DNA from: Amycolatopsis sp. GM8
GTDB taxonomy: Bacteria > Actinomycetota > Actinomycetes > Mycobacteriales > Pseudonocardiaceae
Direction of reading: 5' to 3'
Assembly: GCF_021653975.1 (NCBI RefSeq)
Contig: NZ_JAJKFK010000002.1
Location: 434,001 to 498,000, forward strand
DNA: 64,000 bases
Position numbers and translations under genes: made by a program. Below the pieces are notes generated by a model. The model saw nothing but the letters and a program-made list of their open reading frames with translations, was not told the DNA's origin and did not search any database. Within the stretch, counting starts at the first letter, position 1. Each line of letters begins with the position of its first letter. Of this stretch, positions 1-64,000 are shown one piece after another.

Positions 1-1
1 G

Positions 2-919
2 CGCGCGGCCTCCGCGGCAGGGCGCGAGGTCTGGGGCGCGACCGCCTCGGAAGCCGACGCCACCTCGGCCGCGGCCGAGGGTTTCGACGTCTCCACCGAC
101 GTCGAAGCGGCCCTCGAACGAGCCGCCGCGCAGGACGCTCTCGTCGTGCTCGCGGTGCCGCTCACGGTGATCGACGAGGTGCTCCGCCAGGTCGGTCGCT
201 GTGCGCCGCGGTGCCTGCTGACCGACGTCGCGAGCGTCAAGTCGTCCGTGCTGAGGGCGGCGCGCTCGTTCGCACCCGAGACCCGGTTCGTCGGTGGGCA
301 TCCGATGGCCGGCACGGCCGAGTCGGGCTGGCGGGCGGGCAACGCGGCCCTGTTCGGCGGCGCGGCGTGGGTCACGTGCGTCGAGGCGGACACGGATCTC
401 GCGGCCTGGGCCGAGGTGTCGCGGCTGGCCCTGGACGTCGGCGCGCATGTCGTGCCGCTCACCGCGGACGCGCACGACGAAGCCGTCGCGCGGATCTCAC
501 ACCTGCCGCACCTGCTGGCGGCGGTGCTCGCGACCATCGGCGCGCAGGGCGGGCCGGTGCCGCTGGCGCTGGCCGCCGGGTCCTACACCGACGCGACGCG
601 GGTCGCGAACACGCGGCCGGAACTGGTGCGTGCGATGACCGAGGGCAACCGTGACGCGCTGTTGCCCGTGCTCGACGACGCGCTCGGCCGGCTCGGCGCG
701 ATGCGCGGCTCGCTCGCCTCGACCGGCGGCCTGGCGGCCACGATCAACGCGGGTCATGACGGCGCGCAAGCGCTTGCTCAGGCTCGTGGCACGACGCCGA
801 CCGGGGTGCGAGTGAACCTGAGCGCCCCCGACGCGCGCGACGGGCTGCGTGCGCTCGGCGAACGCGGCGGCCGGATCACCTCGATCACCGACGACACGGC
901 GATCGGCGAGGTCGCCTGA
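2..919 (+). CDS. tyrA: Prephenate dehydrogenase, 5' end missing
   Basis: This enzyme oxidatively decarboxylates prephenate to 4-hydroxyphenylpyruvate in tyrosine synthesis. The reading frame is open from base 2, so the true start and the GxGxxG nucleotide-binding loop lie outside the window; about 305 residues are visible. A Rossmann-type strand (ALVVLAVPL) is followed by TDVASVKSSV and by the family signature GGHPMAGTAESGW. The histidine and following residues of that signature match the prephenate-binding region of TyrA enzymes. An all-helical dimerisation domain follows. The C-terminal tail beyond about residue 255 is short, so a full ACT regulatory domain is not obvious. The gene ends one base before the stop of the convergent antitoxin-like gene. 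Confidence 0.93.
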   Translation, partial: RAASAAGREVWGATASEADATSAAAEGFDVSTDVEAALERAAAQDALVVLAVPLTVIDEVLRQVGRCAPRCLLTDVASVKSSVLRAARSFAPETRFVGGHPMAGTAESGWRAGNAALFGGAAWVTCVEADTDLAAWAEVSRLALDVGAHVVPLTADAHDEAVARISHLPHLLAAVLATIGAQGGPVPLALAAGSYTDATRVANTRPELVRAMTEGNRDALLPVLDDALGRLGAMRGSLASTGGLAATINAGHDGAQALAQARGTTPTGVRVNLSAPDARDGLRALGERGGRITSITDDTAIGEVA

Positions 920-920
920 G

Positions 921-1148
921 CTACGGCTGCGCCGGACCCGGGCCGTCCCGGTGCGGATCGGTCCCGCCCTGGCTCTTGTGCAGCAGGTCCTTCGCCTTGT
1001 TGCTCACGTTGTCGATCTTGTCGGAATGCTGGCCGAGCTTGGACTTGGCGAACCCGCTCGCCTTGTCGATCCCGTGCTCGATCTTCTCCGCGTTCTGGCC
1101 CAGCGCGTCCTGAGCCTTTTTCTTGATCTCATCGAAGTTGATGCCCAT
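921..1148 (-). CDS. MT0933-family antitoxin-like small protein
   Basis: This is a 75-residue, lysine-rich, highly charged protein that starts MGINFDEIKKKAQDALGQNA. It repeats amphipathic segments of the kind K..A...LG.....I...I.KA. The pattern matches the MT0933/Rv0909 antitoxin family, whose partner in Mycobacterium is an SRPBCC protein (Rv0910). The gene next door on the opposite strand is an SRPBCC protein, which supports the assignment. A GTG at 1175 would add nine residues (MSDSVFDGA); I prefer the ATG at 1148 because family members begin close to this point. Toxin neutralisation is inferred from the family and was not shown here. Unlike the mycobacterial pair, the two genes are divergent. 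Confidence 0.7.
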   Translation of the reverse strand: MGINFDEIKKKAQDALGQNAEKIEHGIDKASGFAKSKLGQHSDKIDNVSNKAKDLLHKSQGGTDPHRDGPGPAQP

Positions 1149-1199
1149 GGCACCATCGAACACCGAATCGGACACCAGCGCACCGCGAGAAGGGCACAG

Positions 1200-1640
1200 A
1201 TGTCACCGAAGACGTTTTCGTTCGAGGTCAACCGCACCAGCACCGCACCGCCGGGCATCCTGTTCCGGCTCGAAACCGATGGCGCGCGCTGGTCGGACTG
1301 GGCGAAACCGCTCCGGTCGAGCTGGGCGCGGTGGGCCGATCCGGTGGGCGGCGTCGGCGCGATCCGCCGCGTCGGGCTGTTCCCGGTGATCATGTACGAG
1401 GAGACCATCGAGTACGAACAGGACCGGCGCCACGTCTACACGCTCGTCCGCCGGACTCCGGTGCACGACTACCGCGGTGAGGTGACCTTCACCCCGAACG
1501 CGGCGGGTGGCACCGACCTGCGCTGGCGGGGTTCGTTCGGGGAGCGGTTCCCGGGCACCGGTCCGGTCATGCGGCGGTTCCTGCTGACGGTGATCACGAT
1601 CATCTCGCGGCAGCTGGTGCGGGCCGCCGAACGCGACTGA
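1200..1640 (+). CDS. SRPBCC-family protein, possible toxin partner
   Basis: A 146-residue START/SRPBCC (polyketide cyclase-like) protein. It opens with the usual first strand and alpha1 of the fold (SFEVNRTSTAPPGILFRLET) and continues with WSDWAKPLRSSW. Two long strands follow (YEETIEYEQDRRHVYTLVRR and DYRGEVTFTPNAAGGTDLRW), and the C-terminal helix carries many basic residues. The fold forms a hydrophobic ligand pocket. In the Rv0909/Rv0910 pair the SRPBCC member is reported as the toxin. The ATG at 1200 follows an AGAAGGG ribosome-binding site and lies 51 bp from the divergent antitoxin start, so both probably share a promoter region. The ligand and any toxicity are unknown. Confidence 0.65.
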   Translation: MSPKTFSFEVNRTSTAPPGILFRLETDGARWSDWAKPLRSSWARWADPVGGVGAIRRVGLFPVIMYEETIEYEQDRRHVYTLVRRTPVHDYRGEVTFTPNAAGGTDLRWRGSFGERFPGTGPVMRRFLLTVITIISRQLVRAAERD

Positions 1641-1715
1641 GATCACGCCCGGGTAGGTGCAACACGAACGTTCCCCGCCACGACTTGATTGTGGTTCGAG
1701 AAAGGGGAACGCGGG

Positions 1716-2453
1716 ATGACCCGAGGCGCCATCGCCGCCACGCTCGCGCTGGTGGTCTTGACGAGTGCCTGCACGCCCCGAGTCGACGCGGCGGTCGTGC
1801 CCACTGAAGCGCCCGTGGTCGTACCGCCGACGACTCAGCCGTTCGAGCAGGTCCGGCAGACGGCCGGGCCGGTCGTCGACGGGAAGGTGCCGCAGGTGCG
1901 GCGGATCGCGGTGACCGAGCCGTTCGTGTTCCTCACGATCGACGACGGCGCGGTGCCGGACCCGGACGCGCCGCGGCTGATCCGCGAATCGGGCGTGCGC
2001 CCCGTGTTGTTCCTCAACGAGATGTACGTGCGGGGGCACGAGGACTACTTCCGGCAGGTGCTCGCGGCGGGCGCGACACTCGGCGACCACACCGTGAACC
2101 ATCCCGATCTGCGCGGGAAACCGCTGGCGTTCCAGCAAAAGGAGATCTGCGACGACGCCGATGAGCTGGCCCGCGGGCTCGGCGTCCGGCCGGTGCTCTT
2201 CCGGCCGCCGTTCGGCTCGTGGGACGAGAACACGTTGAAGGCAGCGGCGAACTGCGGGATGCGCGTGAGCGTCCTGTGGACGGCGTCGGTGAACGACGGC
2301 CGGGTCGACTTCCAGGACGGAAAGCGCTTACAGGCCGGGGACATCGTGCTCATGCACTTCCGCAAGACGTTCGCGGAGGATTTCGCGGCGTTCGTGAATC
2401 AGTCCAAAAAGGATGGTCTGACTCCGGTGTCGCTGACCGATTTCCTCGGCTAA
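1716..2453 (+). CDS. Lipoprotein polysaccharide deacetylase (NodB homology)
   Basis: A secreted, lipid-anchored carbohydrate esterase. It probably removes N-acetyl groups from peptidoglycan or another surface glycan. Residues 1-18 form a lipoprotein signal peptide ending in the lipobox LTSAC, so Cys18 is the likely lipidation site. A proline- and threonine-rich linker follows. The NodB domain shows motif 1 LTIDDGAVPD (two aspartates), motif 2 LGDHTVNHPDLR (the two metal-binding histidines) and motif 3 FRPPFGSWDENT. The last metal and catalytic region is VLMHFRKTF. The start is set by AAAGGGGA seven bases upstream. The 3' end overlaps the convergent CHAT gene by four bases. Substrate is not predictable from sequence. 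Confidence 0.85.
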   Translation: MTRGAIAATLALVVLTSACTPRVDAAVVPTEAPVVVPPTTQPFEQVRQTAGPVVDGKVPQVRRIAVTEPFVFLTIDDGAVPDPDAPRLIRESGVRPVLFLNEMYVRGHEDYFRQVLAAGATLGDHTVNHPDLRGKPLAFQQKEICDDADELARGLGVRPVLFRPPFGSWDENTLKAAANCGMRVSVLWTASVNDGRVDFQDGKRLQAGDIVLMHFRKTFAEDFAAFVNQSKKDGLTPVSLTDFLG

Positions 2454-5038
2454 CCCGCGCCGAGGCACAGGAACGGCCGGCGCAGGGGGTCGGCCGCGAT
2501 CGCCTCCGCCAGGGCCAGCGCCGGGGAAATACCCTTCGCCAGCAAGCGATGCAGGTCGGTCATCGCCTGCGCGGCGGCTTGGTCACCAACCCGCGCGATC
2601 GCACCGACGATCGTGCGCGAGCCGCCCGCGAGGAGGGCGCCCGCGAAGCCCAGGGCCTCCTCGCCCGGCCGGATGTGGCTCATCGCCAGCTCACACGCCG
2701 CGAGCACGACCCGTTCCGGCGGCCGCCGCAAGCGGGTGGTTTCGTGCGCGAAAAGTGGCCCGTCGACCAGATCCAGCCGGGAGAACAACGCGTTGGCCGG
2801 CTCGTGCGCGCCATGCGCGACCAAGTGCGCCAGGGCTGAACCGTCCAGCGCCGCCAGCACCGTCGCACTCGTCGCGCCCTCGCCGTCGACCAGCCGCGCC
2901 TGCGGGTACACCGAACGCAGTTCCCGCACTTCACCGATCGCGCCCGGCACACCCGGCCCACCGACGAGCACCACCGGCTCCGTCTCGACCTGGGTCGCCG
3001 CGCTGCGCCACGCGGTCGCCGACGGAGCGACCGACAGCGGGCGCCCGCGCAGCGACGGCAAAGCCGCCCACGGCAACGCGTACAGCGGCCCGAACGGCAC
3101 GACCACGAGCTCCCGGTCCCCGATCGCGTCCGCGAGCGGCTCCACCAGCAGCCGGTCGAGCAGCCGCGCGCGTTTCTCCGCCGACTGCGTCACCGCGGCG
3201 ACCAGCGGCGCCGGCAACTGGTCGGGCGCGAGCACGTTCAGGTCCGCGTGCAGCTGCCTGGTGATCTCGACCGTTTCCTCGAGCGGGCCGAGGGGAACGA
3301 GCCGGAACCGGCCGTCCCGCACGACGAGCGCGGAGAGCCTGTCGCCGTACCCGGTCAGGCTCACCAGCACGCGATCGCCGAGCGCGGCCGCCACCTCGTC
3401 CGGAGTCGCGACCGGGCGCGGCCGGCCCCAGGGGCTGGTGTACCAGCCGAGCCTGCCCGCTTCCCGCTGCAGCCGGCGGTAGCGTTGCTCCAATGTGGAC
3501 ACGCTCTTGCCCTCGAGCCGGTTCTGCTGGGCGATGCGCTGCACGTGCCGCATTTCCGTGATCAGCCGGGCCAGCACGGGATCGGCGATCTCGGGCAGCG
3601 GCTCGTACCGGTAGACCTGCGCCCGAGTGCGCTCCTGCCAGGCGAAAACCCTTCTGGCGCCGGCGTTTCCGCGCGCCCGGCCGAGTACCAGCCCGGTCGC
3701 GAGGCTACCCAGCTCCTGCCCGTGCACGGCCGTACCGCACACCAGGTCCAGACCACCCATCCGGTCGCGGACCCGGCTCAGCTCGACGAAACCGGCGCGC
3801 GCCTGCGCGAGCGCCGCGCGTGAATTCCCTTGTGCCACCGCGAGTTCCGCGCGGCACAGGCGCAGCAGCATCACGTGGTCGATCGGGGTGGTCTGCCGCG
3901 GGTTCGGGATCCGCGCGAGCATTTCCCCGGCGGCTTCGACCGCGCCACGGCGCAGGTTCAGCCGCACCGCGAGCAGCCGGGCCACGGACGCCTCGTCGCG
4001 CAGGCCCAGTTCCGCCAGGCGGGCGGCCTGCTCGGCGAGCTGCACCGGCAACCGGGCGGGTGGGCGCCGTTCGGAGTCCAGCGCCTCGGTCGCGGTCGCG
4101 CGCAGCTTGGCGAGCGCGGCGACCTCGGCCCATCTTTCGTTGCCACGACGGAGGAATCTGCGGTGTGCGCCGGTGGCCAGGCGCCGCGCGAGCGGGAAAT
4201 CCCGTTCGAGGATCGCGGCGGCGGCGCGCGCCACCTCGGCTTCGGCCACGTCCTGGATCGCGCGGTTGCGGCGGAGTTCCGGCAGTGCCTCGTCCAGCTG
4301 CCGCGCCGCTTCCTCGGCGAGCCCCGCGGTCAGCAGCGCGCGCCCTTGGTCCAGCCGCAGCCGCGGCAGCCAGCCCGGGCTCTCCGCCTCGTAGCTGCGC
4401 GCGGCCTGCTCGTAGTAGTGCAGGGCCGCCGGGATATCACCGACCAGTTGCGACTGGTCACCGAAATTATGCCGCGCCTTGCCTTCGATCCGGGTCAGCC
4501 CGTGCCGCTCGGCAAGATCTATGCAGCGGCGCAGATCGGAAAGTGCGGCATCCGGCGTGTTGAGGTTCATGTGGACAAGCGCGCGGTTCATCAGGTTGCG
4601 CGACAAGGGAAGCGCGTTCTCCTCGGCGTCGCTCTCGAGCACCGGGATGATTTCGTCGAACAGCTGGAGCGCTTCGGTGAACCGGCCGATCCGGCTGAAC
4701 ACCAGGGCCCGCTGCGCGCCGATGACCGCGCTGAGCATTCGCGACTCGGCGTTTTCGGGCAGCAGTCCCGGCAATGCGGCGGCGTCGTCGAGGTGGCCTA
4801 GACCAGTTGTCGCCGAACCGACCTCGGCTTCGGCCATCGCCATGCTGATGAGGATCCGGGCCCGCAGCCGCACCCAGTCCGGTTCGGCGCGGGGGCCGGC
4901 GGAATCCAGCAGTTTCAGCGCCCGGCCCAGCAGGCGGACGGCCTCCACGTTCAGCAGATTCCCGGACGCGTCAGCCGCCTTGACATGCAGCCGCGCCACG
5001 CGTGCGAGAACGCGTTCCAGTTCGCGGGGGCCTGCCAC
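2450..5038 (-). CDS. TPR-repeat CHAT-domain cysteine protease
   Basis: An 862-residue protein with an N-terminal two-thirds of helical tetratricopeptide-like repeats. Recurring blocks include NLNTPDAALSDLRRCIDLAE and HNFGDQSQLVGDIPAALHYY. The C-terminal CHAT (caspase HetF-associated with TPRs) domain runs from about residue 560. The predicted dyad is His742 in LVAHGAHEP and Cys782 in VVLAACELA, both intact, so protease activity is plausible. No signal peptide or membrane segment is visible, so it should be cytoplasmic. It lies 48 bp downstream of a small beta-rich gene and the sigma factor gene and is probably the last gene of that operon. The start at 5038 is GTG with a weak ribosome-binding site. 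CHAT proteins often act in conflict or cell-death pathways; the target here is unknown. Confidence 0.85.
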   Translation of the reverse strand: MAGPRELERVLARVARLHVKAADASGNLLNVEAVRLLGRALKLLDSAGPRAEPDWVRLRARILISMAMAEAEVGSATTGLGHLDDAAALPGLLPENAESRMLSAVIGAQRALVFSRIGRFTEALQLFDEIIPVLESDAEENALPLSRNLMNRALVHMNLNTPDAALSDLRRCIDLAERHGLTRIEGKARHNFGDQSQLVGDIPAALHYYEQAARSYEAESPGWLPRLRLDQGRALLTAGLAEEAARQLDEALPELRRNRAIQDVAEAEVARAAAAILERDFPLARRLATGAHRRFLRRGNERWAEVAALAKLRATATEALDSERRPPARLPVQLAEQAARLAELGLRDEASVARLLAVRLNLRRGAVEAAGEMLARIPNPRQTTPIDHVMLLRLCRAELAVAQGNSRAALAQARAGFVELSRVRDRMGGLDLVCGTAVHGQELGSLATGLVLGRARGNAGARRVFAWQERTRAQVYRYEPLPEIADPVLARLITEMRHVQRIAQQNRLEGKSVSTLEQRYRRLQREAGRLGWYTSPWGRPRPVATPDEVAAALGDRVLVSLTGYGDRLSALVVRDGRFRLVPLGPLEETVEITRQLHADLNVLAPDQLPAPLVAAVTQSAEKRARLLDRLLVEPLADAIGDRELVVVPFGPLYALPWAALPSLRGRPLSVAPSATAWRSAATQVETEPVVLVGGPGVPGAIGEVRELRSVYPQARLVDGEGATSATVLAALDGSALAHLVAHGAHEPANALFSRLDLVDGPLFAHETTRLRRPPERVVLAACELAMSHIRPGEEALGFAGALLAGGSRTIVGAIARVGDQAAAQAMTDLHRLLAKGISPALALAEAIAADPLRRPFLCLGAG

Positions 5039-5086
5039 GGTAACTATCTGAGCACACCGCGCCGCAGGGGTATACAGCCGGTGAGG

Positions 5087-5566
5087 TCAGAGCACGACGG
5101 CCGGCGTGACTACGGTGCGTCGACTGGCCGCGCCGCCGACCGAAATGACGATCTGCGTGGTCCCCCGGGGCACACTGTCGAGTACGAACCGGCCGCCTTC
5201 GTCGGACACTGTGGACGACGAACCGTGCCCGGCGACGCGCACCTCGACCCCGTGCTCACCGGCCGGCACCAGCCAGCCGTCGATCCGGTGCACCTGGCCC
5301 ACCTTGGTCAGGTTGATCATCACGGTCAGATCGCTCACGGTGAAGGTGATCGTGCCCTGATCCACGCTGCTGCGGACACCGGCGAGCTGGCCGGCCCGCT
5401 CCCACCGGGCCACCTCGACGTCGATGTTCTCCAGCTCCAATGCGAACTGGACCCGTTCGACGAGCCCGTCCGGAGGTGAATCACAGGCCGCGAGCACGCG
5501 GCCAAGGTCCGCCAGCAAGGCTTCGTCGCTGGGATGCGCCTCCTCCGGCACCTGTATCTCGTTCAT
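5087..5566 (-). CDS. Small protein with carboxypeptidase-regulatory-like beta-sandwich
   Basis: A 159-residue cytoplasmic protein. The N-terminal third is acidic and helical (EEAHPSDEALLADLGRVLAA). The C-terminal part is a beta-rich module containing GEHGVEVRVAGHGSSSTVSD, then EGGRFVLDSVPRGTTQIVI. That order (variable strand, DEGGRF, LxxVPxGxxxI) is typical of carboxypeptidase-regulatory-like or transthyretin-like folds. Its ATG overlaps the stop of the sigma factor gene (ATGA), so the two are translationally coupled, and the CHAT gene follows after 48 bp. Its position suggests a sensor or adaptor linking the sigma factor with the CHAT protein; this is inference. It has no signal peptide, which is unusual for proteins with this extracellular-type fold. 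Confidence 0.6.
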   Translation of the reverse strand: MNEIQVPEEAHPSDEALLADLGRVLAACDSPPDGLVERVQFALELENIDVEVARWERAGQLAGVRSSVDQGTITFTVSDLTVMINLTKVGQVHRIDGWLVPAGEHGVEVRVAGHGSSSTVSDEGGRFVLDSVPRGTTQIVISVGGAASRRTVVTPAVVL

Positions 5567-6168
5567 GCGCTGCCCCCTTCGATGTCCAGCAGTTCGCGCA
5601 TCGTCTTCAGACAGCGGCCTCGGTTGGGCCCGATACTGCCGCGCGGCATCTGTAATGCCTCGGCGACAACCCGGTACTCCGCGCGTCCGGCGAGCACCGT
5701 GAGCCGCAGCAGTTCCTGACACCGCTGCGGAAGCTTGCCGAACGCCGCCCAGATATCGCGATCCCGCTCGGTGCGCAGCGCCTCGGCTTCGGGCGCGGGC
5801 AACGTACTGGGCACGGTTTCGGCCATTTCGTCGGTCAGTGGGACGGGGGGTTGCTTGCGGCCGTTGGCGCGTTGCGCCTCGTGCCGGGCGGTGGTGACCA
5901 GCCAGCCCGCGAGCGCCTTGGGCTCGCGCAGTTTTTGGAGGTGGCTCAGCAAGGCGAGCCACACCGTCTGCACGACGTCCTCGGCGGTGTGCCTGTCCAG
6001 GCCGTGGCCGCGCGCGACGTTCCACACCAGTGGTGTCAGCTCCGCGACCAGCCGGTCGAGGCCCCGTTTGTCACCTTCACGGGCGGCGTGCAGGCATGCT
6101 TCGAACAGCTCCGGGCCGCGCAGACCCTCCCAGGGAGGACCCGCTTCGGCGGTGTCGACGTCCGTCAC
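5563..6168 (-). CDS. ECF-like sigma-70 family sigma factor
   Basis: A 201-residue sigma factor. Region 2 spans about residues 25-90 (LVWNVARGHGLDRHTAEDVV, then LREPKALAGWLVTTARHEAQ, matching 2.1-2.4). Region 4 is at the C terminus (LPQRCQELLRLTVL, then a helix-turn-helix YRVVAEALQMPRGSIGPNRG and a final RCLKTMRELL). The two regions are joined by a short linker, as in the ECF class. The GTG at 6168 is chosen because the longer frame upstream has no family resemblance. It is coupled by ATGA to the next gene and leads the operon that ends with the CHAT protease. No anti-sigma gene is adjacent, so control may be transcriptional or through the partner proteins. The leader carries four strong hairpins. 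Confidence 0.83.
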   Translation of the reverse strand: MTDVDTAEAGPPWEGLRGPELFEACLHAAREGDKRGLDRLVAELTPLVWNVARGHGLDRHTAEDVVQTVWLALLSHLQKLREPKALAGWLVTTARHEAQRANGRKQPPVPLTDEMAETVPSTLPAPEAEALRTERDRDIWAAFGKLPQRCQELLRLTVLAGRAEYRVVAEALQMPRGSIGPNRGRCLKTMRELLDIEGGSA

Positions 6169-6303
6169 ACCATTCGCCCCCGCTCTCCGTGGCTCTCCTC
6201 GCCATGACGCCCGCAGTATCCCGCCTACGTCGTATGAGAGAAGCCTCGCCGCCGTCAGATACAAACACCACCCATTTGGCGTAGTGTCGTCCGTCACATA
6301 CAG

Positions 6304-6408
6304 CACCGGCCGGTGCCGACGACTGTCGACACCGGCCGGGCTCCCCCTTACTGCCGGTGGCCCTCCCCGTGGCCACCACACCCCGTGGTCGTCCCCCTCG
6401 ACGACCAC
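6304..6408. repeat. Three tandem GC-rich hairpins
   Basis: Three consecutive inverted repeats lie between the repeat-protein gene and the sigma gene. Hairpin 1 (6306-6339) has 10-bp arms CCGGCCGGTG/CACCGGCCGG, a C-A mismatch, four more pairs and a GACT loop. Hairpin 2 (6356-6377) pairs GGTGGCC with GGCCACC. Hairpin 3 (6385-6408) pairs GTGGTCGTC with GACGACCAC around CCCCTC. They lie in the 3' region of the repeat-protein gene and the 5' leader of the sigma operon. Termination, attenuation or RNA stabilisation are all possible. Confidence 0.75.
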
Positions 6409-6413
6409 CGGAA

Positions 6414-6452
6414 GGTGACGGCCGGCGGCCCCCTCGGCTGCCGGCCGTCACC
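6414..6452 (-). terminator. Very strong hairpin just after the repeat-protein stop
   Basis: A 13-bp perfect stem (GGTGACGGCCGGC with GCCGGCCGTCACC) continues inward for four more pairs, one of them a wobble, to a CCCTC loop. It begins eight bases beyond the stop codon at 6460 on the minus strand. No T-run follows, so it would be a non-canonical actinobacterial terminator or an RNA-protecting element. It is the fourth in a row of hairpins that share C-rich loops. Confidence 0.65.
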
Positions 6453-6459
6453 AGCTCAG

Positions 6460-7260
6460 TCAGACCAGCAACTGGTCGATCTGGCCGAACGCGTTCTCGT
6501 GGAAGGAGACGGTGAGCCCGTTCGCCTTCGCCAGCACCGCGAGCCCGGTCAGCGGGCTGCGGCCGGTCTCGACCGCCGCGAGCTGCTTCCAGCCCAGCCC
6601 CGCGACGAAGACCCACACGCCGGGACGGCCGCTGGAGGACCACAGCTGCGTGATCACGCGGTTGCGGATCCACAGGCCGGTGGCCACCGGCATGGCGCCG
6701 TTGCCGGTGTGCGGCTGCGGCCCGGGCCGCGGCGGGGTGTTGGGATCCCAGGCACCGGCCGGGACCGGTGGCGTGTTCGGGTCCCACGCACCGGTGGGCG
6801 GAGGCGTGTTGGGGTCCCAAGCGCCCGTGGGCGGAGGCGTGTTGGGGTCCCACGCGCCAGTCGGCGGAGGCGTGTTGGGGTCCCACGCGCCAGTCGGCGC
6901 CACAGGCGGCGGGGTATTCGGGTCCCACGCACCCGTCGGCGCCACAGGCGGCGGAGTGTTCGGGTCCCACGCACCGGTCGGTGCGACAGGCGGCGGGGTA
7001 TTCGGATCCCAAGCACCCGTCGGCGCCACAGGCGGCGGAGTGTTCGGGTCCCACGCACCCGTCGGCGCGACAGGCGGCGGAGTATTCGGATCCCACGCAC
7101 CAGTGGGCGCCGCAGGTGGCGGCTTGTTCGGATCCCAGGCACCGGTCGGCGCCGGCGGCGGGGTGTTCGGGTCCCACGCGCCGGTGGGCGCACCGGCATG
7201 GACGGTTTCGGGCTCTTCTTCCGGGCCGGTGTCCGGGTTCTGGGTCTCGCTCGCGGTCAT
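6460..7260 (-). CDS. GAWDPN-repeat protein with a C-terminal domain shared with the adjacent peptidase
   Basis: A 266-residue protein in three parts. Residues 1-23 are acidic. Residues 24-179 hold twelve copies of a proline-rich repeat built on TGAWDPNTPPP, with 11- or 14-residue periods. Residues 195-266 form a globular domain with LW.SS....VWVFVAGLGWKQL and a terminal beta/helix-like segment. That last domain aligns over about 61 residues with the C terminus of the upstream papain-like peptidase. There is no signal peptide or membrane segment. The start follows GGGAG, and the gene lies 26 bp after the peptidase gene in the same direction, so they are probably co-transcribed. I do not recognise the family. 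It could be a substrate, scaffold or inhibitor of the peptidase. Confidence 0.75.
   Translation of the reverse strand: MTASETQNPDTGPEEEPETVHAGAPTGAWDPNTPPPAPTGAWDPNKPPPAAPTGAWDPNTPPPVAPTGAWDPNTPPPVAPTGAWDPNTPPPVAPTGAWDPNTPPPVAPTGAWDPNTPPPVAPTGAWDPNTPPPTGAWDPNTPPPTGAWDPNTPPPTGAWDPNTPPVPAGAWDPNTPPRPGPQPHTGNGAMPVATGLWIRNRVITQLWSSSGRPGVWVFVAGLGWKQLAAVETGRSPLTGLAVLAKANGLTVSFHENAFGQIDQLLV
6724..7191 (-). repeat. In-frame tandem repeat, 12 copies of GAWDPN unit
   Basis: Twelve DNA units of 33 or 42 bp each encode (P)TGAWDPNTPPP(VA). The inner five copies are nearly identical at protein level but vary at synonymous positions (for example gtcccacgca, gatcccaagc). This suggests selection on the peptide as well as recent duplication. 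The outer copies are more divergent. The array can expand or contract by slippage in whole codons. Confidence 0.95.
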
Positions 7261-7286
7261 CGCTGCAGCTCCCCTTGCTCACACGA

Positions 7287-8435
7287 TCAGTAGATGGTCT
7301 GGACCATTAGTAACTCGTCGTTCACGACATACGGCAGGACGGGGTAGCCACCTGCCCGGGCGTCGGCGAGCAGCGCGAACTGGTTCGTCCCGCTCGCCCC
7401 CGCGGAGAGCCGGGTCCACCCCAGGTCCTCCAGGAACGCCCATCCGCCCGCGTCCCGCGCCGACGCGAACAGGCCGAGCGCGCGTTGCGGCGGTAGCCAT
7501 GCGCGCAAGGTCGTGCCAATGCAACCGATGGTGGTCGGCCGTTCCTCCGGATAGTCCTCGATGTACGACTCGCCGTACGCGATCCGGAAGTAGCCTTCCT
7601 CGCCCCAGCCCGTGCCCCACGAGTTCTTCCCGATCCAGCAGCCCTGATCGTCGTCCCAGCCGACGAGCGCGACGCAGTGCCCGCCCTTGGTCTCGTCGGT
7701 GGTGTGCCGGTAGACGCCGCTGGTGTAGTGAAAGAAGTCTTCGTAGACCACCATGCAGGTGGTGACCGGTCCGTGCCCGTAGATGTGGTGCTTGATCCCC
7801 GACGGATCCCGGGTCAGGTCGACCATCTGTTCCGCATGGACGACGCGGTTGCGCCAGTTCGGGTTCAAGTGCCCGGCACCGGTGTCGGTGTAGGGCCAGT
7901 AATCCTCGAACGTGACACCGTTCGCCACGCAGTCGCCCAGCAGATCGTCCGGCCAGGTGCCGTCCTCCCCGCTCAGCTGTTTCTGCGTGGCCTGCCCGAA
8001 ATAGAGGTGCGCTTCGGACAGGTCCAGGTCCAGCCGCGCCGCCCGCCGCGCGTAGGCAGCGGTCCCCTCCAGCACGGCGATGACCCCGAACGCGGTGCAC
8101 GAACCGCGCTCCCCCTGGTCCTTGACGGGCGTGGTGTAGTCGCCGTCGCGGGTGCGCCGCAGGTCGAACGACCGCGGCAGCCTCTCGGTCGGCGCGTGCC
8201 TGCCGGTGCACTTCTGCCCGGCGGTCCCGAGCGCGGCCTCGGCCATCTGCCCGGGCAACTCCACCCGGGCCTCGACCGCGGCCGCGCTCGGGGCCGGCAC
8301 CCCCAGCCGCACCGCACGCGACCGGCCCCCCAACCTGCTCAGCAAGGTCTCCCCTACTTGCCACGGATCCCCAAGCGTGGCAAGGGAATCGCGGATCGCC
8401 GCGATCTCCTCTTCGCATGAGCTTTCGGAGCTCAC
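7287..8435 (-). CDS. Papain-family (C1) cysteine peptidase with extra C-terminal domain
   Basis: A 382-residue protein if started at the GTG at 8435, which has an excellent GGAGG seven bases upstream; an ATG at 8507 would add 24 residues of unlikely sequence. Residues 1-85 are a helical, propeptide-like region. The catalytic domain shows VKDQGERGSCTAFG (oxyanion Gln107, nucleophile Cys113), GGHCVALVGWD (His253) and IGKNSWGTGWGEEGYF (Asn271), so the triad is complete. Residues about 322-382 form an additional domain containing GGWAFLEDLGWTRL, also found at the C terminus of the next gene's product. No signal peptide is visible, so the enzyme appears cytoplasmic, which is unusual for papain-like peptidases. 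It heads the locus leading to the sigma/CHAT genes. Confidence 0.88.
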   Translation of the reverse strand: MSSESSCEEEIAAIRDSLATLGDPWQVGETLLSRLGGRSRAVRLGVPAPSAAAVEARVELPGQMAEAALGTAGQKCTGRHAPTERLPRSFDLRRTRDGDYTTPVKDQGERGSCTAFGVIAVLEGTAAYARRAARLDLDLSEAHLYFGQATQKQLSGEDGTWPDDLLGDCVANGVTFEDYWPYTDTGAGHLNPNWRNRVVHAEQMVDLTRDPSGIKHHIYGHGPVTTCMVVYEDFFHYTSGVYRHTTDETKGGHCVALVGWDDDQGCWIGKNSWGTGWGEEGYFRIAYGESYIEDYPEERPTTIGCIGTTLRAWLPPQRALGLFASARDAGGWAFLEDLGWTRLSAGASGTNQFALLADARAGGYPVLPYVVNDELLMVQTIY

Positions 8436-8645
8436 CTGAGTTCCTCCATCGGGGGGTGTGTTCAACCAACGCTCCCTATGACGCATGAGGCGGCGTTCCA
8501 GATACACACCGGCAGAGTTTTTTTGGAACCCCCTGCTCGGGCGCCGGTACTTTCACCCGTTCGGCCCAGCATCCGCCTACCCGGGGTGGTCCGGCGTCCG
8601 GTTTGTTCAAGCGCCTGCCGTCACCCTTCGGGCACACTTCGCCAC

Positions 8646-8944
8646 ATGATGATCATGACGTGCCGAACCGTCGGCATCAGCATCGACCGGCCCTGCGCCG
8701 AGGTTTACCACTTCCTTGCACAGCCGGATAATTTCGCGCAGTGGGCGTCCGGTGTGGACACCACCGCGAAGATGACCACCACGCCGCCCACCTACCCGAT
8801 TGACAGGACGTGTAGGTACTGATGGGCGTCGTGGGCAACGGATCCGGCGCCGAGGTGCTGTTCGCCCGGTTCCGCCTGCCGCGCATGGACGCCGAGACGG
8901 TGCTGAAGGATCTCCGCGCCCTGAAAGGACTTCTCGAGTCCTAG
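8646..8944 (+). pseudogene. Internally deleted SRPBCC-family gene
   Basis: The first frame begins MIMTCRTVGISIDRPCAEVY and continues with HFLAQPDNFAQWASG, the normal start of an SRPBCC protein, then degenerates and stops near 8822. A second frame beginning at 8822 reads NGSGAEVLFARFRLPRMD and ends LKDLRALKGLLES, the normal C terminus of the same family. The central part of a roughly 150-residue protein is missing, so this is a relic with an internal deletion and a frame change. It overlaps the stop of the convergent NAD(P)-binding gene. Confidence 0.65.
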
Positions 8945-9576
8945 CCGTTGGCCACGGAGACGGCCTTGCCGATCAACGCATCGTCGGCGGCCGCGCGCAA
9001 GAGGTAGTCGGCGAGGTTGGCCCGTGAGATGGAGAAGCTGCCGCGTACGTTTCGCCCGATGCTGCTCGCGATCCGGCCGGTGTGCGGGCCTCCGGTCAGC
9101 CGCGGCGGGCGGACGATCGTCCATTGCAGACGGCTCGCGACCACCCCGTCCTCCATGGCCTGCATGTCCAGGTAACCCTCGCGCAGCACCCGGATCAGGA
9201 TCGGCTTGACGATCCGGCGGGTGAACACGCCGTCGCCTTCGGTGTGCATCCCGCTGTTGCTGACCACCAGCAACCGCCGCACGCCTGCGGTGTCCATGGC
9301 GGACATGACGCTCGCGGCGCCATCGCGGCAGACCGTGGTGGGACCGCGACCGCGCGGCCCGAGCGCGGACACCACCACCTCGCGACCGCTGACCGCCGCG
9401 ATCAGCTCCGCAGGCTCGAAAACGTTGGCGCGGAAGACTTCCAGCTGTTCGTGATCGGGCACCTCGAGCCGCGCCGGGTCACGGACGACGGCGGTCACCT
9501 GATGCCCCAGCGCCAGCGCCTGGCGCACCACTTCGACACCCGTACCACCGGTCGCGCCGAAAACGGTGAGCTTCAT
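8941..9576 (-). CDS. NAD(P)-binding NmrA/atypical SDR oxidoreductase
   Basis: A 211-residue single-domain Rossmann protein. It starts MKLTVFGATGGTGVEVVRQA, with the GxxGxxG dinucleotide-binding loop typical of atypical short-chain dehydrogenases. VVVSALGPRGRG and LLVVSNSGM match the later strands, and WTIVRPPRLTGG matches the active-site region. It lacks a clear YxxxK, as is common in NmrA-like redox sensors and quinone-reductase-like proteins. GGGAGG precedes the ATG at 9576; the longer frame to 9600 is not needed. The divergent TetR gene and duplicated TTAGTG boxes in the 40-bp gap suggest TetR-controlled, possibly electrophile- or drug-induced expression. The substrate is unknown. Confidence 0.82.
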   Translation of the reverse strand: MKLTVFGATGGTGVEVVRQALALGHQVTAVVRDPARLEVPDHEQLEVFRANVFEPAELIAAVSGREVVVSALGPRGRGPTTVCRDGAASVMSAMDTAGVRRLLVVSNSGMHTEGDGVFTRRIVKPILIRVLREGYLDMQAMEDGVVASRLQWTIVRPPRLTGGPHTGRIASSIGRNVRGSFSISRANLADYLLRAAADDALIGKAVSVANG

Positions 9577-9589
9577 GATTCCCTCCCGG

Positions 9590-9628
9590 TTAGTGTTCAC
9601 TCACCAGTTATAGTTAGTGAGCATTCAC
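9590..9628. promoter_or_regulatory. Paired TTAGTG...TTCAC boxes, probable TetR operator
   Basis: The divergent region has two related motifs: TTAGTG-TTCAC-TCAC at 9590-9604 and TTAGTGAGCA-TTCAC-CCAC at 9614-9632. TGTTCACT and AGTGAGCA also form an inverted repeat with one mismatch. The second box overlaps a GTG at 9617 that could be mistaken for the TetR start, which favours the downstream TTG start and autoregulation. Confidence 0.5.
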
Positions 9629-9664
9629 CCACTCGTCAACCGACAGCTGAGAAGGGACTCAGGA

Positions 9665-10228
9665 TTGGGCACCCGGGACGAAATCCTCGCGGCGGCGCGG
9701 CGGATCATGCGCGAGCGTGGCTACGCACGCGCCACGACCAAGGAGATCGCGCGTGCGGCGGGCTATTCGGAAGCCGCGCTGTACAAGCACTTCACGGACA
9801 AGACCGAGATCTTCCTCGGCGTCCTGTCGGAACAACTGCCTGCGTTCGGCACTCTGCTCACCGCGCTCGAAGCCGGCACGGGCACGGTGCGGGGAAACCT
9901 GACCAAGGTCGCCCGCACGGCGCTGGACTTCTATCTCGAAGGCTTCCCGATCTCCGCGTCGCTCTTCTCGTCGCGAGAATTGCTGAGCGCGCATCGAGAC
10001 GCTATGCGCGAACTCGGTACCGGGCCACGTTATCCACAGCGAGCGCTGAGTCAGTACCTACGCGCGGAACAGCGGCTCGGCCGGCTGCCGCGGGCGAGTG
10101 ACGCCGAGACGATCGCCGCACTGTTACTCGGGGCCTGCTTCCAGCAGGCGTTCCTGCTCTCCTTCGACGGCGAGCCGGTGGCCGACCTCAACGCGCTGGC
10201 GAGAAGACTCGTCAAGACCCTTCTTTAG
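9665..10228 (+). CDS. TetR-family transcriptional regulator
   Basis: An N-terminal TetR helix-turn-helix (DEILAAARRIMRERGYARAT, TTKEIARAAGYSEAALYKHF, then TDKTEIFLGVL) is followed by a helical ligand-binding domain, about 187 residues in total. The TTG at 9665 is preferred because GAAGGGAC lies just upstream. A GTG at 9617 would add 16 residues but lies inside the putative operator and has no ribosome-binding site. It is divergent from the NAD(P)-binding oxidoreductase and probably represses both genes. The 3' end overlaps the convergent GbsR-like gene by 17 bp. The ligand is unknown. Confidence 0.85.
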   Translation: MGTRDEILAAARRIMRERGYARATTKEIARAAGYSEAALYKHFTDKTEIFLGVLSEQLPAFGTLLTALEAGTGTVRGNLTKVARTALDFYLEGFPISASLFSSRELLSAHRDAMRELGTGPRYPQRALSQYLRAEQRLGRLPRASDAETIAALLLGACFQQAFLLSFDGEPVADLNALARRLVKTLL

Positions 10229-10703
10229 TCAACCGCCGGGTCCGCCAGCGTTCGACCATCTTCGGCATCTCCTCGGCCAAGTACGCGAAGAAGTCGTACG
10301 TCTCCTTCAGTCGCTCGCCCGCCGGGCTCTCCGCGCCGACGGCCTGGATCCCGTCCGCCAGCGAGCTCAGCAGGTGCTGGTAGCGCTTGTCCTGGCTGCT
10401 CACCATTTCGTACCAGTAGTCGGTGCGGACGATGAAGATGTCCCGCCGCCCCCCTGGTTTCCGGGCGCGCCGCACGAGCCCGATCTGGTCCAGATACCGC
10501 ACCGCGCCCGACACCGCGGCGGGGCTGATCTTCAGGATCTCGGTCAGCTCCCGCGCGGTGAGGTGCCCTTCGGGACTCGCGAGTCCGGCGGCCAGGACGC
10601 GGGACGGCATGCGCGGCATCCCGGCCTCGGTGAGCCATTGCGCGAACTCCTCCACGAAGCGCAGGGTGGCCTCGTCGAGGGGTGCGGCGGGGTCGGTCGA
10701 CAT
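10212..10703 (-). CDS. GbsR/MarR-family regulator of the ABC exporter
   Basis: A 163-residue winged-helix regulator. The N-terminal helix is LRFVEEFAQWLTEAGMPRMP. The wHTH is HLTARELTEILKISPAAVSG with recognition helix AVRYLDQIGLVRRARKPGGR and wing DIFIVRTDYWY. The C-terminal helices (QHLLSSLADGIQAVG, ETYDFFAYLAEEMPKMVERW) match GbsR-type dimerisation regions. An ATG at 10721 would add six residues. It is divergent from an ABC transporter operon with a perfect palindrome in the gap, so it most likely represses the exporter and itself until an antibiotic-like ligand binds. Confidence 0.85.
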   Translation of the reverse strand: MSTDPAAPLDEATLRFVEEFAQWLTEAGMPRMPSRVLAAGLASPEGHLTARELTEILKISPAAVSGAVRYLDQIGLVRRARKPGGRRDIFIVRTDYWYEMVSSQDKRYQHLLSSLADGIQAVGAESPAGERLKETYDFFAYLAEEMPKMVERWRTRRLTKEGS

Positions 10704-10760
10704 CTGATCATCCTCTCGCATCCACCTACAGCCTTCACTCTTTATTGATATTTTCCTAAC

Positions 10761-10776
10761 TTCACAAGTTTGTGAA
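10761..10776. promoter_or_regulatory. Perfect 7-bp inverted repeat, GbsR/MarR operator
   Basis: TTCACAA and TTGTGAA flank a GT centre in the AT-rich divergent region between the GbsR-like regulator and the ABC exporter. The palindrome lies 20 bp before the ATPase start, in position to block that promoter. The tight spacing is typical of MarR-class dimers. Confidence 0.6.
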
Positions 10777-10796
10777 ACAAGTGTAGCTTCCGAGCC

Positions 10797-11689
<893 letters not shown>

Positions 11690-11693
<4 letters not shown>

Positions 11694-13285
11694 ACCCGTT
11701 CGTGGGCACCGGGCACCTGATGCGGCTCGCGCTGCGGCGCGACCGGGTCGTGGTGCCGATCTGGGCGGTGCTCATCGGTGTCATCCCGGCCGCGTCCGCC
11801 GGGAGCTACGACACCTTCTATCCCGACGCCGCCAGCCGCGCCTCGCTCACCGCCGGCGCGAGCAGCAACCCGTCGGTCGCGCTGTTGTACGGCCCGGCGT
11901 TCGACCTGTCCACCGCGGGCGGGTTCACGGCGTGGCGTTTCTGCACGTTCCTCGCCCTGTTCATCGCGCTGGCCTGCATCTTCACCGTCACCCGGCACAC
12001 TCGCCAGGAGGAGGAGACCGGCCGCCAGGAACTGCTGTCCTCGGGGGTCATCGGCCGGTACACCGCGCTCACGGCCGCGCTGCTCGTGTCCGGTTTGGCC
12101 TCCCTCGTGACGGGGTTGATCGCGATCGCGTCGCTGGTCGCCTCGGGCCTGCCCACGGCCGGTTCCATCGCTTTCGGGCTCGGCATCGTGCTGACCGGGT
12201 GGGTGTTCACCGGGGTTTCGGCCGTCACCGTGCAGCTCGTCGAGTACTCGCGCACGGCCAACGGGCTGGCGTGCGCGGTGCTCGGCGTGGCGTTCCTGCT
12301 GCGCGGGGTCGGCGACTCGGCGAAAGACGTCAGCTGGCTGTCGTGGATTTCGCCGCTCGGCTGGTCCGCGCAGATGCGCCCGTACGCGGGTGAACGCTGG
12401 TGGGTGCTGGCCATGCCGCTCGCGACGACGGTGGTGCTGTGCGGTGTCGCCTACTGGCTGCTGCCGCGGCGTGACGTCGGGCTGAGCGTCTTCCCGGCGC
12501 GTCCCGGTCCCGCGACCGCGTCGCCGCGGCTGCGGTCACCGCTCGGGTTGGCCTGGCGGTTGCACCGCGGCCTGCTGATCGGCTGGATCGCCGGGTTCGC
12601 CGTCTCCGGTGCGCTGTTCGGCGCGCTGGCCAGCGGGATCGGCGGGCTGGTCGGTAACAGCGAGCAGGTGCGGGAGTCGTTCGAGCGGCTGGGTGGCTCG
12701 GCCGGGCTGGTCGACGCCTACGTCGCCGCGATCGCGGGCATCGCCGGCATGATCGCCGCCGTGTTCGCGGTGCAGGCGAACCTGCGGATGCGCGGCGAGG
12801 AGACGGCGGTCAGGCTCGAACCGCTGCTGGCCACCCGGGTGCGGCGCCTTCAGTGGGCCGGGAGCCACCTGGTGTTCTCACTGCTCGGCAGCGCGCTGCT
12901 ACTCGCCGTCTTCGGCACGTTCGCCGGGCTGCTGCACGGGTTGCGCATCAGCAACGTGAGCGGCGAGGTACCGCCGGTGCTGGGCGCGACGATGGCGCAA
13001 CTGCCCGCGGTCTGGGTGGTCGCGGGACTTTCCATGCTGCTGTTCGGTTTCCTGCCGAAATACATGAGTGTGAGCTGGTCGGTGGCGTCGCTTTCGCTGG
13101 CGATCGCGCTGTACGGCCCGGTGCTGCGGCTGCCGCAGCCGGTGCTGGACATCTCGCCATTCACGCACGTGCCGAAGCTGCCGAGCGCGCCGCTCACCGC
13201 GACGCCCATACTCTGGCTGACCGGAATCGCACTGGTCACCCTGGTCGCCGGATTGGCAGGTTTCCGGCGGCGGGATATCGGGTAA
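11690..13285 (+). CDS. ABC exporter permease, polyketide-antibiotic type
   Basis: A 531-residue membrane protein with about twelve hydrophobic segments in two halves, each starting with a basic amphipathic stretch ([15 protein letters not shown]; then [20 protein letters not shown]). A soluble loop carries [20 protein letters not shown], a motif conserved in actinobacterial polyketide/tetronasin-type exporters. Coupling to the ATPase shows it is the membrane partner. A strong terminator follows the gene at 13304-13340. Substrate identity cannot be read from sequence. Confidence 0.88.
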
Positions 13286-13303
13286 CCGCCACCGGGGGCA
13301 AGG

Positions 13304-13340
13304 AGAAGCCCGGGCTACGTCGGGGGGCCCGGGCTTCTTT
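13304..13340 (+). terminator. Intrinsic-type terminator after the ABC operon
   Basis: AGAAGCCCGGG pairs perfectly with CCCGGGCTTCT (11 bp, extendable by two pairs), followed by a short TTT. It lies about 20 bp after the permease stop. Confidence 0.85.
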
Positions 13341-13354
13341 CCGGTACAGCTGTA

Positions 13355-14178
13355 GTGGTGACCGGGGGACTGCTGCGGCAGCGGGATTTCCGCCGGCTGT
13401 GGACAGCCGACCTGCTGAGCCAGGTCGGGGACCGGATCAGCGTGCTGGCGGTCCTGCTGCTGATAGGCACGGACCTTGGTCGCTTCGCGCCGTACGCGTC
13501 GCTGCCACTGGCGGCCACGTTCGGGGTGCTCTCGCTGTGGCACCTGTTCGCGGTGGTGGCGTTGGCCGGGGTGCTGGCGGTGTTCTTCGAGGTCGGCCAC
13601 CAGACGTTCCTGCCGACTTGATCTCGCGGGACGAGTTGCTCGAGGGAAACGCGAAGCTGCAGACGAACATCTCGATGGCGGCCGTCGCCACACCCGGCGC
13701 GGGAACCGCTGCGGCGTGAGATCCGGGAGGGGCTGCGGTTCGTCTGCCGGCACCCGATCCTGCGCCCGCTCGCCGAGGCGACGACGTTGACCTCCCTGTT
13801 CCAGTCGGTGCAGATCGCGCTCGGCGTGCTGTTCCTGCTCCGCGAGATCCACCTGTCCCCCGGCGAAATCGGCTTGGTCAACACCACAGGTCCGGCCGAG
13901 GCACACTGGTCGGCGCGTTGTACGGCCGTCGCGCGGGACAGCGGCGGGGTGAGGCGCGGATGCTGTGGCTGACCGGCGTGCTGATCGCCGGCGGCTATGT
14001 GCTGATGGCGCTCACCAGATCGGGCTGGGCGATCGCGTGCTATCCGGTCGGCAACTTCGTGACCACATTCGGTGTCGTCGTCGCCAACATCTTGCAGATC
14101 AGCTTCCAGCAGGCCGTGACCCCGGAGCGGCTGGGCTCGTCGCCGTTGCGGCGGATGCGGGCGCTGCCACTCCATTGA
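13355..14178 (+). pseudogene. Decayed MFS transporter
   Basis: MFS sequence is spread over at least three frames. 13355-13621 reads LLRQRDFRRLWTADLLSQVG, the usual N terminus, and ends prematurely. Around 13617-13700 another frame reads SRDELLEGNAKLQTNISMA. 13715-13900 reads EIREGLRFVCRHPILRPLAE and LFQSVQIALGVLFLLREIHL. 13920-14178 reads MLWLTGVLIAGGYVLMALT. These are the N-terminal helices, cytoplasmic loop and later helices of one drug:H+ antiporter, with internal deletions and frameshifts. The gene cannot make a functional transporter. Confidence 0.85.
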
Positions 14179-14300
14179 GGACGGTGCCGGACCGCCGACG
14201 CGCTTGAACGCGGCGCGCCACCACAGGCGGAAAACCGTTTCGGATGAGAAGGCGGAAATCAGGGCATTACGGAATATCCGACCTGAAGGAATGACCATTT

Positions 14301-14327
14301 CGGACAATTCACGTTTTCGCTTGTCCG
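14301..14327. promoter_or_regulatory. Inverted repeat upstream of the type VII cargo operon
   Basis: CGGACAA (14301-14307) and TTGTCCG (14321-14327) are perfect 7-bp arms separated by 13 bp, about 30 bp before the YbaB-like gene. The surrounding 180 bp is more AT-rich than its neighbours and is the only sizeable non-coding stretch ahead of this operon, so it probably holds the promoter and an operator. Confidence 0.4.
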
Positions 14328-14357
14328 TGGAACCACAATGGACTTAGCTCCATCAGA

Positions 14358-14894
14358 GTGAGCATGAATTCGCCCGGAGACGCGGGAATAGCAGACATCA
14401 AGCACAAAGCGGAAGTGGCCAAAGCGCAGCTTCAGCAGTTGTCGGCCACCCTCTCCAGCCACGACGGCGCCGCGACCGTGACCGTCAACGCCAGTGGGGC
14501 GCTGCAGAAGGTCACCTTCGGCGCGAAAGCGCGCGAACTTCCGCTCGAACAGCTGGCGGCGACGGTCGTCACCACCGCGCAGCGTGCGCAGGCGCAGGCC
14601 GCGCGCCAGATCACCGCGATCATGGCGCCGGTGGTCGGCAACGACAGCGACGCGATGCATTTCCTGGAAGAGCAGCTGCCCGCGCCCGATGTGCCGGACG
14701 AACAGCCGCCGCCCGCGGCGCAGGATCGCCGGCTCGTCCTCAACGAGGAACGCGCCGCGCCGCCGGTCCAACCGCCGGCACCGCCGAGGCCGCCCGCGCC
14801 TCCGGCGCCGCCGAGGCCGCAACGCGCGCGCCCGCCGGCCCTGGACGACGACGGTGACGACGGCTCCGGCTCGATCATGCAAAGGGGATGGTGA
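14358..14894 (+). CDS. YbaB/EbfC-family protein of a type VII secretion cargo operon
   Basis: A 178-residue protein. The first 95 residues match the YbaB/EbfC fold: an N-terminal coiled helix (IADIKHKAEVAKAQLQQLSA), a central sheet with GAATVTVNASGALQKVTFGA, and a second helix rich in Ala/Gln. The remainder is proline-rich (PPAPPRPPAPPAPPRP) and ends in an acidic patch. YbaB-like genes commonly precede WXG100/EspC-like cargo genes in actinobacteria, as here. The stop overlaps the next start (TGATG). The start may be the GTG at 14358 or the ATG at 14364. The molecular role in these operons is not established; DNA binding is known for true EbfC. Confidence 0.72.
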   Translation: MSMNSPGDAGIADIKHKAEVAKAQLQQLSATLSSHDGAATVTVNASGALQKVTFGAKARELPLEQLAATVVTTAQRAQAQAARQITAIMAPVVGNDSDAMHFLEEQLPAPDVPDEQPPPAAQDRRLVLNEERAAPPVQPPAPPRPPAPPAPPRPQRARPPALDDDGDDGSGSIMQRGW

Positions 14895-15220
14895 TGGCAC
14901 GCGGATACCAGGTGGACCTGCAGGCACTGGCCGGGCACGAGCCCGAGGTCCGGAGTGCCGCGGACAAGATCCACGAGGCGATCGACGCGACCGGCGAGGC
15001 AGGGGCGTTGTTCGATATCAACGCCTTCGGCCTGATCGGGCAGATCTTCGCGGGCGGCATCCAGTACTGGGTCAGCTCGGCGACCAACCTCGTCAAAGGA
15101 CTCGGCGACGCCGGGCACGACCTGGCCGACAAGGTGCAGTCCGCGCACGACGCGATGTCGAACCACGAGGACGCCTCGAAGCAGAAGCTCACCGCGCTCG
15201 GCAAGGAGATCGGGAAGTGA
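14894..15220 (+). CDS. EspC-like type VII secretion-associated protein
   Basis: A 108-residue all-helical protein. VDLQALAGHEPEVRSAADKI forms the first helix. A hydrophobic, glycine-rich central part (FDINAFGLIGQIFAGGIQYW) and a C-terminal helix (DLADKVQSAHDAMSNHEDAS) follow. The size and the GxDxxxLxxxxxxVxxxAxxI-like start resemble ESX-1 secretion-associated EspC/DUF2580 proteins, which pair with a larger WXG or PPE-like partner. AAAGGGG precedes the ATG at 14894 by about seven bases. It overlaps both neighbours, so it is translated with them. Export by an ESX system encoded elsewhere is inferred. Confidence 0.7.
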   Translation: MARGYQVDLQALAGHEPEVRSAADKIHEAIDATGEAGALFDINAFGLIGQIFAGGIQYWVSSATNLVKGLGDAGHDLADKVQSAHDAMSNHEDASKQKLTALGKEIGK

Positions 15221-16362
15221 CCACCACCGAGAACCCGCTGGTCGCACAGCCGGAAACCGGGACCACGGCCACGGCAGGCACCGGCATTTTCGACGACGTC
15301 GCCACCACGGTGAAGGACTTCTCCGGTGGCAACTGGATGCAGGGCGGCCTCGACGCCGCGACGGACGGGCTGGATCTGCTCGGCGCGGCGATGGACCCGC
15401 TGGGCACGCTGGCCAGCGCCGGTGTCGGCTGGCTCATCGAGCACATCAGCTTCCTGCGCGAAGGCCTGGACAAGCTCGCCGGTAACCCGCAGGCCGTCAC
15501 CGCGAAGGCGGTGACCTGGCAGAACATCGCGAAGCAGCTCAACGAGACGGCCGACGGGTACGAGCAGTCGGCGGGCACTCTCGCGCAGAGCTACCAGGGC
15601 GAGGGCGGCCCGGCCGCCTATCAGAAGACGGCCAAGGGTTATGCCGAGTCGATCAGGGGCGCCGCGGGCCACGCGGAAAGCGCTTCCACCGCGATGCAGG
15701 TCGCGGCCGCGCTGGTGGGCACCGAACGCGGCCTGATCCGGGACCTGATCTCGTCGTTCGTGAGCGCGCTGATCATCAAGGCGATCGCCGCAGTCGCGAC
15801 CGCGTGGTGCTCCTTCGGCGGCACGGTGGCGGCGTTGATCGCCGACACCGTCCTCGAAGGCGCCTCACTCGCCGAAAAGATCAGCTCCCGGATCACCAAG
15901 ATCGTGGAGAAGCTGGAGACGCTGGCGCAGGCCGCGGGCAAGTCGAAGGGCATCATCGAAGCGGCGGCCAACGGCCTCAAGAAGGTCGGCAAGGCGGCGG
16001 ACAAGATCGCGGACAAGGGCCTGGACGCGGCCGTGAAGCTCGACTCGAAGGCCAAGGATCTCAAGGCAGCGCCGAAGATCTCCGTAGGGGAGCAGGTCGA
16101 GAAGTTGAAGAATTCCATACCGCATCTGGATGAGAACATCCCGGGTGGGCAGATCGCAGAACCGAACCGGAACATCCTCAGCGGCGAGCAATGGGAAAAG
16201 CGCCTCTTCGGAGAAGAGGGCGCGAAGCCTCCGAAGTGGAGCCCCGCCGACACCGCGGGCGTCGTCGAGGAAGGGCGTCGCCAGTGGAACGAGCAAGGGG
16301 CTCGCTCGAAGGAAACCACTGAGGCCTACGAAAAGGAACACGGTGAGGGCGGCGCGGAGTGA
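15217..16362 (+). CDS. WXG100-domain large type VII secretion substrate
   Basis: A 381-residue protein. Residues 1-60 form a flexible glycine-rich head. Residues about 65-170 form a helical hairpin resembling a WXG100/PPE-like domain (WQNIAKQLNETADGYEQSAG, LAQSYQGEGGPAAYQKTAKG). A hydrophobic segment (LISSFVSALIIKAIAAVAT) follows, then a long lysine-rich helical region. The last 100 residues are polar and end NEQGARSKETTEAYEKEH. The architecture is that of a secreted type VII protein, possibly a polymorphic toxin; I recognise no toxin fold at the C terminus. The GTG start overlaps the preceding stop (GTGA), and the next gene's GTG overlaps this stop. Confidence 0.65.
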   Translation: MTTTENPLVAQPETGTTATAGTGIFDDVATTVKDFSGGNWMQGGLDAATDGLDLLGAAMDPLGTLASAGVGWLIEHISFLREGLDKLAGNPQAVTAKAVTWQNIAKQLNETADGYEQSAGTLAQSYQGEGGPAAYQKTAKGYAESIRGAAGHAESASTAMQVAAALVGTERGLIRDLISSFVSALIIKAIAAVATAWCSFGGTVAALIADTVLEGASLAEKISSRITKIVEKLETLAQAAGKSKGIIEAAANGLKKVGKAADKIADKGLDAAVKLDSKAKDLKAAPKISVGEQVEKLKNSIPHLDENIPGGQIAEPNRNILSGEQWEKRLFGEEGAKPPKWSPADTAGVVEEGRRQWNEQGARSKETTEAYEKEHGEGGAE

Positions 16363-16856
16363 AGGTCAACCAGTACGAGGTTGATCAGCAGAACTTGGCC
16401 GGGCGCTTGCATCCCTCGCAGCGTCATCTGGCACTGCGAGGGATTTCGATCGGCGTGTTCCTCGCAGCTGCGGCGATCGTGGTGTTGGTGCTCGCCCTCA
16501 CGACGCTGCCGGTGGACGTGTCGGGCCTGCCCTATCTGCTCCCGGAGGTCGCGCTCCTCGTGTGGGGTCTCTGGCTGACGCTTCGGCGCGTACTCGACGT
16601 CACCGACGGCCGGGTGGTCGCGATCACCGGCTGGACCGGGCCGGACGTCGGTGAGCAGATCCACAGCCCGGCCGACTACGGCAAGCGGATCATGATCGTC
16701 AACGGCCAGGCCAACAACTACCAGGTCCGCATCGGCGACCGCCGCTTCCAGATCGACAAGGACATCTACCAGCGAACGCCACCCAACAGCACGAACGCGG
16801 CTTTCCTGACCCCGCGCACGAAGCGAGTCGTGAACATCGCCCGGACGGCTACCTGA
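16359..16856 (+). CDS. Two-helix membrane protein closing the type VII cargo operon
   Basis: A 165-residue protein with two transmembrane segments, about residues 29-50 (ISIGVFLAAAAIVVLVLAL) and 57-75 (LPYLLPEVALLVWGLWLTL). A soluble C-terminal domain of mixed strands follows (YQVRIGDRRFQIDKDIYQRT). It overlaps the upstream cargo gene by GTGA, so they form one operon. Its position directly after a possible toxin-like cargo would suit an immunity protein, but that is inference only. The 3' end overlaps the convergent gene by eight bases. Family not recognised. Confidence 0.6.
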   Translation: MKVNQYEVDQQNLAGRLHPSQRHLALRGISIGVFLAAAAIVVLVLALTTLPVDVSGLPYLLPEVALLVWGLWLTLRRVLDVTDGRVVAITGWTGPDVGEQIHSPADYGKRIMIVNGQANNYQVRIGDRRFQIDKDIYQRTPPNSTNAAFLTPRTKRVVNIARTAT

Positions 16857-17943
16857 TCTGGAACCGGCCAGCCTTCACGGTCTTCTGCCCTGCCCACAAT
16901 TCGGGTGCGAACTGCTGGACACCGCGGGCGATTTCGTCGACGCTGCGTTGCTGGCTACCGATCCGAAGGCCGATGGCCCCCTCCTGGGTGAAGACGAGGA
17001 TCTGGTCGAGACTCCGTTGGGCGGCCCACGTGCCTGGACCTCGCGCCGTGACGCTGATCTCGGCGCCGACTCCAGTGATCTCCGGCCAGCCGAGGGTGAA
17101 CGCGCCTTCGACCGAATCTGCCAAGGCGAAGCTGTCGGCATCGAGCACGAAGCTCCGCGTGCGGATGCTCACCAGGCCGAACGCCACGGCGAATACCGCC
17201 GGCACCAGGAACAGCACACTGACGAACGCGCCGATGACATGCAGGAGGATCTCGGGGCTCGAGCCGAACGTGATGGAAAGCGCGCCGGTTGTCAGGGCGA
17301 TCGACACTACCCCGCCGACCAGGATTTGCCAGCGGGCCCGCCGTCCCACGTCGACGACGACCGGCGGACGGACGTCCGGTGCCGGAATCACGTCCGGCGC
17401 GACGCCCGGCGCGGCCACCAGCACGTCCCACGGGGCGGCAGCCAGACGTTGCCAGTCGCTCGGGGCGGAGCTACGAAACGCATCGGCGATTTCGGCGCGG
17501 TACGGAATCCGGACCTTCACGGCATGATTTCTCGGCAGCCGCACGAGAAGCGGGCCGCGCAGATTCTTCCCGAAATCCGCGGTTTTCGGGAAGAATGTCA
17601 GAGTCACACCGAATCGCTTGTCCGCGCCGGGATCGGCGTGCACGCCCACCGCGGCGAGATGTGACCACTGAATCCGGAACGCACCGTCGTGCTTGGTCTC
17701 GTGCGCGATGACCTCCGGGCCGATTACCAGCTCCCGGCGCCACCACAACGACCGCCAGCCCTGCATCCGCAGCGCGACAATCAGCAGGATCAGGACGCCG
17801 ATGACGATCATCGGCACGGTCAGCCAACCGCTCCAGTCCGTCAAGGCACCCAAAAGCACCAAACCGGCACCAACGACCAGGAAATCGATCGCGACGGCAA
17901 TCTGGTCGATTCGCGCTTCCCAGCCGAGCCGAATTCGGGTCAT
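16849..17943 (-). CDS. Membrane protein with duplicated TM-pair/soluble modules
   Basis: A 364-residue protein with four predicted transmembrane helices in two pairs. The first pair spans residues 15-60 (IAVAIDFLVVGAGLVLLGAL; VPMIVIGVLILLIVAL). The second spans about 205-265 (ILVGGVVSIALTTGALSITF; VSVLFLVPAVFAVAFGLVS). Each pair is followed by a soluble PH-like domain (RRELVIGPEVIAHE; RSFVLDADSFALADSVEG). This internal duplication resembles PH-domain-containing actinobacterial membrane proteins. It converges on the type VII cargo operon and is related to it at least by position. Function unknown. Confidence 0.6.
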   Translation of the reverse strand: MTRIRLGWEARIDQIAVAIDFLVVGAGLVLLGALTDWSGWLTVPMIVIGVLILLIVALRMQGWRSLWWRRELVIGPEVIAHETKHDGAFRIQWSHLAAVGVHADPGADKRFGVTLTFFPKTADFGKNLRGPLLVRLPRNHAVKVRIPYRAEIADAFRSSAPSDWQRLAAAPWDVLVAAPGVAPDVIPAPDVRPPVVVDVGRRARWQILVGGVVSIALTTGALSITFGSSPEILLHVIGAFVSVLFLVPAVFAVAFGLVSIRTRSFVLDADSFALADSVEGAFTLGWPEITGVGAEISVTARGPGTWAAQRSLDQILVFTQEGAIGLRIGSQQRSVDEIARGVQQFAPELWAGQKTVKAGRFQIR

Positions 17944-17952
17944 GCCGGGAGT

Positions 17953-18510
17953 TTAGGTGGGCAAGAGTCCGTCGATCAGCACACGTCCCAGCGAACGTCC
18001 GGGCGGGGACAGGCGCAGGATCGCGACATGGCCCGAGAGGAGCGCCGTCAGGTCACCGGGTTCGAGATCGTCGCGGACCGCGCCGGTCGCTTGCGCGCGC
18101 CGCAACAACTCCCCGAAACCGGCGCGGAACCTGTCCTTCCGCTCCGACGGATCCGTCATCGCCGCACCCGTGCTCTCCTGCAGCGCGTCGCACAAAGCCT
18201 TGTTCAGCAACGCCTGCTCGGCGACCGCGTCGAAGTAGTCGAAGAACGCCGCACCCGGGTCGGCCGCGTCCAGCAGCGACTCGGCGCGCTCGGCGAGGCG
18301 CTCGATCCCGTCCAGCACCACCGCCTCGAACAGCGACTCCTTCGACGGGAAATGCCGGTACACCGTGCCCGCGCCGACCCCGGCCCGCCGGGCGATCTCG
18401 TCCAGCGGGACACCGGGCCCCTGGTCGGCGAACGCCTCGTGCGCGGCCGCGAGCACCCGGGCGCGGTTGCGCCGGGCGTCGGCCCGCAAGGTCGGTTTCG
18501 CGCTGGTCAT
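17953..18510 (-). CDS. TetR-family transcriptional regulator
   Basis: A 185-residue regulator with helix-turn-helix RRNRARVLAAAHEAFADQGP, VPLDEIARRAGVGAGTVYRH and FPSKESLFEAVV. The effector domain carries a typical C-terminal TetR tail (RKDRFRAGFGELLRRAQATG). No divergent partner is obvious: the upstream neighbour is a membrane hydrolase-like gene on the same strand with only 11 bp between them. Its target is therefore unclear. The ATG at 18510 is chosen because it starts the conserved region; the longer frame to 18612 runs back into the upstream gene. Confidence 0.83.
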   Translation of the reverse strand: MTSAKPTLRADARRNRARVLAAAHEAFADQGPGVPLDEIARRAGVGAGTVYRHFPSKESLFEAVVLDGIERLAERAESLLDAADPGAAFFDYFDAVAEQALLNKALCDALQESTGAAMTDPSERKDRFRAGFGELLRRAQATGAVRDDLEPGDLTALLSGHVAILRLSPPGRSLGRVLIDGLLPT

Positions 18511-18521
18511 CGCTGTCGATT

Positions 18522-19289
18522 CTAGGCGGCCGCGGGCGCGAACAACTGGTCGTAGAACGCGATCAGCCCGGCGATCACACCCGGCACCAGGACCAGCGCC
18601 CCGACCAGGCACAGCGGCGCGATGACCAGCCGTTCGAAGCGGCCGCCGGTGCGGAACCGGAGGAACGCCGGCGGCCGCAGCTCGTACCAGGTCTCGCCGG
18701 CGATGGGCACCGGGAACAGGAACGGGCAGCCGGACTCGGTGAGCGCGTCGCCGAGGCAGTGCGTGACACAGCCGACCGCGACGGCGACCCCGAGCCAGCC
18801 GGTGAGCTGCTGCAGTTCACCGGCGGCGCTCGCGGTCAGCGCCCACCACGCGGTCGCCGCGCCCGCGAGGAGCAACAGCCAGTCCCCCAACGCATCGGCG
18901 GCCAGCAGCACGCCGAACAGCACGACCCCGGCGACGGCGTACCAGCCGCCGGCCCGGGTGCCCCACATCGTCAGCGCGCCGAGCCCACCGGCGAACAGGA
19001 TGGTGTGCGACATGTGCCGGTGCGTGCCCTTGCTCCGCTCGTCGCGCGGGCCTTTCGTCAGCGCGTACAGCGCCGCCGACAGCCGGCGGAGCAGCCACGA
19101 CAGGGCGCCGGTGAAGGGCCCGAGCAACCGCGAGGCGCCCGCGCCGGGATGATCGAGGTCGGGCAGCAACGCGAAACCCGCTGTGGCGGCGGCGAAAGCG
19201 ATGGCCTGGTGGATCGAACTCGCGCCCACCAGCGGAGCGACGGCGAGCCCGGCACACCAGCCGGTCAGTGCGTGGGTGCGGCCCATCAT
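18522..19289 (-). CDS. YdjM-type metal-dependent hydrolase, membrane protein
   Basis: A 255-residue membrane protein of the LexA-binding/YdjM-like family (metal-dependent hydrolase superfamily). Conserved histidine motifs are visible: RTHALTGWCAGL near the N terminus, LLPDLDHPGAGASR, and GTHRHMSHTILFAG. About five to six hydrophobic segments follow. These motifs would coordinate metal next to the membrane. The start contains two adjacent ATG codons. The first 23 bases of the gene recur with one mismatch at 19494-19516, which points to a local duplication or deletion event. Its physiological substrate is unknown. Confidence 0.8.
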   Translation of the reverse strand: MMGRTHALTGWCAGLAVAPLVGASSIHQAIAFAAATAGFALLPDLDHPGAGASRLLGPFTGALSWLLRRLSAALYALTKGPRDERSKGTHRHMSHTILFAGGLGALTMWGTRAGGWYAVAGVVLFGVLLAADALGDWLLLLAGAATAWWALTASAAGELQQLTGWLGVAVAVGCVTHCLGDALTESGCPFLFPVPIAGETWYELRPPAFLRFRTGGRFERLVIAPLCLVGALVLVPGVIAGLIAFYDQLFAPAAA

Positions 19290-19351
19290 GAGCGGGCACC
19301 TTCCGCCGGATCCACGGAGCGGAGGCTATCTATGAACGCACGGGTGCGAGG

Positions 19352-19492
19352 ATGGCGCCCGTGGAGGACCTGATCACGTTTCTGCGCGGCCGGCTCCGCG
19401 AGATCGAACTCGCGATCGGCGACTACTTCGAAGGATGGCTCGCACTGCCGTTCGCCGGGCACCCGGACTATCGCGAAGCGTGGCGACCGTAG
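19352..19492 (+). pseudogene. Deleted remnant of a DUF6221-type gene
   Basis: A 46-residue frame starts MAPVEDLITFLRGRLREIE, like the N terminus of DUF6221 proteins, and ends FAGHPDYREAWRP, like their C terminus. The middle of the usual protein of roughly 90-130 residues is absent. Both ends are in frame, so a short peptide could still be made, but the family core is lost. It sits between two near-identical 23-bp segments, consistent with a recombination scar. Confidence 0.55.
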
Positions 19493-19493
19493 G

Positions 19494-19516
19494 AGTGCGT
19501 GCGTGCGGCCCATCAT
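19494..19516 (-). repeat. Second copy of the YdjM-like gene start
   Basis: On the minus strand these 23 bases encode MMGRTHAL and match the start of the hydrolase gene at 19267-19289 with one mismatch. The coding similarity ends immediately after. It marks a truncated duplicate or a recombination junction around the DUF6221 remnant. Confidence 0.7.
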
Positions 19517-19566
19517 GAAGGAAGATCTTGGCAACAGGGCACGACAAAGTCTGGGAGGCGCACCCG

Positions 19567-19938
19567 ATGAGCCCGGAACTACAGGGTTTCTGGTCCGAAC
19601 GGCACCTGTGCACACTGACCACGCTGCGGGCCGACGGGTCGCCGCATGTGGTGCCGGTCGGGGTGACCGTGGACGAGAAGTTCCAGGTGGCACGGGTGAC
19701 CTGCGGGCGCGGCAGCGTCAAGGCCCGCAACGTCCGCGGGGACGGGCGGGTCGCGGTCAGCCAGGTCGACGGCCGCCGGTGGTCGACGCTGGAAGGGCTC
19801 GCCGTCATCCGCGAAGACCCGGAATCCGTGCGGGACGCGGAAAACCGGTACGCCGAGCGCTACGGCCGCCAGCCCCGCCCGAACCCCGAGCGTGTCGTGC
19901 TGGAGATCACGATCACACGGACTCTGGGACTGTCATAA
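19567..19938 (+). CDS. Pyridoxamine 5'-phosphate oxidase/F420-binding family protein
   Basis: A 123-residue split-barrel flavin/F420-binding protein. It starts FWSERHLCTLTTLRADGSPH and VVPVGVTVDEK, the classic first strands of the PPOX/FDOR fold. VARVTCGRGSVKARNVRGDG, with the conserved K-x-R-N, contacts the cofactor phosphate. VAVSQVDGRRWSTLEGLAVI follows, and the C-terminal helix region contains a Tyr-x-Glu-Arg-Tyr element. The family matches TIGR03618-type enzymes that use F420 or FMN. GGGAGG precedes the ATG at 19567; an upstream ATG at 19528 is not required. Substrate unknown. Confidence 0.82.
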   Translation: MSPELQGFWSERHLCTLTTLRADGSPHVVPVGVTVDEKFQVARVTCGRGSVKARNVRGDGRVAVSQVDGRRWSTLEGLAVIREDPESVRDAENRYAERYGRQPRPNPERVVLEITITRTLGLS

Positions 19939-19943
19939 GGAGA

Positions 19944-20264
19944 CTAGCTGCGCTGGAGTTCTTCACGTGTGACACGGCGAGCGATCTCTTCGACGTCGGC
20001 GGCGCTCAGGCCTCCGCTCTCGTGCGTGTGCACCGCCTGCGTGAGGAGCCGTCGAACGAACGCGGAAGTCGGGATGTGCTCAGCGGCAGCGCGTCGGCGA
20101 AGCTCCGCGTCAAGGGTATGGCTGATGCGCAAATGCAGTGAGACGTCGAGAATGGCGGCGTTTTCCGCTGCTTCGGCTTCCGCTGCTTCGGTTTCCTCGT
20201 CCGCAACCTGAGCGCGGATCGCTTCGTGGCGAGCCCGACGGGCGCCCTTCGCGGGATCGGTCAT
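19944..20264 (-). CDS. Ribbon-helix-helix-type antitoxin
   Basis: A 106-residue protein. The first 35 residues are basic then strongly acidic (EETEAAEAEAAENAA). ILDVSLHLRISHTLDAELRR and RAAAEHIPTSAFVRRLLTQA then form a strand followed by two helices, the ribbon-helix-helix arrangement of DNA-binding antitoxins. The C-terminal helix (GLSAADVEEIARRVTREELQ) may bind the toxin. The ATG overlaps the toxin stop by four bases (ATGA), giving toxin-first order as in BrnT/BrnA modules. A 10-bp-period direct repeat at the toxin start is a likely operator. Confidence 0.7.
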   Translation of the reverse strand: MTDPAKGARRARHEAIRAQVADEETEAAEAEAAENAAILDVSLHLRISHTLDAELRRRAAAEHIPTSAFVRRLLTQAVHTHESGGLSAADVEEIARRVTREELQRS

Positions 20265-20569
20265 GGTTGCACCTCCTTGCCTTCGAGATAGTCGCGCAGG
20301 TCAGCCCCACGCGTCTTCCACGCAGTAACCCCGGAGTTGTCCTCGGGATCGACGATCACTGTCAGCACGAACCCAGCACTCGCCGAGTAGCCGATGATCC
20401 GGGTATAGCCGACACGACTTTTCGGGTCGGGATCACGGACGACGCACTGTGGGTCCTCCGCGGCTTCCAGCGTCCAAGCAGGTTCGAGATCTGCGGCTCC
20501 GGGATAGCGGGTGGAGCGGTAGCGGATGTGACGGGCGTCTTCGTCGTCCCACCACAACTCACCAACCAT
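20261..20569 (-). CDS. BrnT-like toxin
   Basis: A 102-residue protein. MVGELWWDDEDARHIRYRS resembles the F-x-W-D-x-x-K-x-x-x-N start of BrnT. The later strands (GYTRIIGYSASAGFVLTVIV) match the R-x-x-x-I-G-x-S-x-x-G-x-L-L-x-V-V signature. The end (TAWKTRGADLRDYLEG) matches the R-x-A-x-x-x-E-x-x-x-Y-E region. BrnT is a RelE-fold ribonuclease. The usual K and H positions are not cleanly conserved here, so activity is uncertain. The first ATG of the frame is at 20578, but the one at 20569 gives the family-like N terminus. The antitoxin gene follows with a four-base overlap. Confidence 0.6.
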   Translation of the reverse strand: MVGELWWDDEDARHIRYRSTRYPGAADLEPAWTLEAAEDPQCVVRDPDPKSRVGYTRIIGYSASAGFVLTVIVDPEDNSGVTAWKTRGADLRDYLEGKEVQP

Positions 20570-20588
20570 GTAGCACATTGTAGAACAC
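20569..20588. promoter_or_regulatory. Tandem 10-bp direct repeat at the toxin-antitoxin promoter
   Basis: TGTAGCACAT is followed directly by TGTAGAACAC, so two similar 10-bp units lie in direct repeat across and just upstream of the toxin start codon. Ribbon-helix-helix antitoxins bind tandem short sites with about 10-bp spacing, so autoregulation by the antitoxin is plausible. Confidence 0.45.
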
Positions 20589-20645
20589 TGCGATACAAGC
20601 GCGCCACGGCGGCAGCCTCGCGGTCCCGCCGCACTGAAACACGCC

Positions 20646-21725
20646 CTAAAGCGCCTGCCACCACGGATCCACGGGTCCGACGTTGTCGATGTCGACGCGC
20701 TCGCCCGGGCGTGGCACGGCGAGGGTGATGTCGTGCGCCTTCGCCTCGCGCCAGGTGCGGTCCGCCGGGTCGCTCCAGCCGTGCAGGGCGAGGCGGAAAG
20801 TCCCCCAGTGCACCGGAATCAGCACCCCGCCGCGCACATCGAGATGCGTGGCCACGCCCTCCTCCGGCGTCATGTGGATGTCCGGCCACGCCGGGTGATA
20901 CGCGCCGACCTGCACGAGGGATGCGTCGAACGGGCCGTACCGCTCGCCGATCCGCTGGTAGCCGTCGAAGTAGCCGGAGTCGGCCGTGTAGAACACGCGG
21001 CGGTTCGCGCTCGCGATGATCCACGACGCCCACAGCGTGTTGTTGCGGGTGAACGCCCGGCCCGAAAAATGCTGTGCTTCCGCCGCGGTGATCCGGACGC
21101 CCGCGATTTCCGTGCTCTCGTGCCAGTCCAGCTCGATGATCCGCTCCCGCGGCACACGCCACCGCCGCAGGTGCGCGCCGACCCCGAGGGGTACCACGAA
21201 CGGCGCGTGCTGGGTCTTTGTCAGCGTCCGGACGGCGGCCGCGTCCAGGTGGTCGTAGTGGTCGTGCGAAACGATGATCGCATCGAGCCGCGGTAGTTCC
21301 TCCAGCCGGTGCGGCGGCTCGTGCATCCGGCGCGGGCCGATCAGCCGCGACGGTGAGACCCGCTCCGCCCATACCGGGTCGACCAGGATCCGGATGCCCT
21401 CGATCTCGACGAGCGACGACGCGTGGCCGTACCAGGTGATGTACAGCCCGTCGGCCGGATGGTCGAGGCGCTGCGGCACGAGCGGGACCTGCCCCGCCGG
21501 CTTGCGCTGCTGGCCGCCGAACAGCATCTCCCGCAGCAGCTCACGGCCGGCGGCGCCGTCCTGCGTGATGGGTGGCGCGAGATTGCGGAACTTCCCGTCC
21601 CGAAACTGGGGTGAGCGGCGCATCACCTCCAGATCGGGCCGGCCACCGAAGGCGAGCGGGATCTCCCACACCGCCCACGCCAGCGCACCGACCAGGGCAG
21701 GGACTGTCCACCGGAGTTTCGCCAT
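20646..21725 (-). CDS. MBL-fold hydrolase, NAPE-PLD/UlaG-like, membrane-anchored
   Basis: A 359-residue protein with an N-terminal hydrophobic segment (VPALVGALAWAVWEIPLAF) that anchors it to or exports it across the membrane. The metallo-beta-lactamase fold follows: ITWYGHASSLVEIEGIRILV, the metal motif VSHDHYDHLD (HxHxDH), FTADSG-type Asp in RRVFYTADSGYF, and the final His in LIPVHWGTF. These match the NAPE-phospholipase D-like branch, which hydrolyses phosphodiesters in N-acyl phospholipids. The region before the metallo domain (GRELLREMLFGGQQRKP) is also typical of that branch. Exact substrate unproven. Confidence 0.83.
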   Translation of the reverse strand: MAKLRWTVPALVGALAWAVWEIPLAFGGRPDLEVMRRSPQFRDGKFRNLAPPITQDGAAGRELLREMLFGGQQRKPAGQVPLVPQRLDHPADGLYITWYGHASSLVEIEGIRILVDPVWAERVSPSRLIGPRRMHEPPHRLEELPRLDAIIVSHDHYDHLDAAAVRTLTKTQHAPFVVPLGVGAHLRRWRVPRERIIELDWHESTEIAGVRITAAEAQHFSGRAFTRNNTLWASWIIASANRRVFYTADSGYFDGYQRIGERYGPFDASLVQVGAYHPAWPDIHMTPEEGVATHLDVRGGVLIPVHWGTFRLALHGWSDPADRTWREAKAHDITLAVPRPGERVDIDNVGPVDPWWQAL

Positions 21726-21783
21726 GCTCGAAAAACTACCGAGTTTGCCGAGAAGTTCCGCGAGATCGACCCGATAGGGCGAG

Positions 21784-22101
21784 CTACCGTGTCTCGGCGA
21801 CGAGCCAGTCCAGGTATTCCGCGCTGCCGCCCTCGATCGGGACGGCGATGATCTCCGGGACGTCGTAGCTGTGCACCGATTTCAGCAGTGCCACCAGATC
21901 CGGCACCCGGTCCGCGGCGGTCTTGACCTCCACCCGCCACTCGGAATCGATGCGCACCCTGCCCTCCCAGCTGTAGACGCTGGTGATCGGGCCGACGATC
22001 TGCGCGCACGCGCCCAGCTTGTCCGCGACCGCCTGCGCGGCCAGGTTGCGCGCGGCATCCTCGCTGTCGGTCGTGGTCGTGACGATGATGTGGTCGGACA
22101 C
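21784..22101 (-). CDS. cutA: CutA divalent-cation tolerance protein
   Basis: A 105-residue protein of full family length. Ferredoxin-like fold with IIVTTTTDSEDAARNLAAQA, then KLGACAQIVGPITSVYSWEG, the signature of CutA1 including the CAQ region and the Y-x-W-x-G hairpin. EWRVEVKTAADRVPDLVALL and SYDVPEIIAVPI follow. CutA proteins form stable trimers and have been linked to copper tolerance, though the function is still debated. It stands alone here, facing the glucarate promoter region. Confidence 0.93.
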   Translation of the reverse strand: MSDHIIVTTTTDSEDAARNLAAQAVADKLGACAQIVGPITSVYSWEGRVRIDSEWRVEVKTAADRVPDLVALLKSVHSYDVPEIIAVPIEGGSAEYLDWLVAETR

Positions 22102-22151
22102 GCGCCCAGCGTAGAGCGCTGTTGACCGCGGTCGCGATCTCTCCTTAAGCT

Positions 22152-22186
22152 GTCTTCATATAGAGCCACTGTCCACATATGAAGAC
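22152..22186. promoter_or_regulatory. Perfect 10-bp inverted repeat, probable IclR operator of the glucarate operon
   Basis: GTCTTCATAT (22152-22161) and ATATGAAGAC (22177-22186) are perfect inverted arms with a 15-bp spacer. Upstream, TTGACC (22122) and TTAAGC 17 bp later form a possible -35/-10 pair, which would put the repeat at the transcription start. The right arm covers an ATG at 22179, so the working start of kdgD is more likely 22194. The IclR regulator two genes downstream is the obvious candidate to bind here. Confidence 0.6.
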
Positions 22187-22193
22187 GGACAAG

Positions 22194-23120
22194 ATGAAAA
22201 CACCGCAGGAGACCGCAGCTCTACTCCGGCAGCGCATGGCCGCCGGGGTCCTTTCGTTCCCGCTGACCTCGTTCACCGGAAGCGGCGAACTCGACCCCGC
22301 CGCCTTCCGCGCCTACTTCCGCACGCAGCTGGCGGCCGACCCGGCGGCGGTGTTCGTCGCGTGCGGCACCGGTGAGTTCTTCTCGCTGACGCTCGACGAG
22401 TACACCGAGGTCGTGCGCATCGCCGTCGAGGAGACCGCGGACCGCATCCCGGTGATCGCCGGCGTCGGCTACGGCTGGGCGATCGCCGCCCAGTACGCGG
22501 CCCGCGCGGCCGAAGCCGGCGCGGACGGTGCGCTGCTCATGCCGCACTACCTGGTCAAAGCGCCGGTGGACGGGCTCGTCGAGCAGGTGCGCAAAGTCGC
22601 CGAGTCGAGTCCGCTCCCGCTGATCGCCTACCAGCGGGACTACGTCACGTTCGACGCCGCGTCGGTCGGCCTGCTCGCGAAGATCCCGAACGTGATCGGA
22701 CTCAAGGACGGCCACGGCGACCTCGACCAGTTGCAACGCCTGCGCCTGGCCGCGCCCGAGGACTTCTTGTTCTTCAACGGCGTCGCGACCGCGGAGATGC
22801 AGGCCCGCGCGTACTCCGCGATCGGCATCCCGGCGTATTCCTCGGCCGTGCACGCGTTCGCACCCGAGATCTCCAAGGCGTTCTTCACCGCGCTGCACGC
22901 CGACGATCAGTCGCGTGTGGACGAACTGCTGCGTGGTTTCTACCAGCCGTTCGTGGAACTTCGCGACCGCCGCGCGGGCTACGCCGTCGCGCTCGTCAAG
23001 GCCGCCGCCCGGTTGCGCGACCTGCCTGTCGGCCCGGTGCGCGCGCCGCTGTGCGACCCGGCGCCCGAAGAGCTCACCACCCTCAAAGCCCTGCTGGCCA
23101 CCGGCCTCGACCTCGTCTGA
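22194..23120 (+). CDS. kdgD: 5-dehydro-4-deoxyglucarate dehydratase
   Basis: A class I (Schiff-base) dihydrodipicolinate-synthase-superfamily enzyme of 308 residues. It converts 5-keto-4-deoxy-D-glucarate to 2,5-dioxopentanoate with loss of water and CO2. Visible elements are GVLSFPLTSFTGSGELD, the phosphate-loop equivalent ACGTGEFFSLTLDEY, the Tyr of PLIAYQRDYV, and the Schiff-base Lys in NVIGLKDGHGD. The barrel ends with RAGYAVALVKAAARL. The start at 22194 is preferred over 22179, which lies inside the operator. Only 11 bases separate it from glucarate dehydratase, so the two enzymes catalyse consecutive steps from one transcript. Confidence 0.92.
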   Translation: MKTPQETAALLRQRMAAGVLSFPLTSFTGSGELDPAAFRAYFRTQLAADPAAVFVACGTGEFFSLTLDEYTEVVRIAVEETADRIPVIAGVGYGWAIAAQYAARAAEAGADGALLMPHYLVKAPVDGLVEQVRKVAESSPLPLIAYQRDYVTFDAASVGLLAKIPNVIGLKDGHGDLDQLQRLRLAAPEDFLFFNGVATAEMQARAYSAIGIPAYSSAVHAFAPEISKAFFTALHADDQSRVDELLRGFYQPFVELRDRRAGYAVALVKAAARLRDLPVGPVRAPLCDPAPEELTTLKALLATGLDLV

Positions 23121-23131
23121 GGAGGACACCG

Positions 23132-24412
23132 ATGTCCCGGATCGCGGAAGTTCGCGTCACGCCGATCCTGATCTCCGATCCCCCGCTGCTGAACCTGCAG
23201 GGCGTGCACCAGCCGTACACGCCGCGCACGATCGTGGAGGTCATCACCGAAAGCGGCGCCGTCGGCCTCGGCGAGACCTACGGCGACACCGACTACCTCA
23301 AGCTCGCCGAGGCGTTCGGCCCCCGGCTCGTGGGCGCCGGCCTGGTCGTGAACGACCTGCTCGCGGCCGTGACGCGATGCCTGTCCGAAGTCGGCGCGGA
23401 ACGGGTCGACAACACCGTGCAGGCCGAGGGTCTTCGCGGCAGCCGCACGCTAGGGAAGATCGCGTCGAGCGTCGCGTCGGCGTTCGAGGTCGCGATCTAC
23501 GACGCGCTGGGCCACGAGCTGCGCCTGCCGGTGCACGCCTTGCTCGGCGGCAAGGTGCGGGACGCCATCGAGTACAGCGCGTACCTGTTCTACCGCTGGG
23601 CCGAGCACCCCGAGCCGGACGAACCCAAGGACGACTGGGGTGCTGCGCTCGACCCAGAAGGTGTTGTGGCGCAAGCGAAACGCATGGCCGAGGACTACGG
23701 GTTCAGCTCGTTCAAGCTCAAGGGCGGGGTGTTCGAACCGGCGCACGAGATCGCCGCGTCACGCGCGCTCGCCGAGGCATTTCCCGGTCAGCCGGTGCGG
23801 CTCGACCCGAACGGCGCCTGGTCGGTCGCGACGAGCCTCGAAGTAGCCGGCGCGCTGGAGGGCGTCCTCGAATACCTGGAGGACCCGACCACCGGCACCG
23901 CGAACATGGCCGAGGTCGCGAAGAAGACGTCACTTCCCTTGGCCACCAACATGTGTGTGACCGCGTTCGACGAGATCCCCGAAGCGTTCACGGCCGACGC
24001 GGTGCAGGTCGTGCTGTCGGATCACCACTACTGGGGTGGGTTGCGCGCGACGCAGGACCTGGCCGCCGTGTGCCGGACGTTCGGCGTCGGGATTTCCATG
24101 CACTCCAACACCCATCTCGGCATCAGCCTCGCGGCGATGACCCAGGTCGCGGCCACCATCCCGGGTCTGCGCCACGCCTGTGACACGCACCGTCCATGGC
24201 AGACAGAGGACGTGATCACGCAGCCGCACACGTTCTCCGGCGGGAAGATCGCCGTGTCCGACACCCCCGGCCTCGGTGTCGAACTCGACCGCGACGCACT
24301 CGCGAAGCTCCACAACCGTTGGGAGACAAGCGATGCGCGCCGCCGCGACGACGCGGCCGCCATGCGCCGCGTGCACCCGGACTTCACCGCCCCGAAATTC
24401 CCCCGCTGGTAA
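23132..24412 (+). CDS. gudD: Glucarate dehydratase
   Basis: A 426-residue enolase-superfamily enzyme that dehydrates D-glucarate to 5-keto-4-deoxy-D-glucarate. The capping domain starts VRVTPILISDPPLLNLQGVH. Catalytic Lys lies in SFKLKGGVF (KxK). Metal ligands are Asp in LDPNGAW, Glu in EYLEDPTTG and Asn in LATNMCV, the Asn being characteristic of glucarate dehydratase. The catalytic His lies in ISMHSNTHLGIS. GAGGAGG precedes the ATG at 23132. It follows kdgD and precedes the IclR gene in an apparent three-gene operon. No glucarate transporter or 2,5-dioxopentanoate dehydrogenase lies nearby in the window. Confidence 0.93.
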   Translation: MSRIAEVRVTPILISDPPLLNLQGVHQPYTPRTIVEVITESGAVGLGETYGDTDYLKLAEAFGPRLVGAGLVVNDLLAAVTRCLSEVGAERVDNTVQAEGLRGSRTLGKIASSVASAFEVAIYDALGHELRLPVHALLGGKVRDAIEYSAYLFYRWAEHPEPDEPKDDWGAALDPEGVVAQAKRMAEDYGFSSFKLKGGVFEPAHEIAASRALAEAFPGQPVRLDPNGAWSVATSLEVAGALEGVLEYLEDPTTGTANMAEVAKKTSLPLATNMCVTAFDEIPEAFTADAVQVVLSDHHYWGGLRATQDLAAVCRTFGVGISMHSNTHLGISLAAMTQVAATIPGLRHACDTHRPWQTEDVITQPHTFSGGKIAVSDTPGLGVELDRDALAKLHNRWETSDARRRDDAAAMRRVHPDFTAPKFPRW

Positions 24413-24417
24413 CGGCC

Positions 24418-25197
24418 ATGCCTGAACAGCAGAAGGGCGTGCGCGATGTGAAGTCGGCCGCGCGCACCGTCGAGGTTCTCGAGGTACTCGGGAGCCTCGA
24501 TGGGCAGCCGATCGGCCTGCGCCAGCTCGCCGAACGGATGGATGTGCCGCGCAGCAGCCTGTACGCGCTGTTGCAGACGCTGGTGAACCGCGGCTGGGTG
24601 CGCACCGATCCGACGAATTCGTTGTACGCCATCGGTGTCCGGGCGTTGCTCGTCGGAACCTCCTACATCGACGGCGATCCGCGCCTGGCCGCCGCCAAGC
24701 CGCACCTGGACGCGCTGGGCGAACAGGTCGGCGAGACGGTCCACTTCGCGCGGCTCGACGGCGCGGACATCGTGTACCTCGCGACCCGGGAGTCGCGGCA
24801 CTACCTCCGCCCGTTCAGCCGGGTCGGCCGGCGGCTCCCGGCGTACGCGACGTCGCTGGGCAAGGCGATCCTGGCGGAGCGCACCGACTCCGACGTCGAA
24901 AAACTGCTACCGCCTGAGATGCCCGCGCTGACCGAGCACACGCTCGACCGCCCCGGGCTGCTGGCGGATCTGGCCGGCGTGCGCGAACGTGGGTACGCGA
25001 TCGACAACGAGGAAGGGACGATCGGCCTGCGATGCTTCGGGATGGCGTTGCGGTACGAAACCCCGGTCATCGACGCGATCAGCTGCTCGGTGCCGATCGC
25101 GCGGCTGGACACGGACACCGAGGCCACGATCCTCGAAGCACTGTCGACGGCGCGAACCGCGATCGAGCGCGCGATCCGCTCGGCGACCTGGCGCTGA
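24418..25197 (+). CDS. IclR-family regulator of the glucarate operon
   Basis: A 259-residue regulator. The N-terminal winged helix is SAARTVEVLEVLGSLDGQPI, LRQLAERMDVPRSSLYALLQ, then TLVNRGWVRTDPTNSLYAIG. The effector domain has ETVHFARLDGADIVYLATRE, RRLPAYATSLGKAILA (IclR signature) and RERGYAIDNEEGTIGLRCFG. It begins five bases after gudD, so it is autoregulated with the operon, and the perfect inverted repeat at 22152-22186 is its probable site. The inducer is likely glucarate or a keto-deoxy intermediate. Confidence 0.9.
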   Translation: MPEQQKGVRDVKSAARTVEVLEVLGSLDGQPIGLRQLAERMDVPRSSLYALLQTLVNRGWVRTDPTNSLYAIGVRALLVGTSYIDGDPRLAAAKPHLDALGEQVGETVHFARLDGADIVYLATRESRHYLRPFSRVGRRLPAYATSLGKAILAERTDSDVEKLLPPEMPALTEHTLDRPGLLADLAGVRERGYAIDNEEGTIGLRCFGMALRYETPVIDAISCSVPIARLDTDTEATILEALSTARTAIERAIRSATWR

Positions 25198-25198
25198 C

Positions 25199-26125
25199 CT
25201 AACGGGCCCAGTCCGGGACCCACACGTCTTCGCCGGCTGTCGCCCGGTATCTCGCCCGCAGGTACTCGAGGAAATCCGCCAGGACGGGATGCGCGTTGTC
25301 CGCCCGCCAGACCACCGAGAGCGGGTACACGGGGATCGGGTCGACGACCGGGATCCGGCGCAGGTCATAGCTTTCCGGCCAGAGGTATCGCGAGCCTTCG
25401 CCGACCAGATTGGCGAGCCGGGCCGAGTCCGCGATCTCGGCGAGGAGCGCCTCGATGCCGAACATCGGGCCGATCGTGTCGATGGTGAGCCCGAACGCCC
25501 CGGCCAGATCTTCGTAGTAGCCGATGGGCTCGGCGTCGGTCATACCGGGCATCCAGACGGGGTGTTCGGCGAGTTCGGCCGGTGTCACACTTTTGGCGTT
25601 CGCCAACGGGTGCTTCGGGCCGACCAGCAGTTCGTGCCGGTCGTCGATGACGCGCGCGGACCGGAGCTCGTCCGGGAGTTCGAGGGCCCGCAAGGATCGG
25701 AAGGTGGCGTCCAGGGTCCCGGCGCTGACCTCGGCCAGCGCCGACGCGGCGTCCGCGTGGGCGAGCGTGACGACATCGAGCTCGATCGCCGGATGTTGCT
25801 GGTAGAAGGCGCGAAGGACGTTGGAGGGCGCGATCCGGCGGTTGACGACGTCGATGCGCAGGGCCCGGCGGCCTGGCGTCACGGCCGCGGCGGCGCGTTC
25901 GGCGGCGCGGAGCAGTTCGCGCGCATGAGGCAGCAGCGCCTGCCCGTCCACGGTGAGCCGGGCGCCCTTGGCGGTCCGCGCGAACAGCCGCACGCCGAGT
26001 TCCCGCTCCAGGCCGGCCACCCGTTTCGAGGCCGCCTGCTGGGTGATTTCCAGGTCGTCGGCGGCGGACTGGAACTGGCCGGTCTCGGCGACGGCGATGA
26101 AGGTGCGCACCGCATCGAGATCCAT
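25199..26125 (-). CDS. LysR-family transcriptional regulator
   Basis: A 308-residue LysR regulator. The HTH is MDLDAVRTFIAVAETGQFQS, AADDLEITQQAASKRVAGLE, then RELGVRLFARTAKGARLTVD. Two periplasmic-binding-protein-like effector subdomains follow (LRIDVVNRRIAPSNVLRAFY; FRSLRALELPDELRSARVI). The recognition helix has QQAASKRV rather than the common QPAVSxQI, a substitution seen in one actinobacterial subgroup. It converges on the iclR gene with one base between stops and is divergent from an MFS transporter gene about 90 bp away, its likely target. Confidence 0.9.
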   Translation of the reverse strand: MDLDAVRTFIAVAETGQFQSAADDLEITQQAASKRVAGLERELGVRLFARTAKGARLTVDGQALLPHARELLRAAERAAAAVTPGRRALRIDVVNRRIAPSNVLRAFYQQHPAIELDVVTLAHADAASALAEVSAGTLDATFRSLRALELPDELRSARVIDDRHELLVGPKHPLANAKSVTPAELAEHPVWMPGMTDAEPIGYYEDLAGAFGLTIDTIGPMFGIEALLAEIADSARLANLVGEGSRYLWPESYDLRRIPVVDPIPVYPLSVVWRADNAHPVLADFLEYLRARYRATAGEDVWVPDWAR

Positions 26126-26216
26126 CAGGCAGAACCTACCCGCACAACGCCGGGTTGTGACGCGCCGGCCGATCCGTTGTTGGCGCCCGCACCGGCAGAC
26201 CGGCTTTCCTTTCCCC

Positions 26217-27581
26217 GTGCGAAATCTGGGGCGGACGTTCGGGTGGTTGTGGGCCGCGTACGCGGTGAGCGCTTACGGGACGGGGCTCGGGTTCGGCGCG
26301 TTCTCGGTGGTCGCCATCGAGGTCCTGCACGCCGGCTCGGCCGAGGTGGCGGCGTTGTCGTCAGCCGGGCTCGCGATCGGAGCGCTGCTGGCGGTCCCGC
26401 TCGGGCCGTGGATGGAGTTCCGCGCCAAGCGGCCGGTCATGATCGCCATGGACGTGGTCCGCTTCGCGGCGTTGGTGTCGATTCCGTGCGCCTACTGGCT
26501 GGGTGCGCTGTCGTTCGCACAGCTGTTGGTGGTCTCCGTCGTCGCGGCGGCGGCGAAGATCGCGTTCACCGCCGCCAGTGGTGCCTACCTCAAGACCATC
26601 GTCCCGGCCGACCGGCTGCTGATCGCCACCAGCCGGTTCGAATCGACCACCTGGTCGGCCACGATCATCGGACCGCCCCTGGGCGGCGCCGCGGTCGGGC
26701 TGCTGGGGCCGGTGACCACGGTCGTGTTCGACGCGATCAGCTACCTCCTTTCGGCGCTCGGCGTCACCGCGATCAGGGAACCCGAGGAGCCCCCGAAGCC
26801 GAGCGCGAAGCGGGCCCGCCGGTGGAGCGACCTCGTCGAGGGGTGGCGCTACATCCTCGCCCACCGCACACTTCGCCGGTTCTTCTTCAACATCGTGCTG
26901 GTCAACGCGCTGATCATGGCCACGGAGCCGCTGCTATCGGTGCTGATGCTCGGCCCGCTGGGGTTTCCGGTCTGGGAGTACGGGCTGGCGTTCGCCGTGC
27001 CGTGCATCGGTGGCCTGATCGGCTCACGACTCGCCCGCCGGGTCGCCGCTCGCTACGGCGAACGGACGGTGCTGCGGGTCTTCGGCGCGGTCCGTGCCTG
27101 CTGGCCGTTGGGGCTCGCGTTCATCCGGCCGGGCCTGGCCGGGCTGGTGATCGTGATGGCCACCGAGCTCGGGCTCATCATCTGCATGAGCATCTTCAGC
27201 CCCGTCTTCGCCGCCTACCGGATGAACAACACCGACGCCGACCGCCAGGCGCGGGTGCTCGCCGCGTGGTCGATCACCACCAGCACCAGCATCGCCGTGG
27301 TCACCATGCTGTGGGGTCTCGTGGCGGAACTCACCGGCCCGCGGGCGGCGATCGCGCTGGCCGGGGTGCTGCTCCTCGCCACGCCATTCCTGCTGCCGCG
27401 GCAGCCGAGGCCCTATAGTCATACCCGGTGGAGGTATGACGATGACCGCGATCGGGGAAGCACTGGCCCTCGCCGGGTCGATGACCTGGGAAGTCCTGTG
27501 GGCGCTGATCCTCGGGTTCGCGCTGTCCGCGGTGGTCCAGGCGGTGGTGCGCAAGTCGACGGTGGTCCGCCTGCTGGGTGA
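26217..27581 (+). CDS. MFS transporter with an unusually long 3' overlap
   Basis: A drug-type major facilitator. The start VRNLGRTFGWLWAAYAVSAY leads into helix 1. LGPWMEFRAKRPVMIAMDVV contains motif A-like G-x-x-x-D/E-R-x-x-x-R. A central loop rich in basic residues (EPPKPSAKRARRWSDLVEG) separates the halves, and the last helix ends near LLLATPFLLPRQPRP at about 27415. The frame then runs on for some 50 charged residues with no family resemblance and overlaps the next gene by about 140 bp. A late frameshift or lost stop is likely. GTG 26217 is the best start. The divergent LysR gene may regulate it. Confidence 0.8.
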   Translation: MRNLGRTFGWLWAAYAVSAYGTGLGFGAFSVVAIEVLHAGSAEVAALSSAGLAIGALLAVPLGPWMEFRAKRPVMIAMDVVRFAALVSIPCAYWLGALSFAQLLVVSVVAAAAKIAFTAASGAYLKTIVPADRLLIATSRFESTTWSATIIGPPLGGAAVGLLGPVTTVVFDAISYLLSALGVTAIREPEEPPKPSAKRARRWSDLVEGWRYILAHRTLRRFFFNIVLVNALIMATEPLLSVLMLGPLGFPVWEYGLAFAVPCIGGLIGSRLARRVAARYGERTVLRVFGAVRACWPLGLAFIRPGLAGLVIVMATELGLIICMSIFSPVFAAYRMNNTDADRQARVLAAWSITTSTSIAVVTMLWGLVAELTGPRAAIALAGVLLLATPFLLPRQPRPYSHTRWRYDDDRDRGSTGPRRVDDLGSPVGADPRVRAVRGGPGGGAQVDGGPPAG

Positions 27582-28599
27582 CGCGCGCCCGCGCACGCTC
27601 GTGATCTCGGCCGGCCTCGGCGCCGCGTCCTCGTCGTGCTCCTACGCCGCGGTCGCACTCGCACGGTCGCTGTTCCGCAAGGGCGCGAACTTCACGGCGG
27701 CGATGACCTTCGAGATCGCGTCCACGAACCTGGTCGTCGAGCTCGGCATCCTGCTCGCATTGCTGCTGGGCTGGCAGTTCACGGTCGCGGAGTTCATCGG
27801 CGGGCCGCTGATGATCGTGTTCGTCGCGTTGATGTTCCGTTTCTTCGTCCGCGAACGGCTGCTGCGCGCGGCTCGCGAGCAGGCGGAGAAGGGCATCGCC
27901 GGGTCGATGGAAGGCCATGCGGCGATGGACATGTCGGTCGCCCGCGAAGGCACGTTCTGGCAGCGGCTCGGCTCCCGCGAGGGGTTCACGTCGGTCTCGC
28001 ACGTGTTCGTCATGGAATGGGCGGCGATCCTGCGTGACCTCGTGATCGGCCTGCTCATCGCGGGCGCGATCGGGGCGTGGGTGCCGGACTCGTTCTGGCG
28101 CGGGTTCTTCCTCACCGACCATCCGCTGGGCTCGGCGTTGTGGGGGCCGGTGATCGGGCCGGTGGTCGCGATCCTGAGTTTCGTCTGCTCGATCGGCAAC
28201 GTGCCACTCGCGGCGGTGCTGTGGAACGGCGGCATCAGCTTCGGCGGGGTGGTCGCGTTCATCTTCGCGGACCTGCTGATCCTGCCGATCCTCAACATTT
28301 ATCGGAAGTACTACGGCGTGAAGATGGCGCTGGCCGTGCTGGGCGTGTTCTACCTGGCGATGGTCGCGGCGGGCTATGTCGTCGAGCTGCTGTTCGGCGT
28401 CACCGGCCTGACCCCGACGGAGCGCAACGCGCGCGTCGTGGAAGCCGGGATCTCGTGGAACTACACGACGTGGCTGAACATCGTGTTCCTGCTACTCGCC
28501 GCGGTGCTGCTGGCCCGATTCTTCCGCACCGGCGGCGCATCGATGCTCCGCATGATGGGCGGTGCGCCACCGAGTGGGGAAACACAGCACCATCATTGA
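27442..28599 (+). CDS. DUF318/ArsP-type permease
   Basis: A 385-residue membrane protein with about eight transmembrane segments. It matches the UPF0718/DUF318 permease family, which includes ArsP (methylarsenite efflux). Signatures are GLGAASSSCSYAAVALARSL, with the serine/cysteine-rich turn, and the repeat-like FVCSIGNVPLAAVLWNGG, followed by FIFADLLILPILNIYRKYYG. A histidine-rich tail (TQHHH) ends the protein. GGAGG at 27430 serves the ATG at 27442; the ATG at 27436 is too close. It lies beside a copper/nickel block, which suggests a metal or metalloid substrate, but this is inference. Confidence 0.8.
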   Translation: MTAIGEALALAGSMTWEVLWALILGFALSAVVQAVVRKSTVVRLLGDARPRTLVISAGLGAASSSCSYAAVALARSLFRKGANFTAAMTFEIASTNLVVELGILLALLLGWQFTVAEFIGGPLMIVFVALMFRFFVRERLLRAAREQAEKGIAGSMEGHAAMDMSVAREGTFWQRLGSREGFTSVSHVFVMEWAAILRDLVIGLLIAGAIGAWVPDSFWRGFFLTDHPLGSALWGPVIGPVVAILSFVCSIGNVPLAAVLWNGGISFGGVVAFIFADLLILPILNIYRKYYGVKMALAVLGVFYLAMVAAGYVVELLFGVTGLTPTERNARVVEAGISWNYTTWLNIVFLLLAAVLLARFFRTGGASMLRMMGGAPPSGETQHHH

Positions 28600-28610
28600 C
28601 GCGCAACACC

Positions 28611-28857
28611 ATGCTGGTGGACAAGTACTTCATCGACAAGACTGCCAGAGCGCCCGGATCTTCCGTATCTATCGGAAGTGCCGCTGCACTACCCCAATGA
28701 GTGTCAGCGGCCGCGGGACGTTTCATTTGGACGGCAAGGAGTTCGAGGCGCGGCCGGGGATGTTCCTGTGCTTCGAAAAGAAGAAGGTGCACGGATTTCC
28801 GCGAATCGACGAACATCCCTTGGTGATGCTCGCGATCGACGTACCACGCCCGCGTCC

Positions 28858-28861
<4 letters not shown>
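28611..28861 (+). pseudogene. Frameshifted cupin gene remnant
   Basis: The first frame reads MLVDKYFIDKTARAPGSS. A second frame around 28670-28705 reads PLHYPNECQRPRD. A third frame from about 28697 reads SGRGTFHLDGKEFEARPGMF, CFEKKKVHGFPRIDEHPL and ends IDVPRPRP. The last part is the metal-binding end of a small cupin (HLDG...HGF). The three pieces in different frames indicate at least two indels. The stop overlaps the stop of copA on the other strand. Confidence 0.65.
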
Positions 28862-31025
<2,164 letters not shown>

Positions 31026-31026
<1 letters not shown>

Positions 31027-31229
31027 CAGGCGACCTGGTAGCCGGCCTCGTCGACCGCCGCACGCACGGCCTCGTCGCTCAACTGGCCCGAGCTGACGAC
31101 CGTGACCGCCCCGGTGGGCAGGTCGACCGCGACGGACTCGACGCCGTCGATCGCGCTGACCTCCTCGGTCACCGCCTTGACACAGTGCTCACAGGTCATC
31201 CCGGTGACGGTGTAGCTCGTCTCAGTCAT
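31026..31229 (-). CDS. copZ: CopZ-type copper chaperone
   Basis: A 67-residue heavy-metal-associated domain protein, full length for Cop[16 protein letters not shown] carries the CxxC metal site. [20 protein letters not shown] and the C-terminal helix ([17 protein letters not shown]) complete the ferredoxin-like fold. It delivers Cu(I) to CopA, whose start codon overlaps this stop. The promoter region upstream contains CCCCT/AGGGG arms. Confidence 0.93.
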
Positions 31230-31243
31230 GACCTTGACTGTAC

Positions 31244-31260
31244 CCCCTACCCGTAAGGGG
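31244..31260. promoter_or_regulatory. Possible CsoR site upstream of copZ-copA
   Basis: CCCCT and AGGGG form a short inverted repeat (spacer ACCCGTA) about 15 bp upstream of the copZ start. Together with the flanking TAC and GTA it resembles the C/G-tract sites bound by CsoR repressors. It lies in the 35-bp gap between copZ and the NiCoT gene. Confidence 0.4.
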
Positions 31261-31264
31261 CGTC

Positions 31265-32320
31265 TCAATCGGCGGACATCGCCCAGCGCTCCTCGATCCG
31301 GCCGAAGCGCCACACCAGCACGGCCACCGCCCAGGCGACCACGAACAGTCCGACTATCGCGAACCCCACGTAGTCCAGGTTCACCTTCGCGATGGCCGCG
31401 AGTGGGCCGGTGGTGATGTCCAGGCGGTCGGCGAGCACGCCGATCAGCTCGATCACCCCGATCAGCAACGCGACCGCCACGGACAACGCGGTCACCGTGA
31501 TGTTGTAGAAGATCTTGCGAACCGGCCGGGCGAACGCCCAGTCGTAGGCGCGGTACATGAACACCCCGTCGGCGGCGTCGAGCAGCGACATCCCGGCCGC
31601 GAACAGCACCGGCAGCACCAGGATCGCGTACCAGGGCAGGGAAAACGCGGCCGCGCCGCCGGCGAGCACGAGCAGCCCGACCTCGGTCGCGGTGTCGAAG
31701 CCGAGCCCGAACAGCACGCCGATCGGGTAGATGTGCCACGGCTTGCGCACCGCGGCCGTCGCCCGGCCCAGGATCCGGTTCATGAAGCCGCGTTTGTTGA
31801 GTTGCTCCTCCAGTTGGGTTTCGGTGTATTCCCCCGCCCGCATCCCGCGGAACACCCGGAGGATCCCGAACAGCACGACCAGGTTGACGATACCGATCAG
31901 GCACAGGAACACCCCGGACACCGAAGCGCCGATGACTCCGGTGACCTGGTGCAACTGCGACGAGTCGTCTTCGAGCTCCCCGGTCAGCGCCCGCACGCCG
32001 AGGGACAGCAGCAGGCAGAGCGCGAAGACGATCGTCGAATGCCCGAGAGAGAACCAGAAACCCACGGTCAGCGGTCGTTGTCCGTCGTTGATGAGCTTGC
32101 GGGTGGTGTTGTCGATCGCCGCGATGTGGTCCGCGTCGAAGGCGTGCCGCATACCGAGCGTGAAGGCGGTGACGCCGAGCCCGATGCCGAACACCTGGGC
32201 GTTCCCGAGTGAGTAGTGCGCGGGAACGACGAACAGGGTCAGCACGCCCCAGCCCAGGACGTTGAGAACCAGCACGAACGCGGCCATGGCGGCCACCGGA
32301 CCCCAGTCACGCCTACTCAT
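31265..32320 (-). CDS. NiCoT-family nickel/cobalt transporter
   Basis: A 351-residue high-affinity Ni2+/Co2+ permease with about eight membrane helices. The helix-II signature RHAFDADHIAAIDNTTRK (HX4DH) is intact, as are GFWFSLGHSTIVFALCLLL and GLGFDTATEVGLLVLAGG, the other NiCoT signatures. The long loop is rich in charged residues (EYTETQLEEQLNKRGFMNRI). It lies upstream of copZ/copA on the same strand and is divergent from csoR, an unusual place for a nickel or cobalt importer. ATCTGA/TCAGAT arms lie directly in front of the ATG at 32320. Confidence 0.9.
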   Translation of the reverse strand: MSRRDWGPVAAMAAFVLVLNVLGWGVLTLFVVPAHYSLGNAQVFGIGLGVTAFTLGMRHAFDADHIAAIDNTTRKLINDGQRPLTVGFWFSLGHSTIVFALCLLLSLGVRALTGELEDDSSQLHQVTGVIGASVSGVFLCLIGIVNLVVLFGILRVFRGMRAGEYTETQLEEQLNKRGFMNRILGRATAAVRKPWHIYPIGVLFGLGFDTATEVGLLVLAGGAAAFSLPWYAILVLPVLFAAGMSLLDAADGVFMYRAYDWAFARPVRKIFYNITVTALSVAVALLIGVIELIGVLADRLDITTGPLAAIAKVNLDYVGFAIVGLFVVAWAVAVLVWRFGRIEERWAMSAD

Positions 32321-32340
32321 ATCTGAGAGAGTAATCAGAT
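32321..32340. promoter_or_regulatory. 6-bp inverted repeat directly upstream of the NiCoT gene
   Basis: ATCTGA (32321-32326) and TCAGAT (32335-32340) are perfect arms with an 8-bp spacer immediately before the start codon. Additional outer bases (CTC...GAG) also pair. It is a candidate operator for a metal-responsive repressor and is distinct from the nearby CsoR-like site. Confidence 0.45.
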
Positions 32341-32375
32341 GAGCAGGCTTATAGGGTTTCGGTTGGGTCTCGGAA

Positions 32376-32392
32376 ATACGGGGAGCGGGTAT
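32376..32392. promoter_or_regulatory. CsoR-like operator upstream of csoR
   Basis: ATAC and GTAT flank a G-rich core (GGGGAGCGG) about 37 bp before the csoR start. The pattern of an ATAC/GTAT-bounded G tract fits known CsoR operators, so autoregulation is likely. Confidence 0.5.
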
Positions 32393-32428
32393 GATGGCCT
32401 GAAGTCGAGAACGAAGGTGGGCAGGACA

Positions 32429-32710
32429 ATGGCAAGCTACAGCGGCGACAGGGACGCCTACCTCAAGCGTCTCCGCCGGATCGAGGGCCAGATCCGGGGC
32501 TTGCAGCGGATGGTCGAAGAGGACAAGTACTGCATCGACATCCTGACCCAGGTGTCCGCCGCGACGAAGGCCCTGCAGTCGTTCTCCCTCGAACTGCTCG
32601 ACGAGCACCTGTCCAGCTGCGTCGTCGACGCGGCGAAGGCCGGCGGCCGCGAGGCCGAGGTGAAGGTGCGCGAGGCATCGGACGCCATCGCCCGCCTCGT
32701 GAAATCCTGA
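32429..32710 (+). CDS. csoR: CsoR copper-sensing repressor
   Basis: A 93-residue all-helical repressor of the CsoR/RcnR family. LKRLRRIEGQIRGLQRMVEE is the conserved DNA-binding helix. YCIDILTQ provides the first Cu(I) cysteine and LDEHLSSCV the His and second Cys, completing the Cys-His-Cys site that separates CsoR from RcnR. The ATG at 32429 begins the conserved region. Binding Cu(I) releases DNA and induces the copper genes. An ATAC-G-tract-GTAT site lies in its own promoter. Confidence 0.92.
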   Translation: MASYSGDRDAYLKRLRRIEGQIRGLQRMVEEDKYCIDILTQVSAATKALQSFSLELLDEHLSSCVVDAAKAGGREAEVKVREASDAIARLVKS

Positions 32711-32842
32711 CACCTCTTTTCCCGGGCACGGCAACACAAACCGGCCGTCCACAAAGGACACCAAGGCCACGCCCGGCCCAAACTGTCAGACCCCACCCCT
32801 AGTGTCGAACCCATGTTCGACCCCACCAGGACCAGAGCGACC

Positions 32843-33064
32843 TCAACCGTCCGGCACGCGGGCATCCTGCCCGTAGACCCGCCTGCTCTCCACCGACCCG
32901 TCCCGCCGCAGGACCTTCAGCACGCTGGGCCGATCGCAGCGCGCCAGCCGCGCGGCGATGGTCACCGCCTCGCGCTTGCGCCCGTGATGCGACAGCACCC
33001 GGTTCACCCGCCGCACGTCCCAGCTGCCGAACAGCGGCGATACCCAATAAACGGTGCACGACAC
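32843..33064 (-). CDS. Small basic conserved-looking protein, function unknown
   Basis: A 73-residue, strongly basic protein from GTG 33064, which has AGGGGA upstream. DVRRVNRVLSHHGRKREAVT and IAARLARCDRPSVLKVLRRD could form a helical, possibly nucleic-acid-binding unit. The end is SRRVYGQDARVPDG. It is divergent from the XRE/ImmA gene pair, with inverted repeats in the gap, so it may be co-regulated with them. I do not recognise the family. Confidence 0.4.
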   Translation of the reverse strand: MSCTVYWVSPLFGSWDVRRVNRVLSHHGRKREAVTIAARLARCDRPSVLKVLRRDGSVESRRVYGQDARVPDG

Positions 33065-33080
33065 GATAAATCCCCTTCCC

Positions 33081-33148
33081 CAGTGGTGTTCCACTGCCAC
33101 AGAAGCCTGCCACCAGTGTTGCAAAACCGCAAGAGCATTGCAATACTG
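33081..33148. promoter_or_regulatory. Two inverted repeats in the XRE divergent promoter
   Basis: The first is CAGTGG-TGTT-CCACTG (33081-33096), a perfect 6-bp hairpin. The second pairs CAGTGTTGCAA (33114-33124) with TTGCAATACTG (33138-33148), 10 of 11 positions, spacer 13 bp. The second lies about 24 bp before the XRE start and overlaps a possible promoter, a natural site for the XRE repressor. Confidence 0.5.
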
Positions 33149-33171
33149 AAACACGCCAGAGGAGACGGAGG

Positions 33172-33555
33172 ATGAGCGATCAGATGACAGGGCGGCTGGA
33201 CGCGGCCAGGTTGTACACGGCGCTGGACGCCGAGCGCGCGGCGCGCGAGTTGTCCTGGCGGCAGCTCGCGGCCGAGGCCGGTGTGAGCGCGTCCCTGGTC
33301 AGCCGCATGGGCAACGGGCACCGCCCCGACCTCGACGGGTTCATCGCACTCGTGCAGTGGCTGGGCCTGCCCGCGGAGACGTTCATGGTGTGGCCGGAAG
33401 GCTTGCGCGACAAGCATTCCCGGCCTTCGTTGGAGGCGCAGCTCGCGCCCTTGCTGCGCGCGGAAGAGGAACTCAGCGAGTCCGACCAGCAGCACGTGCT
33501 GGACGTGGTCGGCATGACGCTTCGACACATGAGAGCCAGGAACAAGGGGGACTGA
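33172..33555 (+). CDS. XRE-family repressor paired with ImmA
   Basis: A 127-residue regulator. A Cro/CI-type helix-turn-helix occupies residues about 15-65 (ARELSWRQLAAEAGVSASLV, then SRMGNGHRPDLDGFIALVQW). A linker and a C-terminal helix (LSESDQQHVLDVVGMTLRHM) follow. GGAGACGGAGG precedes the ATG. The ImmA-type protease gene starts one base after its stop. In ICEBs1- and DdrO-type systems the protease cleaves the XRE repressor on a damage or stress signal; the same logic is likely here. The operator candidates are the two upstream inverted repeats. Confidence 0.85.
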   Translation: MSDQMTGRLDAARLYTALDAERAARELSWRQLAAEAGVSASLVSRMGNGHRPDLDGFIALVQWLGLPAETFMVWPEGLRDKHSRPSLEAQLAPLLRAEEELSESDQQHVLDVVGMTLRHMRARNKGD

Positions 33556-33556
33556 A

Positions 33557-34150
33557 ATGGCGCTGCGGCGCGGCTTCAAGAAGGAGGCCAGGGAACTGGC
33601 CCTGGAAGTACGGGAAGAGCTGGACACCAAGGTGTTCGCGCCGATGGACCCGTACGCACTCGCCGAGCTCTACGGCGTCGAGATCTTCGATCTCACCCAG
33701 CCCGAACTGCCCGCGGAATCGGTACGCCACCTGACCGAACTGCGGCCGCACGTGTTCTCCGCGGCGCTGGTACCACTGAACCCGAGCGGCGTGATCATCG
33801 TCGAGAACCACGTGCACCACCCGAAACGCCGCCGGGCCACGATCGCGCACGAGATGGCGCACGTCCTGCTGGAGCACCCGTTCGGTCCCATGCTCACCGG
33901 CGAGAACGGCTGTCGTTCGGCGGTCAGCGTGATCGAGGAGGAGGCCGACGAACTGTCCGGCGAGCTGCTGATCCCGAGCGACGCGGCGCGGATGGCGGCG
34001 TTCAAGAGCTGGTCGGATCAGTCGGTCGCGAACTACTTCCGGGTCAGCGTGCCGATGGCACAGTGGCGGATGAACGTGACCGGTGCCCGGCGGATCGCCT
34101 GTCGCTGGCGGGAAAGGTCGATGCGCACCCGGTACGCCGTCGCCCACTGA
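33557..34150 (+). CDS. ImmA/IrrE-family metallopeptidase
   Basis: A 197-residue COG2856/M78 peptidase. MDPYALAELYGVEIFDLTQP is the typical N-terminal region. The zinc site is RRRATIAHEMAHVLLEHPF (HExxH). EEEADELSGELLIPSDAARM supplies the third ligand and the E-A-D/N-x-F/L-A signature in variant form. The C-terminal helices carry VANYFRVSVPMAQWRMNVTG, seen in IrrE-type proteins. It is coupled to the XRE gene, its predicted substrate. No integrase or phage structural genes lie beside it. Confidence 0.88.
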   Translation: MALRRGFKKEARELALEVREELDTKVFAPMDPYALAELYGVEIFDLTQPELPAESVRHLTELRPHVFSAALVPLNPSGVIIVENHVHHPKRRRATIAHEMAHVLLEHPFGPMLTGENGCRSAVSVIEEEADELSGELLIPSDAARMAAFKSWSDQSVANYFRVSVPMAQWRMNVTGARRIACRWRERSMRTRYAVAH

Positions 34151-34204
34151 CCCGGGCCGTCCACATGCGACAGTCGTGCGATCCCTTGCCCCGCTTCGGA
34201 TTCG

Positions 34205-34696
34205 CTAGCCGAGCGCACCGCCGAGCAGCTCGTCCGCCGCCCGCGAACGCAGCCGCTCGAGCCGGGTGATCTGGCTGCGACCGCCGGCGATCAGCTCGTC
34301 GAGCCTGCCCTTGTCGAGCCGGGAGTCGACGGTCACGCGGGCGCGGAGTGCGCGCCAGGCCGCCACCTTGGCTTCGATGCCGAGGCGCAACTGCTCGAGG
34401 TCCATCACCCGGCTCAACGGGGACTGCGCCACCACGCGGCCGTTGGGCCTGAGCCGGCCGATCCTCGCCCCGGCCATCCCGGCCCACTGCTCGAGGCGCC
34501 GGACCGGCTCGCCGAGCGCCGCCATGGTCTCCACCAGCGCGGCACGGTCGTGCCGGACCTCTTCGGCGATCCGCTCGAGCTTGCCGTTGCCGGCCCATTC
34601 GCCCTCGGTCAGTGCGAGCCGCTGGGCGAGATCGACGCAGGTCGTGGCGCCGGCGAGGTGCTCGTTGAGGTACATCCCCAGCAGCGTGCGGCTCAT
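34205..34696 (-). CDS. Alpha-helical protein of unknown function
   Basis: A 163-residue, all-helical protein without membrane segments. LLGMYLNEHLAGATTCVDLA and QRLALTEGEWAGNGKLERIA open the sequence, followed by VRHDRAALVETMAALGEP. A long charged C-terminal helix pair ends ITRLERLRSRAADELLGG. The pattern resembles small actinobacterial hypothetical proteins with a DUF892-like or ferritin-like helical bundle, but no metal-ligand Glu/His pairs stand out. The start could be upstream (ATG 34714). Function not assigned. Confidence 0.55.
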   Translation of the reverse strand: MSRTLLGMYLNEHLAGATTCVDLAQRLALTEGEWAGNGKLERIAEEVRHDRAALVETMAALGEPVRRLEQWAGMAGARIGRLRPNGRVVAQSPLSRVMDLEQLRLGIEAKVAAWRALRARVTVDSRLDKGRLDELIAGGRSQITRLERLRSRAADELLGGALG

Positions 34697-34914
34697 GCCC
34701 CATTGAGTACCCATCCGGAGGACCACCAATCGCCTGAACCTGCTGAGCCGCCCACACCCTAGTCATCGACCACAACCCTGGCCAGGCCTTTCCGCGGCAG
34801 GCAAGGCGTTTTTGTCCATAGTGGACATCATTTCCGGTGGTACGGACCGCTCCGGGGCTTCGCCGGCCATATCATGATCGCCGAGGTCCGCGGCATCTCG
34901 GAGGGGGAACCTGT

Positions 34915-35541
34915 ATGTCGTATCCACCGCAACCTGGCCAGCCGTTTTACGGTCCACAACAGTCGTATCCCGGCCCACCGGGCGGCTGGGGTCCGCCGCC
35001 CGGATACCCCGGTTACCCGGGCGGTCCGGGCGGGCGGCCACCACGGCGGAAGACGGGCCTGATCGTCGGTGTGATCGTGGGCGCAGTGGTCGTCATCGGC
35101 GGCGGCGTCACCGCGATCGTGCTGACCACCGGCCGCAGTCACGTCGATGCCGGTTCGATCCCGCGGACGAGCTACCCGTCGCCGGCCGGGCTCAGCACCG
35201 GTCCGGTCGCCAGCGGCCGGCCGAGCAGCGCGGGCGGTGGCGGCGCGGGCAAGGCGACCCCGGAGGCGCTGCAGGCCGCCATCGCGGACGCCTACAACAA
35301 CCGCGACGCCGACGCGTTCCCGGCGCTCTCGTGTGACCCGACCAGTGACGCGGACCTGAAGGACCTGCGGGACACGATGTCCCGCGTCCCGGCCGCGGTC
35401 CGCTACGCGCCCAGTGGCCCGCCGCAGGTGAACGGCTCGACGGGCACCTTGACCTATGCGGTCACCGCACCCGGCGCGCAGACCAAGACGTTCGACATGC
35501 CGATCACCAAGTCCGGCGGCAACTGGTGCATCCCGTCGTGA
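34915..35541 (+). CDS. Proline-rich single-pass membrane protein with DUF4878-like domain
   Basis: A 208-residue protein. Residues 1-45 are Pro/Gly/Tyr-rich (YPPQPGQPFYGPQQSYPGPP) and cytoplasmic. One transmembrane helix follows (GLIVGVIVGAVVVIGGGVTA, about residues 48-70). A serine/glycine linker leads to an extracellular alpha/beta domain of about 100 residues (LQAAIADAYNNRDADAFPAL; GTLTYAVTAPGAQTKTFDMP) ending GGNWCIPS, in the style of NTF2/DUF4878 lipoprotein domains. GGAGGGGG precedes the ATG. Envelope role only inferred. Confidence 0.7.
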   Translation: MSYPPQPGQPFYGPQQSYPGPPGGWGPPPGYPGYPGGPGGRPPRRKTGLIVGVIVGAVVVIGGGVTAIVLTTGRSHVDAGSIPRTSYPSPAGLSTGPVASGRPSSAGGGGAGKATPEALQAAIADAYNNRDADAFPALSCDPTSDADLKDLRDTMSRVPAAVRYAPSGPPQVNGSTGTLTYAVTAPGAQTKTFDMPITKSGGNWCIPS

Positions 35542-35550
35542 CCGGCGATC

Positions 35551-35590
35551 GTGCGTGTCCGGCAGGGTTTCGGGCCTGCTGAACACGCAC
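35551..35590. terminator. Bidirectional terminator hairpin
   Basis: GTGCGTGT pairs with ACACGCAC, and inside it GGCAGG pairs with CCTGCT (one wobble) around a GTTTCGGG loop. It lies between the convergent membrane-protein and AhpD-like genes and can serve both. Confidence 0.75.
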
Positions 35591-35600
35591 GGGCGTCAGG

Positions 35601-36074
35601 TCAGCCCCACTGGCCGGGCTGGTAGTCCCCGGCCGGCTGGCGAACGATGATGTTGAGCCGGTTCCAGGTGTTGATCTCGGCCACGAGCACGATCAGCGCG
35701 GCGAGCTGGTCGTCGTCGTAGTGCTTGCGCGCCTGAGCCCAGGTCTCGTCGCTGACGCCCTCGTGTTCGTCCGCGAGGCGGGTGCCCTCCTCGGCGAAGG
35801 CGAGCGCGGCCCGCTCGGGCTCGGTGAACACGGTGGCCTCGCGCCACGCGGCGACGAGGTTGAGCCGCTGCTGGGTCTCCCCGGCGTGGGCGGCGTCCTT
35901 GGTGTGCATGTCGGTGCAGTACCCGCAGCCGTTGATCTGGCTGGCCCGGATCTTCACCAGCTCCTGCGTCGCCTTCGGCAGCGCCGAATCGGCGACCACG
36001 TTCCCGGCGTTGATGAGGCGCTTGAAGTACTTCGAGCTGACCTGGTTCTCCAGCAGGGCGAACCGCGCTTCCAT
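35601..36074 (-). CDS. Carboxymuconolactone decarboxylase/AhpD-like protein
   Basis: A 157-residue AhpD-fold helical protein. The redox motif is INGCGYCTDMHTKDAAHAGE, CxxC followed by the relay His, which classes it with alkylhydroperoxidase-like CMD proteins rather than with true decarboxylases. QQRLNLVAAWREATVFTEPE and ALAFAEEGTRLA match the family's second half. Such enzymes reduce peroxides using thiol donors. It is monocistronic, with a terminator hairpin just downstream. Confidence 0.88.
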   Translation of the reverse strand: MEARFALLENQVSSKYFKRLINAGNVVADSALPKATQELVKIRASQINGCGYCTDMHTKDAAHAGETQQRLNLVAAWREATVFTEPERAALAFAEEGTRLADEHEGVSDETWAQARKHYDDDQLAALIVLVAEINTWNRLNIIVRQPAGDYQPGQWG

Positions 36075-36145
36075 CAGAATGTCCTTCCGCTTTGGCTGTC
36101 GACCTTCACCGGTATGACACGACAGCCCAGCCGCTTGTGACAGGC

Positions 36146-37207
36146 TCAGGCCTCCGGTTGGTCGAGGTCCGACATGTCGAGCACGAAGCGGTAGCGGACG
36201 TCGCCGTCTTCGAGGCGGGTCAGGGCTTCGCCGACCCGGGCGGAAGCCAATACTTCGACGTCGGCGGTGAGGCCGTGCTCGGCGCAGAAGGTCAGCATCT
36301 CGGCGGTTCCCTTCGTGCCTCCGGTACCCGACGACGTGAGTTTCTTCCGGCCGAGGGTGAGCGCCAGGATCGGCGGCGCGCTCAGGAGCGGATTGCCGAG
36401 GACCCAGAGCGTGCCGTCCAACGTGAGCATGTTCAGCAGCGGCAAGAAGTCGTGGTCGGCGGAGATGGTGTCGAGGACAACGTCGAAGCGGCAGCGTGCC
36501 TGCTGTACCTGGGTTTCGTCCGTGGTCAGGAGCAGCTCGTCAGCTCCCAGCGCGCGAGCGTCGGCCGCTTTGTCCGGCGTGCGACTGAGGACGGTGACCT
36601 CAGCGCCGAGGGCTGCTGCCAGCTTCACTCCCAGATGCCCCAGTCCGCCCATCCCGGCCACGGCGACACGGCTGCCCGGCCCGACACCGGCGGCCCGCAG
36701 GGGTTCCCACATCGTGATCCCGGCGCACATCAGCGGAGCGGCGGCGGCCGGGCTGAGCCCGGCGGGCAGGTGATAGGCGAACTTCTCGCGCAGCACGTAC
36801 TCCCGGCTGTAACCACCCTTCGTCACCGTGCCGTCGACACCGTCCTTGCTGCCGTAGGTGCTGAGCGGGCCCCGGTAACAGAAGTTCTCCTGGCCGGCCT
36901 GACACATGTCGCACTCGCCGCAGGAATCGACGAGGGTGCCGACCGCGACCGAGTCGCCCACCGCGAACCCGGTGACCGCGGACCCGACGGCGGTGACCGT
37001 TCCGGTGAACTCGTGCCCTGGGACCAGTCCGCTCGGGTCGGACATGTGCGGCGTCACGCCGTGGATCGCATGGAGATCGCTGTGGCAGACGCCGCAGTAG
37101 TCGATCCGAACCGCGATGTCATCGGCGCGCAGGTCCCTGCGCTCGATCAGAACCCGCTGCAGATCGACGGAATTGTCCGTGCTCCGCCAGGCGAGAGTCG
37201 TGCTCAT
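36146..37207 (-). CDS. Zinc-dependent NAD(P)-alcohol dehydrogenase (CAD/YahK-like)
   Basis: A 353-residue medium-chain dehydrogenase. Catalytic zinc ligands lie in IDYCGVCHSDLHAIHG and VPGHEFTGTV. The structural zinc lobe is SCGECDMCQAGQENFC (four cysteines). The cofactor loop is VAVAGMGGLGHLGVKLAAAL (GxGGxG), and VTVLSRTPDKAADARALGAD follows with a pattern suited to NADP. These features match cinnamyl-alcohol/aldehyde-reductase-type enzymes. GGAGG precedes the ATG at 37207. It is divergent from a TetR gene, with two ACTAGT-centred boxes between them. Confidence 0.9.
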   Translation of the reverse strand: MSTTLAWRSTDNSVDLQRVLIERRDLRADDIAVRIDYCGVCHSDLHAIHGVTPHMSDPSGLVPGHEFTGTVTAVGSAVTGFAVGDSVAVGTLVDSCGECDMCQAGQENFCYRGPLSTYGSKDGVDGTVTKGGYSREYVLREKFAYHLPAGLSPAAAAPLMCAGITMWEPLRAAGVGPGSRVAVAGMGGLGHLGVKLAAALGAEVTVLSRTPDKAADARALGADELLLTTDETQVQQARCRFDVVLDTISADHDFLPLLNMLTLDGTLWVLGNPLLSAPPILALTLGRKKLTSSGTGGTKGTAEMLTFCAEHGLTADVEVLASARVGEALTRLEDGDVRYRFVLDMSDLDQPEA

Positions 37208-37217
37208 GAAGCCTCCA

Positions 37218-37291
37218 GAAGAATGACTAGTCTTTCTTCTGCGAACGGTAGCAGTACGTTCGTGAGCAAGCAAACGAACTAGTCTTTCTGC
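37218..37291. promoter_or_regulatory. Two ACTAGT-centred palindromes in the adh-tetR gap
   Basis: Box 1 (37218-37239) is a 22-bp near-perfect palindrome around GACTAGTC, with outer arms GAAGAA and TTCTTC. Box 2 (37270-37291) is centred on ACTAGT with weaker arms but shares ACTAGTCTTTCT with box 1. They lie just upstream of the dehydrogenase and TetR start codons respectively, as expected for TetR repression of both genes. Confidence 0.65.
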
Positions 37292-37304
37292 TAAGCTGCG
37301 TAGT

Positions 37305-37907
37305 ATGCCCGAACTGCCCACCACGGCCCGTGGGATCGCGACGCGCCGCCGGATCCTCGACGCCGCCGCCGTCGAATTCGCGCAGGTCGGTCTGGCCGGT
37401 GCGCGGATGGACCGGATCCTCGACGCCGCCGAGGGAAACAAGGCCCGGCTCTACGCGTACTTCGGCAGCAAGGAGGGCCTGTTCGACGCGGTCATCTCCG
37501 ACCGCGTCGACACGAGTACCGACACTGTCCCGTTCGATGTCGATGACCTGCCCGGCTGGGCCGTGGGCCTGTACGACCAGAACCTCCGCCACCCGGAGCT
37601 GGCCCGCCTCATCGCCTGGACCAGGCTCGAGCGGTCCCCGACCGGCCGGTGGTTCGACAGCACCCGGCACGAGCACAAGCTCACGGCAATCACGCAAGCG
37701 CAGGCGGCCGGCCGACTGCGCGCAGGGGACCCCACTGACCTGCTGGTTCTGCTCATCAGCATGGCTTCGGCCTGGTCCCCGGCCAGCAGCGTTTACACCG
37801 CCACACTCGACGAACCCGCCGCAGACCACGAGCGCCGCCGTACGCTGCTGCGCGAATCCGTCGCCCGGGCAGTGGCCCCAGAGACCGGCGAACCCCTGAC
37901 CTTCTGA
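37305..37907 (+). CDS. TetR-family regulator of the divergent dehydrogenase
   Basis: A 200-residue TetR regulator. HTH: ATRRRILDAAAVEFAQVGLA, GARMDRILDAAEGNKARLYA, then YFGSKEGLFDAVI. The effector domain carries GWAVGLYDQNLRHPELARLI and ends GEPLTF. The last codons and the stop (from 37889) coincide with a 21-bp exact copy of part of the tRNA-Arg gene at 45 kb, so the natural C terminus may have been replaced. It probably represses itself and the divergent alcohol dehydrogenase. Confidence 0.85.
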   Translation: MPELPTTARGIATRRRILDAAAVEFAQVGLAGARMDRILDAAEGNKARLYAYFGSKEGLFDAVISDRVDTSTDTVPFDVDDLPGWAVGLYDQNLRHPELARLIAWTRLERSPTGRWFDSTRHEHKLTAITQAQAAGRLRAGDPTDLLVLLISMASAWSPASSVYTATLDEPAADHERRRTLLRESVARAVAPETGEPLTF

Positions 37908-37909
37908 TC
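37889..37909. repeat. Exact 21-bp copy of tRNA-Arg sequence, possible att-site relic
   Basis: The 21 bases are identical, in the same orientation, to 44969-44989, which cover the anticodon-stem 3' strand, variable loop and T-arm 5' half of tRNA-Arg(ACG). Similarity stops on both sides; the 3' part of the tRNA is not present here. The two copies bracket a 7-kb stretch with accessory genes and a dead relaxase. Confidence 0.75.
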
Positions 37910-38144
37910 GGAAATAGGGAGTTTTCGACACAGCATGAGGGGTCGGATGGTCCTGCTCTGCGTGATGCCTTGTTCGAGGAGATCTGTCGGTGTAGCGGTG
38001 GTCGCGCATGTGCGCTCGGGCGGCCGGGGATTCGAGTCGCCGTACGCGCCGAAGTTCTTGTCGGATGGGGACGGCATCGAACTCATCGACGACCTGCGGG
38101 TCACACTGCGACGATAGGCTGAGATCATTTCTCGCGGCTTGGGT

Positions 38145-39359
38145 TCACTCATTGGCGGCCGCCAGTGCTCGTAGCTTCAGGCCCAGATGCAGGGTCAGGC
38201 GGTCGTCGCCGTTGTCTAGATGGCAGTCCGTGATTTTCTCAATGCGTTTGAGTCGGTGGTAAAGCGTCGCCCGATGGATGCAGAGCAGATCCGCAGTACG
38301 GCGAATATCGCAGGCGCTTTCGAAGAATGCGTCGAGAGTCGCGACGAGGACCTGCTGTTTGTCCGCCGCTTCGAGCGTCTCCAGGGGCGAGACTTTGGCA
38401 GCGCGCATTATTTCGTCGCTCGGTAGGCGCAGAAGAATGTCGTAAGGGCCCAGGCATCCCCATCTCGCCACATCTCCCAGCGAGGGGACCAGAAGCGCGG
38501 CGCGCACCGCGACGAATGCCTGTCGATAGGCGCGGAAGACCTGACCGAGTTCGTTGACAGTATCGCTGACACCAAGAACGAATCGACTGTCATGTCCGCT
38601 TAATTGCTGGAAGCGGCAAGTCATACGCTGAGTAACGGAATCCAGTTGTTGCTGGGTCGACGCTTCTGTCAGGGCAAGCAACAGCCAGGCTCGGGATCTA
38701 TTCGCAACCATCAGTCCGGCACCGTCCGGAAAAGCGTGTAGCCCTTCCTGGACCGCCACTTCGACCGCTACGTCGTCCGATGCCGCGATCGAGCGCGCGG
38801 CCCCTCGCTGTGCCGCGATGACCCGATACCGTGTCGCCTCTTCGACCAACAGCTGCTCAGCGCGTAGATCCTCGACCGCCTGCCTCCTCACTTCTTCATC
38901 TGAGGCGATGAGGTCGCGGAGAATTGTTTCGCGACGGACGTTCGCACGTTCGCGAAGTAACAGGCGTTTGTAGAGGATTACGCCCGCATATGAGGCAGTC
39001 TCCTCCGCCATTTCGATCTCGGAACTGGTAAGGGGATTCTCGTCGTGGTCAATAAGCCAGAGGAAACCGAGCAGCAGGCTGTTACACCGCACGGGTACAC
39101 AGAGCCGCGGCTCGAACCCCGGCACATCAATATCGACCCGGCGCGGCTTGATCCACTTCGCGATGCCCAGAGCCAGGAGGGGGCGAGTCACTTCGTCGGG
39201 TACCGCTCGGTTCAGGATGGAGGTGACCCGCAGTGAGTCTTCGTCGCCGAAGTGCCGGCTGGCGGCGAGGAGCCGGATCGAGGGATCATCGATGGCCACC
39301 GAACGCTGCAGCCGCCCGGCCAGGTCGTCAACGAGCGGCTGCAGGTCGTCGGCGGGCAT
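38145..39359 (-). CDS. PucR/CdaR-family transcriptional regulator
   Basis: A 404-residue regulator. The N-terminal sensory part resembles a GAF-like domain (LVDDLAGRLQRSVAIDDPSI, LCVPVRCNSLLLGFLWLI). The GGDEF-related middle has LVEEATRYRVIAAQR. The C-terminal PucR helix-turn-helix is CDIRRTADLLCIHRATLYHR followed by LKRIEKITDCHLDNGDDRL. AGGAG precedes the ATG at 39359. Codon use is less GC-biased than in flanking regions, in line with the island. It follows, in the same direction, a cupin-MHS transporter pair that may be its target. Confidence 0.85.
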   Translation of the reverse strand: MPADDLQPLVDDLAGRLQRSVAIDDPSIRLLAASRHFGDEDSLRVTSILNRAVPDEVTRPLLALGIAKWIKPRRVDIDVPGFEPRLCVPVRCNSLLLGFLWLIDHDENPLTSSEIEMAEETASYAGVILYKRLLLRERANVRRETILRDLIASDEEVRRQAVEDLRAEQLLVEEATRYRVIAAQRGAARSIAASDDVAVEVAVQEGLHAFPDGAGLMVANRSRAWLLLALTEASTQQQLDSVTQRMTCRFQQLSGHDSRFVLGVSDTVNELGQVFRAYRQAFVAVRAALLVPSLGDVARWGCLGPYDILLRLPSDEIMRAAKVSPLETLEAADKQQVLVATLDAFFESACDIRRTADLLCIHRATLYHRLKRIEKITDCHLDNGDDRLTLHLGLKLRALAAANE

Positions 39360-39564
39360 GTGCGCTCTCCTCAAGAAACCTGCCGCCCAGGTCCACGGCG
39401 GATGGCCCCATGCCGGAACCATCCGCGTACCCCGTGTCCGTCACGTAACCTCCCGGTCGCTTCACCGCAGCACCACGTCCACCTCACGACTTATCCAATG
39501 GAAAACCATGAAGGTGCCGATGTCAACAGGGGCGGAGCGGTGAGCTGGGCCGGCGCGGTTTGGC

Positions 39565-40923
39565 CTATCCCTCGAGGGCTGAGGACTTCTTCGAGTCGTG
39601 AACGCCTGTCGATGCGCGGCCGGCCTTCGGATCGCGGTACCAAGCGAGTACCACAATGAGCGCGACTATGGCCATAACCGCGACGAATACCGGGAAAGCA
39701 AGATGGGAACCCGTGGCTTGAGTGAGCCACACGGCTATAAATGGCGTGAAACCGCCCAGGATCACGGTCAGGTTGTACGCCAGAGCGCCGGCGGTGACAC
39801 GGACTTGAGCCGGGAATAGCTCGCTCACATTAATGATGGCCGGAGTAATGAAAACCGAGAGCGGAACCACAAAGATCAACGCTCCCAGCAGCCCCAGACC
39901 CAAGGAACCGGTAGCTCCCAACAAAAACGTGGGCACGACGGCCACCGCAAGGGCAATGGAGCACGCGAGCAGGATCGGTTTTCGACCGACCCGGTCGGCC
40001 AAACCTCCCGAGAGCAGGAGCCCGACGATGAGGACGAGGCCAGCGACGGTATTGATCATCAACGCTTTCGCCGATGACATTCCGTTGGCGAGCATGTATG
40101 CGAGATAGGCGGTAAAACTGACGTACACGGCAATGGAGTAGAACCCGCCAAATCCCAGATACAGCAGGATGGATCGGCGATTCTGCCGAATCACGGACCA
40201 GAGGCTCTCCGCACCTGATTTCGGCGTCCCCGATGCCTTCTGATCCCGCAACGCCGCGAAGTCGGGCGTCTCGCTGAGGCGGCGCCGAATGTAGATGCCG
40301 ACGAAACCGAGAGGAAGAGCCGTGGCGAAGACTATTCGCCAACCCCAGGATTGCATCAAGTCGGCAGGCAGGGTGACGGTCAGGAGGGTCGCCAACGCCG
40401 ACCCCAACACGGTCGCAACGAAGGTGCTGACACCCAGGAAGCTGACCGTTCTGGCCCGGCGACCGATGGGCGCATGCTCATACAGGAAAGCGGTCGCGCC
40501 GGCGAACTCACCGCCGGCCGCGACGCCCTGAGCGATGCGCACACAAACGAGGAGAATCGGCGCGGCGATACCGATCACCGAATACGACGGGATCAGCGCG
40601 ATCGCGAACGTCGCGAGCGACATCACTGCGATGGTGACGAACAGAATGTGGCGCCGACCGTGACGGTCGCCCAGGCGGGCAAGAAGGACTCCGCCGATCG
40701 GCCGTGCGAGAAAGGAGATCCCGAATGCTGCCCACGTGTTCAATACGGCGGCCGAGGGGTCATCCGTGGGGAACATCGCCTTCGATAGATAAGCCGCCAC
40801 CACGCCGTAGACGGCAAACTCATACCATTCCACGAAGTTGCCGATCGACGCTCCGACAATCGTGCGAGTGAGGCTGATCGGGGTGTTGGCATCCTCGGCG
40901 GAACCCACCTTCGAGACACTCAT
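39565..40923 (-). CDS. MHS-family MFS metabolite:H+ symporter
   Basis: A 452-residue transporter with twelve predicted helices of the ProP/KgtP/ShiA-type MHS subfamily. The N terminus has IGNFVEWYEFAVYGVVAAYL. Motif A is LARLGDRHGRRHILFVTIAV, and the amphipathic RIAQGVAAGGEFAGATAFLY is the family signature with GEF/GEW. LGVSTFVATVLGSALATLLT and the second-half loop SGGLADRVGRKPILLACSIA complete the picture. AAGGGGA precedes the ATG at 40923. It lies 48 bp downstream of a cupin gene and probably shares its transcript. The substrate is probably a small organic acid or osmolyte. Confidence 0.9.
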   Translation of the reverse strand: MSVSKVGSAEDANTPISLTRTIVGASIGNFVEWYEFAVYGVVAAYLSKAMFPTDDPSAAVLNTWAAFGISFLARPIGGVLLARLGDRHGRRHILFVTIAVMSLATFAIALIPSYSVIGIAAPILLVCVRIAQGVAAGGEFAGATAFLYEHAPIGRRARTVSFLGVSTFVATVLGSALATLLTVTLPADLMQSWGWRIVFATALPLGFVGIYIRRRLSETPDFAALRDQKASGTPKSGAESLWSVIRQNRRSILLYLGFGGFYSIAVYVSFTAYLAYMLANGMSSAKALMINTVAGLVLIVGLLLSGGLADRVGRKPILLACSIALAVAVVPTFLLGATGSLGLGLLGALIFVVPLSVFITPAIINVSELFPAQVRVTAGALAYNLTVILGGFTPFIAVWLTQATGSHLAFPVFVAVMAIVALIVVLAWYRDPKAGRASTGVHDSKKSSALEG

Positions 40924-40971
40924 GATGATCCCCTTCCCGTAGCACATTACGTTTGCGGGTCAAGCGCAGAA

Positions 40972-41505
40972 CTAAATGTCACCGGCGTACGACGTGCCCA
41001 CCACCACACCCGCGACAACAACGGGTTCGGTGCTCCGGTTGACCCACCGGTGGACGTTGCCCACCTGAACAACGACATCGCCGGTGTGCAACTCTTTCGC
41101 CAGCGAGTCACTCAGCTCCAGAGTGACCGGACCGGTCAGGACAACGCACAGATCGATCGTCTCGGAAGTGTGCATTCCGGTGGTGCCGGGCTCGACAGTG
41201 CCAAGGAGGCCCGGAAAAGTCTCCTCCAACTCCTTCAGCTGACTGTCGGTCGGATTGTCGATAGGGGCCGCGGCCTGTCCGGGCTGCAGGGTGAGGAGCA
41301 CGAACCGCCATCCATTTTCCGGCGGAAAGTGACTGGTCCATGAAGGTTGCGAGCCGTCGCGTGGCAGAAGTCGCTCGTCGGCGCCCCAGATGTAGTGCAT
41401 CGCAAAACCGGGCAACGCTTCGGCTGTTCGAGCGGTGATGGTCGAATCCTCGGCGAAAAAGGCGTTGCCGTGAGCATCGGTAGCCGAAACGATTCTGCGG
41501 AGCAT
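40972..41505 (-). CDS. Cupin-domain protein
   Basis: A 177-residue protein with one conserved cupin barrel at its C-terminal half. TVEPGTTGMHTSETIDLCVV contains the G-x-H-x-H/T-x-E metal motif in variant form, and HTGDVVVQVGNVHRWVNRS the second motif with its histidine. The N-terminal part (FFAEDSTITARTAEALPGFA, MHYIWGADERLL) is characteristic of a small cupin group found near transporters in catabolic loci. GGAGA precedes the ATG at 41505. A 16-bp perfect palindrome lies 31 bp upstream. It is probably co-transcribed with the MHS transporter. Catalytic role unknown. Confidence 0.8.
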   Translation of the reverse strand: MLRRIVSATDAHGNAFFAEDSTITARTAEALPGFAMHYIWGADERLLPRDGSQPSWTSHFPPENGWRFVLLTLQPGQAAAPIDNPTDSQLKELEETFPGLLGTVEPGTTGMHTSETIDLCVVLTGPVTLELSDSLAKELHTGDVVVQVGNVHRWVNRSTEPVVVAGVVVGTSYAGDI

Positions 41506-41845
41506 TGTTTCTCCCGTGGGCTGGTGAGGCGATTTAGGCAGCATGCTGCCTCCCGATCGCGACGGGTAGTGGTCGCGTGTTGCGACTTCGATGGGCGATC
41601 TTCGACACATGTCGCAGCCTGTCGGCCTGGAGTGGTGGGCGCCCACCGCCAGCGACGGGTGAGGGAGGCCGACTCGCGCGGGCCACCCATGTCCGGCGAT
41701 GCCGAGAACACCCGCAGCGGTCCGTAGTTTCCGCGCTGGCCTGGTCATCGTTCGTGATCTGCGGGATGACCGGTTCCAGTGGCGTCAAGATGGGCACTTT
41801 CGGCACTGGTGGGCACAAGTTCGTGGATGAGCGTGTGGATGAAGT
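41506..41845. other. 340-bp non-coding gap with a perfect palindrome
   Basis: I see no gene here; the short frames on both strands have no coding character. The region holds the promoter side of the cupin-symporter pair. The clear element is AGGCAGCATGCTGCCT (41536-41551), a 16-bp perfect palindrome, which is a strong operator candidate for the local PucR regulator or another dimeric protein. Confidence 0.5.
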
Positions 41846-42874
41846 TCAAGCCGCTTTCACCGCGCGCACCCAGTCGGCCCAGGTCTCGATGCGGCGCCAG
41901 AACTGCTCGCGGGTGCCGGCGAAGTTGTGCATGTGCCCCATTTTCGGGCAAATGAACAGGTCGACCGACGTCGCCAGCAAGTAGGCCCGCGGCTCACCCT
42001 TCGGGTCGGCGATCACGTCCCGCTCGCCCATGCCGACCAGCACCGGGGCGGTGACAGCCGCCGCCTCGGGCGCCACCGCGCCCGGCGTGAGGCAGCTGGC
42101 CGCGACGGTCCCGGGCAGGGTCGCCGACGCCCACGGCGGCACATTTCCCCTGCGGGTGGGGAAATCCGTCAGGTCGGCCGCGATGATCTCTTCGTCCACA
42201 TCGGAATAATGGAAGCCCCAGCCCATGGCCGTGCCACGTTCGCCGGCGACCAGGGCGGCCGCGGCGAGCGCGGGCGCGTTGGTGAACACCTGATCGGCGG
42301 GGCTGACGTCCCGCGGGATCCACGGCGCGGTGATCGCAACCTCGCCCGGCCGGACCGGCGGATGGGTGTGGACGGCGCTGTAGCCGAGCACGCCGATGCC
42401 GTCGTAGCAGTGGTAGCGGCCTTGCTGGATGACGGTCATGCAGCCGCCCATCGACTGCCCGATACCGAGCAGCAGCGGATCGCTGATCGCCGGGAAGCCC
42501 GCCGCGAGCGTGCCCTTCGCGAGCCGGGCGAGGACTTCCTGCTCGGCGGCCTGGTTGCCCGCCGCGACCACCGTGTAGCCGAGTTCGAGGGTGCGCTCGG
42601 CGTGAATCGTGCTGTCGCCGACACCAAGGTGATCGACCGAGACGAAGACCCAGCCCCGCTCGGCGTGCCAGTCGGCCTGCGCCCCGCTGCCCGGCCCCGG
42701 AAGGTCCACCGTGTAGTAGCCCTTCGAGTAACCACCACCGGGCTTGCCGAAGCAGACGACCGGTCGCTCGCGCAGGTCCGCGGGATCGGGAAGGGTCACA
42801 GTCACCGCCACAGCGGCCGGCTCCCCGAGGCCCGCCGCCTCGGTCACGTCGATCTTCAGGTCCACAGCGCGCAT
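41846..42874 (-). CDS. Alpha/beta-hydrolase
   Basis: A 342-residue hydrolase. The oxyanion region is PVVCFGKPGGGYSKGYYTVD. The nucleophile elbow is LLGIGQSMGGCMTVIQ (G-x-S-x-G). An acid lies in LVGMGERDVIADPKGE, and the catalytic His is in ICPKMGHMHNFAGT. A large central insertion (HPPVRPGEVAITAPWIPRDV onwards) forms the lid. The ATG at 42874 follows GGAGG. It is divergent from a TetR gene across a 110-bp region with palindromes and is probably repressed by it. Substrate unknown; an ester or a C-C bond in a catabolic intermediate is possible. Confidence 0.82.
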   Translation of the reverse strand: MRAVDLKIDVTEAAGLGEPAAVAVTVTLPDPADLRERPVVCFGKPGGGYSKGYYTVDLPGPGSGAQADWHAERGWVFVSVDHLGVGDSTIHAERTLELGYTVVAAGNQAAEQEVLARLAKGTLAAGFPAISDPLLLGIGQSMGGCMTVIQQGRYHCYDGIGVLGYSAVHTHPPVRPGEVAITAPWIPRDVSPADQVFTNAPALAAAALVAGERGTAMGWGFHYSDVDEEIIAADLTDFPTRRGNVPPWASATLPGTVAASCLTPGAVAPEAAAVTAPVLVGMGERDVIADPKGEPRAYLLATSVDLFICPKMGHMHNFAGTREQFWRRIETWADWVRAVKAA

Positions 42875-42974
42875 CGCGTCCTCCATTTGCTCCTGCCGGG
42901 CACCGTTGCCACCTAGGCATGAAGCCATCATTCTTAGACGCTGTCAATACTTGCACTGCGTCCATCTTTGGGTG

Positions 42975-42984
42975 ACGGTACCGT
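42975..42984. promoter_or_regulatory. ACGGTACCGT palindrome in front of the TetR gene
   Basis: A 10-bp perfect palindrome ends one base before the TetR ATG. A second pair of arms, GACGC and GCGTC with a 16-bp spacer, lies at 42937-42962. On the minus strand a TTGACA element falls between these arms and could be the -35 of the hydrolase promoter. Confidence 0.35.
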
Positions 42985-42985
42985 T

Positions 42986-43579
42986 ATGCGCATGAACGAG
43001 GAACGGCTCGGTCTGCGCGAGCGCAAGAAGCTGGAAGCGTGGCGCACACTCCGCACCGAGGCATACCGCCTGTTCGCCCGGCACGGCTACGAGGCGGTCA
43101 GCGTCGAAGACATCGCGGCGGCGGCGAACATGTCCCGTTCGACGTTCTTCAACTACTTCACCAGCAAGGATGCCGTACTCCGCGACCCCGAACCAGGTGA
43201 CCGCGAGCGCTGGCTGGCCCTGTTCGACCGCCCGGCCGACGAGCCACTGTGGGACTCGCTCGTGGTGCTGCTGCTGGAATTCGCGAAGCAGATCTCGGAG
43301 TTCCTGACGACGATGAAGCGCCTCGAACTTCAGTCACCCGCACTGACCGAGAGGACCCTGGACCGCACCCACCCCTTCTACCGTGACCTCCGCGACTGGG
43401 TCGACACCCGCACCAAACCGGGCGACGAGCTCGAATCAGCGCTGGTGCTGAATGTCGCCCTCGCCGCCGCCGAAACGGCGTACGCGCACTGGGAACCGAC
43501 GGTCGACTTCGCAGGCTTCCTGCGGACGGCACTGGAGTGTCTCGAACGGGCGGGGGCGGGGGTGGCCAGGCATGGCTGA
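42986..43579 (+). CDS. TetR-family transcriptional regulator
   Basis: A 197-residue regulator. HTH: ERKKLEAWRTLRTEAYRLFA, RHGYEAVSVEDIAAAANMSR, STFFNYFTSKDAVLRDPEPG, the last with the F-F-N-Y-F-x-S-K motif of the AcrR/MtrR subgroup. The ligand domain carries EFLTTMKRLELQSPALTERT and a C-terminal helix (DFAGFLRTALECLERAG). The start is ATG 42986 or 42992; the TTG at 42968 is unlikely. It is divergent from the alpha/beta-hydrolase, its probable target. Confidence 0.87.
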   Translation: MRMNEERLGLRERKKLEAWRTLRTEAYRLFARHGYEAVSVEDIAAAANMSRSTFFNYFTSKDAVLRDPEPGDRERWLALFDRPADEPLWDSLVVLLLEFAKQISEFLTTMKRLELQSPALTERTLDRTHPFYRDLRDWVDTRTKPGDELESALVLNVALAAAETAYAHWEPTVDFAGFLRTALECLERAGAGVARHG

Positions 43580-43587
43580 AGCGCAAG

Positions 43588-43887
43588 ATGCTGCCGTTTC
43601 CCGTGGATCTAGAGCCGCCGTACGATCCCGAGGCTCAGCGATCGTACGGCGCCGTCGACTTTGTACAGCTACCGGAAATGGCCAGGGCCGGGGTCGAACA
43701 ATCCGTCGCTTCCATCACGAGCCGGCCCAACGCGCTATCGACGCGCCTCGTCCAACTCGACTTCGACCCGCAGCTGCTCCAGTACGTCTCGGCCTTCCGT
43801 GAGCCCCTTGCTGCGGTAGTCATGATCAGTGGTCCTCCGACGAATCAAACGGACGGAGCTTCCCCCTCCGCCCGACCCAATCAGTAG
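43588..43887 (+). CDS. Small protein of unknown function
   Basis: A 99-residue frame. MLPFPVDLEPPYDPEAQRSY and GAVDFVQLPEMARAGVEQSV look like a compact conserved N-terminal half. SRPNALSTRLVQLDFDPQLL and SAFREPLAAVVMIS follow; the last 20 residues are low-complexity polar. It starts nine bases after the TetR stop. A perfect 11-bp inverted repeat lies inside the coding region. I do not recognise the family, and the 3' end lies close to the relaxase relic, so it may itself be truncated. Confidence 0.4.
   Translation: MLPFPVDLEPPYDPEAQRSYGAVDFVQLPEMARAGVEQSVASITSRPNALSTRLVQLDFDPQLLQYVSAFREPLAAVVMISGPPTNQTDGASPSARPNQ
43617..43650. repeat. Perfect 11-bp inverted repeat
   Basis: GCCGTACGATC (43617-43627) and GATCGTACGGC (43640-43650) are perfect arms with a 12-bp spacer. 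The position is within a small reading frame and about 270 bp from the relaxase relic. A former origin-of-transfer or regulatory site is possible; nothing else supports either. Confidence 0.6.
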
Positions 43888-43919
43888 AACATGCGTTCGA
43901 ATAAACCGTGAGAGAAGTA

Positions 43920-44590
43920 GCAGGTGCTGCTGGCCGCTCAGCCTGCCGCTCCGGGATACCGTTCGCGTCCTTCGGCACCCCGAACGTGGCCACGTGCGCG
44001 GTGTTGCCGTGCCGGCCGCGCGTGAGCCCGACGTACCGGGCTTCCTGCCCGGTGGACTCGCTCACCACGGCATGGCTGGTGTCCACTGTCAAGCCCTGTC
44101 CACTGTGGATGGTGGAGGCGTAGCCGAGGGTGACGTGCTCGCCGACGTATGAGCCGGGCAGGGTGATCGGCTCGGCTATCACCTCACCCACGCCGTCCTC
44201 GCGGGTATTGAGGACGCGGTACTGCTTGCGGTTGATCGGTGCTTCGCCGTTGCCCTCGAACCCGCGAGTTCCCAGCCGTTTTTGCGGGCTTGGACCAGGT
44301 CGCCGACCCCGGCGTAGGTGGCCTGTAACCCGAGCGGCACCCCGGTCTCGGCGACCTTGCCGAGCCGGACGAGTTCGTTGCGCAGCTCGGCGCACAGGTG
44401 CGCGGCCTGCTCGCGGGTTCCGGCGTCCACGAGCCGGCCGTGCTTGTAGTAGTCGGCCAACACCGATTCGTCGTCGTCGCGTAGCCGCAGGGAGGCCGTG
44501 TGTTCCCAGCGTCGGCCATCATGTCCACGCCGCCCGCACCGGCCACCGCCAGCTGACGGTGGTCACCGGTCAGCAGATGACGCCGGGTTG
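43920..44590 (-). pseudogene. Fragment of a MobF/TraA-type conjugative relaxase-helicase
   Basis: Three consecutive pieces in different frames match the RecD-like helicase part of actinobacterial TraA relaxases. About 44540-44585 reads LLTGDHRQLAVAGAGG (helicase motif III-like). 44255-44463 reads LADYYKHGRLVDAGTREQAA. 43925-44245 reads EHVTLGYASTIHSGQGLTVD and YVGLTRGRHGNTAHVATFG, the final helicase motifs. The relaxase domain with its catalytic tyrosines is absent. It is the remains of a conjugative element next to tRNA-Arg. Confidence 0.8.
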
Positions 44591-44905
44591 TAGGGAATCC
44601 AGCTCCAGCGAACCGCTGCGCTCAGTGCGCCGCTGATGATCGCGCGCACGTGGCGGACCGTAGAGGCCGGGTACCCTCGCACTTGTTGCGGACCACACTC
44701 GATCACCGTGCAGCCAGCGGCCTTGCAGTTGCGGTCGACATGGCCGGCGGCCGACCAGGCGGGTCGACTTGGTCCGGGCGACTTTCAACGAGTCAGCCTC
44801 GGACTGCAGTCGGGTGAGGCTCTTCTTCGGCTTCCGTCTTCGCCGCTCGTTCGGATCCCCGTGAGCAGCACATTGGCAACAGCTGTGGATGAGACTGTGG
44901 AAATG

Positions 44906-44935
44906 AAGAAGCCCCCAGGTGACTGGGGGCTTCTT
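44906..44935. terminator. 13-bp perfect terminator hairpin after tRNA-Arg
   Basis: AAGAAGCCCCCAG and CTGGGGGCTTCTT pair completely around a GTGA loop. On the minus strand it follows the tRNA-Arg 3' end by 18 bases and is followed by TT. The symmetric A/T ends allow termination in both directions. The 370 bp between here and the relaxase relic contain no gene I can support. Confidence 0.85.
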
Positions 44936-44953
44936 GCTGTCTCAACCAGACGT

Positions 44954-45026
44954 GCGCCCGAAGGGATTCGAACCCCTGACCTTCTGATCCGTAGTCAGAT
45001 GCTCTATCCAGCTGAGCTACGGGCGC
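44954..45026 (-). tRNA. tRNA-Arg (anticodon ACG)
   Basis: 73 nt. Acceptor arms GCGCCCG and CGGGCGC pair fully. The D arm is GCTC...GAGC, and the anticodon stem TCTGA/TCAGA holds loop CTACGGA, giving ACG. The T arm is AGGGG-TTCGAAT-CCCTT. CCA is not encoded. Bases 44969-44989 recur exactly at 37889-37909. A terminator follows. Confidence 0.97.
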
Positions 45027-45069
45027 GTGTTCAGTTATCAACTTAGCATCCGGCGTGCCGGCGCTGAGC

Positions 45070-45158
45070 GGAGGCTCCGGGATTTGAACCCGGGAGGGGG
45101 GGTTACCCCCAACCGCATTAGCAGTGCGGCGCCATAGACCAGACTAGGCGAAGCCTCC
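45070..45158 (-). tRNA. tRNA-Ser (anticodon GCT)
   Basis: 89 nt, class II with a long variable arm (GGGGGTAACCCCC). Acceptor arms GGAGGCT and AGCCTCC pair. The anticodon stem CCGCA/TGCGG encloses CTGCTAA, giving GCT. The T arm is CCGGG-TTCAAAT-CCCGG. CCA is not encoded. It lies 43 bp from tRNA-Arg on the same strand, so the two may be co-transcribed. Confidence 0.97.
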
Positions 45159-45222
45159 CGGGATCAATGACCACTGCTGAGAAAGCGTACACAACCCCGA
45201 AACCCCACGGCAAAGGACCCCC

Positions 45223-46944
45223 TCACCGTTGCAGCATCCGCATCAGCCAGCGTGAACGCCCGCCGAGGCCCTCCGCTTCGAAGACCGCCACCCCGACCCG
45301 CGGCAGTTCACGCACGCCTGGGAACACCAGGAACCTCGGCACCCAGTTCGGCTGGAACTTCGCGTTGAACCGATACAGCGACTCGATCTGGATCCAGTGT
45401 GACACCAGGCCCAGCACCTTCGCCGAGATCCGGGCGACCGGGCCCGCCCCGATGCGCCGGCCCTCCTCCAGCAGCTTCCGGAACGCCGCGAAGTTCAGCG
45501 AGACGTACCTGACGCCGTGGTCCCGCGCCCCCAGTAACAGCTCCGAGATCATCAGCTCGTTGACGCCGTTGTCCGCGGCCCGGTCCCGCCGCATCACGTC
45601 CAGCGACAACCCGTCCGGCCCCCACGGCACGAACTGCAGCACGCCCCGCGTCCGCCCCGCCTGCTCCGCCGTCACCAGCACCGAGCCCGGATCCCCCATC
45701 CGCCCCAGCGCCATCGAGAAACCCCGCTCCGTCGCGCTGCCCCGCCAGTTCGCGGCCAGCGCCTCCAACTCCGCCAGCTCACCGGGCGACAGGTCCTCCG
45801 TCCGCCGCACGCGCACCTCGTACCCGGCCCGCTTCGTCCGCGACACGGCTTGCCGCACGCCGCGCATGGCCCGGCCGTCGAGGGTGAACGCCGACGCGTC
45901 GACGATGGCCTCGTCGCCGATCTCCAACACATCCAGGTGGTACCGCGCCCACACGGTCGCGCCCAGTTCCGAACAGCCCATCGCCGCCGGCACCCAGCCG
46001 TGCCGCCGGCACACCTCGAGGAACTCTTCGATCGCGCCCGGCCAGGCTTCGCTGTCCCCCAGCGGATCGGCCGACGCGACCGCCGCGCCGGCGATCACCC
46101 GATACGTCACGGCCGCCTTGCCGGTCTTCGAGAACACCGCGAACTTGTCGTCCCGCAAAGCGAAGTAACCCAGGGAGTCCCGCCCGCCGTGCTGCTCCAG
46201 CAACTCGCGCAGCCGCGCCTTCTCCGCTTCCGTCGGGTGCGGCGCCGGCTCGGCCGAGCGCAGCAGGAAATACGCCGCGATCAGCACCGCGCCGAGCCCG
46301 AACACGACGCCGACCGAGGTCGTCAGGTCATCGAGCCACATCACATGGAACACCGCGGGCCCGCTGACCCCGAACAGCGACAGCGCCGCGTCCGCGAGCC
46401 GGCCCCGCCAGTCCAGCGGTTCGAGGAAGCTGCGCGGCGCGAACGACAGCAGCCCGAAGTTGATCACCAGTCCGGCCAGCACCAGCTGCAGGAACACCCG
46501 CGCGGCGCGCCATTTCCCGGTCACCGGGTCCGGCAGCGCGATGAAGTACCGGCGGTTCAGCAGCAGCGCCGCCGCCAGCGCGACCGACACCATTCCGGCG
46601 CCGAAAACGTGCCGCAGCCCCAGATGCGACAGCGCCAGCAGCAGGCTCGCCGCGAGCGCCAGCTGCCACGCCCGGCGCTTGCGCCGCCGCAACCCCGACG
46701 CGAGCAGGATCAGCAGCACCCCGGTCACCAGCACCACGGCCGCGGCGGCCGTGGTCGCGTCCTGCGGCAGCTCCAGCCACTCCGCGACCTGCCCGCGTAT
46801 CCCGCGCCGCCCCGCGGGCAGCACGACCGACAGCACCGCGACCAGCCCGACCAGCCTCGTGGTCCAGGTGATCGCCGCCACCGACGCCGCCCCCGTCAGG
46901 CGCCACAGCGCGGGGCGCGCATACCCCGTCAACGGCCTCCCCAC
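45223..46944 (-). CDS. Membrane protein with phosphatidylglycerol lysyltransferase (DUF2156) domain
   Basis: About 573 residues. The N-terminal 230 residues hold about six membrane helices (WTTRLVGLVAVLSVVLPAG, VVLVTGVLLILLASGL, VFLQLVLAGLVINFGLLSF). The C-terminal GNAT-like double domain has YFALRDDKFAVFSKTGKAAV, VASADPLGDSEAWPGAIEEF, MGDPGSVLVTAEQAGRTRGV and MISELLLGARDHGVRYVSLN. It ends with RFNAKFQPNWVPRFLVFPG, the standard MprF/LysX C-terminal signature. Such proteins transfer aminoacyl groups to phosphatidylglycerol, lowering envelope negative charge. No LysRS domain is fused. The start is uncertain: GTG 46944 is chosen, and it lies about 20 bp after the acetoacetyl-CoA synthetase stop. 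Confidence 0.83.
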   Translation of the reverse strand: MGRPLTGYARPALWRLTGAASVAAITWTTRLVGLVAVLSVVLPAGRRGIRGQVAEWLELPQDATTAAAAVVLVTGVLLILLASGLRRRKRRAWQLALAASLLLALSHLGLRHVFGAGMVSVALAAALLLNRRYFIALPDPVTGKWRAARVFLQLVLAGLVINFGLLSFAPRSFLEPLDWRGRLADAALSLFGVSGPAVFHVMWLDDLTTSVGVVFGLGAVLIAAYFLLRSAEPAPHPTEAEKARLRELLEQHGGRDSLGYFALRDDKFAVFSKTGKAAVTYRVIAGAAVASADPLGDSEAWPGAIEEFLEVCRRHGWVPAAMGCSELGATVWARYHLDVLEIGDEAIVDASAFTLDGRAMRGVRQAVSRTKRAGYEVRVRRTEDLSPGELAELEALAANWRGSATERGFSMALGRMGDPGSVLVTAEQAGRTRGVLQFVPWGPDGLSLDVMRRDRAADNGVNELMISELLLGARDHGVRYVSLNFAAFRKLLEEGRRIGAGPVARISAKVLGLVSHWIQIESLYRFNAKFQPNWVPRFLVFPGVRELPRVGVAVFEAEGLGGRSRWLMRMLQR

Positions 46945-46964
46945 CAACCCCGCTCCTCTTCGGT

Positions 46965-48944
46965 CTAGCGCCCCCCGGCCCACTCGACGAAGGGCTGCAA
47001 CGCCTCCGGGTTGGCCAGCGCGTCCCGGCTCACCGCCCGGTCCAGCGCCATCCCGGCCAGGATCCTCTTGACCGGGACTTCACACTTCTTACCGTTGAGC
47101 GTCCGCGGCACCGCAGCCACCTCGACGAACCGGTCCGGCACATGCCGCGGCGACAGCTCGGCCCGCAGCGCCTTGCGCAGTTCCGGTTCGACGCCGGCGA
47201 GGCTCGCGCCCGGCGCCATCACCACGAAACACAGCAGCTCGCCCTGGGTATTCCCGGCACTCGTCGTGTCGATGACGAGTGAGTCGGCGATCTCGTCGAA
47301 ACCCTCCACCACACGGTAGAACTCGGCGGTGCCCATCCGGACACCGCCACGGTTGAGCGTCGAGTCGCTGCGCCCGTAGATCACCGCGGAGCCACGCTCG
47401 GTGATCCGGATCCAGTCGCCGTGCCGCCACACGCCCGGGTAGTAGTCGAAGTAGGCCTCGCGCAGCCGCGTGCCGTCGGGGTCGTTCCAGAAGTACACCG
47501 GCATTGACGGCATCGGCCCGGTGACGACGAGCTCGCCGACCTCCTCGACGATCTCGTGCCCGGCGTCGTCGAACGACGCCACCGGCGCGCCGAGCGCCCG
47601 GCACGACAGCTCACCGAGCCAGATCGGCACATCCGGTGCGGCGCCGACGAACGCCGCACACAGGTCGGTACCGCCCGACACGGAACAGATCTGCACGTCC
47701 TTGCCGATCTTCTCGGCGATCCAGCGGAAGCCTTCGACACTCAACGGCGATCCGGTCGACCCGATCGCGCGCAACGACGAAAGATCGTACTCGGTGCCGG
47801 GTTCGAGGTGTGCCTTGAGGCAGCTCTGGATGAACGGCGCGGACGTGCCGAAGTAGGTGATCTTCCTCTCGTCGGCGAGCCGCCACAGCGCGCCGAGGTC
47901 CGGCTGTCCCGGGCTGCCGTCGAACAGCACGATCGTGGTGCCCATCAGCAGCCCGCCGACGAGGAAGTTCCACATCATCCAGCCGGTGGTGGTGAACCAG
48001 AAGAACCGGTCACCGGGGCCGAGGTCCGACTGGAGTGAAAGCGCTTTCAGATGTTCGACGACGATGCCGCCGTGCCCGTGCACGATGCCCTTCGGCAGGC
48101 CCGTCGTGCCCGAGGAGTACAGCACCCACAGTGGATGGTCGAACGGCACCGGCTCGAACGCCAGGTCCGCGCCCGCGTGCCCGGCCAGCAACGCGTCCCA
48201 GTCGAGCGCACCGTCGAGCGCGCCACCGACGTAGTCGATGAGCACCGTCGCCGCCACGGACGGGATGTCCGCCCGCAGCCTGTCCACTGTGGACCGGATG
48301 TCGAACGACCGTCCGTTGTAGACATAGCCGTTGACGGCGATGAACACCTTCGGCTCGATCTGGGTGAACCGGTCGGCCACCGCACGCACGCCGAAGTCCG
48401 GCGAGCACGACGACCAGATCGCGCCGAGGCTCGCCGTGGCGAGGAAGGCGACCAGCGTCTGCGGGCAGTTCGGCGCCAGCGCGACGACCCGATCCCCTTT
48501 GCCCACACCGAGTTCGGCCAGCGCGGCCCGCGCCGCGCCGACCTGGCTCCGCAGCTCGCCGTACGTGAGCGTGGCCTCGATGCCGTCCTCACGCCGGAAG
48601 ATCACGGCAAGCTCGCCGTCACCCTTCGCCGCTCCCGCGACACCGGACGACAAGGCGTGCTCGGCGTAGTTCAGCGTGCCGCCGGGAAACCACTTCGCGC
48701 CCGGCATGCGCGCGTCCGCGAGCACCGTCTCCGGCCGCTCGTGCCAGCGCACGCCGAGGAACTCCGTGACCCCGCCCCAGAACCCGGCCGGATCGCCGAC
48801 CGAGAACCGCCACAGGTCGTCGTAGCTCCCGAGCGGCACGTCGTGCCGCTCGCGCAACCATTCCCGGAACGCCTGGACCCTGCTCGAAGCGACCTGTTCC
48901 GGGGAGGGCCGCCACAGCACTTCGGGGACGCCTGGTTCGCTCAC
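46965..48944 (-). CDS. aacS: Acetoacetate--CoA ligase
   Basis: A 659-residue ANL-superfamily ligase that activates acetoacetate with ATP and CoA. The N terminus matches acetoacetyl-CoA synthetases (LWRPSPEQVASSRVQAFREW, MPGAKWFPGGTLNYAEHAL). The AMP-binding P-loop is LYSSGTTGLPKGIVHGHGG. SGGTDLCAAFVGAAPDVPIW is characteristic of this subfamily. GRSDSTLNRGGVRMGTAEFY carries the hinge Asp/Arg region, and NGKKCEVPVKRIL has the catalytic lysine. It probably channels ketone-body or PHB-derived acetoacetate into metabolism. The dienelactone-hydrolase-like gene upstream is on the same strand, 15 bases away. Confidence 0.93.
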   Translation of the reverse strand: MSEPGVPEVLWRPSPEQVASSRVQAFREWLRERHDVPLGSYDDLWRFSVGDPAGFWGGVTEFLGVRWHERPETVLADARMPGAKWFPGGTLNYAEHALSSGVAGAAKGDGELAVIFRREDGIEATLTYGELRSQVGAARAALAELGVGKGDRVVALAPNCPQTLVAFLATASLGAIWSSCSPDFGVRAVADRFTQIEPKVFIAVNGYVYNGRSFDIRSTVDRLRADIPSVAATVLIDYVGGALDGALDWDALLAGHAGADLAFEPVPFDHPLWVLYSSGTTGLPKGIVHGHGGIVVEHLKALSLQSDLGPGDRFFWFTTTGWMMWNFLVGGLLMGTTIVLFDGSPGQPDLGALWRLADERKITYFGTSAPFIQSCLKAHLEPGTEYDLSSLRAIGSTGSPLSVEGFRWIAEKIGKDVQICSVSGGTDLCAAFVGAAPDVPIWLGELSCRALGAPVASFDDAGHEIVEEVGELVVTGPMPSMPVYFWNDPDGTRLREAYFDYYPGVWRHGDWIRITERGSAVIYGRSDSTLNRGGVRMGTAEFYRVVEGFDEIADSLVIDTTSAGNTQGELLCFVVMAPGASLAGVEPELRKALRAELSPRHVPDRFVEVAAVPRTLNGKKCEVPVKRILAGMALDRAVSRDALANPEALQPFVEWAGGR

Positions 48945-48959
48945 ACGCCGACTTTACGT

Positions 48960-49583
48960 TCAGCGCAGGTGTGCGTCGAACCAGCTCAGCGTGCGCTGCC
49001 AGGCCTCCACGGCAGCCTTCGGATCGGCGTCGAACCGGTGGTTGGCACCGGGATAACGGACCACGTTGCTGACCACGCCGGCCGTCGCCGCCGCTTCGCG
49101 CAACTGCTCGACCTCGGCCGCGCCCAGCTCGTCCCCGGCGTCGCCGTAGATCCCCAGCCACGGGCTGGTCAGCTTGCCCGCGATCTCGACCAGCGCGGGC
49201 AGCTCCTTGCCGCCCTGCCCGCCGACACTGACCGCCGCACCGAGCTTGCGGTTCGAGGCGACGACGAGCGCCGCCGTACCACCGAGATCGAACCCGACGA
49301 CGCCCAGCAGATCCGCCTGCACCCCGTGGTCCACCAGCCAGGCCAGCGTGATGTCCGTCGCGGCGAGAATGTCCTCACGCGACGGAATCCCGTCCAGATG
49401 CGGTGCGACGGCGAGCCAGCCTTCGCTCGCGAGACTCGCGATCAGCAGGCGCACACCGTCCGTGACCCCTTCGGCCTCATGGAGTACGACGAGCCCGCCG
49501 CGCACGACGTTCTCGGGTTCGGCGTAGGTCAACTCGATCGCGCGGCCATCCTCGCGCTCATAGTCTTCGGTGTGCGTCTGCAT
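48960..49583 (-). CDS. Dienelactone-hydrolase-family protein with Asp at the nucleophile position
   Basis: A 207-residue alpha/beta-hydrolase of DLH size. It starts GLVVLHEAEGVTDGVRLLIA (typical DLH first strand and E-x-x-G). The nucleophile elbow reads GVVGFDLGGTAALVVA, so the residue that is Cys in DLH (G-x-C-x-G-G) is Asp. The acid is in GIYGDAGDELGAAEVEQL and the His in YPGANHRFDADPKAAV, both normal. An Asp nucleophile occurs in dehalogenases and epoxide hydrolases. The start at ATG 49583 is close to its GGGAG. It is probably co-transcribed with acetoacetyl-CoA synthetase. Confidence 0.8.
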   Translation of the reverse strand: MQTHTEDYEREDGRAIELTYAEPENVVRGGLVVLHEAEGVTDGVRLLIASLASEGWLAVAPHLDGIPSREDILAATDITLAWLVDHGVQADLLGVVGFDLGGTAALVVASNRKLGAAVSVGGQGGKELPALVEIAGKLTSPWLGIYGDAGDELGAAEVEQLREAAATAGVVSNVVRYPGANHRFDADPKAAVEAWQRTLSWFDAHLR

Positions 49584-49689
49584 CATCTCCCTACTCAACC
49601 ACCTCGGAGTGAACAGAAGTCAACATGAACTCCAGCCGAGGCCACGGGTTACGGTGACACCAGAAGTTTCGCCCAGAAGGAGCACAGTA

Positions 49690-50748
49690 ATGCCCGTGCG
49701 GCCGCGCGTCGACCTGGAAACACTGCCCGACTACGTCGCGGGGAGGACGGTGCCCGGCGCGATCAAGCTGTCCAGCAACGAGACCCCGGACGGCCCGCTG
49801 CCCAGCGTCGCGCGGGCGATCGTCGACGCCGTCACGAACCTCAACCGCTACCCGGACCCGACCGTCGGCAAGCTCGCCGCGCGGCTCGCGGACAAGATGG
49901 GCCTGCCGCCCGGGCAGGTGGCGGTCGGCTGCGGTTCGGTCTCCTTGTGCCATCAGCTGATGCACGCGATGTGCGCCCCGGGCGATGACGTGGTGTTCGC
50001 GTGGCGGTCGTTCGAGACGTACCCGATCGCGACGGGGATCGCGTGCGCGAACCCGATCAAGGTGCCGCTGGACGAGACGCACACGCACGATCTCGACGCG
50101 ATGGCCGCCGCGATCACCCCGCGCACCCGCGTGATCATCGTGTGCAACCCGAACAACCCGACCGCCACGGCGAACCGGCGCGCGGAGCTGGACGCGTTCC
50201 TGGACAAGGTGCCGTCGGACGTGCTCGTGGTGCTGGACGAGGCGTACCGGGAGTTCGTCAGCGATCCCGAGGTGCCCGACGGGCTCGACTACGTGCGCAC
50301 CCGGGACAACGTCGCGGTCCTGCGTACCTTCTCGAAGGCCTACGGGCTGGCCGGGCTGCGCGTCGGCTACTTCGCCGGCCCGAAGCAGATCGCCGACGCG
50401 CTGCGGAAGGTGTACGTACCCTTCAGCGTCAACGCGCTCGCGCAGACCGCCGCGATGGCCTCGCTCGACGCGGAGGACGAGCTGCTCGCCCGCTGCGAAA
50501 CCATTGCGGCGGAACGGGATCGGGTGCGCGGCGAGCTGATCGCGGCCGGCTACGAGGTGCCCGACTCGCAGGCGAACTTCGTCTGGTTGCCGTTGGGCGA
50601 CAAGGCTTTCGAGTTCTCCGAGCACACACTGGCCAACAAGGTCGTGGTGCGGGCCTTCCAGCCGGACGGGGTGCGCGTCACGATCAGCCACCCCGAGGAG
50701 AACGACCTGTTCCTGCACGCTGCCCGCAGCTACCGCAGGAGCAGCTGA
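49690..50748 (+). CDS. hisC: Histidinol-phosphate aminotransferase
   Basis: A 352-residue fold-type I PLP enzyme. It transaminates histidinol phosphate, or an aromatic homologue, with glutamate/2-oxoglutarate. Signatures are IKLSSNETPDGPLPSV, NRYPDPTVGKLAARLADKMG, VVLDEAYREFVSD (PLP-pyridine Asp) and VLRTFSKAYGLAGLRVGYFA (Schiff-base Lys). VRAFQPDGVRVTIS is the C-terminal carboxylate-binding Arg. AAGGAG precedes the ATG. No other his genes are nearby, so this may be a second copy or an aromatic aminotransferase of the same family. It overlaps the convergent permease gene by 19 bases. Confidence 0.88.
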   Translation: MPVRPRVDLETLPDYVAGRTVPGAIKLSSNETPDGPLPSVARAIVDAVTNLNRYPDPTVGKLAARLADKMGLPPGQVAVGCGSVSLCHQLMHAMCAPGDDVVFAWRSFETYPIATGIACANPIKVPLDETHTHDLDAMAAAITPRTRVIIVCNPNNPTATANRRAELDAFLDKVPSDVLVVLDEAYREFVSDPEVPDGLDYVRTRDNVAVLRTFSKAYGLAGLRVGYFAGPKQIADALRKVYVPFSVNALAQTAAMASLDAEDELLARCETIAAERDRVRGELIAAGYEVPDSQANFVWLPLGDKAFEFSEHTLANKVVVRAFQPDGVRVTISHPEENDLFLHAARSYRRSS

Positions 50749-51494
50749 ACAATCGCCGCGATCCCGACCACGACGATCACGCCGCGCAGCACGGTGGGCG
50801 GCAGGCGCCGGCCGATCTTGGCGCCCAGCTGCCCGCCGACGGTGGAGCCGACCGCGAGCAGCACGGCGACCGGCCAGTTGATCGGCGCGATGAACGCGTA
50901 GATCCCGCCGGCGACGATGTTGACCACCGCCGCCAGGACGTTCTTGATGCCGTTGAGCCGTTGCAGGGAATCGGTCAGCAGCATGCCCATGAACGCCATC
51001 AGCATGACGCCCTGCGCGGCCGTGAAGTAGCCGCCGTAGATACCGACGAGAAAGATCAGGAACAGCAGCAGTGGACCGCCGTGGTCCGTCGTCGTATCGG
51101 AGCGTTCACGGCGTTTCGCGATCCACGTCGACACCCACGGCTGGATGATCACCAGCACCACCGCGAGCCCGACGAGCACCGGCACGATCGTCTCGAAAGC
51201 GTTGGGCGGCAAGGACAACAGCAGCACCGTGCCGCCGACCGCGCCGAGGAACGACGGGATCGCGTAGCGCGCGAGCCGGCGGCCCTGCCCCGCCAGTTCG
51301 TGCCGGTACCCGATGGCGCCGCTGATGGTGCCCGGCGCCAGCCCGAGCGCGTTCGAGGTGGTCGCGACCAGTGGCGGATAGCCGAGCGCGACCAGGACCG
51401 GGAACGTGACGAGCGTGCCGGACCCGACGACCGCGTTGATGGTGCCCGCCCACACGCCGGCCAGCGCGATGATCAGCGCGTGCCACCAGCTCAT
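50730..51494 (-). CDS. TauE/SafE-family (TSUP) membrane exporter
   Basis: A 254-residue membrane protein with about eight helices in two repeats. Helix 1 reads IIALAGVWAGTINAVVGSGT, and LVALGYPPLVATTSNALGLA is the first repeat signature (G-x-x-P-x-x-A-x-x-T). FTAAQGVMLMAFMGMLLTDS and RLNGIKNVLAAVVNIVAGGI form the second repeat. TSUP proteins move sulfite, sulfoacetate or other organosulfur anions. The start is ATG 51494; one at 51503 is possible. It converges on hisC and is divergent from an anti-sigma factor gene. Confidence 0.88.
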   Translation of the reverse strand: MSWWHALIIALAGVWAGTINAVVGSGTLVTFPVLVALGYPPLVATTSNALGLAPGTISGAIGYRHELAGQGRRLARYAIPSFLGAVGGTVLLLSLPPNAFETIVPVLVGLAVVLVIIQPWVSTWIAKRRERSDTTTDHGGPLLLFLIFLVGIYGGYFTAAQGVMLMAFMGMLLTDSLQRLNGIKNVLAAVVNIVAGGIYAFIAPINWPVAVLLAVGSTVGGQLGAKIGRRLPPTVLRGVIVVVGIAAIVQLLLR

Positions 51495-51613
51495 GTCCCC
51501 CATCGAACAACACGTTTCGCACAGGCTGGCAACGGGTACCACGCCGCCATGCGGCCGACGATCGAGGCATCATGGGTGCGCAGCGGTATCCACGGAACTA
51601 CGGCGAGGTGAAA

Positions 51614-52036
51614 GTGGCAGACAGGCAATCCCCGCCTCTCGACGCACACGACGACATCGAGCTGCGGCTCGGTGCCGACCTGGTTCACCTGCCGATCGTG
51701 CGTTCGGTGGTGGCGACGATCGCCACCCGCGCCGACTTCGACCTCGACGCCATCGCCGACCTGCGGCTGGCGGTCGACGAGGCCTGCTCGACGCTGATCA
51801 CCAGGGCGATCCCGGGCAGCACCATGCGCTGCCTGTTCACCGTGTCCGACGACGAGCTCACGTTCACCGGCACGGTGCACTCGGACAGCGACAGCTCGCC
51901 CAGCACGAAGTCCTTCGGCTGGCGGGTACTGACCACATTGACCGACTCGGTGGACAGCCGGGTCACCTCCAACGGGCAGGCCGGCCACCAGATCGACATC
52001 GAGCTGACCAAACGGCGGGTCGTGGTGGACGCGTGA
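51614..52036 (+). CDS. RsbW/SigF-type anti-sigma factor
   Basis: A 140-residue GHKL-type ATPase/kinase. DDIELRLGADLVHLPIVRSV starts the fold, and FDLDAIADLRLAVDEACSTL carries the N-box (E-x-x-x-N usually; here D-E-A-C), typical of actinobacterial RsbW-like anti-sigma factors. FGWRVLTTLTDSVDSRVTSN lies at the G-box region. GTG 51614 follows GAGGTGAAA. It overlaps the sigma factor gene by GTGA, its certain partner. No anti-anti-sigma gene is adjacent. It should hold the sigma factor inactive until a stress signal. Confidence 0.85.
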   Translation: MADRQSPPLDAHDDIELRLGADLVHLPIVRSVVATIATRADFDLDAIADLRLAVDEACSTLITRAIPGSTMRCLFTVSDDELTFTGTVHSDSDSSPSTKSFGWRVLTTLTDSVDSRVTSNGQAGHQIDIELTKRRVVVDA

Positions 52037-52839
52037 CCGGCGCTCCAGCCGAGCCCACTTCGTCCCACGAATACCAGCATCTCGCTCCGCTCTTCGAGGA
52101 GCTGGCGGCCCTCGACCAGAAGGACGGGCGCCGGGCCGCACTCCGGGACGAACTGGTGACTGGGCATTTGCCCTTGGCCGAACACATCGCGCAGCGCTTC
52201 TCCGGCCGGGGCGTCGCGAAGGAGGACCTGGTCCAGGTGGCCACGGTCGGGTTGATCAACGCCGTCGACCGGTTCGACGCGAGCCGGGGCTCGGATTTCC
52301 TGTCGTTCGCGGTGCCGACCGTGATGGGCGAGGTCAGGCGGCATTTCCGGGACACCGGCTGGCTGGTCCGGGTGCCGCGGCGGCTCAAGGAGCTGCACCT
52401 GTCGATCTCGACCGCGAACACGGAGCTCGCGCAGCGGCTGGGCCGGGCGCCGACCCCGAGCGAGATCGCCGCGCATCTGGACATCAGCCAGGACGAGGTG
52501 TTCGCGGGGCTGGAAGCCGGCAACGCCTACCACTCGATGTCACTCGATGAGGTGCTTTCCGGCGACACCGAAAACCTGGCGCTGGGCGACACGCTCGGCG
52601 AGGAAGACGCGGCACTGGAAGGGGTCGAGAACCACGAGGCACTGCAGCCCCTGATCCAGGAGTTACCCGAGCGTGAACGCAAAATCCTCGGGCTGCGGTT
52701 CGTGCACAACATGACCCAGACCCAGATCGCGGAGCGCATCGGCGTCTCCCAGATGCACGTGTCGCGGCTGCTCGCGCGGACCCTGGAGCGGCTTCGCGAG
52801 GGGCTCACCGAGCAGGACGAGGATGTACTGTCACCCTGA
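52033..52839 (+). CDS. SigB/SigF-type stress and development sigma factor
   Basis: A 268-residue group 3 sigma factor. Region 2 is LPLAEHIAQRFSGRGVAKED, LVQVATVGLINAVDRFDASR, then FLSFAVPTVMGEVRRHFRDT. Region 3 is LKELHLSISTANTELAQRLG. Region 4 is ELPERERKILGLRFVHNMTQ, then TQIAERIGVSQMHVSRLLAR. This is the SigF/SigG pattern of actinobacteria, controlled by the coupled RsbW-like protein (GTGA overlap). The DNA ligase gene starts 16 bp downstream and may belong to the same transcript. Confidence 0.93.
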   Translation: MTGAPAEPTSSHEYQHLAPLFEELAALDQKDGRRAALRDELVTGHLPLAEHIAQRFSGRGVAKEDLVQVATVGLINAVDRFDASRGSDFLSFAVPTVMGEVRRHFRDTGWLVRVPRRLKELHLSISTANTELAQRLGRAPTPSEIAAHLDISQDEVFAGLEAGNAYHSMSLDEVLSGDTENLALGDTLGEEDAALEGVENHEALQPLIQELPERERKILGLRFVHNMTQTQIAERIGVSQMHVSRLLARTLERLREGLTEQDEDVLSP

Positions 52840-52855
52840 CCAGCGGGGGGTTCCG

Positions 52856-53809
52856 ATGATCATGGAGGTCGAGCCCGGCTGGCGTGAGCCCGAGCTCGCG
52901 ACGCTGACGCAACGCCGGTTTTCGAGCGAGAACTGGGTGTTCGAACGCAAGCTCGACGGAATCCGCGCGATCTGCTCCCGGGCCGGCGGCACCCCGACGC
53001 TGTGGTCGCGCAACCACCACGTCATCAACGACTCATACCCGGAAATCGTCGAAGCGCTGGCCGCGCACGGCGGCTCGCATTTCGTGGCCGACGGCGAGAT
53101 CGTCGCGTTCGACGGCACCCGGACCAGCTTCGCCAAGCTCCAGCACCGCCTGCACCTCACCGATCCGATCCGGATCGAAGCGACCGGCGTGCACGTGTAC
53201 TACTACCTGTTCGACCTTCTCGTGTTCGGCCACGCCGACGCCACCCCGCTGCCGCTGCGGCAGCGGAAACAGTTGCTGCGCAACGCTTTCGACTGGACCG
53301 ACCCGCTGCGCTACTCGAACCACCGCAACACCGACGGCGAACGGTACTTCGCCTACGCGTGCGCGCACGGCTGGGAGGGCCTGATCGCGAAACGCGCCGA
53401 CGCGCCGTACCGGGCGGGCCGCAGCGCCGACTGGCTGAAGTTCAAATGCGTGAAGGACCAGGAGTTCGTGGTCGGCGGCTATACGGCGCCCGGTGGTTCG
53501 CGCAGTGGTTTCGGCGCGCTCCTCGTGGGCTACTACGACCAGGGCAGGCTGCGGTACGCCGGCAAGGTCGGCACCGGCTACACCGAGGCGACCCTGCGCG
53601 AGCTGTCCGGCACACTCGGCGAACTGCGGCGCGATCGCTCGCCGTTCGACGATGACGTGCCGGAACGGGGGCCGCGCTGGGTACGACCGGAACTGGTCGT
53701 GCAGGTCCGGTTCTCCGAGTGGACGGCCGACGGCAGGCTGCGGCACCCGCGGTTCACCGGTGTGCGCGACGACAAGCCGGCGGACGAGGTGGTCCGGGAA
53801 CAACGCTGA
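52856..53809 (+). CDS. Stand-alone LigD-type ATP-dependent DNA ligase
   Basis: A 317-residue ligase with adenylation and OB-fold domains only. Motif I is WVFERKLDGIRAICSR, with the AMP-accepting Lys. SHFVADGEIVAFDGTRTSFA is motif III-like. HGWEGLIAKRADAPYRAGRS is motif IV, and WLKFKCVKDQEFVVGGYTAP motif V. The OB domain has GKVGTGYTEATLRELSGTLG. There is no polymerase or nuclease domain, as in LigC. GGGGGG precedes the ATG. It sits 16 bp after the sigma factor, so it may be stress-induced and serve in non-replicative nick or end joining. No Ku gene is in the window. Confidence 0.9.
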   Translation: MIMEVEPGWREPELATLTQRRFSSENWVFERKLDGIRAICSRAGGTPTLWSRNHHVINDSYPEIVEALAAHGGSHFVADGEIVAFDGTRTSFAKLQHRLHLTDPIRIEATGVHVYYYLFDLLVFGHADATPLPLRQRKQLLRNAFDWTDPLRYSNHRNTDGERYFAYACAHGWEGLIAKRADAPYRAGRSADWLKFKCVKDQEFVVGGYTAPGGSRSGFGALLVGYYDQGRLRYAGKVGTGYTEATLRELSGTLGELRRDRSPFDDDVPERGPRWVRPELVVQVRFSEWTADGRLRHPRFTGVRDDKPADEVVREQR

Positions 53810-53823
53810 AATACGATCACGGG

Positions 53824-55332
53824 GTGCGCAGGCCCACGCGGTTCACGAGATTGCGCGTCGCGCTGCGCACCGCGCTCGGGTTCGTGGTGCTCGGCGTCGG
53901 TTCGAGTGTGTGCGGCGCCGCGGCCGTCGCGCTGTTGCTGGTGCTGCAAGGACTTCCCGCCGACATGGGCCGGCACAACCTGGCTTTCGTGCTCGTCGCG
54001 GCCGGTTATGTCGCCGTGTCGGTGATCGTCGGTTCACTGTGGACGGCGTTCCTGCACCGGCGCACCGCGATCTGGTTCGCCGCGGCCCGGCGCCCGACCG
54101 CCGCCGAGGCGCGGCGGGCGCTGCGGCTGCCCGCGCATCTGGCGTTGGTCAGCGGCAGCCTGTGGCTCGGCGGAACGGTGCTGCTGGGCGGAATCACGCC
54201 GATCCTCGCGTCCTGGCTGGACGCGCTCGCGGTGACGCTCACAATCGGCGCCGGCGGGCTGCTCACGGTCGGGCTGACGTACCTGGCCGCGGAGTGGGTC
54301 GGCCGCCCGATCCTGACCGCCGCGCTCGAGGTCACCCCGCCCGAGCACGCCGCGTCGGTCACCGTGCGGACCCGGCTGGCGCTGACCTGGGCGGTGGGCA
54401 GCGGCGTCCCGCTGCTGGGCGTGTTCATCGTCGCCGCGCCGCCGGATCTCCGGCACGCCGACGACCAGGCGAGCCTGATCATGCTGGCGATCGTCGGGCT
54501 GCTGTGCGGCGCGGTGGGCACCGGGTTGCTGGCGCGGGCGGTCGCCTCGCCGCTGAACCGGATGCGCGGCGCGCTCGACCAGGTCGCGCGCGGGCGGACG
54601 GATGTCGCGGTGCAGGTCGACGACGCCAGCGAGATCGGTCAGCTGCAGGTGTCGGTGAACACCATGGTCGCCGGGTTGCGGGAACGGGACCGGATGCGCG
54701 ACCTGTTCGGCCGGCACGTCGGCGACGACGTCGCCCGGCACGCGATCGAGCACGGCATCTCGCTGTCCGGCGATGTCCGTGCGGTGACGGCGCTGTTCGT
54801 CGACGTGGTGGACTCGACGGCGCTGGCGAACCGGACCCCGCCGGAAGAGATCGTGCGCAAGCTGAACCGGCTGTTCGCGAGCGTCGTCACGGCCGTCGAC
54901 GCGCGAGGCGGCCTGCTCAACAAGTTCCAGGGTGACGCGGCCTTGTGCGTTTTCGGCGCACCCACGGTGCTGGCCGACGCGCAGACGGCGGCGCTGTCCG
55001 CGGCCCGCACGATCCGCGACGCCGTGCGCGCGGCCGGTGAGCTGGACCTGGGGATCGGCGTCGCGAGCGGGATGGTGTTCGCCGGTCAGCTGGGCACCCG
55101 GAGCCGCCTGGAGTACACGGTCATCGGCGACGCGGTGAACGAGGCGGCCCGGCTGACGGAGCACGCGAAGAAGGTGCCGGGCCGCATCCTCGCCAGCGAC
55201 GCCGTCGTCGTGGCGAGCACCACGGGCGAGCGCGAGCAGTGGTCGCCGTACCGGAAACTCCGGCTACGCGGCCGCGACGAGCCGACCGTGACCTGGACGA
55301 CCGCGGAACCGGGCGACCTCAGCCGGGCTTGA
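53824..55332 (+). CDS. Membrane class III adenylate cyclase with HAMP domain
   Basis: A 502-residue cyclase. Six N-terminal membrane helices (residues 15-245; e.g. ALGFVVLGVGSSVCGAAAVA, SLIMLAIVGLLCGAVGTGLL) are followed by HAMP (SPLNRMRGALDQVARGRTDV). The catalytic domain from about 330 has VTALFVDVVDSTALANRT (two metal Asp), LLNKFQGDAALCVFGAP (adenine-contacting Lys) and YTVIGDAVNEAARLTEHAKK (Asp for adenine specificity, transition-state Asn and Arg). All catalytic positions are present, so it should make cAMP. The topology matches mycobacterial Rv1318c-type cyclases. GTG 53824 is the start. Confidence 0.92.
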   Translation: MRRPTRFTRLRVALRTALGFVVLGVGSSVCGAAAVALLLVLQGLPADMGRHNLAFVLVAAGYVAVSVIVGSLWTAFLHRRTAIWFAAARRPTAAEARRALRLPAHLALVSGSLWLGGTVLLGGITPILASWLDALAVTLTIGAGGLLTVGLTYLAAEWVGRPILTAALEVTPPEHAASVTVRTRLALTWAVGSGVPLLGVFIVAAPPDLRHADDQASLIMLAIVGLLCGAVGTGLLARAVASPLNRMRGALDQVARGRTDVAVQVDDASEIGQLQVSVNTMVAGLRERDRMRDLFGRHVGDDVARHAIEHGISLSGDVRAVTALFVDVVDSTALANRTPPEEIVRKLNRLFASVVTAVDARGGLLNKFQGDAALCVFGAPTVLADAQTAALSAARTIRDAVRAAGELDLGIGVASGMVFAGQLGTRSRLEYTVIGDAVNEAARLTEHAKKVPGRILASDAVVVASTTGEREQWSPYRKLRLRGRDEPTVTWTTAEPGDLSRA

Positions 55333-56317
55333 CGTCGGGCCAGGTCAGGAGGGTGGAACCCCAGGTGAGGCCGGCGCCGAAGGCGGTCAGCAGGACCCGG
55401 TGGCCCGGCTGCAGGCTGCCGTCCTCGCACGCGTCGGCGAGGGCGAGCGGGATCGAGGCGGCGCTGGTGTTGCCGGCGTGGCCGATGTTCGCGACCACCC
55501 GGTCCTCGGGCAGCTTGAGCTGCTTCGCGGTGGCCAGCAGGATGCGGATGTTCGCCTGGTGCGCCACGAACCGGTCCACGTCGTCGATTTCCAGGCCCGC
55601 GCGCTCCAGCACCGCGCGCGCCGACTCGGCCATCCGGGCGCACGCGTGCCGGAAGATCGCCTGGCCGTGCATCGTCACGTAATGGTCGCGCGGGTCGTCC
55701 GACTCGCGCTGCTTCGCACCGCCGGCGGGCACGATCAGCAGATCGGCGTTGTCCCCTTCGCTGTGCAGGTCGAACGGGCCGAGCGCACCCGGCTCGTCGG
55801 CGAGCCCGCGGCGCAACACGACCGCGCCCGCGCCGTCACCGAAGATCGGCACCGTGCCGCGGTCGGCCGGATCGCACAGCCGGCTGAACACGTCGGCGCC
55901 GATGACGAGCACCCGGTCCGCCATCCCGCCCGCGATGAGCCCGCCGCCCGTCGCCAGCGCGTACACGAAGCCGGTGCACACGGCGTTCACGTCGAAGGCG
56001 GCGATCCCGCTCAGCCCCAGCGCGGACGCGACCTGCGGGGCGCTGGCCGGGCACACGTAGTCGGGCGTGGAGGTGGCGAGGACGACGGCGTCCACCAAGT
56101 CGGAACCAGCGCTGCGCAGCGCGTTGGCACCCGCCTGCACAGCCATGTCCACTGTGGACGTATCCGGGTCGGCTATGCGCCGCTCCCGAATGCCCGTGCG
56201 GGTGCGAATCCATTCGTCGGAAGTGTCCAGCCGTTGCGAGAGTGCGTCGTTGTCCACCACTCGCGGCGGCAGCCAGGCGCCGAGCCCGGTCAGAACCGCG
56301 GAGTGCCCCTTTTGCAT
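55319..56317 (-). CDS. fabH: 3-oxoacyl-ACP synthase III (KASIII)
   Basis: A 332-residue condensing enzyme. It matches FabH throughout: GLGAWLPPRVVDNDALSQRL, DEWIRTRTGIRERRIADPD, AFDVNAVCTGFVYALATGGG (active-site Cys), FVAHQANIRILLATAKQL (His) and VANIGHAGNTSAASIPLAL (Asn). FGAGLTWGSTLL ends the fold. It condenses acyl-CoA with malonyl-ACP to start fatty-acid or polyketide chains. It is not in a fab cluster, so it may be a second FabH or a secondary-metabolism starter enzyme. The start is ATG 56317. It overlaps the cyclase 3' end by 14 bases. Confidence 0.9.
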   Translation of the reverse strand: MQKGHSAVLTGLGAWLPPRVVDNDALSQRLDTSDEWIRTRTGIRERRIADPDTSTVDMAVQAGANALRSAGSDLVDAVVLATSTPDYVCPASAPQVASALGLSGIAAFDVNAVCTGFVYALATGGGLIAGGMADRVLVIGADVFSRLCDPADRGTVPIFGDGAGAVVLRRGLADEPGALGPFDLHSEGDNADLLIVPAGGAKQRESDDPRDHYVTMHGQAIFRHACARMAESARAVLERAGLEIDDVDRFVAHQANIRILLATAKQLKLPEDRVVANIGHAGNTSAASIPLALADACEDGSLQPGHRVLLTAFGAGLTWGSTLLTWPDVKPG

Positions 56318-56457
56318 GCCATCACTTCTAGGGCTTACCACTGGGTAGACCCGTCAGTTGTGTTCCAGGTCACATTCACGCCGCCCGAAAGGGCTACCGG
56401 TGCTAACGAGATGTTTCGACGACGGAAATTGTCGGTGGGTGGTCGTAGCGTGCCGGC

Positions 56458-57576
56458 ATGAAGGTTCTCGGTACCCGGGCACTCAACCGCGCGCTCCTCG
56501 CACGGCAGTTCCTGCTGCGCCGAGTGAAAAGTTCACCACTCGACGTCGTCTCGCACCTGTGCGGAATGCAGGCGCAGGCGCCATTCCCGCCGTATTTCGG
56601 GCTGTGGTCCCGGCTGCACGGTTTCGCTCCCGAGAATCTTTCACAACTGCTTATCGATCGATCAGTGGTCCGGATCGCACTGATGCGCGGCACCGTGCAT
56701 CTCGTGACGGCCGGCGACTGCTCGTTCCTGCGCCCGCTCGTACAGCCGATTCTCGACCGCGATCTGAAGACCAACCAGTCGTACGCCCGCGCGCTGGCGG
56801 ATGTCGATCTGGCGACACTGGCGAAGGACGCACGGGCCGTGCTCGCCGAAAAACCTTGTACTGGGGCCGAACTCGGCAAGCTTCTCGCCGAACTTCATCC
56901 GGACTGCCCGCCGGCCGCGCTCGCCCATGCCGCGCGCGGCTTGCTACCGCTGGTGCAGATTCCGCCACGAGCGGTGTGGGGCCGCAGCGGGCAGCCGACG
57001 TTTGCCACCGCGGAGGACTGGCTCGGCCGGCCGCTCGACACCCGCGCCCGGCTCGACGAGTTGGTGCGCCGGTATCTCGCCGCGTTCGGGCCCGCGACCG
57101 TCAACGACGTCCAGGCCTGGAGCGGCTTGACCCGGCTGAGTGAAGTGGTCGACCGGTTACGCCCTGAGCTGACGACCTTCGCCGACAAGGACGGCCGCGA
57201 ACTCTTCGATCTGCCGGACGCGCCACGGCCGGATCCGGACACGCCCGCGCCGCCGCGGTTCATCGCCGAGTTCGACAACTTGCTGTTGTCCCATGCCGAT
57301 CGCACGCGCGTGCTGAGCGCCGACGCACGGAAACGGGTGTTCGGCGTGCCCAACGGGGTGTTCCCGGGGACCGTACTCGTCGGCGGTTTCGTCCGTGGCA
57401 CCTGGAAAATCACGAAGACCGCCGGTGAGGTGACGCTGGATATCGAGCCGTACCAACGTATCTCCACAAAGGACATCGACGCGCTGACGAGCGCCGGCGC
57501 CCGGTTGCTGCGCTTCGCCGCGCCGGGCCGCACACCCGGGATCCGGGTCCACGACCTGCTAAAACCGCATTCCTGA
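56458..57576 (+). CDS. AlkZ-like winged-helix DNA-binding protein (HTH_42)
   Basis: A 372-residue protein of the HTH_42/AlkZ-like family, whose best-studied members are DNA glycosylases that unhook interstrand crosslinks or remove bulky adducts. It starts RALNRALLARQFLLRR. The family's catalytic Q-x-Q motif is present in SHLCGMQAQAPFPPYFGLWS. SVVRIALMRGTVHLVTAGD and AFGPATVNDVQAWSGLTRLS are winged-helix segments. FIAEFDNLLLSHADRTRVL and GTVLVGGFVRGTWKI form the C-terminal barrel. In antibiotic producers such genes often give self-resistance, but no genotoxin cluster is visible here. It is monocistronic. Confidence 0.85.
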   Translation: MKVLGTRALNRALLARQFLLRRVKSSPLDVVSHLCGMQAQAPFPPYFGLWSRLHGFAPENLSQLLIDRSVVRIALMRGTVHLVTAGDCSFLRPLVQPILDRDLKTNQSYARALADVDLATLAKDARAVLAEKPCTGAELGKLLAELHPDCPPAALAHAARGLLPLVQIPPRAVWGRSGQPTFATAEDWLGRPLDTRARLDELVRRYLAAFGPATVNDVQAWSGLTRLSEVVDRLRPELTTFADKDGRELFDLPDAPRPDPDTPAPPRFIAEFDNLLLSHADRTRVLSADARKRVFGVPNGVFPGTVLVGGFVRGTWKITKTAGEVTLDIEPYQRISTKDIDALTSAGARLLRFAAPGRTPGIRVHDLLKPHS

Positions 57577-57603
57577 GCAGCGGTTATTGGCTACGATGCG
57601 GGG

Positions 57604-58080
57604 GTGCCCGACGCCGACCTGGACCCCCTGGACCAAGCCATTCTCAGCAGACTGCAAGTGGATTCCCGCACGATCGCGGAATCCATCGGCGCCCAGGTGG
57701 GTCTTTCCGCCGCGGCCGTGCAGCGGCGGATCAAACGGTTGCGGGAAACGGGAGTGATCGTGAAAGAGGTCGCGGTCGTCGACCCGAAGGCCGTGGGCGC
57801 GGATATGACGTTCGTCGTCTCGGTGGAGATGGAGCGCGAGCGGATCGAGGTGCTCGAAGCGTTCCGCAAGCAGGTGCGCACCGATCCCGCGGTGCAGCAG
57901 TGTTATTACGTAACGGGGTCGGCCGACTTCGTACTGGTGGTGGTCTGCCGGAACATGACCGAGTTCGAGGCGTTCACCCGGCGAACCTTCTTCGACAACG
58001 GCGAAGTGCGCCATTTCACAACAAGCGTCGTGATGGACCGGGTCAAGGTCGGGCTGACCGTTCCCCTGAACGGCGGCTGA
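57604..58080 (+). CDS. Lrp/AsnC-family regulator
   Basis: A 158-residue regulator. Wing HTH: LDPLDQAILSRLQVDSRTIA, ESIGAQVGLSAAAVQRRIKR, LRETGVIVKEVAVVDPKAVG. The RAM/AsnC effector domain follows (TFVVSVEMERERIEVLEAFR; QQCYYVTGSADFVLVVVCRN). Typical octamer-forming, amino-acid-responsive fold. The start is GTG 57604. It has no adjacent amino-acid operon, so its target is unclear; the preceding AlkZ-like gene ends 27 bp away. Confidence 0.92.
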   Translation: MPDADLDPLDQAILSRLQVDSRTIAESIGAQVGLSAAAVQRRIKRLRETGVIVKEVAVVDPKAVGADMTFVVSVEMERERIEVLEAFRKQVRTDPAVQQCYYVTGSADFVLVVVCRNMTEFEAFTRRTFFDNGEVRHFTTSVVMDRVKVGLTVPLNGG

Positions 58081-58237
58081 TTTCTTGCAGGGTCCCGTGT
58101 TACATGTTCCAGACGATTGCACCGGATCGCGTGAAAGTCTTTCACCACGCATCATCATCGGCGCCCAATCCCATCTCCTCGCTGTCCGAACAGTTCGTGC
58201 CACGACACGAGAAGCCACTTGACCGCGAGGAGTGGAC

Positions 58238-58642
58238 ATGAATACCGAAGCTGTCAACCAGAGTCAGTTCGTCACACTGAACGGCTCGAGCGCCCCAGTC
58301 CTGTCTCGACTGTCCTATGTGGCCGCCGAACCGTTCGCCGTGAACATCGCGTTCCGCACCGAGCGCGGCCGGTGGGTCGAGTGGACGTTCGCCCGCGAGC
58401 TGCTCGCGCAGGGCCTGTCGGAGCCGGCCGGTCTCGGCGATGTGCGGGTGCGCCCGGATCTGGCGAACGACGAGGACCTGCTGATCCTGGAGATCGAGTC
58501 ACCGGACGGTTACGCGCTGGTCGAGATCGAGCGCGAGGACGTCGAGCGCTTCCTCGACGCGGCCGCCGAAGTGATCCCCCTCGGTTCGGAGAGCGAGCAC
58601 TTCGACATCGACGGCTTCATCGACGAGATCACCAACGTCTGA
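58238..58642 (+). CDS. SsgA-family sporulation/cell-division regulator
   Basis: A 134-residue SsgA-like protein (SALP). VLSRLSYVAAEPFAVNIAFR, GRWVEWTFARELLAQGLSEP and LGDVRVRPDLANDEDLLILE match the family core. SPDGYALVEIEREDVERFLD and ADIDGF-like ending HFDIDGFIDEIT close it. SALPs guide FtsZ and cell-wall remodelling at septa in sporulating actinomycetes. GAGGAG precedes the ATG at 58238. It is monocistronic, with a 157-bp leader. It is strong evidence for a mycelial actinobacterium. Confidence 0.93.
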   Translation: MNTEAVNQSQFVTLNGSSAPVLSRLSYVAAEPFAVNIAFRTERGRWVEWTFARELLAQGLSEPAGLGDVRVRPDLANDEDLLILEIESPDGYALVEIEREDVERFLDAAAEVIPLGSESEHFDIDGFIDEITNV

Positions 58643-58744
58643 CAGCCACGTGTGCCAACGGGGATGGTCGTTACCGTCGTCCGGTCGCCCCGGACGACGA
58701 GTCGCCCCGAAGCTTGTGATCCTGCTGGGGGAATCCGCCGCCGA

Positions 58745-59404
58745 TCAGCGGCCGTTGCTGTCCCAGCCCTGGTGCCCGCCGCCGCGGACCGTCAGGTAGC
58801 TCCATGACCACGGACCGACCAGCTGCGCGAACTCCTGGCTCACCTCGTCGATCGGATTCTGGGCCGTCGACGAGGGCGTGCTGGCCGGAGTGTCGGCGCG
58901 GTCGGCCACGGTCGTCTTCTTGGTGGTGGCCTTGGGAGCCACCTTCTTCGTGCTCGCGGCAGCCTGCTTCGTACTGGTCACGGGCGGCGCGACCGGCGGC
59001 GCCGGCGGAACCGGCGCCGGTTCGACGACCGGCGCGGGCGGGTTCGGGGTGACAGCGCCCTGTTCCTGGTTGGGGACCGCGCCCACTGCGACCACGGGAG
59101 TGGTGTCCTGGTCCTGGCCTCCCGGGCCGCCCCACATCCCGCCGCCGATCCAGCCGACGATCAAGAACAGGGCGGCGGCACAGGTGAGGACGAGGTTGCG
59201 GCGCACCCGCCGGGTCACCGGCCGCTGCGCCTCGGTGGCCGAGACCAGCATGGACACCCGGTCCACCGGCTGCGGTTCGGCCGCGGGTTCCTCCGCGGGC
59301 GGTGGCGCGCTCGCCGCGACGATGCCCGTGCGGTCGATCACCTGAATCGCCGTCACGATGTCACCCAAGTCGCCCGACCTGCGGCGCAGGATCGTGCGCG
59401 CCAT
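58745..59404 (-). CDS. Single-pass membrane protein with Ala/Pro/Lys-rich outer region
   Basis: A 219-residue protein. The cytoplasmic N-terminal 65 residues (RTILRRRSGDLGDIVTAIQV) precede one membrane helix (NLVLTCAAALFLIVGWIGGG). The outer part is low-complexity (PAPVVEPAPVPPAPPVAPPV, then KKVAPKATTKKTT) and ends with a short conserved-looking segment, FAQLVGPWSWSYLTVRGGG. GGAGG lies five bases before ATG 59404. The layout suggests a cell-wall-spanning envelope protein. Family not recognised. The 295 bp upstream to the LysR gene is relatively AT-rich and non-coding and presumably holds its promoter. Confidence 0.6.
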   Translation of the reverse strand: MARTILRRRSGDLGDIVTAIQVIDRTGIVAASAPPPAEEPAAEPQPVDRVSMLVSATEAQRPVTRRVRRNLVLTCAAALFLIVGWIGGGMWGGPGGQDQDTTPVVAVGAVPNQEQGAVTPNPPAPVVEPAPVPPAPPVAPPVTSTKQAAASTKKVAPKATTKKTTVADRADTPASTPSSTAQNPIDEVSQEFAQLVGPWSWSYLTVRGGGHQGWDSNGR

Positions 59405-59699
59405 CAAATCCTCCATACAACCATCTGGCTGGTTTGCGGGGCGCCTCTGCGGCTTTCCGTCACCCGACGGCGCTCCGCTCAACCCGAGGCCTCGCCGAAG
59501 CTACCAGGACCATGCCTTTCGAGATGGCGAAAGACTCTCACTTTCCCCGATCTAGCGACAAGATGACTCTATTGGGTGAAGTTCGCATTGCCGCCCCTGC
59601 TAAGAGTAGTCGCGAATTCGATCATGGCCAGATCGTCACTATCTCACCGGATCGACCGTCTTTCTTGTTGCCATCCGACGTAAAAGTGTTCGAATTGCT

Positions 59700-60545
59700 T
59701 CAGATGCGGGTGGCTGCCCGCACGAGCGCGGCGACGTCCAGTGACCGGCTGTGCGAGGGCCACGCGATGTGGGTCGCGATCGGCGGCGCGTCGAGGACTG
59801 GCACGGCCACGACACCGCTGGGCAGGGACGGCCGGGTCGACTCGGGCAGGACGGCGCAGGTCCGGCCGAGCGCGATCAACTGGAACAGTTGCGCGCCGTC
59901 CCGGATGATGGGGCCGGGCCCGTCCGGGTAGGTGCCGTTCGAACGCGGCCAGCGTGGCTGCGGGAGATCGGGCAGCTCGGCGGTGGTCAGCGCGGTCCGG
60001 GTGCCGAGCGGGTGCCCGGCGGGCAGCACCGCGATCTGGCCCTCGGTGGCGATGTCCTCGTGGTCGAAGCCGACGGTCGAGTGATAGGGCGATTGCAGGA
60101 CCGCGACGTCAGCACGGCCGTCCCGCAACATCTGCTCCGGCGCGCCGACTCCGAGGCTCGTGGGGACCACCTCGACGGTGACCGCGTCCGGTTCGGCGGC
60201 ATACGCGTCGAGCAGCTTCGCCAGTAACTCGACGGACACTCCGGCCTTGGTCACCAGCACGATGCCGGGGCGCCCGGCCTCCGCTTGCCCGGCGCGGCGG
60301 GCGCGGCGATCGGCGGCGTCCACCGCGTCAAGGGCGTTCCGACCCTCATGCAGGAGCACGGTTCCCGCCTTGGTGAGGCTGATGGAGCGGCCGGACCGGA
60401 CGAACAGCGGCGTGCCCAGGCTGCGTTCCATCTTCTGCACAGCACGCGACAACGCCGGCTGCGCGATGCCGAGCCGCTCAGCCGCCCGCCCGTAGTGCGA
60501 CTCCTCGGCGACGGCAACGAAATACCGCAGTTCACGTGTCTCCAC
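59700..60545 (-). CDS. LysR-family regulator of the divergent SDR gene
   Basis: A 281-residue LysR protein. HTH: METRELRYFVAVAEESHYGR, AAERLGIAQPALSRAVQKME, RSLGTPLFVRSGRSISLTKA. The effector domain carries RADVAVLQSPYHSTVGFDHE and ends SLDVAALVRAATRI. GTG 60545 is chosen because the family starts with M/V-E-x-R-x-L-R-Y-F; a longer frame reaches 60614. It is divergent from a short-chain dehydrogenase about 125 bp away, the usual LysR arrangement. Confidence 0.9.
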   Translation of the reverse strand: METRELRYFVAVAEESHYGRAAERLGIAQPALSRAVQKMERSLGTPLFVRSGRSISLTKAGTVLLHEGRNALDAVDAADRRARRAGQAEAGRPGIVLVTKAGVSVELLAKLLDAYAAEPDAVTVEVVPTSLGVGAPEQMLRDGRADVAVLQSPYHSTVGFDHEDIATEGQIAVLPAGHPLGTRTALTTAELPDLPQPRWPRSNGTYPDGPGPIIRDGAQLFQLIALGRTCAVLPESTRPSLPSGVVAVPVLDAPPIATHIAWPSHSRSLDVAALVRAATRI

Positions 60546-60669
60546 GCCGGCCACGCTACCCGCGATCGATAACCCAGCGGCATCAGTCGGCATCGGTTCG
60601 GCATTGGAGATCACCGCCGCCGGGAACGCAGGATCGAACCGTCACCTTCACTCGACAGGAGAACGAAAC

Positions 60670-61458
60670 ATGGATCTGGAGCTGAAGGGCAAGCGCGTCC
60701 TCGTCACCGGTGCCAGCAGAGGCCTCGGTCTGGCGACCGTGAAGGCCTTTCTCGGCGAGGGCGCCGAGGTCGTCGGTGTCGCCCGGCGCAGCACGGCCGA
60801 ATTCGACGCCACCGGGGCCACCTTCGTGGCCGCCGACCTGGCCCAGCCGGACGGGCCGCGGCGCATGGTCGACACCGTGCTCGCGGCCGACCCCCGGCTC
60901 GACGTGCTCGTCAACAATGCCGGCGGCGGCGAGCTGCCCTACGAGGCCTTCAACGACATCTTCGAGGGAGATGACGACGTCTGGAGCGACCTGCTCGCGT
61001 TCAACCTGTTGTCGGTCGTGCGCGTGACCCGGGCCGCGCTGCCGGCGTTGACCGAGGCACGCGGGGCCATCGTCAACATCAGTTCGGACGCCGCGCGCCG
61101 GCCCGGGGCGGGACCGCTGCCGTACGCCGCTGCCAAGGCCGCCCTCAACATGGTGTCGCGGGCGCTGGCGGAAAAGCTGGTGGCCTCCGGCGTGCGGCTC
61201 AACACCGTGTCACCCTCCGGAATGCGTACGTATCTCCTGGAAGGCGAGGACGGCTACATCGCAAAGGTCGCAAAACATATGGGCGTCGACCATGCCGCCC
61301 TGCTCGAGGCCCTGCCAGGCCAGAGCGGAATGCTGACCGGGAAGCTGGCCGAGCCGGACGAGGTCGCCCGGGCGGTGCTTCTGCTCGCCTCGCCGACCAT
61401 CCCGAGCGCGATCGGGGAGAACTGGGCCGTCGACGCCGGTTCCGTCAAGGCCGGGTAA
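60670..61458 (+). CDS. Short-chain dehydrogenase/reductase
   Basis: A 262-residue classical SDR. Cofactor loop KRVLVTGASRGLGLATVKAF (TGxxxGxG) with an Arg after the glycines, favouring NADP. NNAG motif LVNNAGGGELPY. Catalytic Ser in IVNISSDAARRPGAG and Y-x-x-x-K in PYAAAKAALNMVSRAL. GAGAACGAAAC precedes the ATG at 60670. LysR is divergent upstream. Its 3' end overlaps the convergent molybdoenzyme gene by 14 bases. Substrate unknown. Confidence 0.92.
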   Translation: MDLELKGKRVLVTGASRGLGLATVKAFLGEGAEVVGVARRSTAEFDATGATFVAADLAQPDGPRRMVDTVLAADPRLDVLVNNAGGGELPYEAFNDIFEGDDDVWSDLLAFNLLSVVRVTRAALPALTEARGAIVNISSDAARRPGAGPLPYAAAKAALNMVSRALAEKLVASGVRLNTVSPSGMRTYLLEGEDGYIAKVAKHMGVDHAALLEALPGQSGMLTGKLAEPDEVARAVLLLASPTIPSAIGENWAVDAGSVKAG

Positions 61459-63736
61459 CGATGCGCGGCGGCCGGTCGATCGTGACCGACGGCGGCGTGC
61501 CATCGTACCGTTCGAGCTCCACCAGAACGTGCTGCCCCGTGCAGCCTTGGGACAGCCGCGAGGACGGCCGGTCCGCGGTCAGCACGTTCGGATTCCCATG
61601 TACACAAAGGAAATCCAGCGGATCGAACCAGGCGCCCGTGGGCAGCCGGACGACACCGGGGCGCAGTTCGGTGCTCAGCACGGCCCCCGCGAGGCAGCTG
61701 CCGCGATCGTTGAACACCCGCACGACATCCCCGTCGGCGATGCCTCGCGAGCGCGCGTCGTCGGGATGGATCCGGATCGCTTCGCGCCCCGCCACCTTGC
61801 CGGCCTGGCTGACCGTGCCCCCGTCGAGCTGGCTGTGCAACCGGGTCTGCGGCTGGTTCGCGATGAGCTGCAAGGGAAACCGCGCCGCGCGCGGGCCGCC
61901 GAGCCACTCCGCCGGTTCGAGCCACACCGGGTGGCCAGGGCAGTCGTCATACCCGAACCCGCGCACGCGCCGGGAGGTGATCTCGATCTTGCCGCTCGGC
62001 GTGGGCAGCCGGTGGGCGACCGGGTCGCGGCGGAAGTCCGCGAACAGGGTCCGGTCCTGGTTCTCCACCGGTAGCCGATACTCGCCCGCCGCCCAGAAGT
62101 CCACAAAGGACGGAATATCGAAACCCTTTTCCAGCAACTGCTTTCGCCACGACTCGTACAGGTGGTCCAGCCAGGCGCGCGGTGACCGGCCTTCGGTGAA
62201 CCGCTCCTCGATGCCCAGCCGGGCCGCGAGCCCGGCCAGGATCGCGTAGTCGTCGCGGGCTTCGGCGAACGGCTCGGCCACCTGGTGCATCGCGACGAAG
62301 TGGGTGTCCCGGCGCCCGGACCCGAAGTCCTCCCGCTCCAGCGACACCGTCGACGGCAGGACGAAGTCCGCGTGGCGCGCGGTCGCGGTCCAGAACGGAT
62401 CGTGCACGACCGCCGTGTCCGGCCGGGAGAACGCGGTGCGCAGCCGGTTGAGGTCCTGATGGTGGTGGAACGGGTTCCCGCCCGCCCAGTGCACGAGCCG
62501 GATGTCCGGGTACGTGCGCACGGTGCCGTCGTAGTCGTACGAAGCGCCGGGATTCAGCAGCAAGTCGGCGATCCGGGCGACGGGGATGAACTCCCGCACG
62601 GGATTCACGCCCTGCGCCAGGTGCGGCGTCCGGAAGTCGGGACCGATGTCGCCGATCTCCGCCATGGACCCGTAGCCGTGACCGAACCCACCGCCGGGCA
62701 GGCCGATCTGGCCGAGCATCGCGGCCAGCGCGATCCCGGCCCACACCGGCTGCTCGCCGTGTTCGATGCGCTGCAACGACCAGGTGACCGTGATGAACGT
62801 CCGCGCCGAGGCCATCCGGCGGGCCAGCGCGACGATGTCGGCCGCGGGCAGTTCGGTGATCGGGCTCGCCCAGTCCGCGTCCTTGGGCACGCCGTCGTCC
62901 AAGCCGAGGAGGTAGCGCTCGAACTCGTCGTAGCCGGCGCAGTACCGGTCGAGGAAAGCCTTGTCGTGCAAGCCTTCCGTGACGAGGGTGTGCGCGAGGG
63001 CGAGCATCAGTGCGGTGTCGGTCGCCGGGCGGATCGGGTACCAGCGAGCGTCCAGGGACGTGGGAAGGTCACCCCGCAGCGGGCTGATCAGGGCGACCTC
63101 GACGCCGCGTTCGCCCAGCTGCGCCAGGAATCCCGGGGTGTGGTGGCGGGTGACGCCGCCCGGGGTGACGAACACGTTCTTCTCCGGCACCCCGCCGAAC
63201 GCGACGAGCAGGTCGGTGTTCTCGACGATCGTCGGCCAACTCGACCCGTTGCGCATGACTTCGCCGGCACCGCCGACGATGTGCGGGAGCACCACGGTGC
63301 TCGTGCCGTTGCTGTAGCTGTTGCGCGCGGAGACGAAGCCGCCGAACGCGTTGAGGAACCGGTGCAGCTGGCTCTGCGCGTGGTGGAACCGGCCCGCGCT
63401 GGCCCAGCCGTACGAGCCGCCGAAGATCGCCTGGTTGCCGTGCTCGTCGCGGACCCGGCGGAACTCGGCGGCGAGCAGGTCCAGCGCCTCGTCCCAGCCG
63501 ACCTGGACGAACTCCTCGCGACCGCGCGCCGGGTCGGGTCCCGGTCCGCGTTCGAGCCAGCCGCGGCGGATCGCCGGCGCCGCGATCCGGGTCGGATGGC
63601 GCAGCGTGTCGGTCAGGTTGGCAAGCAGGGGTGACGGCGCCGGGTCCTCCGGGTGCGCGACGACCTCCAGCCGGCCATCGGCGTCCAGCCCCGCGGAAAA
63701 CGCGCCCCAATGTGATGTGCTCGGCCGCAGACTCAC
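61445..63736 (-). CDS. Molybdopterin oxidoreductase, BisC/TorA-like, without Fe-S cluster
   Basis: A 763-residue DMSO-reductase-family enzyme. It starts RPSTSHWGAFSAGLDADGRL; the Cys motif for an N-terminal [4Fe-4S] cluster is absent, as in BisC/TorA/TorZ. Mo-bisMGD contacts include FGGSYGWASAGRFHHAQSQL, SARNSYSNGTST (a Ser ligand is likely here) and AFGGVPEKNVFVT. HWAGGNPFHHHQDLNRLRTA and ADFVLPSTVSLEREDFGSGR follow. The C-terminal lobe has IANQPQTRLHSQLDGGTVSQ and VRVFNDRGSCLAGAVLS. No twin-Arg signal is seen, so it is cytoplasmic, which supports a BisC-type S- or N-oxide reductase. The start is GTG 63736. Confidence 0.9.
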   Translation of the reverse strand: MSLRPSTSHWGAFSAGLDADGRLEVVAHPEDPAPSPLLANLTDTLRHPTRIAAPAIRRGWLERGPGPDPARGREEFVQVGWDEALDLLAAEFRRVRDEHGNQAIFGGSYGWASAGRFHHAQSQLHRFLNAFGGFVSARNSYSNGTSTVVLPHIVGGAGEVMRNGSSWPTIVENTDLLVAFGGVPEKNVFVTPGGVTRHHTPGFLAQLGERGVEVALISPLRGDLPTSLDARWYPIRPATDTALMLALAHTLVTEGLHDKAFLDRYCAGYDEFERYLLGLDDGVPKDADWASPITELPAADIVALARRMASARTFITVTWSLQRIEHGEQPVWAGIALAAMLGQIGLPGGGFGHGYGSMAEIGDIGPDFRTPHLAQGVNPVREFIPVARIADLLLNPGASYDYDGTVRTYPDIRLVHWAGGNPFHHHQDLNRLRTAFSRPDTAVVHDPFWTATARHADFVLPSTVSLEREDFGSGRRDTHFVAMHQVAEPFAEARDDYAILAGLAARLGIEERFTEGRSPRAWLDHLYESWRKQLLEKGFDIPSFVDFWAAGEYRLPVENQDRTLFADFRRDPVAHRLPTPSGKIEITSRRVRGFGYDDCPGHPVWLEPAEWLGGPRAARFPLQLIANQPQTRLHSQLDGGTVSQAGKVAGREAIRIHPDDARSRGIADGDVVRVFNDRGSCLAGAVLSTELRPGVVRLPTGAWFDPLDFLCVHGNPNVLTADRPSSRLSQGCTGQHVLVELERYDGTPPSVTIDRPPRIVTRP

Positions 63737-63778
63737 CCGTCCACACCTACCATAAGACCTGCGTGAGACGGTGATGTC

Positions 63779-64000
63779 ATGGACAGGAACGCATTGACCG
63801 CCGGTGTCTTCGGCGGCCGGATGCCCGCGCGGGCGGGCGATCTCGGGCTCGAGTCGCACGGGATCACCCCGGTTCCCGACAGCAACCGGTTCGGCAGGCC
63901 GATCCGGCTGCTCACGGTGTTCTTCGCGCCCAACCTGACCATGACCGCGGTGTTCTCGGGCACCCTCGGCGCCGGGCTGGGCCTCGGCTTCGGCACCGGC
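63779..64000 (+). CDS. NCS1-type nucleobase permease, 3' end missing
   Basis: 74 residues of the N terminus are visible. The cytoplasmic start is followed by LESHGITPVPDSNRFGRPIR, the conserved N-terminal motif of cytosine/purine NCS1 permeases, then the first membrane helix (LLTVFFAPNLTMTAVFSGTL) and a glycine-rich continuation (GAGLGLGFGTG). The start at ATG 63779 overlaps no other gene; a GTG at 63771 is possible. It is divergent from the molybdoenzyme 42 bp away. Substrate cannot be fixed from this part. Confidence 0.72.
   Translation, partial: MDRNALTAGVFGGRMPARAGDLGLESHGITPVPDSNRFGRPIRLLTVFFAPNLTMTAVFSGTLGAGLGLGFGTG

Follow-up and report, generated by a model that had tools for sequence, protein, structure and literature searches.

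A locus with a sigma factor, two cysteine proteases and a repeat protein in Amycolatopsis sp. GM8 suggests an undescribed bacterial protease signalling circuit

Genes and features of the locus

The window, that is, the whole stretch of 64,000 nucleotides of Amycolatopsis sp. GM8 DNA analysed here, contains five genes on the minus strand, in the order given by the original prediction: a papain-type peptidase (PEP), a GAWDPN repeat protein (REP), a sigma factor (SIG), a beta-rich adaptor (ADA) and a TPR-CHAT protease (CHAT). None of the five proteins was matched by PADLOC at E values up to 1. All features described below are on this strand.

PEP (7287..8435, 382 aa, GTG start) belongs to the papain family (C1), as judged from its Peptidase_C1 domain (PF00112, E 1.2e-37; 130.6 bits, cut-off 20.7) and from the complete triad that had been claimed for it, Cys113, His253 and Asn271 being in place. 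It may be cytoplasmic, since no signal peptide was seen by eye. REP (6460..7260, 266 aa) follows 26 bp after PEP, as claimed, and carries tandem repeats (6766-6899 and 6863-7191) with 12 copies of the motif by pattern count; it has no match in Pfam, NCBIfam or PADLOC. The 20 Amycolatopsis-type REP proteins accompanied by CHAT have repeats and the REP of CHAT-less loci has none, the regular expression used for repeats having given one false count (L090). The C-terminal domains of PEP (7290..7511) and REP (6463..6690) are homologous, with 33% identity over 55 aa (E 9e-6 for a single comparison), and the family alignment agrees. The shared domain is predicted to form a small barrel (pLDDT 89), which we read as OB-type from its neighbours.

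The hairpin cluster reported between REP and SIG is real, but it consists of one strong hairpin directly after REP (6414..6452, 17-bp stem; RNA fold z -8.2) and of what appear to be the eroded remains of a chagasin-type (I42) inhibitor gene (6269..6398, approximate limits set by eye). The hairpin is found in 10 of 10 aligned REP-SIG spacers (the window, eight named Amycolatopsis loci and L064). Alignment of the remains to the intact genes of L160, L161, L163, L166 and L064 gave local scores of 57-82, against a plain-shuffle maximum of 38, and no I42 match was obtained anywhere in the genome to which the window belongs.

At the position of Cys113, Cys is found in 24 of the 30 PEP orthologues and in one distant relative, and Ser in the other 6. 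The six Ser-bearing proteins all come from one genus (g27), at loci without CHAT, repeats or chagasin, and these changes belong to one lineage. A CHAT gene is present at a paralogous locus (L130) of the g27 genome G114. Chagasin genes lie near PEP at 19 of the 24 Cys-bearing loci and at 0 of the 6 Ser loci, the one at L087 being confirmed as PF09394; the Cys-bearing loci that lack such a gene are only the window, L063, L080, L081 and L091. The idea that chagasin is an alternative to the repeats was ruled out, as most repeat-bearing PEP loci carry both.

SIG (5563..6168, 201 aa) had been called ECF-like, and this is borne out by a match to the sigma70-ECF profile TIGR02937 (74.9 bits, cut-off 42.9) that spans profile positions 3-164 of 165 and includes ECF regions 2 and 4, together with a match to PF04542. 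The ATGA overlap that couples it to ADA (5087..5566, 159 aa) is present as described, and SIG stands directly upstream of ADA at 74 of 76 ADA loci. ADA resembles CarboxypepD_reg at 23.3 bits, below the curated cut-off of 32.3, and its structural model is poor (pLDDT 62) and usable only for about residues 70-159. CHAT (2450..5038, 862 aa) is assigned by PF12770 (E 1.2e-24; 87.7 bits, cut-off 24). Its His742 and Cys782 are intact, as predicted, and neither residue varies among the 51 homologues aligned; a PDB sequence search with CHAT returned weak TPR matches only.

Linkage of the two halves and their common promoter

ADA was found in 78 of 150 family genomes, and 30 of these 78 have PEP. In 28 of the 30 PEP-bearing genomes, PEP lies beside SIG-ADA, although at 7 of these 28 linked loci there is no CHAT next to ADA. 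Among more distant actinobacteria, six PEP-REP pairs (two in Streptomyces, one each in Actinopolymorpha and Nonomuraea, and two others) lack a SIG-ADA-CHAT set within the stretch that was retrieved. The expectation that the trio would be found near PEP-REP in other genomes holds within the family and is borne out at 0 of the 6 distant loci, and these distributions do not sustain a fixed five-gene system with two proteases.

The two halves of the locus share one type of promoter. Upstream of PEP-REP, the site at 8477..8506 reads TGTATCTG-N15-CGTCATA, and upstream of SIG-ADA-CHAT the site at 6233..6263 reads TGTATCTG-N15-CTCTCATA and reaches 21.7 bits when scored with a matrix built solely from PEP promoters. 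A TATC[T/C] site precedes PEP in 30 of 31 regions. With the PEP-trained matrix (30 sites) and a threshold of at least 12 bits, 42 of 74 SIG upstream regions were positive, compared with 5 of 370 shuffles and 15 of 980 upstream regions of other genes. No sigma-70 promoter was found in a scan of positions 5000-8600. Eight of the 28 linked PEP loci lack a 12-bit SIG site (L075, L077, L079, L080, L081, L087, L090 and L091). In G115, where PEP is 218 kb away from SIG, PEP keeps a recognisable site.

The reach of this promoter appears to be narrow. In the 8.16-Mb genome of strain GM8, the strict pattern matched twice, before PEP and before SIG (reversed control, 0), and a looser pattern added one match (reversed control, 2). 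In 13 genomes of the genus, all 13 matches stood before PEP (10) or SIG (3), with 1 match in the reversed control. The PEP-form pattern gave 22 matches in the 150 family genomes (reversed control, 1): 15 before PEP, 5 before a motif peptide described below and 2 inside other genes; the latter, in G017 and G036, are within coding sequence and were taken as chance. The third site in the GM8 genome, matched by the looser pattern (C1:1098418; 14.3 bits, intergenic, 105 nt before the gene of a predicted secreted protein), was also counted as chance because the three orthologues identified in the 13 genus genomes are not preceded by such a site (best scores 3.2, -1.6 and 8.1 bits), although the promoter may have a further target. 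From these sites, we infer that SIG acts on the common promoter.

It could be argued that a mobile papain module, PEP-REP-I42, has come to lie under an ECF54-type promoter already resident there, so that the locus would comprise two unrelated neighbouring operons with merely one sigma factor in common. The six distant pairs without the trio would fit this, as would the contractile-injection genes (sheath, baseplate or eCIS_core) near the two Streptomyces pairs. We regard this explanation as improbable in view of the 28/30 linkage, of the repeats that are restricted to REP proteins accompanied by CHAT, and of the use of the same promoter by motif peptides at loci without PEP. For the GM8 genome, which has no phage-sheath match, a role of PEP-REP as cargo of an injection system was dropped. 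The original prediction of one system stands in part: the genes form two operons that nevertheless resemble a single system, since within the family they are not rare neighbours and have one promoter type in common. The link between them is strong.

Some known defence systems employ CHAT or caspase-like proteases, type III-E being one with a CHAT protease (PMC10028731). An abortive anti-phage function, along the lines of the abortive-type response originally suggested, nevertheless seems very unlikely for this locus, given the lack of any PADLOC match and a gene order that 28 of 30 genomes retain, which looks unlike a mobile defence island as far as order within the cluster is concerned.

A motif protein associated with CHAT

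At trio loci without PEP, the same promoter precedes a tiny protein that ends in REP-like motifs (GNWDPN, GFHDNS, GHFDGG). In these relatives, the protein has 41-81 aa, is often acidic and carries a motif of the form G-aromatic/His-Asp/His/Glu...Pro one to three times. Amycolatopsis and its sister genera have 3-12 repeats of the motif, fused to the OB-type domain. The sigma-driven motif protein of PEP-less loci looks new, and a search of one literature library found no sigma-CHAT-papain or motif-peptide system.

Among 46 loci with CHAT, a motif gene was clear in 35, doubtful in 7 and not found in 4 (L087, L091, L118 and L119), whereas it was found in 0 of 20 loci without CHAT (Fisher 2e-9, without correction for kinship). 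On the tree, the loci without CHAT fall into seven groups, which offer the sister comparisons L133 with L095-097 and L105 with L103/104. CHAT has been lost only a few times, and genomes that are related do not count as independent cases. Motif genes were recognised by eye among short ORFs, so that the counts vary with what is accepted as a motif, and the 7 doubtful and 4 negative loci weaken the rule. In addition, recognition of all motif forms by one protease family is an assumption, given the wide variation between genera. Comparison of the loci favours an action of CHAT on the repeat motif over one of PEP on REP.

These data bear on two other explanations of how CHAT might work. In the first, which would follow only the logic of Craspase, CHAT cuts an anti-sigma-like ADA and thereby frees SIG, and REP and the small peptides are SIG outputs that CHAT leaves untouched. 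The set of genes resembles that of Csx29 (TPR-CHAT), Csx30 (inhibitor) and CASP-sigma as presented in the part of PMC10028731 used here, and SIG and ADA overlap and occur together almost without exception. However, the CHAT-less core loci, which were chosen for ADA and SIG, keep ADA in 20 of 20 cases and the motif protein in none, so that the presence of CHAT goes with the motif. Moreover, ADA has no match to Csx30 in Pfam, NCBIfam or PDB sequences, libraries that may lack Csx30. We consider this first explanation rather unlikely.

In the second, the motif protein inhibits CHAT as a pseudo-substrate, SIG thus produces a brake of its own, and the REP repeats sequester CHAT without being processed. 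The same co-occurrence data agree with it, and tandem Pro-rich motifs combined with sigma-driven synthesis would suit negative feedback. Taken alone, it leaves unexplained why the repeats are fused to a domain common to the second protease and why Cys has given way to Ser in PEP at loci lacking CHAT, and to us it is unlikely to be correct.

Proposed circuit and comparison with known systems

The best explanation of the whole, to which we give an even chance, is a local regulon driven by SIG in which CHAT is the protease of the motif protein. An ECF54-like SIG would be held or tuned by the translationally coupled ADA, a restraint suggested by the position of ADA, its coupling and its persistence without CHAT. 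SIG would drive a dedicated local regulon made up of its own operon, SIG-ADA(-CHAT), and PEP-REP. The motif protein, supplied under the control of the sigma factor, would have CHAT as its protease partner; once triggered, CHAT may cleave or bind the repeats. REP would be tied to PEP through the common tail domain and could control it, so that the action of CHAT on REP would release or direct PEP, and the chagasin inhibitor would be a brake in many lineages. These biochemical steps are drawn from comparative sequence data.

A broader proposal is put forward tentatively, as something possible but on balance doubtful: non-CRISPR CHAT circuits would be widespread, with a dedicated ECF sigma factor supplying a fast-evolving, short-motif cognate substrate to the neighbouring CHAT, and in relatives of Amycolatopsis they would have become a two-protease cascade in which an amplified repeat protein, itself acted on by CHAT, controls the papain through the OB-type domain, under a chagasin brake. 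Within the literature covered, Csx30 is the CHAT substrate studied in depth. Here, comparative genomics names a probable CHAT partner, with motif, promoter and sigma factor, for much of a genome family, so that the substrate, trigger and output of a CHAT circuit become directly testable. The comparison also offers a bacterial example of a single locus that appears to connect a sigma factor with two cysteine proteases, a repeat protein and a protease inhibitor, and a concrete target list for ECF54-type sigma factors, whose outputs are not described in the excerpted account of PMC8999054.

As for known systems, PEP resembles papain and cathepsin peptidases in its domain and triad, and cathepsin B-like chains are its top solved relatives; it differs from them in the OB-type domain common to its partner protein and in its sigma-type promoter. 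The inhibitor genes near PEP at 19 of 30 orthologous loci are like other chagasin-type (I42) genes, but in the subclade of the window the gene is gone and only what look like its eroded remains are left.

SIG is ECF54-like, an assignment based on context. The ECF54 context (Huang 2015 and Casas-Pastor 2021, cited in PMC8999054) includes carboxypeptidase, subtilase and CHAT neighbours, and the excerpted account reports no classical anti-sigma factor and already proposes proteolytic regulation. The claim of an undescribed system must be narrowed to this extent: a sigma-CHAT trio of such kind is in print, and it is the motif protein that looks new. The present locus agrees with that context in having CHAT in the neighbourhood of an ECF sigma factor, and the carboxypeptidase-type neighbour may be compared with the match of ADA to CarboxypepD_reg, which is below cut-off. 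No subtilase was found by motif scan within 6 kb of SIG in the window, a papain being in its place, and a subtilase-like gene lies directly upstream of SIG at seven paralogous loci, two Pfam-confirmed (L132 and L142, the paralogue in the GM8 genome being among them) and five recognised by motif only. The locus differs in its upstream papain with an OB-type tail, in the repeat protein and in the I42 inhibitor of relatives, and the promoter, the regulon and the motif-peptide family are absent from the excerpted account.

In Craspase, cleavage of Csx30 by Csx29 is proposed to free CASP-sigma (PMC10028731, in the part used here). Both systems unite a TPR-CHAT protein, a small non-enzymatic partner and an ECF sigma factor in one locus, with a protease proposed to control transcription. 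They differ in that our CHAT scores 16.5 bits against the Csx29 family NF041237, whose cut-off is 300, in that ADA is a small beta protein for which those libraries gave no Csx30 counterpart, and in that the present locus has a repeat protein and a second protease besides.

The five genes in the window

All five genes predicted to form a candidate two-protease system were confirmed on the minus strand, with the expected families and catalytic residues: the papain-family (C1) peptidase PEP (7287..8435), the GAWDPN repeat protein REP (6460..7260), the ECF-type sigma factor SIG (5563..6168), the beta-rich adaptor ADA (5087..5566) and the TPR-CHAT protease CHAT (2450..5038). No PADLOC model matched any of the five proteins, and the closest named match of PEP was found in A. 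pithecellobii (91% identity). Sequence comparison revealed a C-terminal domain common to PEP and REP, predicted with good confidence to be a small OB-type barrel. The region described as a 'hairpin cluster' between REP and SIG contains a strong hairpin, which follows REP in all ten spacers aligned, and fragments aligning with relatives' intact inhibitor genes. Matches to I42 (chagasin, a cysteine-protease inhibitor) occurred in 8 of 21 genomes (our own and 20 relatives; 7 above cut-off), and none in the window's genome.

Just before the CHAT start (about 5040-5060), TGTGCTCAGATAG is kept in the window and at L063, L064, L067 and L068, and possibly constitutes a separate leaderless promoter. 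A polysaccharide deacetylase gene (1716-2450, plus strand; PF01522, 1.6e-21) abuts the CHAT gene convergently. Further out lie the divergent genes of an MT0933-like antitoxin (924-1148, minus strand; PF14013, 2e-14) and an SRPBCC/Polyketide_cyc2 protein (1200-1637, plus strand; 1.2e-16), which we take to resemble the Rv0909/Rv0910 toxin-antitoxin pair.

Linkage of PEP-REP with SIG-ADA-CHAT

We searched 150 family genomes with PEP and with ADA. PEP matches at E up to 1e-10 were found in 32 genomes, 30 of which hold an orthologue (53-100% identity); G109 and G126, each with one weak match, were left out, as was a second, 38% match in G131. The prediction that the two halves adjoin held within the family, where PEP lies with SIG-ADA on one strand in 28 of the 30 genomes (exceptions: G130, near the ends of two contigs, and G115, 218 kb apart) and ADA is followed by CHAT at 21 of the 28 linked loci, but it did not extend to distant genomes. 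Six distant loci (two in Streptomyces, one each in Actinopolymorpha and Nonomuraea, and two others) pair PEP with a REP-type tail protein, and the SIG-ADA-CHAT set is missing from the stretch retrieved at each; the two others have a lone sigma-like gene about 5 and 6.5 kb off. Since distant pairs occur without the trio, PEP-REP is a module in its own right, which became attached to the trio in this family.

A PEP scan of genome contigs yielded 21 loci: 12 of Amycolatopsis or Kibdelosporangium type (SIG-ADA visible in 10, cut off by a contig edge in 2), 4 distant actinobacterial pairs and 5 archaeal or Cloacimonadota loci with the peptidase alone. Among 296 class genomes, PEP matched in 5, our own counted, and ADA in 51, so that the trio core is more widespread than PEP; at two further class PEP matches no tail protein was seen. 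ADA matched in 78 of the 150 family genomes. At the 16 ADA loci fetched from class genomes, SIG always adjoins ADA, and CHAT lies within the stretch in 10. The Streptomyces pairs L167 and L168 are located among contractile-injection genes (baseplate and eCIS_core at L167, sheath confirmed at L168). At L167, the pair of papain and OB-tail proteins is followed by a chagasin gene and by one for an eCIS_core protein.

A chagasin-like gene lies near PEP at five of the six distant loci (exception L170) and, with our own profile built from six sequences, at 19 of 24 loci with the catalytic Cys; Pfam confirmed the L087 copy. This Cys is kept in 24/24 PEP orthologues outside one Kibdelosporangium-type genus and replaced by Ser in all six within it. 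At the PEP loci of that genus, we found neither CHAT after ADA nor a chagasin gene, and REP was without repeats in three and not found in the other three. One of its genomes (G114) carries CHAT at a paralogous locus, L130. The contig of L165 is recorded as Rhodococcus rhodnii NRRL B-16535; it carries the Kibdelosporangium-type locus form (as G093), and the record may be mislabelled. Two trio relatives, L120 and L122, have a chagasin gene and no PEP or CHAT match; at L122 a seemingly degenerate REP tail persists.

Motif proteins and a common promoter

At trio loci without PEP, promoter-like sites lie about 58-117 nt ahead of small ORFs (41-81 aa) that have a ribosome-binding-like sequence, often an acidic N-terminal stretch, and short motif copies at the C-terminus. 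The motifs are GNWDPN, GNWEPN, GNYDPH, GNWDPY, GGWEPN, GFHDNS x2, GYHDS x2, GHFDGG x3, GHHEGN x2, GHIGTGS x2, GHHQTH and GQHQTH. They are of the same kind as the 3-12 REP repeats (GAWDPN and GVYDPN in Amycolatopsis; GWDPY and GWEPY in sister genera). Pfam and NCBIfam gave no meaningful match for eight motif proteins tested. The evidence that the small ORFs are coding is modest: between L095 and L096, 13 of 18 differences fall on the third codon position (9 codons changed synonymously, 6 non-synonymously), and between L107 and L109 8 of 16 do (4 and 7), with the motif-bearing C-terminus identical.

We then graded the motif protein by eye (clear, doubtful or none) at 66 core loci, defined by SIG plus ADA at >=48% identity. 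It was clear at 35, doubtful at 7 and absent at 4 of the 46 loci with CHAT, and none of the 20 loci lacking CHAT had one (Fisher 2e-9, a value that ignores kinship). The 35 comprise 20 REPs with repeats, L066 included though its REP is on another contig, and 15 small ORFs. On the SIG+ADA tree, CHAT-less loci form seven groups, with 7 CHAT state changes by parsimony. Two groups are sister to motif-bearing loci (L133 to L095-097; L105 to L103/L104); in the genera concerned, SIG-ADA separates the motif ORF (upstream) from CHAT (downstream), so a single deletion sparing SIG-ADA cannot take both.

In 30 of 31 regions upstream of PEP, TATC[T/C] lies 55-108 nt ahead of the aligned start; a CGTC- or CTC-type element comes about 14-16 nt further on, except at L090. 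A two-block matrix trained solely on the 30 PEP sites scored 12 bits or more at 42 of 74 SIG upstream regions, versus 5/370 shuffles and 15/980 upstream regions of other genes at the same loci; eight of the 28 linked loci fell below (L075, L077, L079, L080 and L081, of one genus, and L087, L090 and L091). At 16 bits, 81 loci (1.5 Mb) gave 28 sites ahead of PEP, 39 ahead of SIG and 30 elsewhere, many of these in trio loci without PEP. At L091 and L119, what follows the sigma-type site (11.3 bits) is a longer ORF (293 and 232 aa) in place of a motif peptide.

A strict pattern designed on the PEP and SIG promoters matched our own genome exactly twice, before these genes, as it must by construction; the informative part is that no other site matched (reversed control 0). 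Across 13 genus genomes it gave 13 matches in 10 genomes, 10 ahead of PEP, 3 ahead of SIG and 0 elsewhere (reversed control 1). The PEP-form pattern matched once in each of 22 of the 150 family genomes (reversed control 1): 15 ahead of PEP, 5 ahead of a small motif ORF and 2 within unrelated coding sequence. A looser pattern added one intergenic site in our own genome (C1:1098418; L231, L259; 14.3 bits; reversed control 2). It lies 105 nt ahead of a predicted secreted-protein gene, followed by lipoprotein-like and response-regulator-like genes, and is not conserved ahead of three orthologues found in the 13 genus genomes.

Proposed mechanism and comparison with known systems

We propose the simplest scheme that covers these data, in which every biochemical step is inferred. 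SIG would drive its own operon plus the motif protein, and ADA, which accompanies SIG at 74 of 76 ADA loci, also where CHAT is lost, would tune it. CHAT and the motif protein are retained or missing as a pair, as an enzyme and its substrate would be, or an enzyme and a tight inhibitor. REP may be what the motif protein has become in the Amycolatopsis group, coupled to PEP via the tail domain; the catalytic Cys of PEP is not kept in the genus without CHAT and repeats.

According to a review (PMC8999054), carboxypeptidase, subtilase and CHAT proteins are found in the context of ECF54 sigma factors, for which it proposes proteolytic control. At seven paralogous SIG loci, the gene immediately upstream of SIG is subtilase-like; Pfam confirms the subtilase at L132 and at L142, a paralogue in our own genome. 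L142 (C16:145000-164000), the genome's second CHAT locus, has a CHAT homologue (33%) on the strand opposite to its subtilase and SIG-like genes, with no ADA match seen. In Craspase, the TPR-CHAT protein Csx29 cuts Csx30, a CASP-sigma inhibitor (PMC10028731). The proposed sigma/CHAT circuit resembles Craspase, but its CHAT is not matched by the Csx29 model. Within the single library searched, no published counterpart was found to the findings on the motif protein, promoter, papain-inhibitor association and co-loss.
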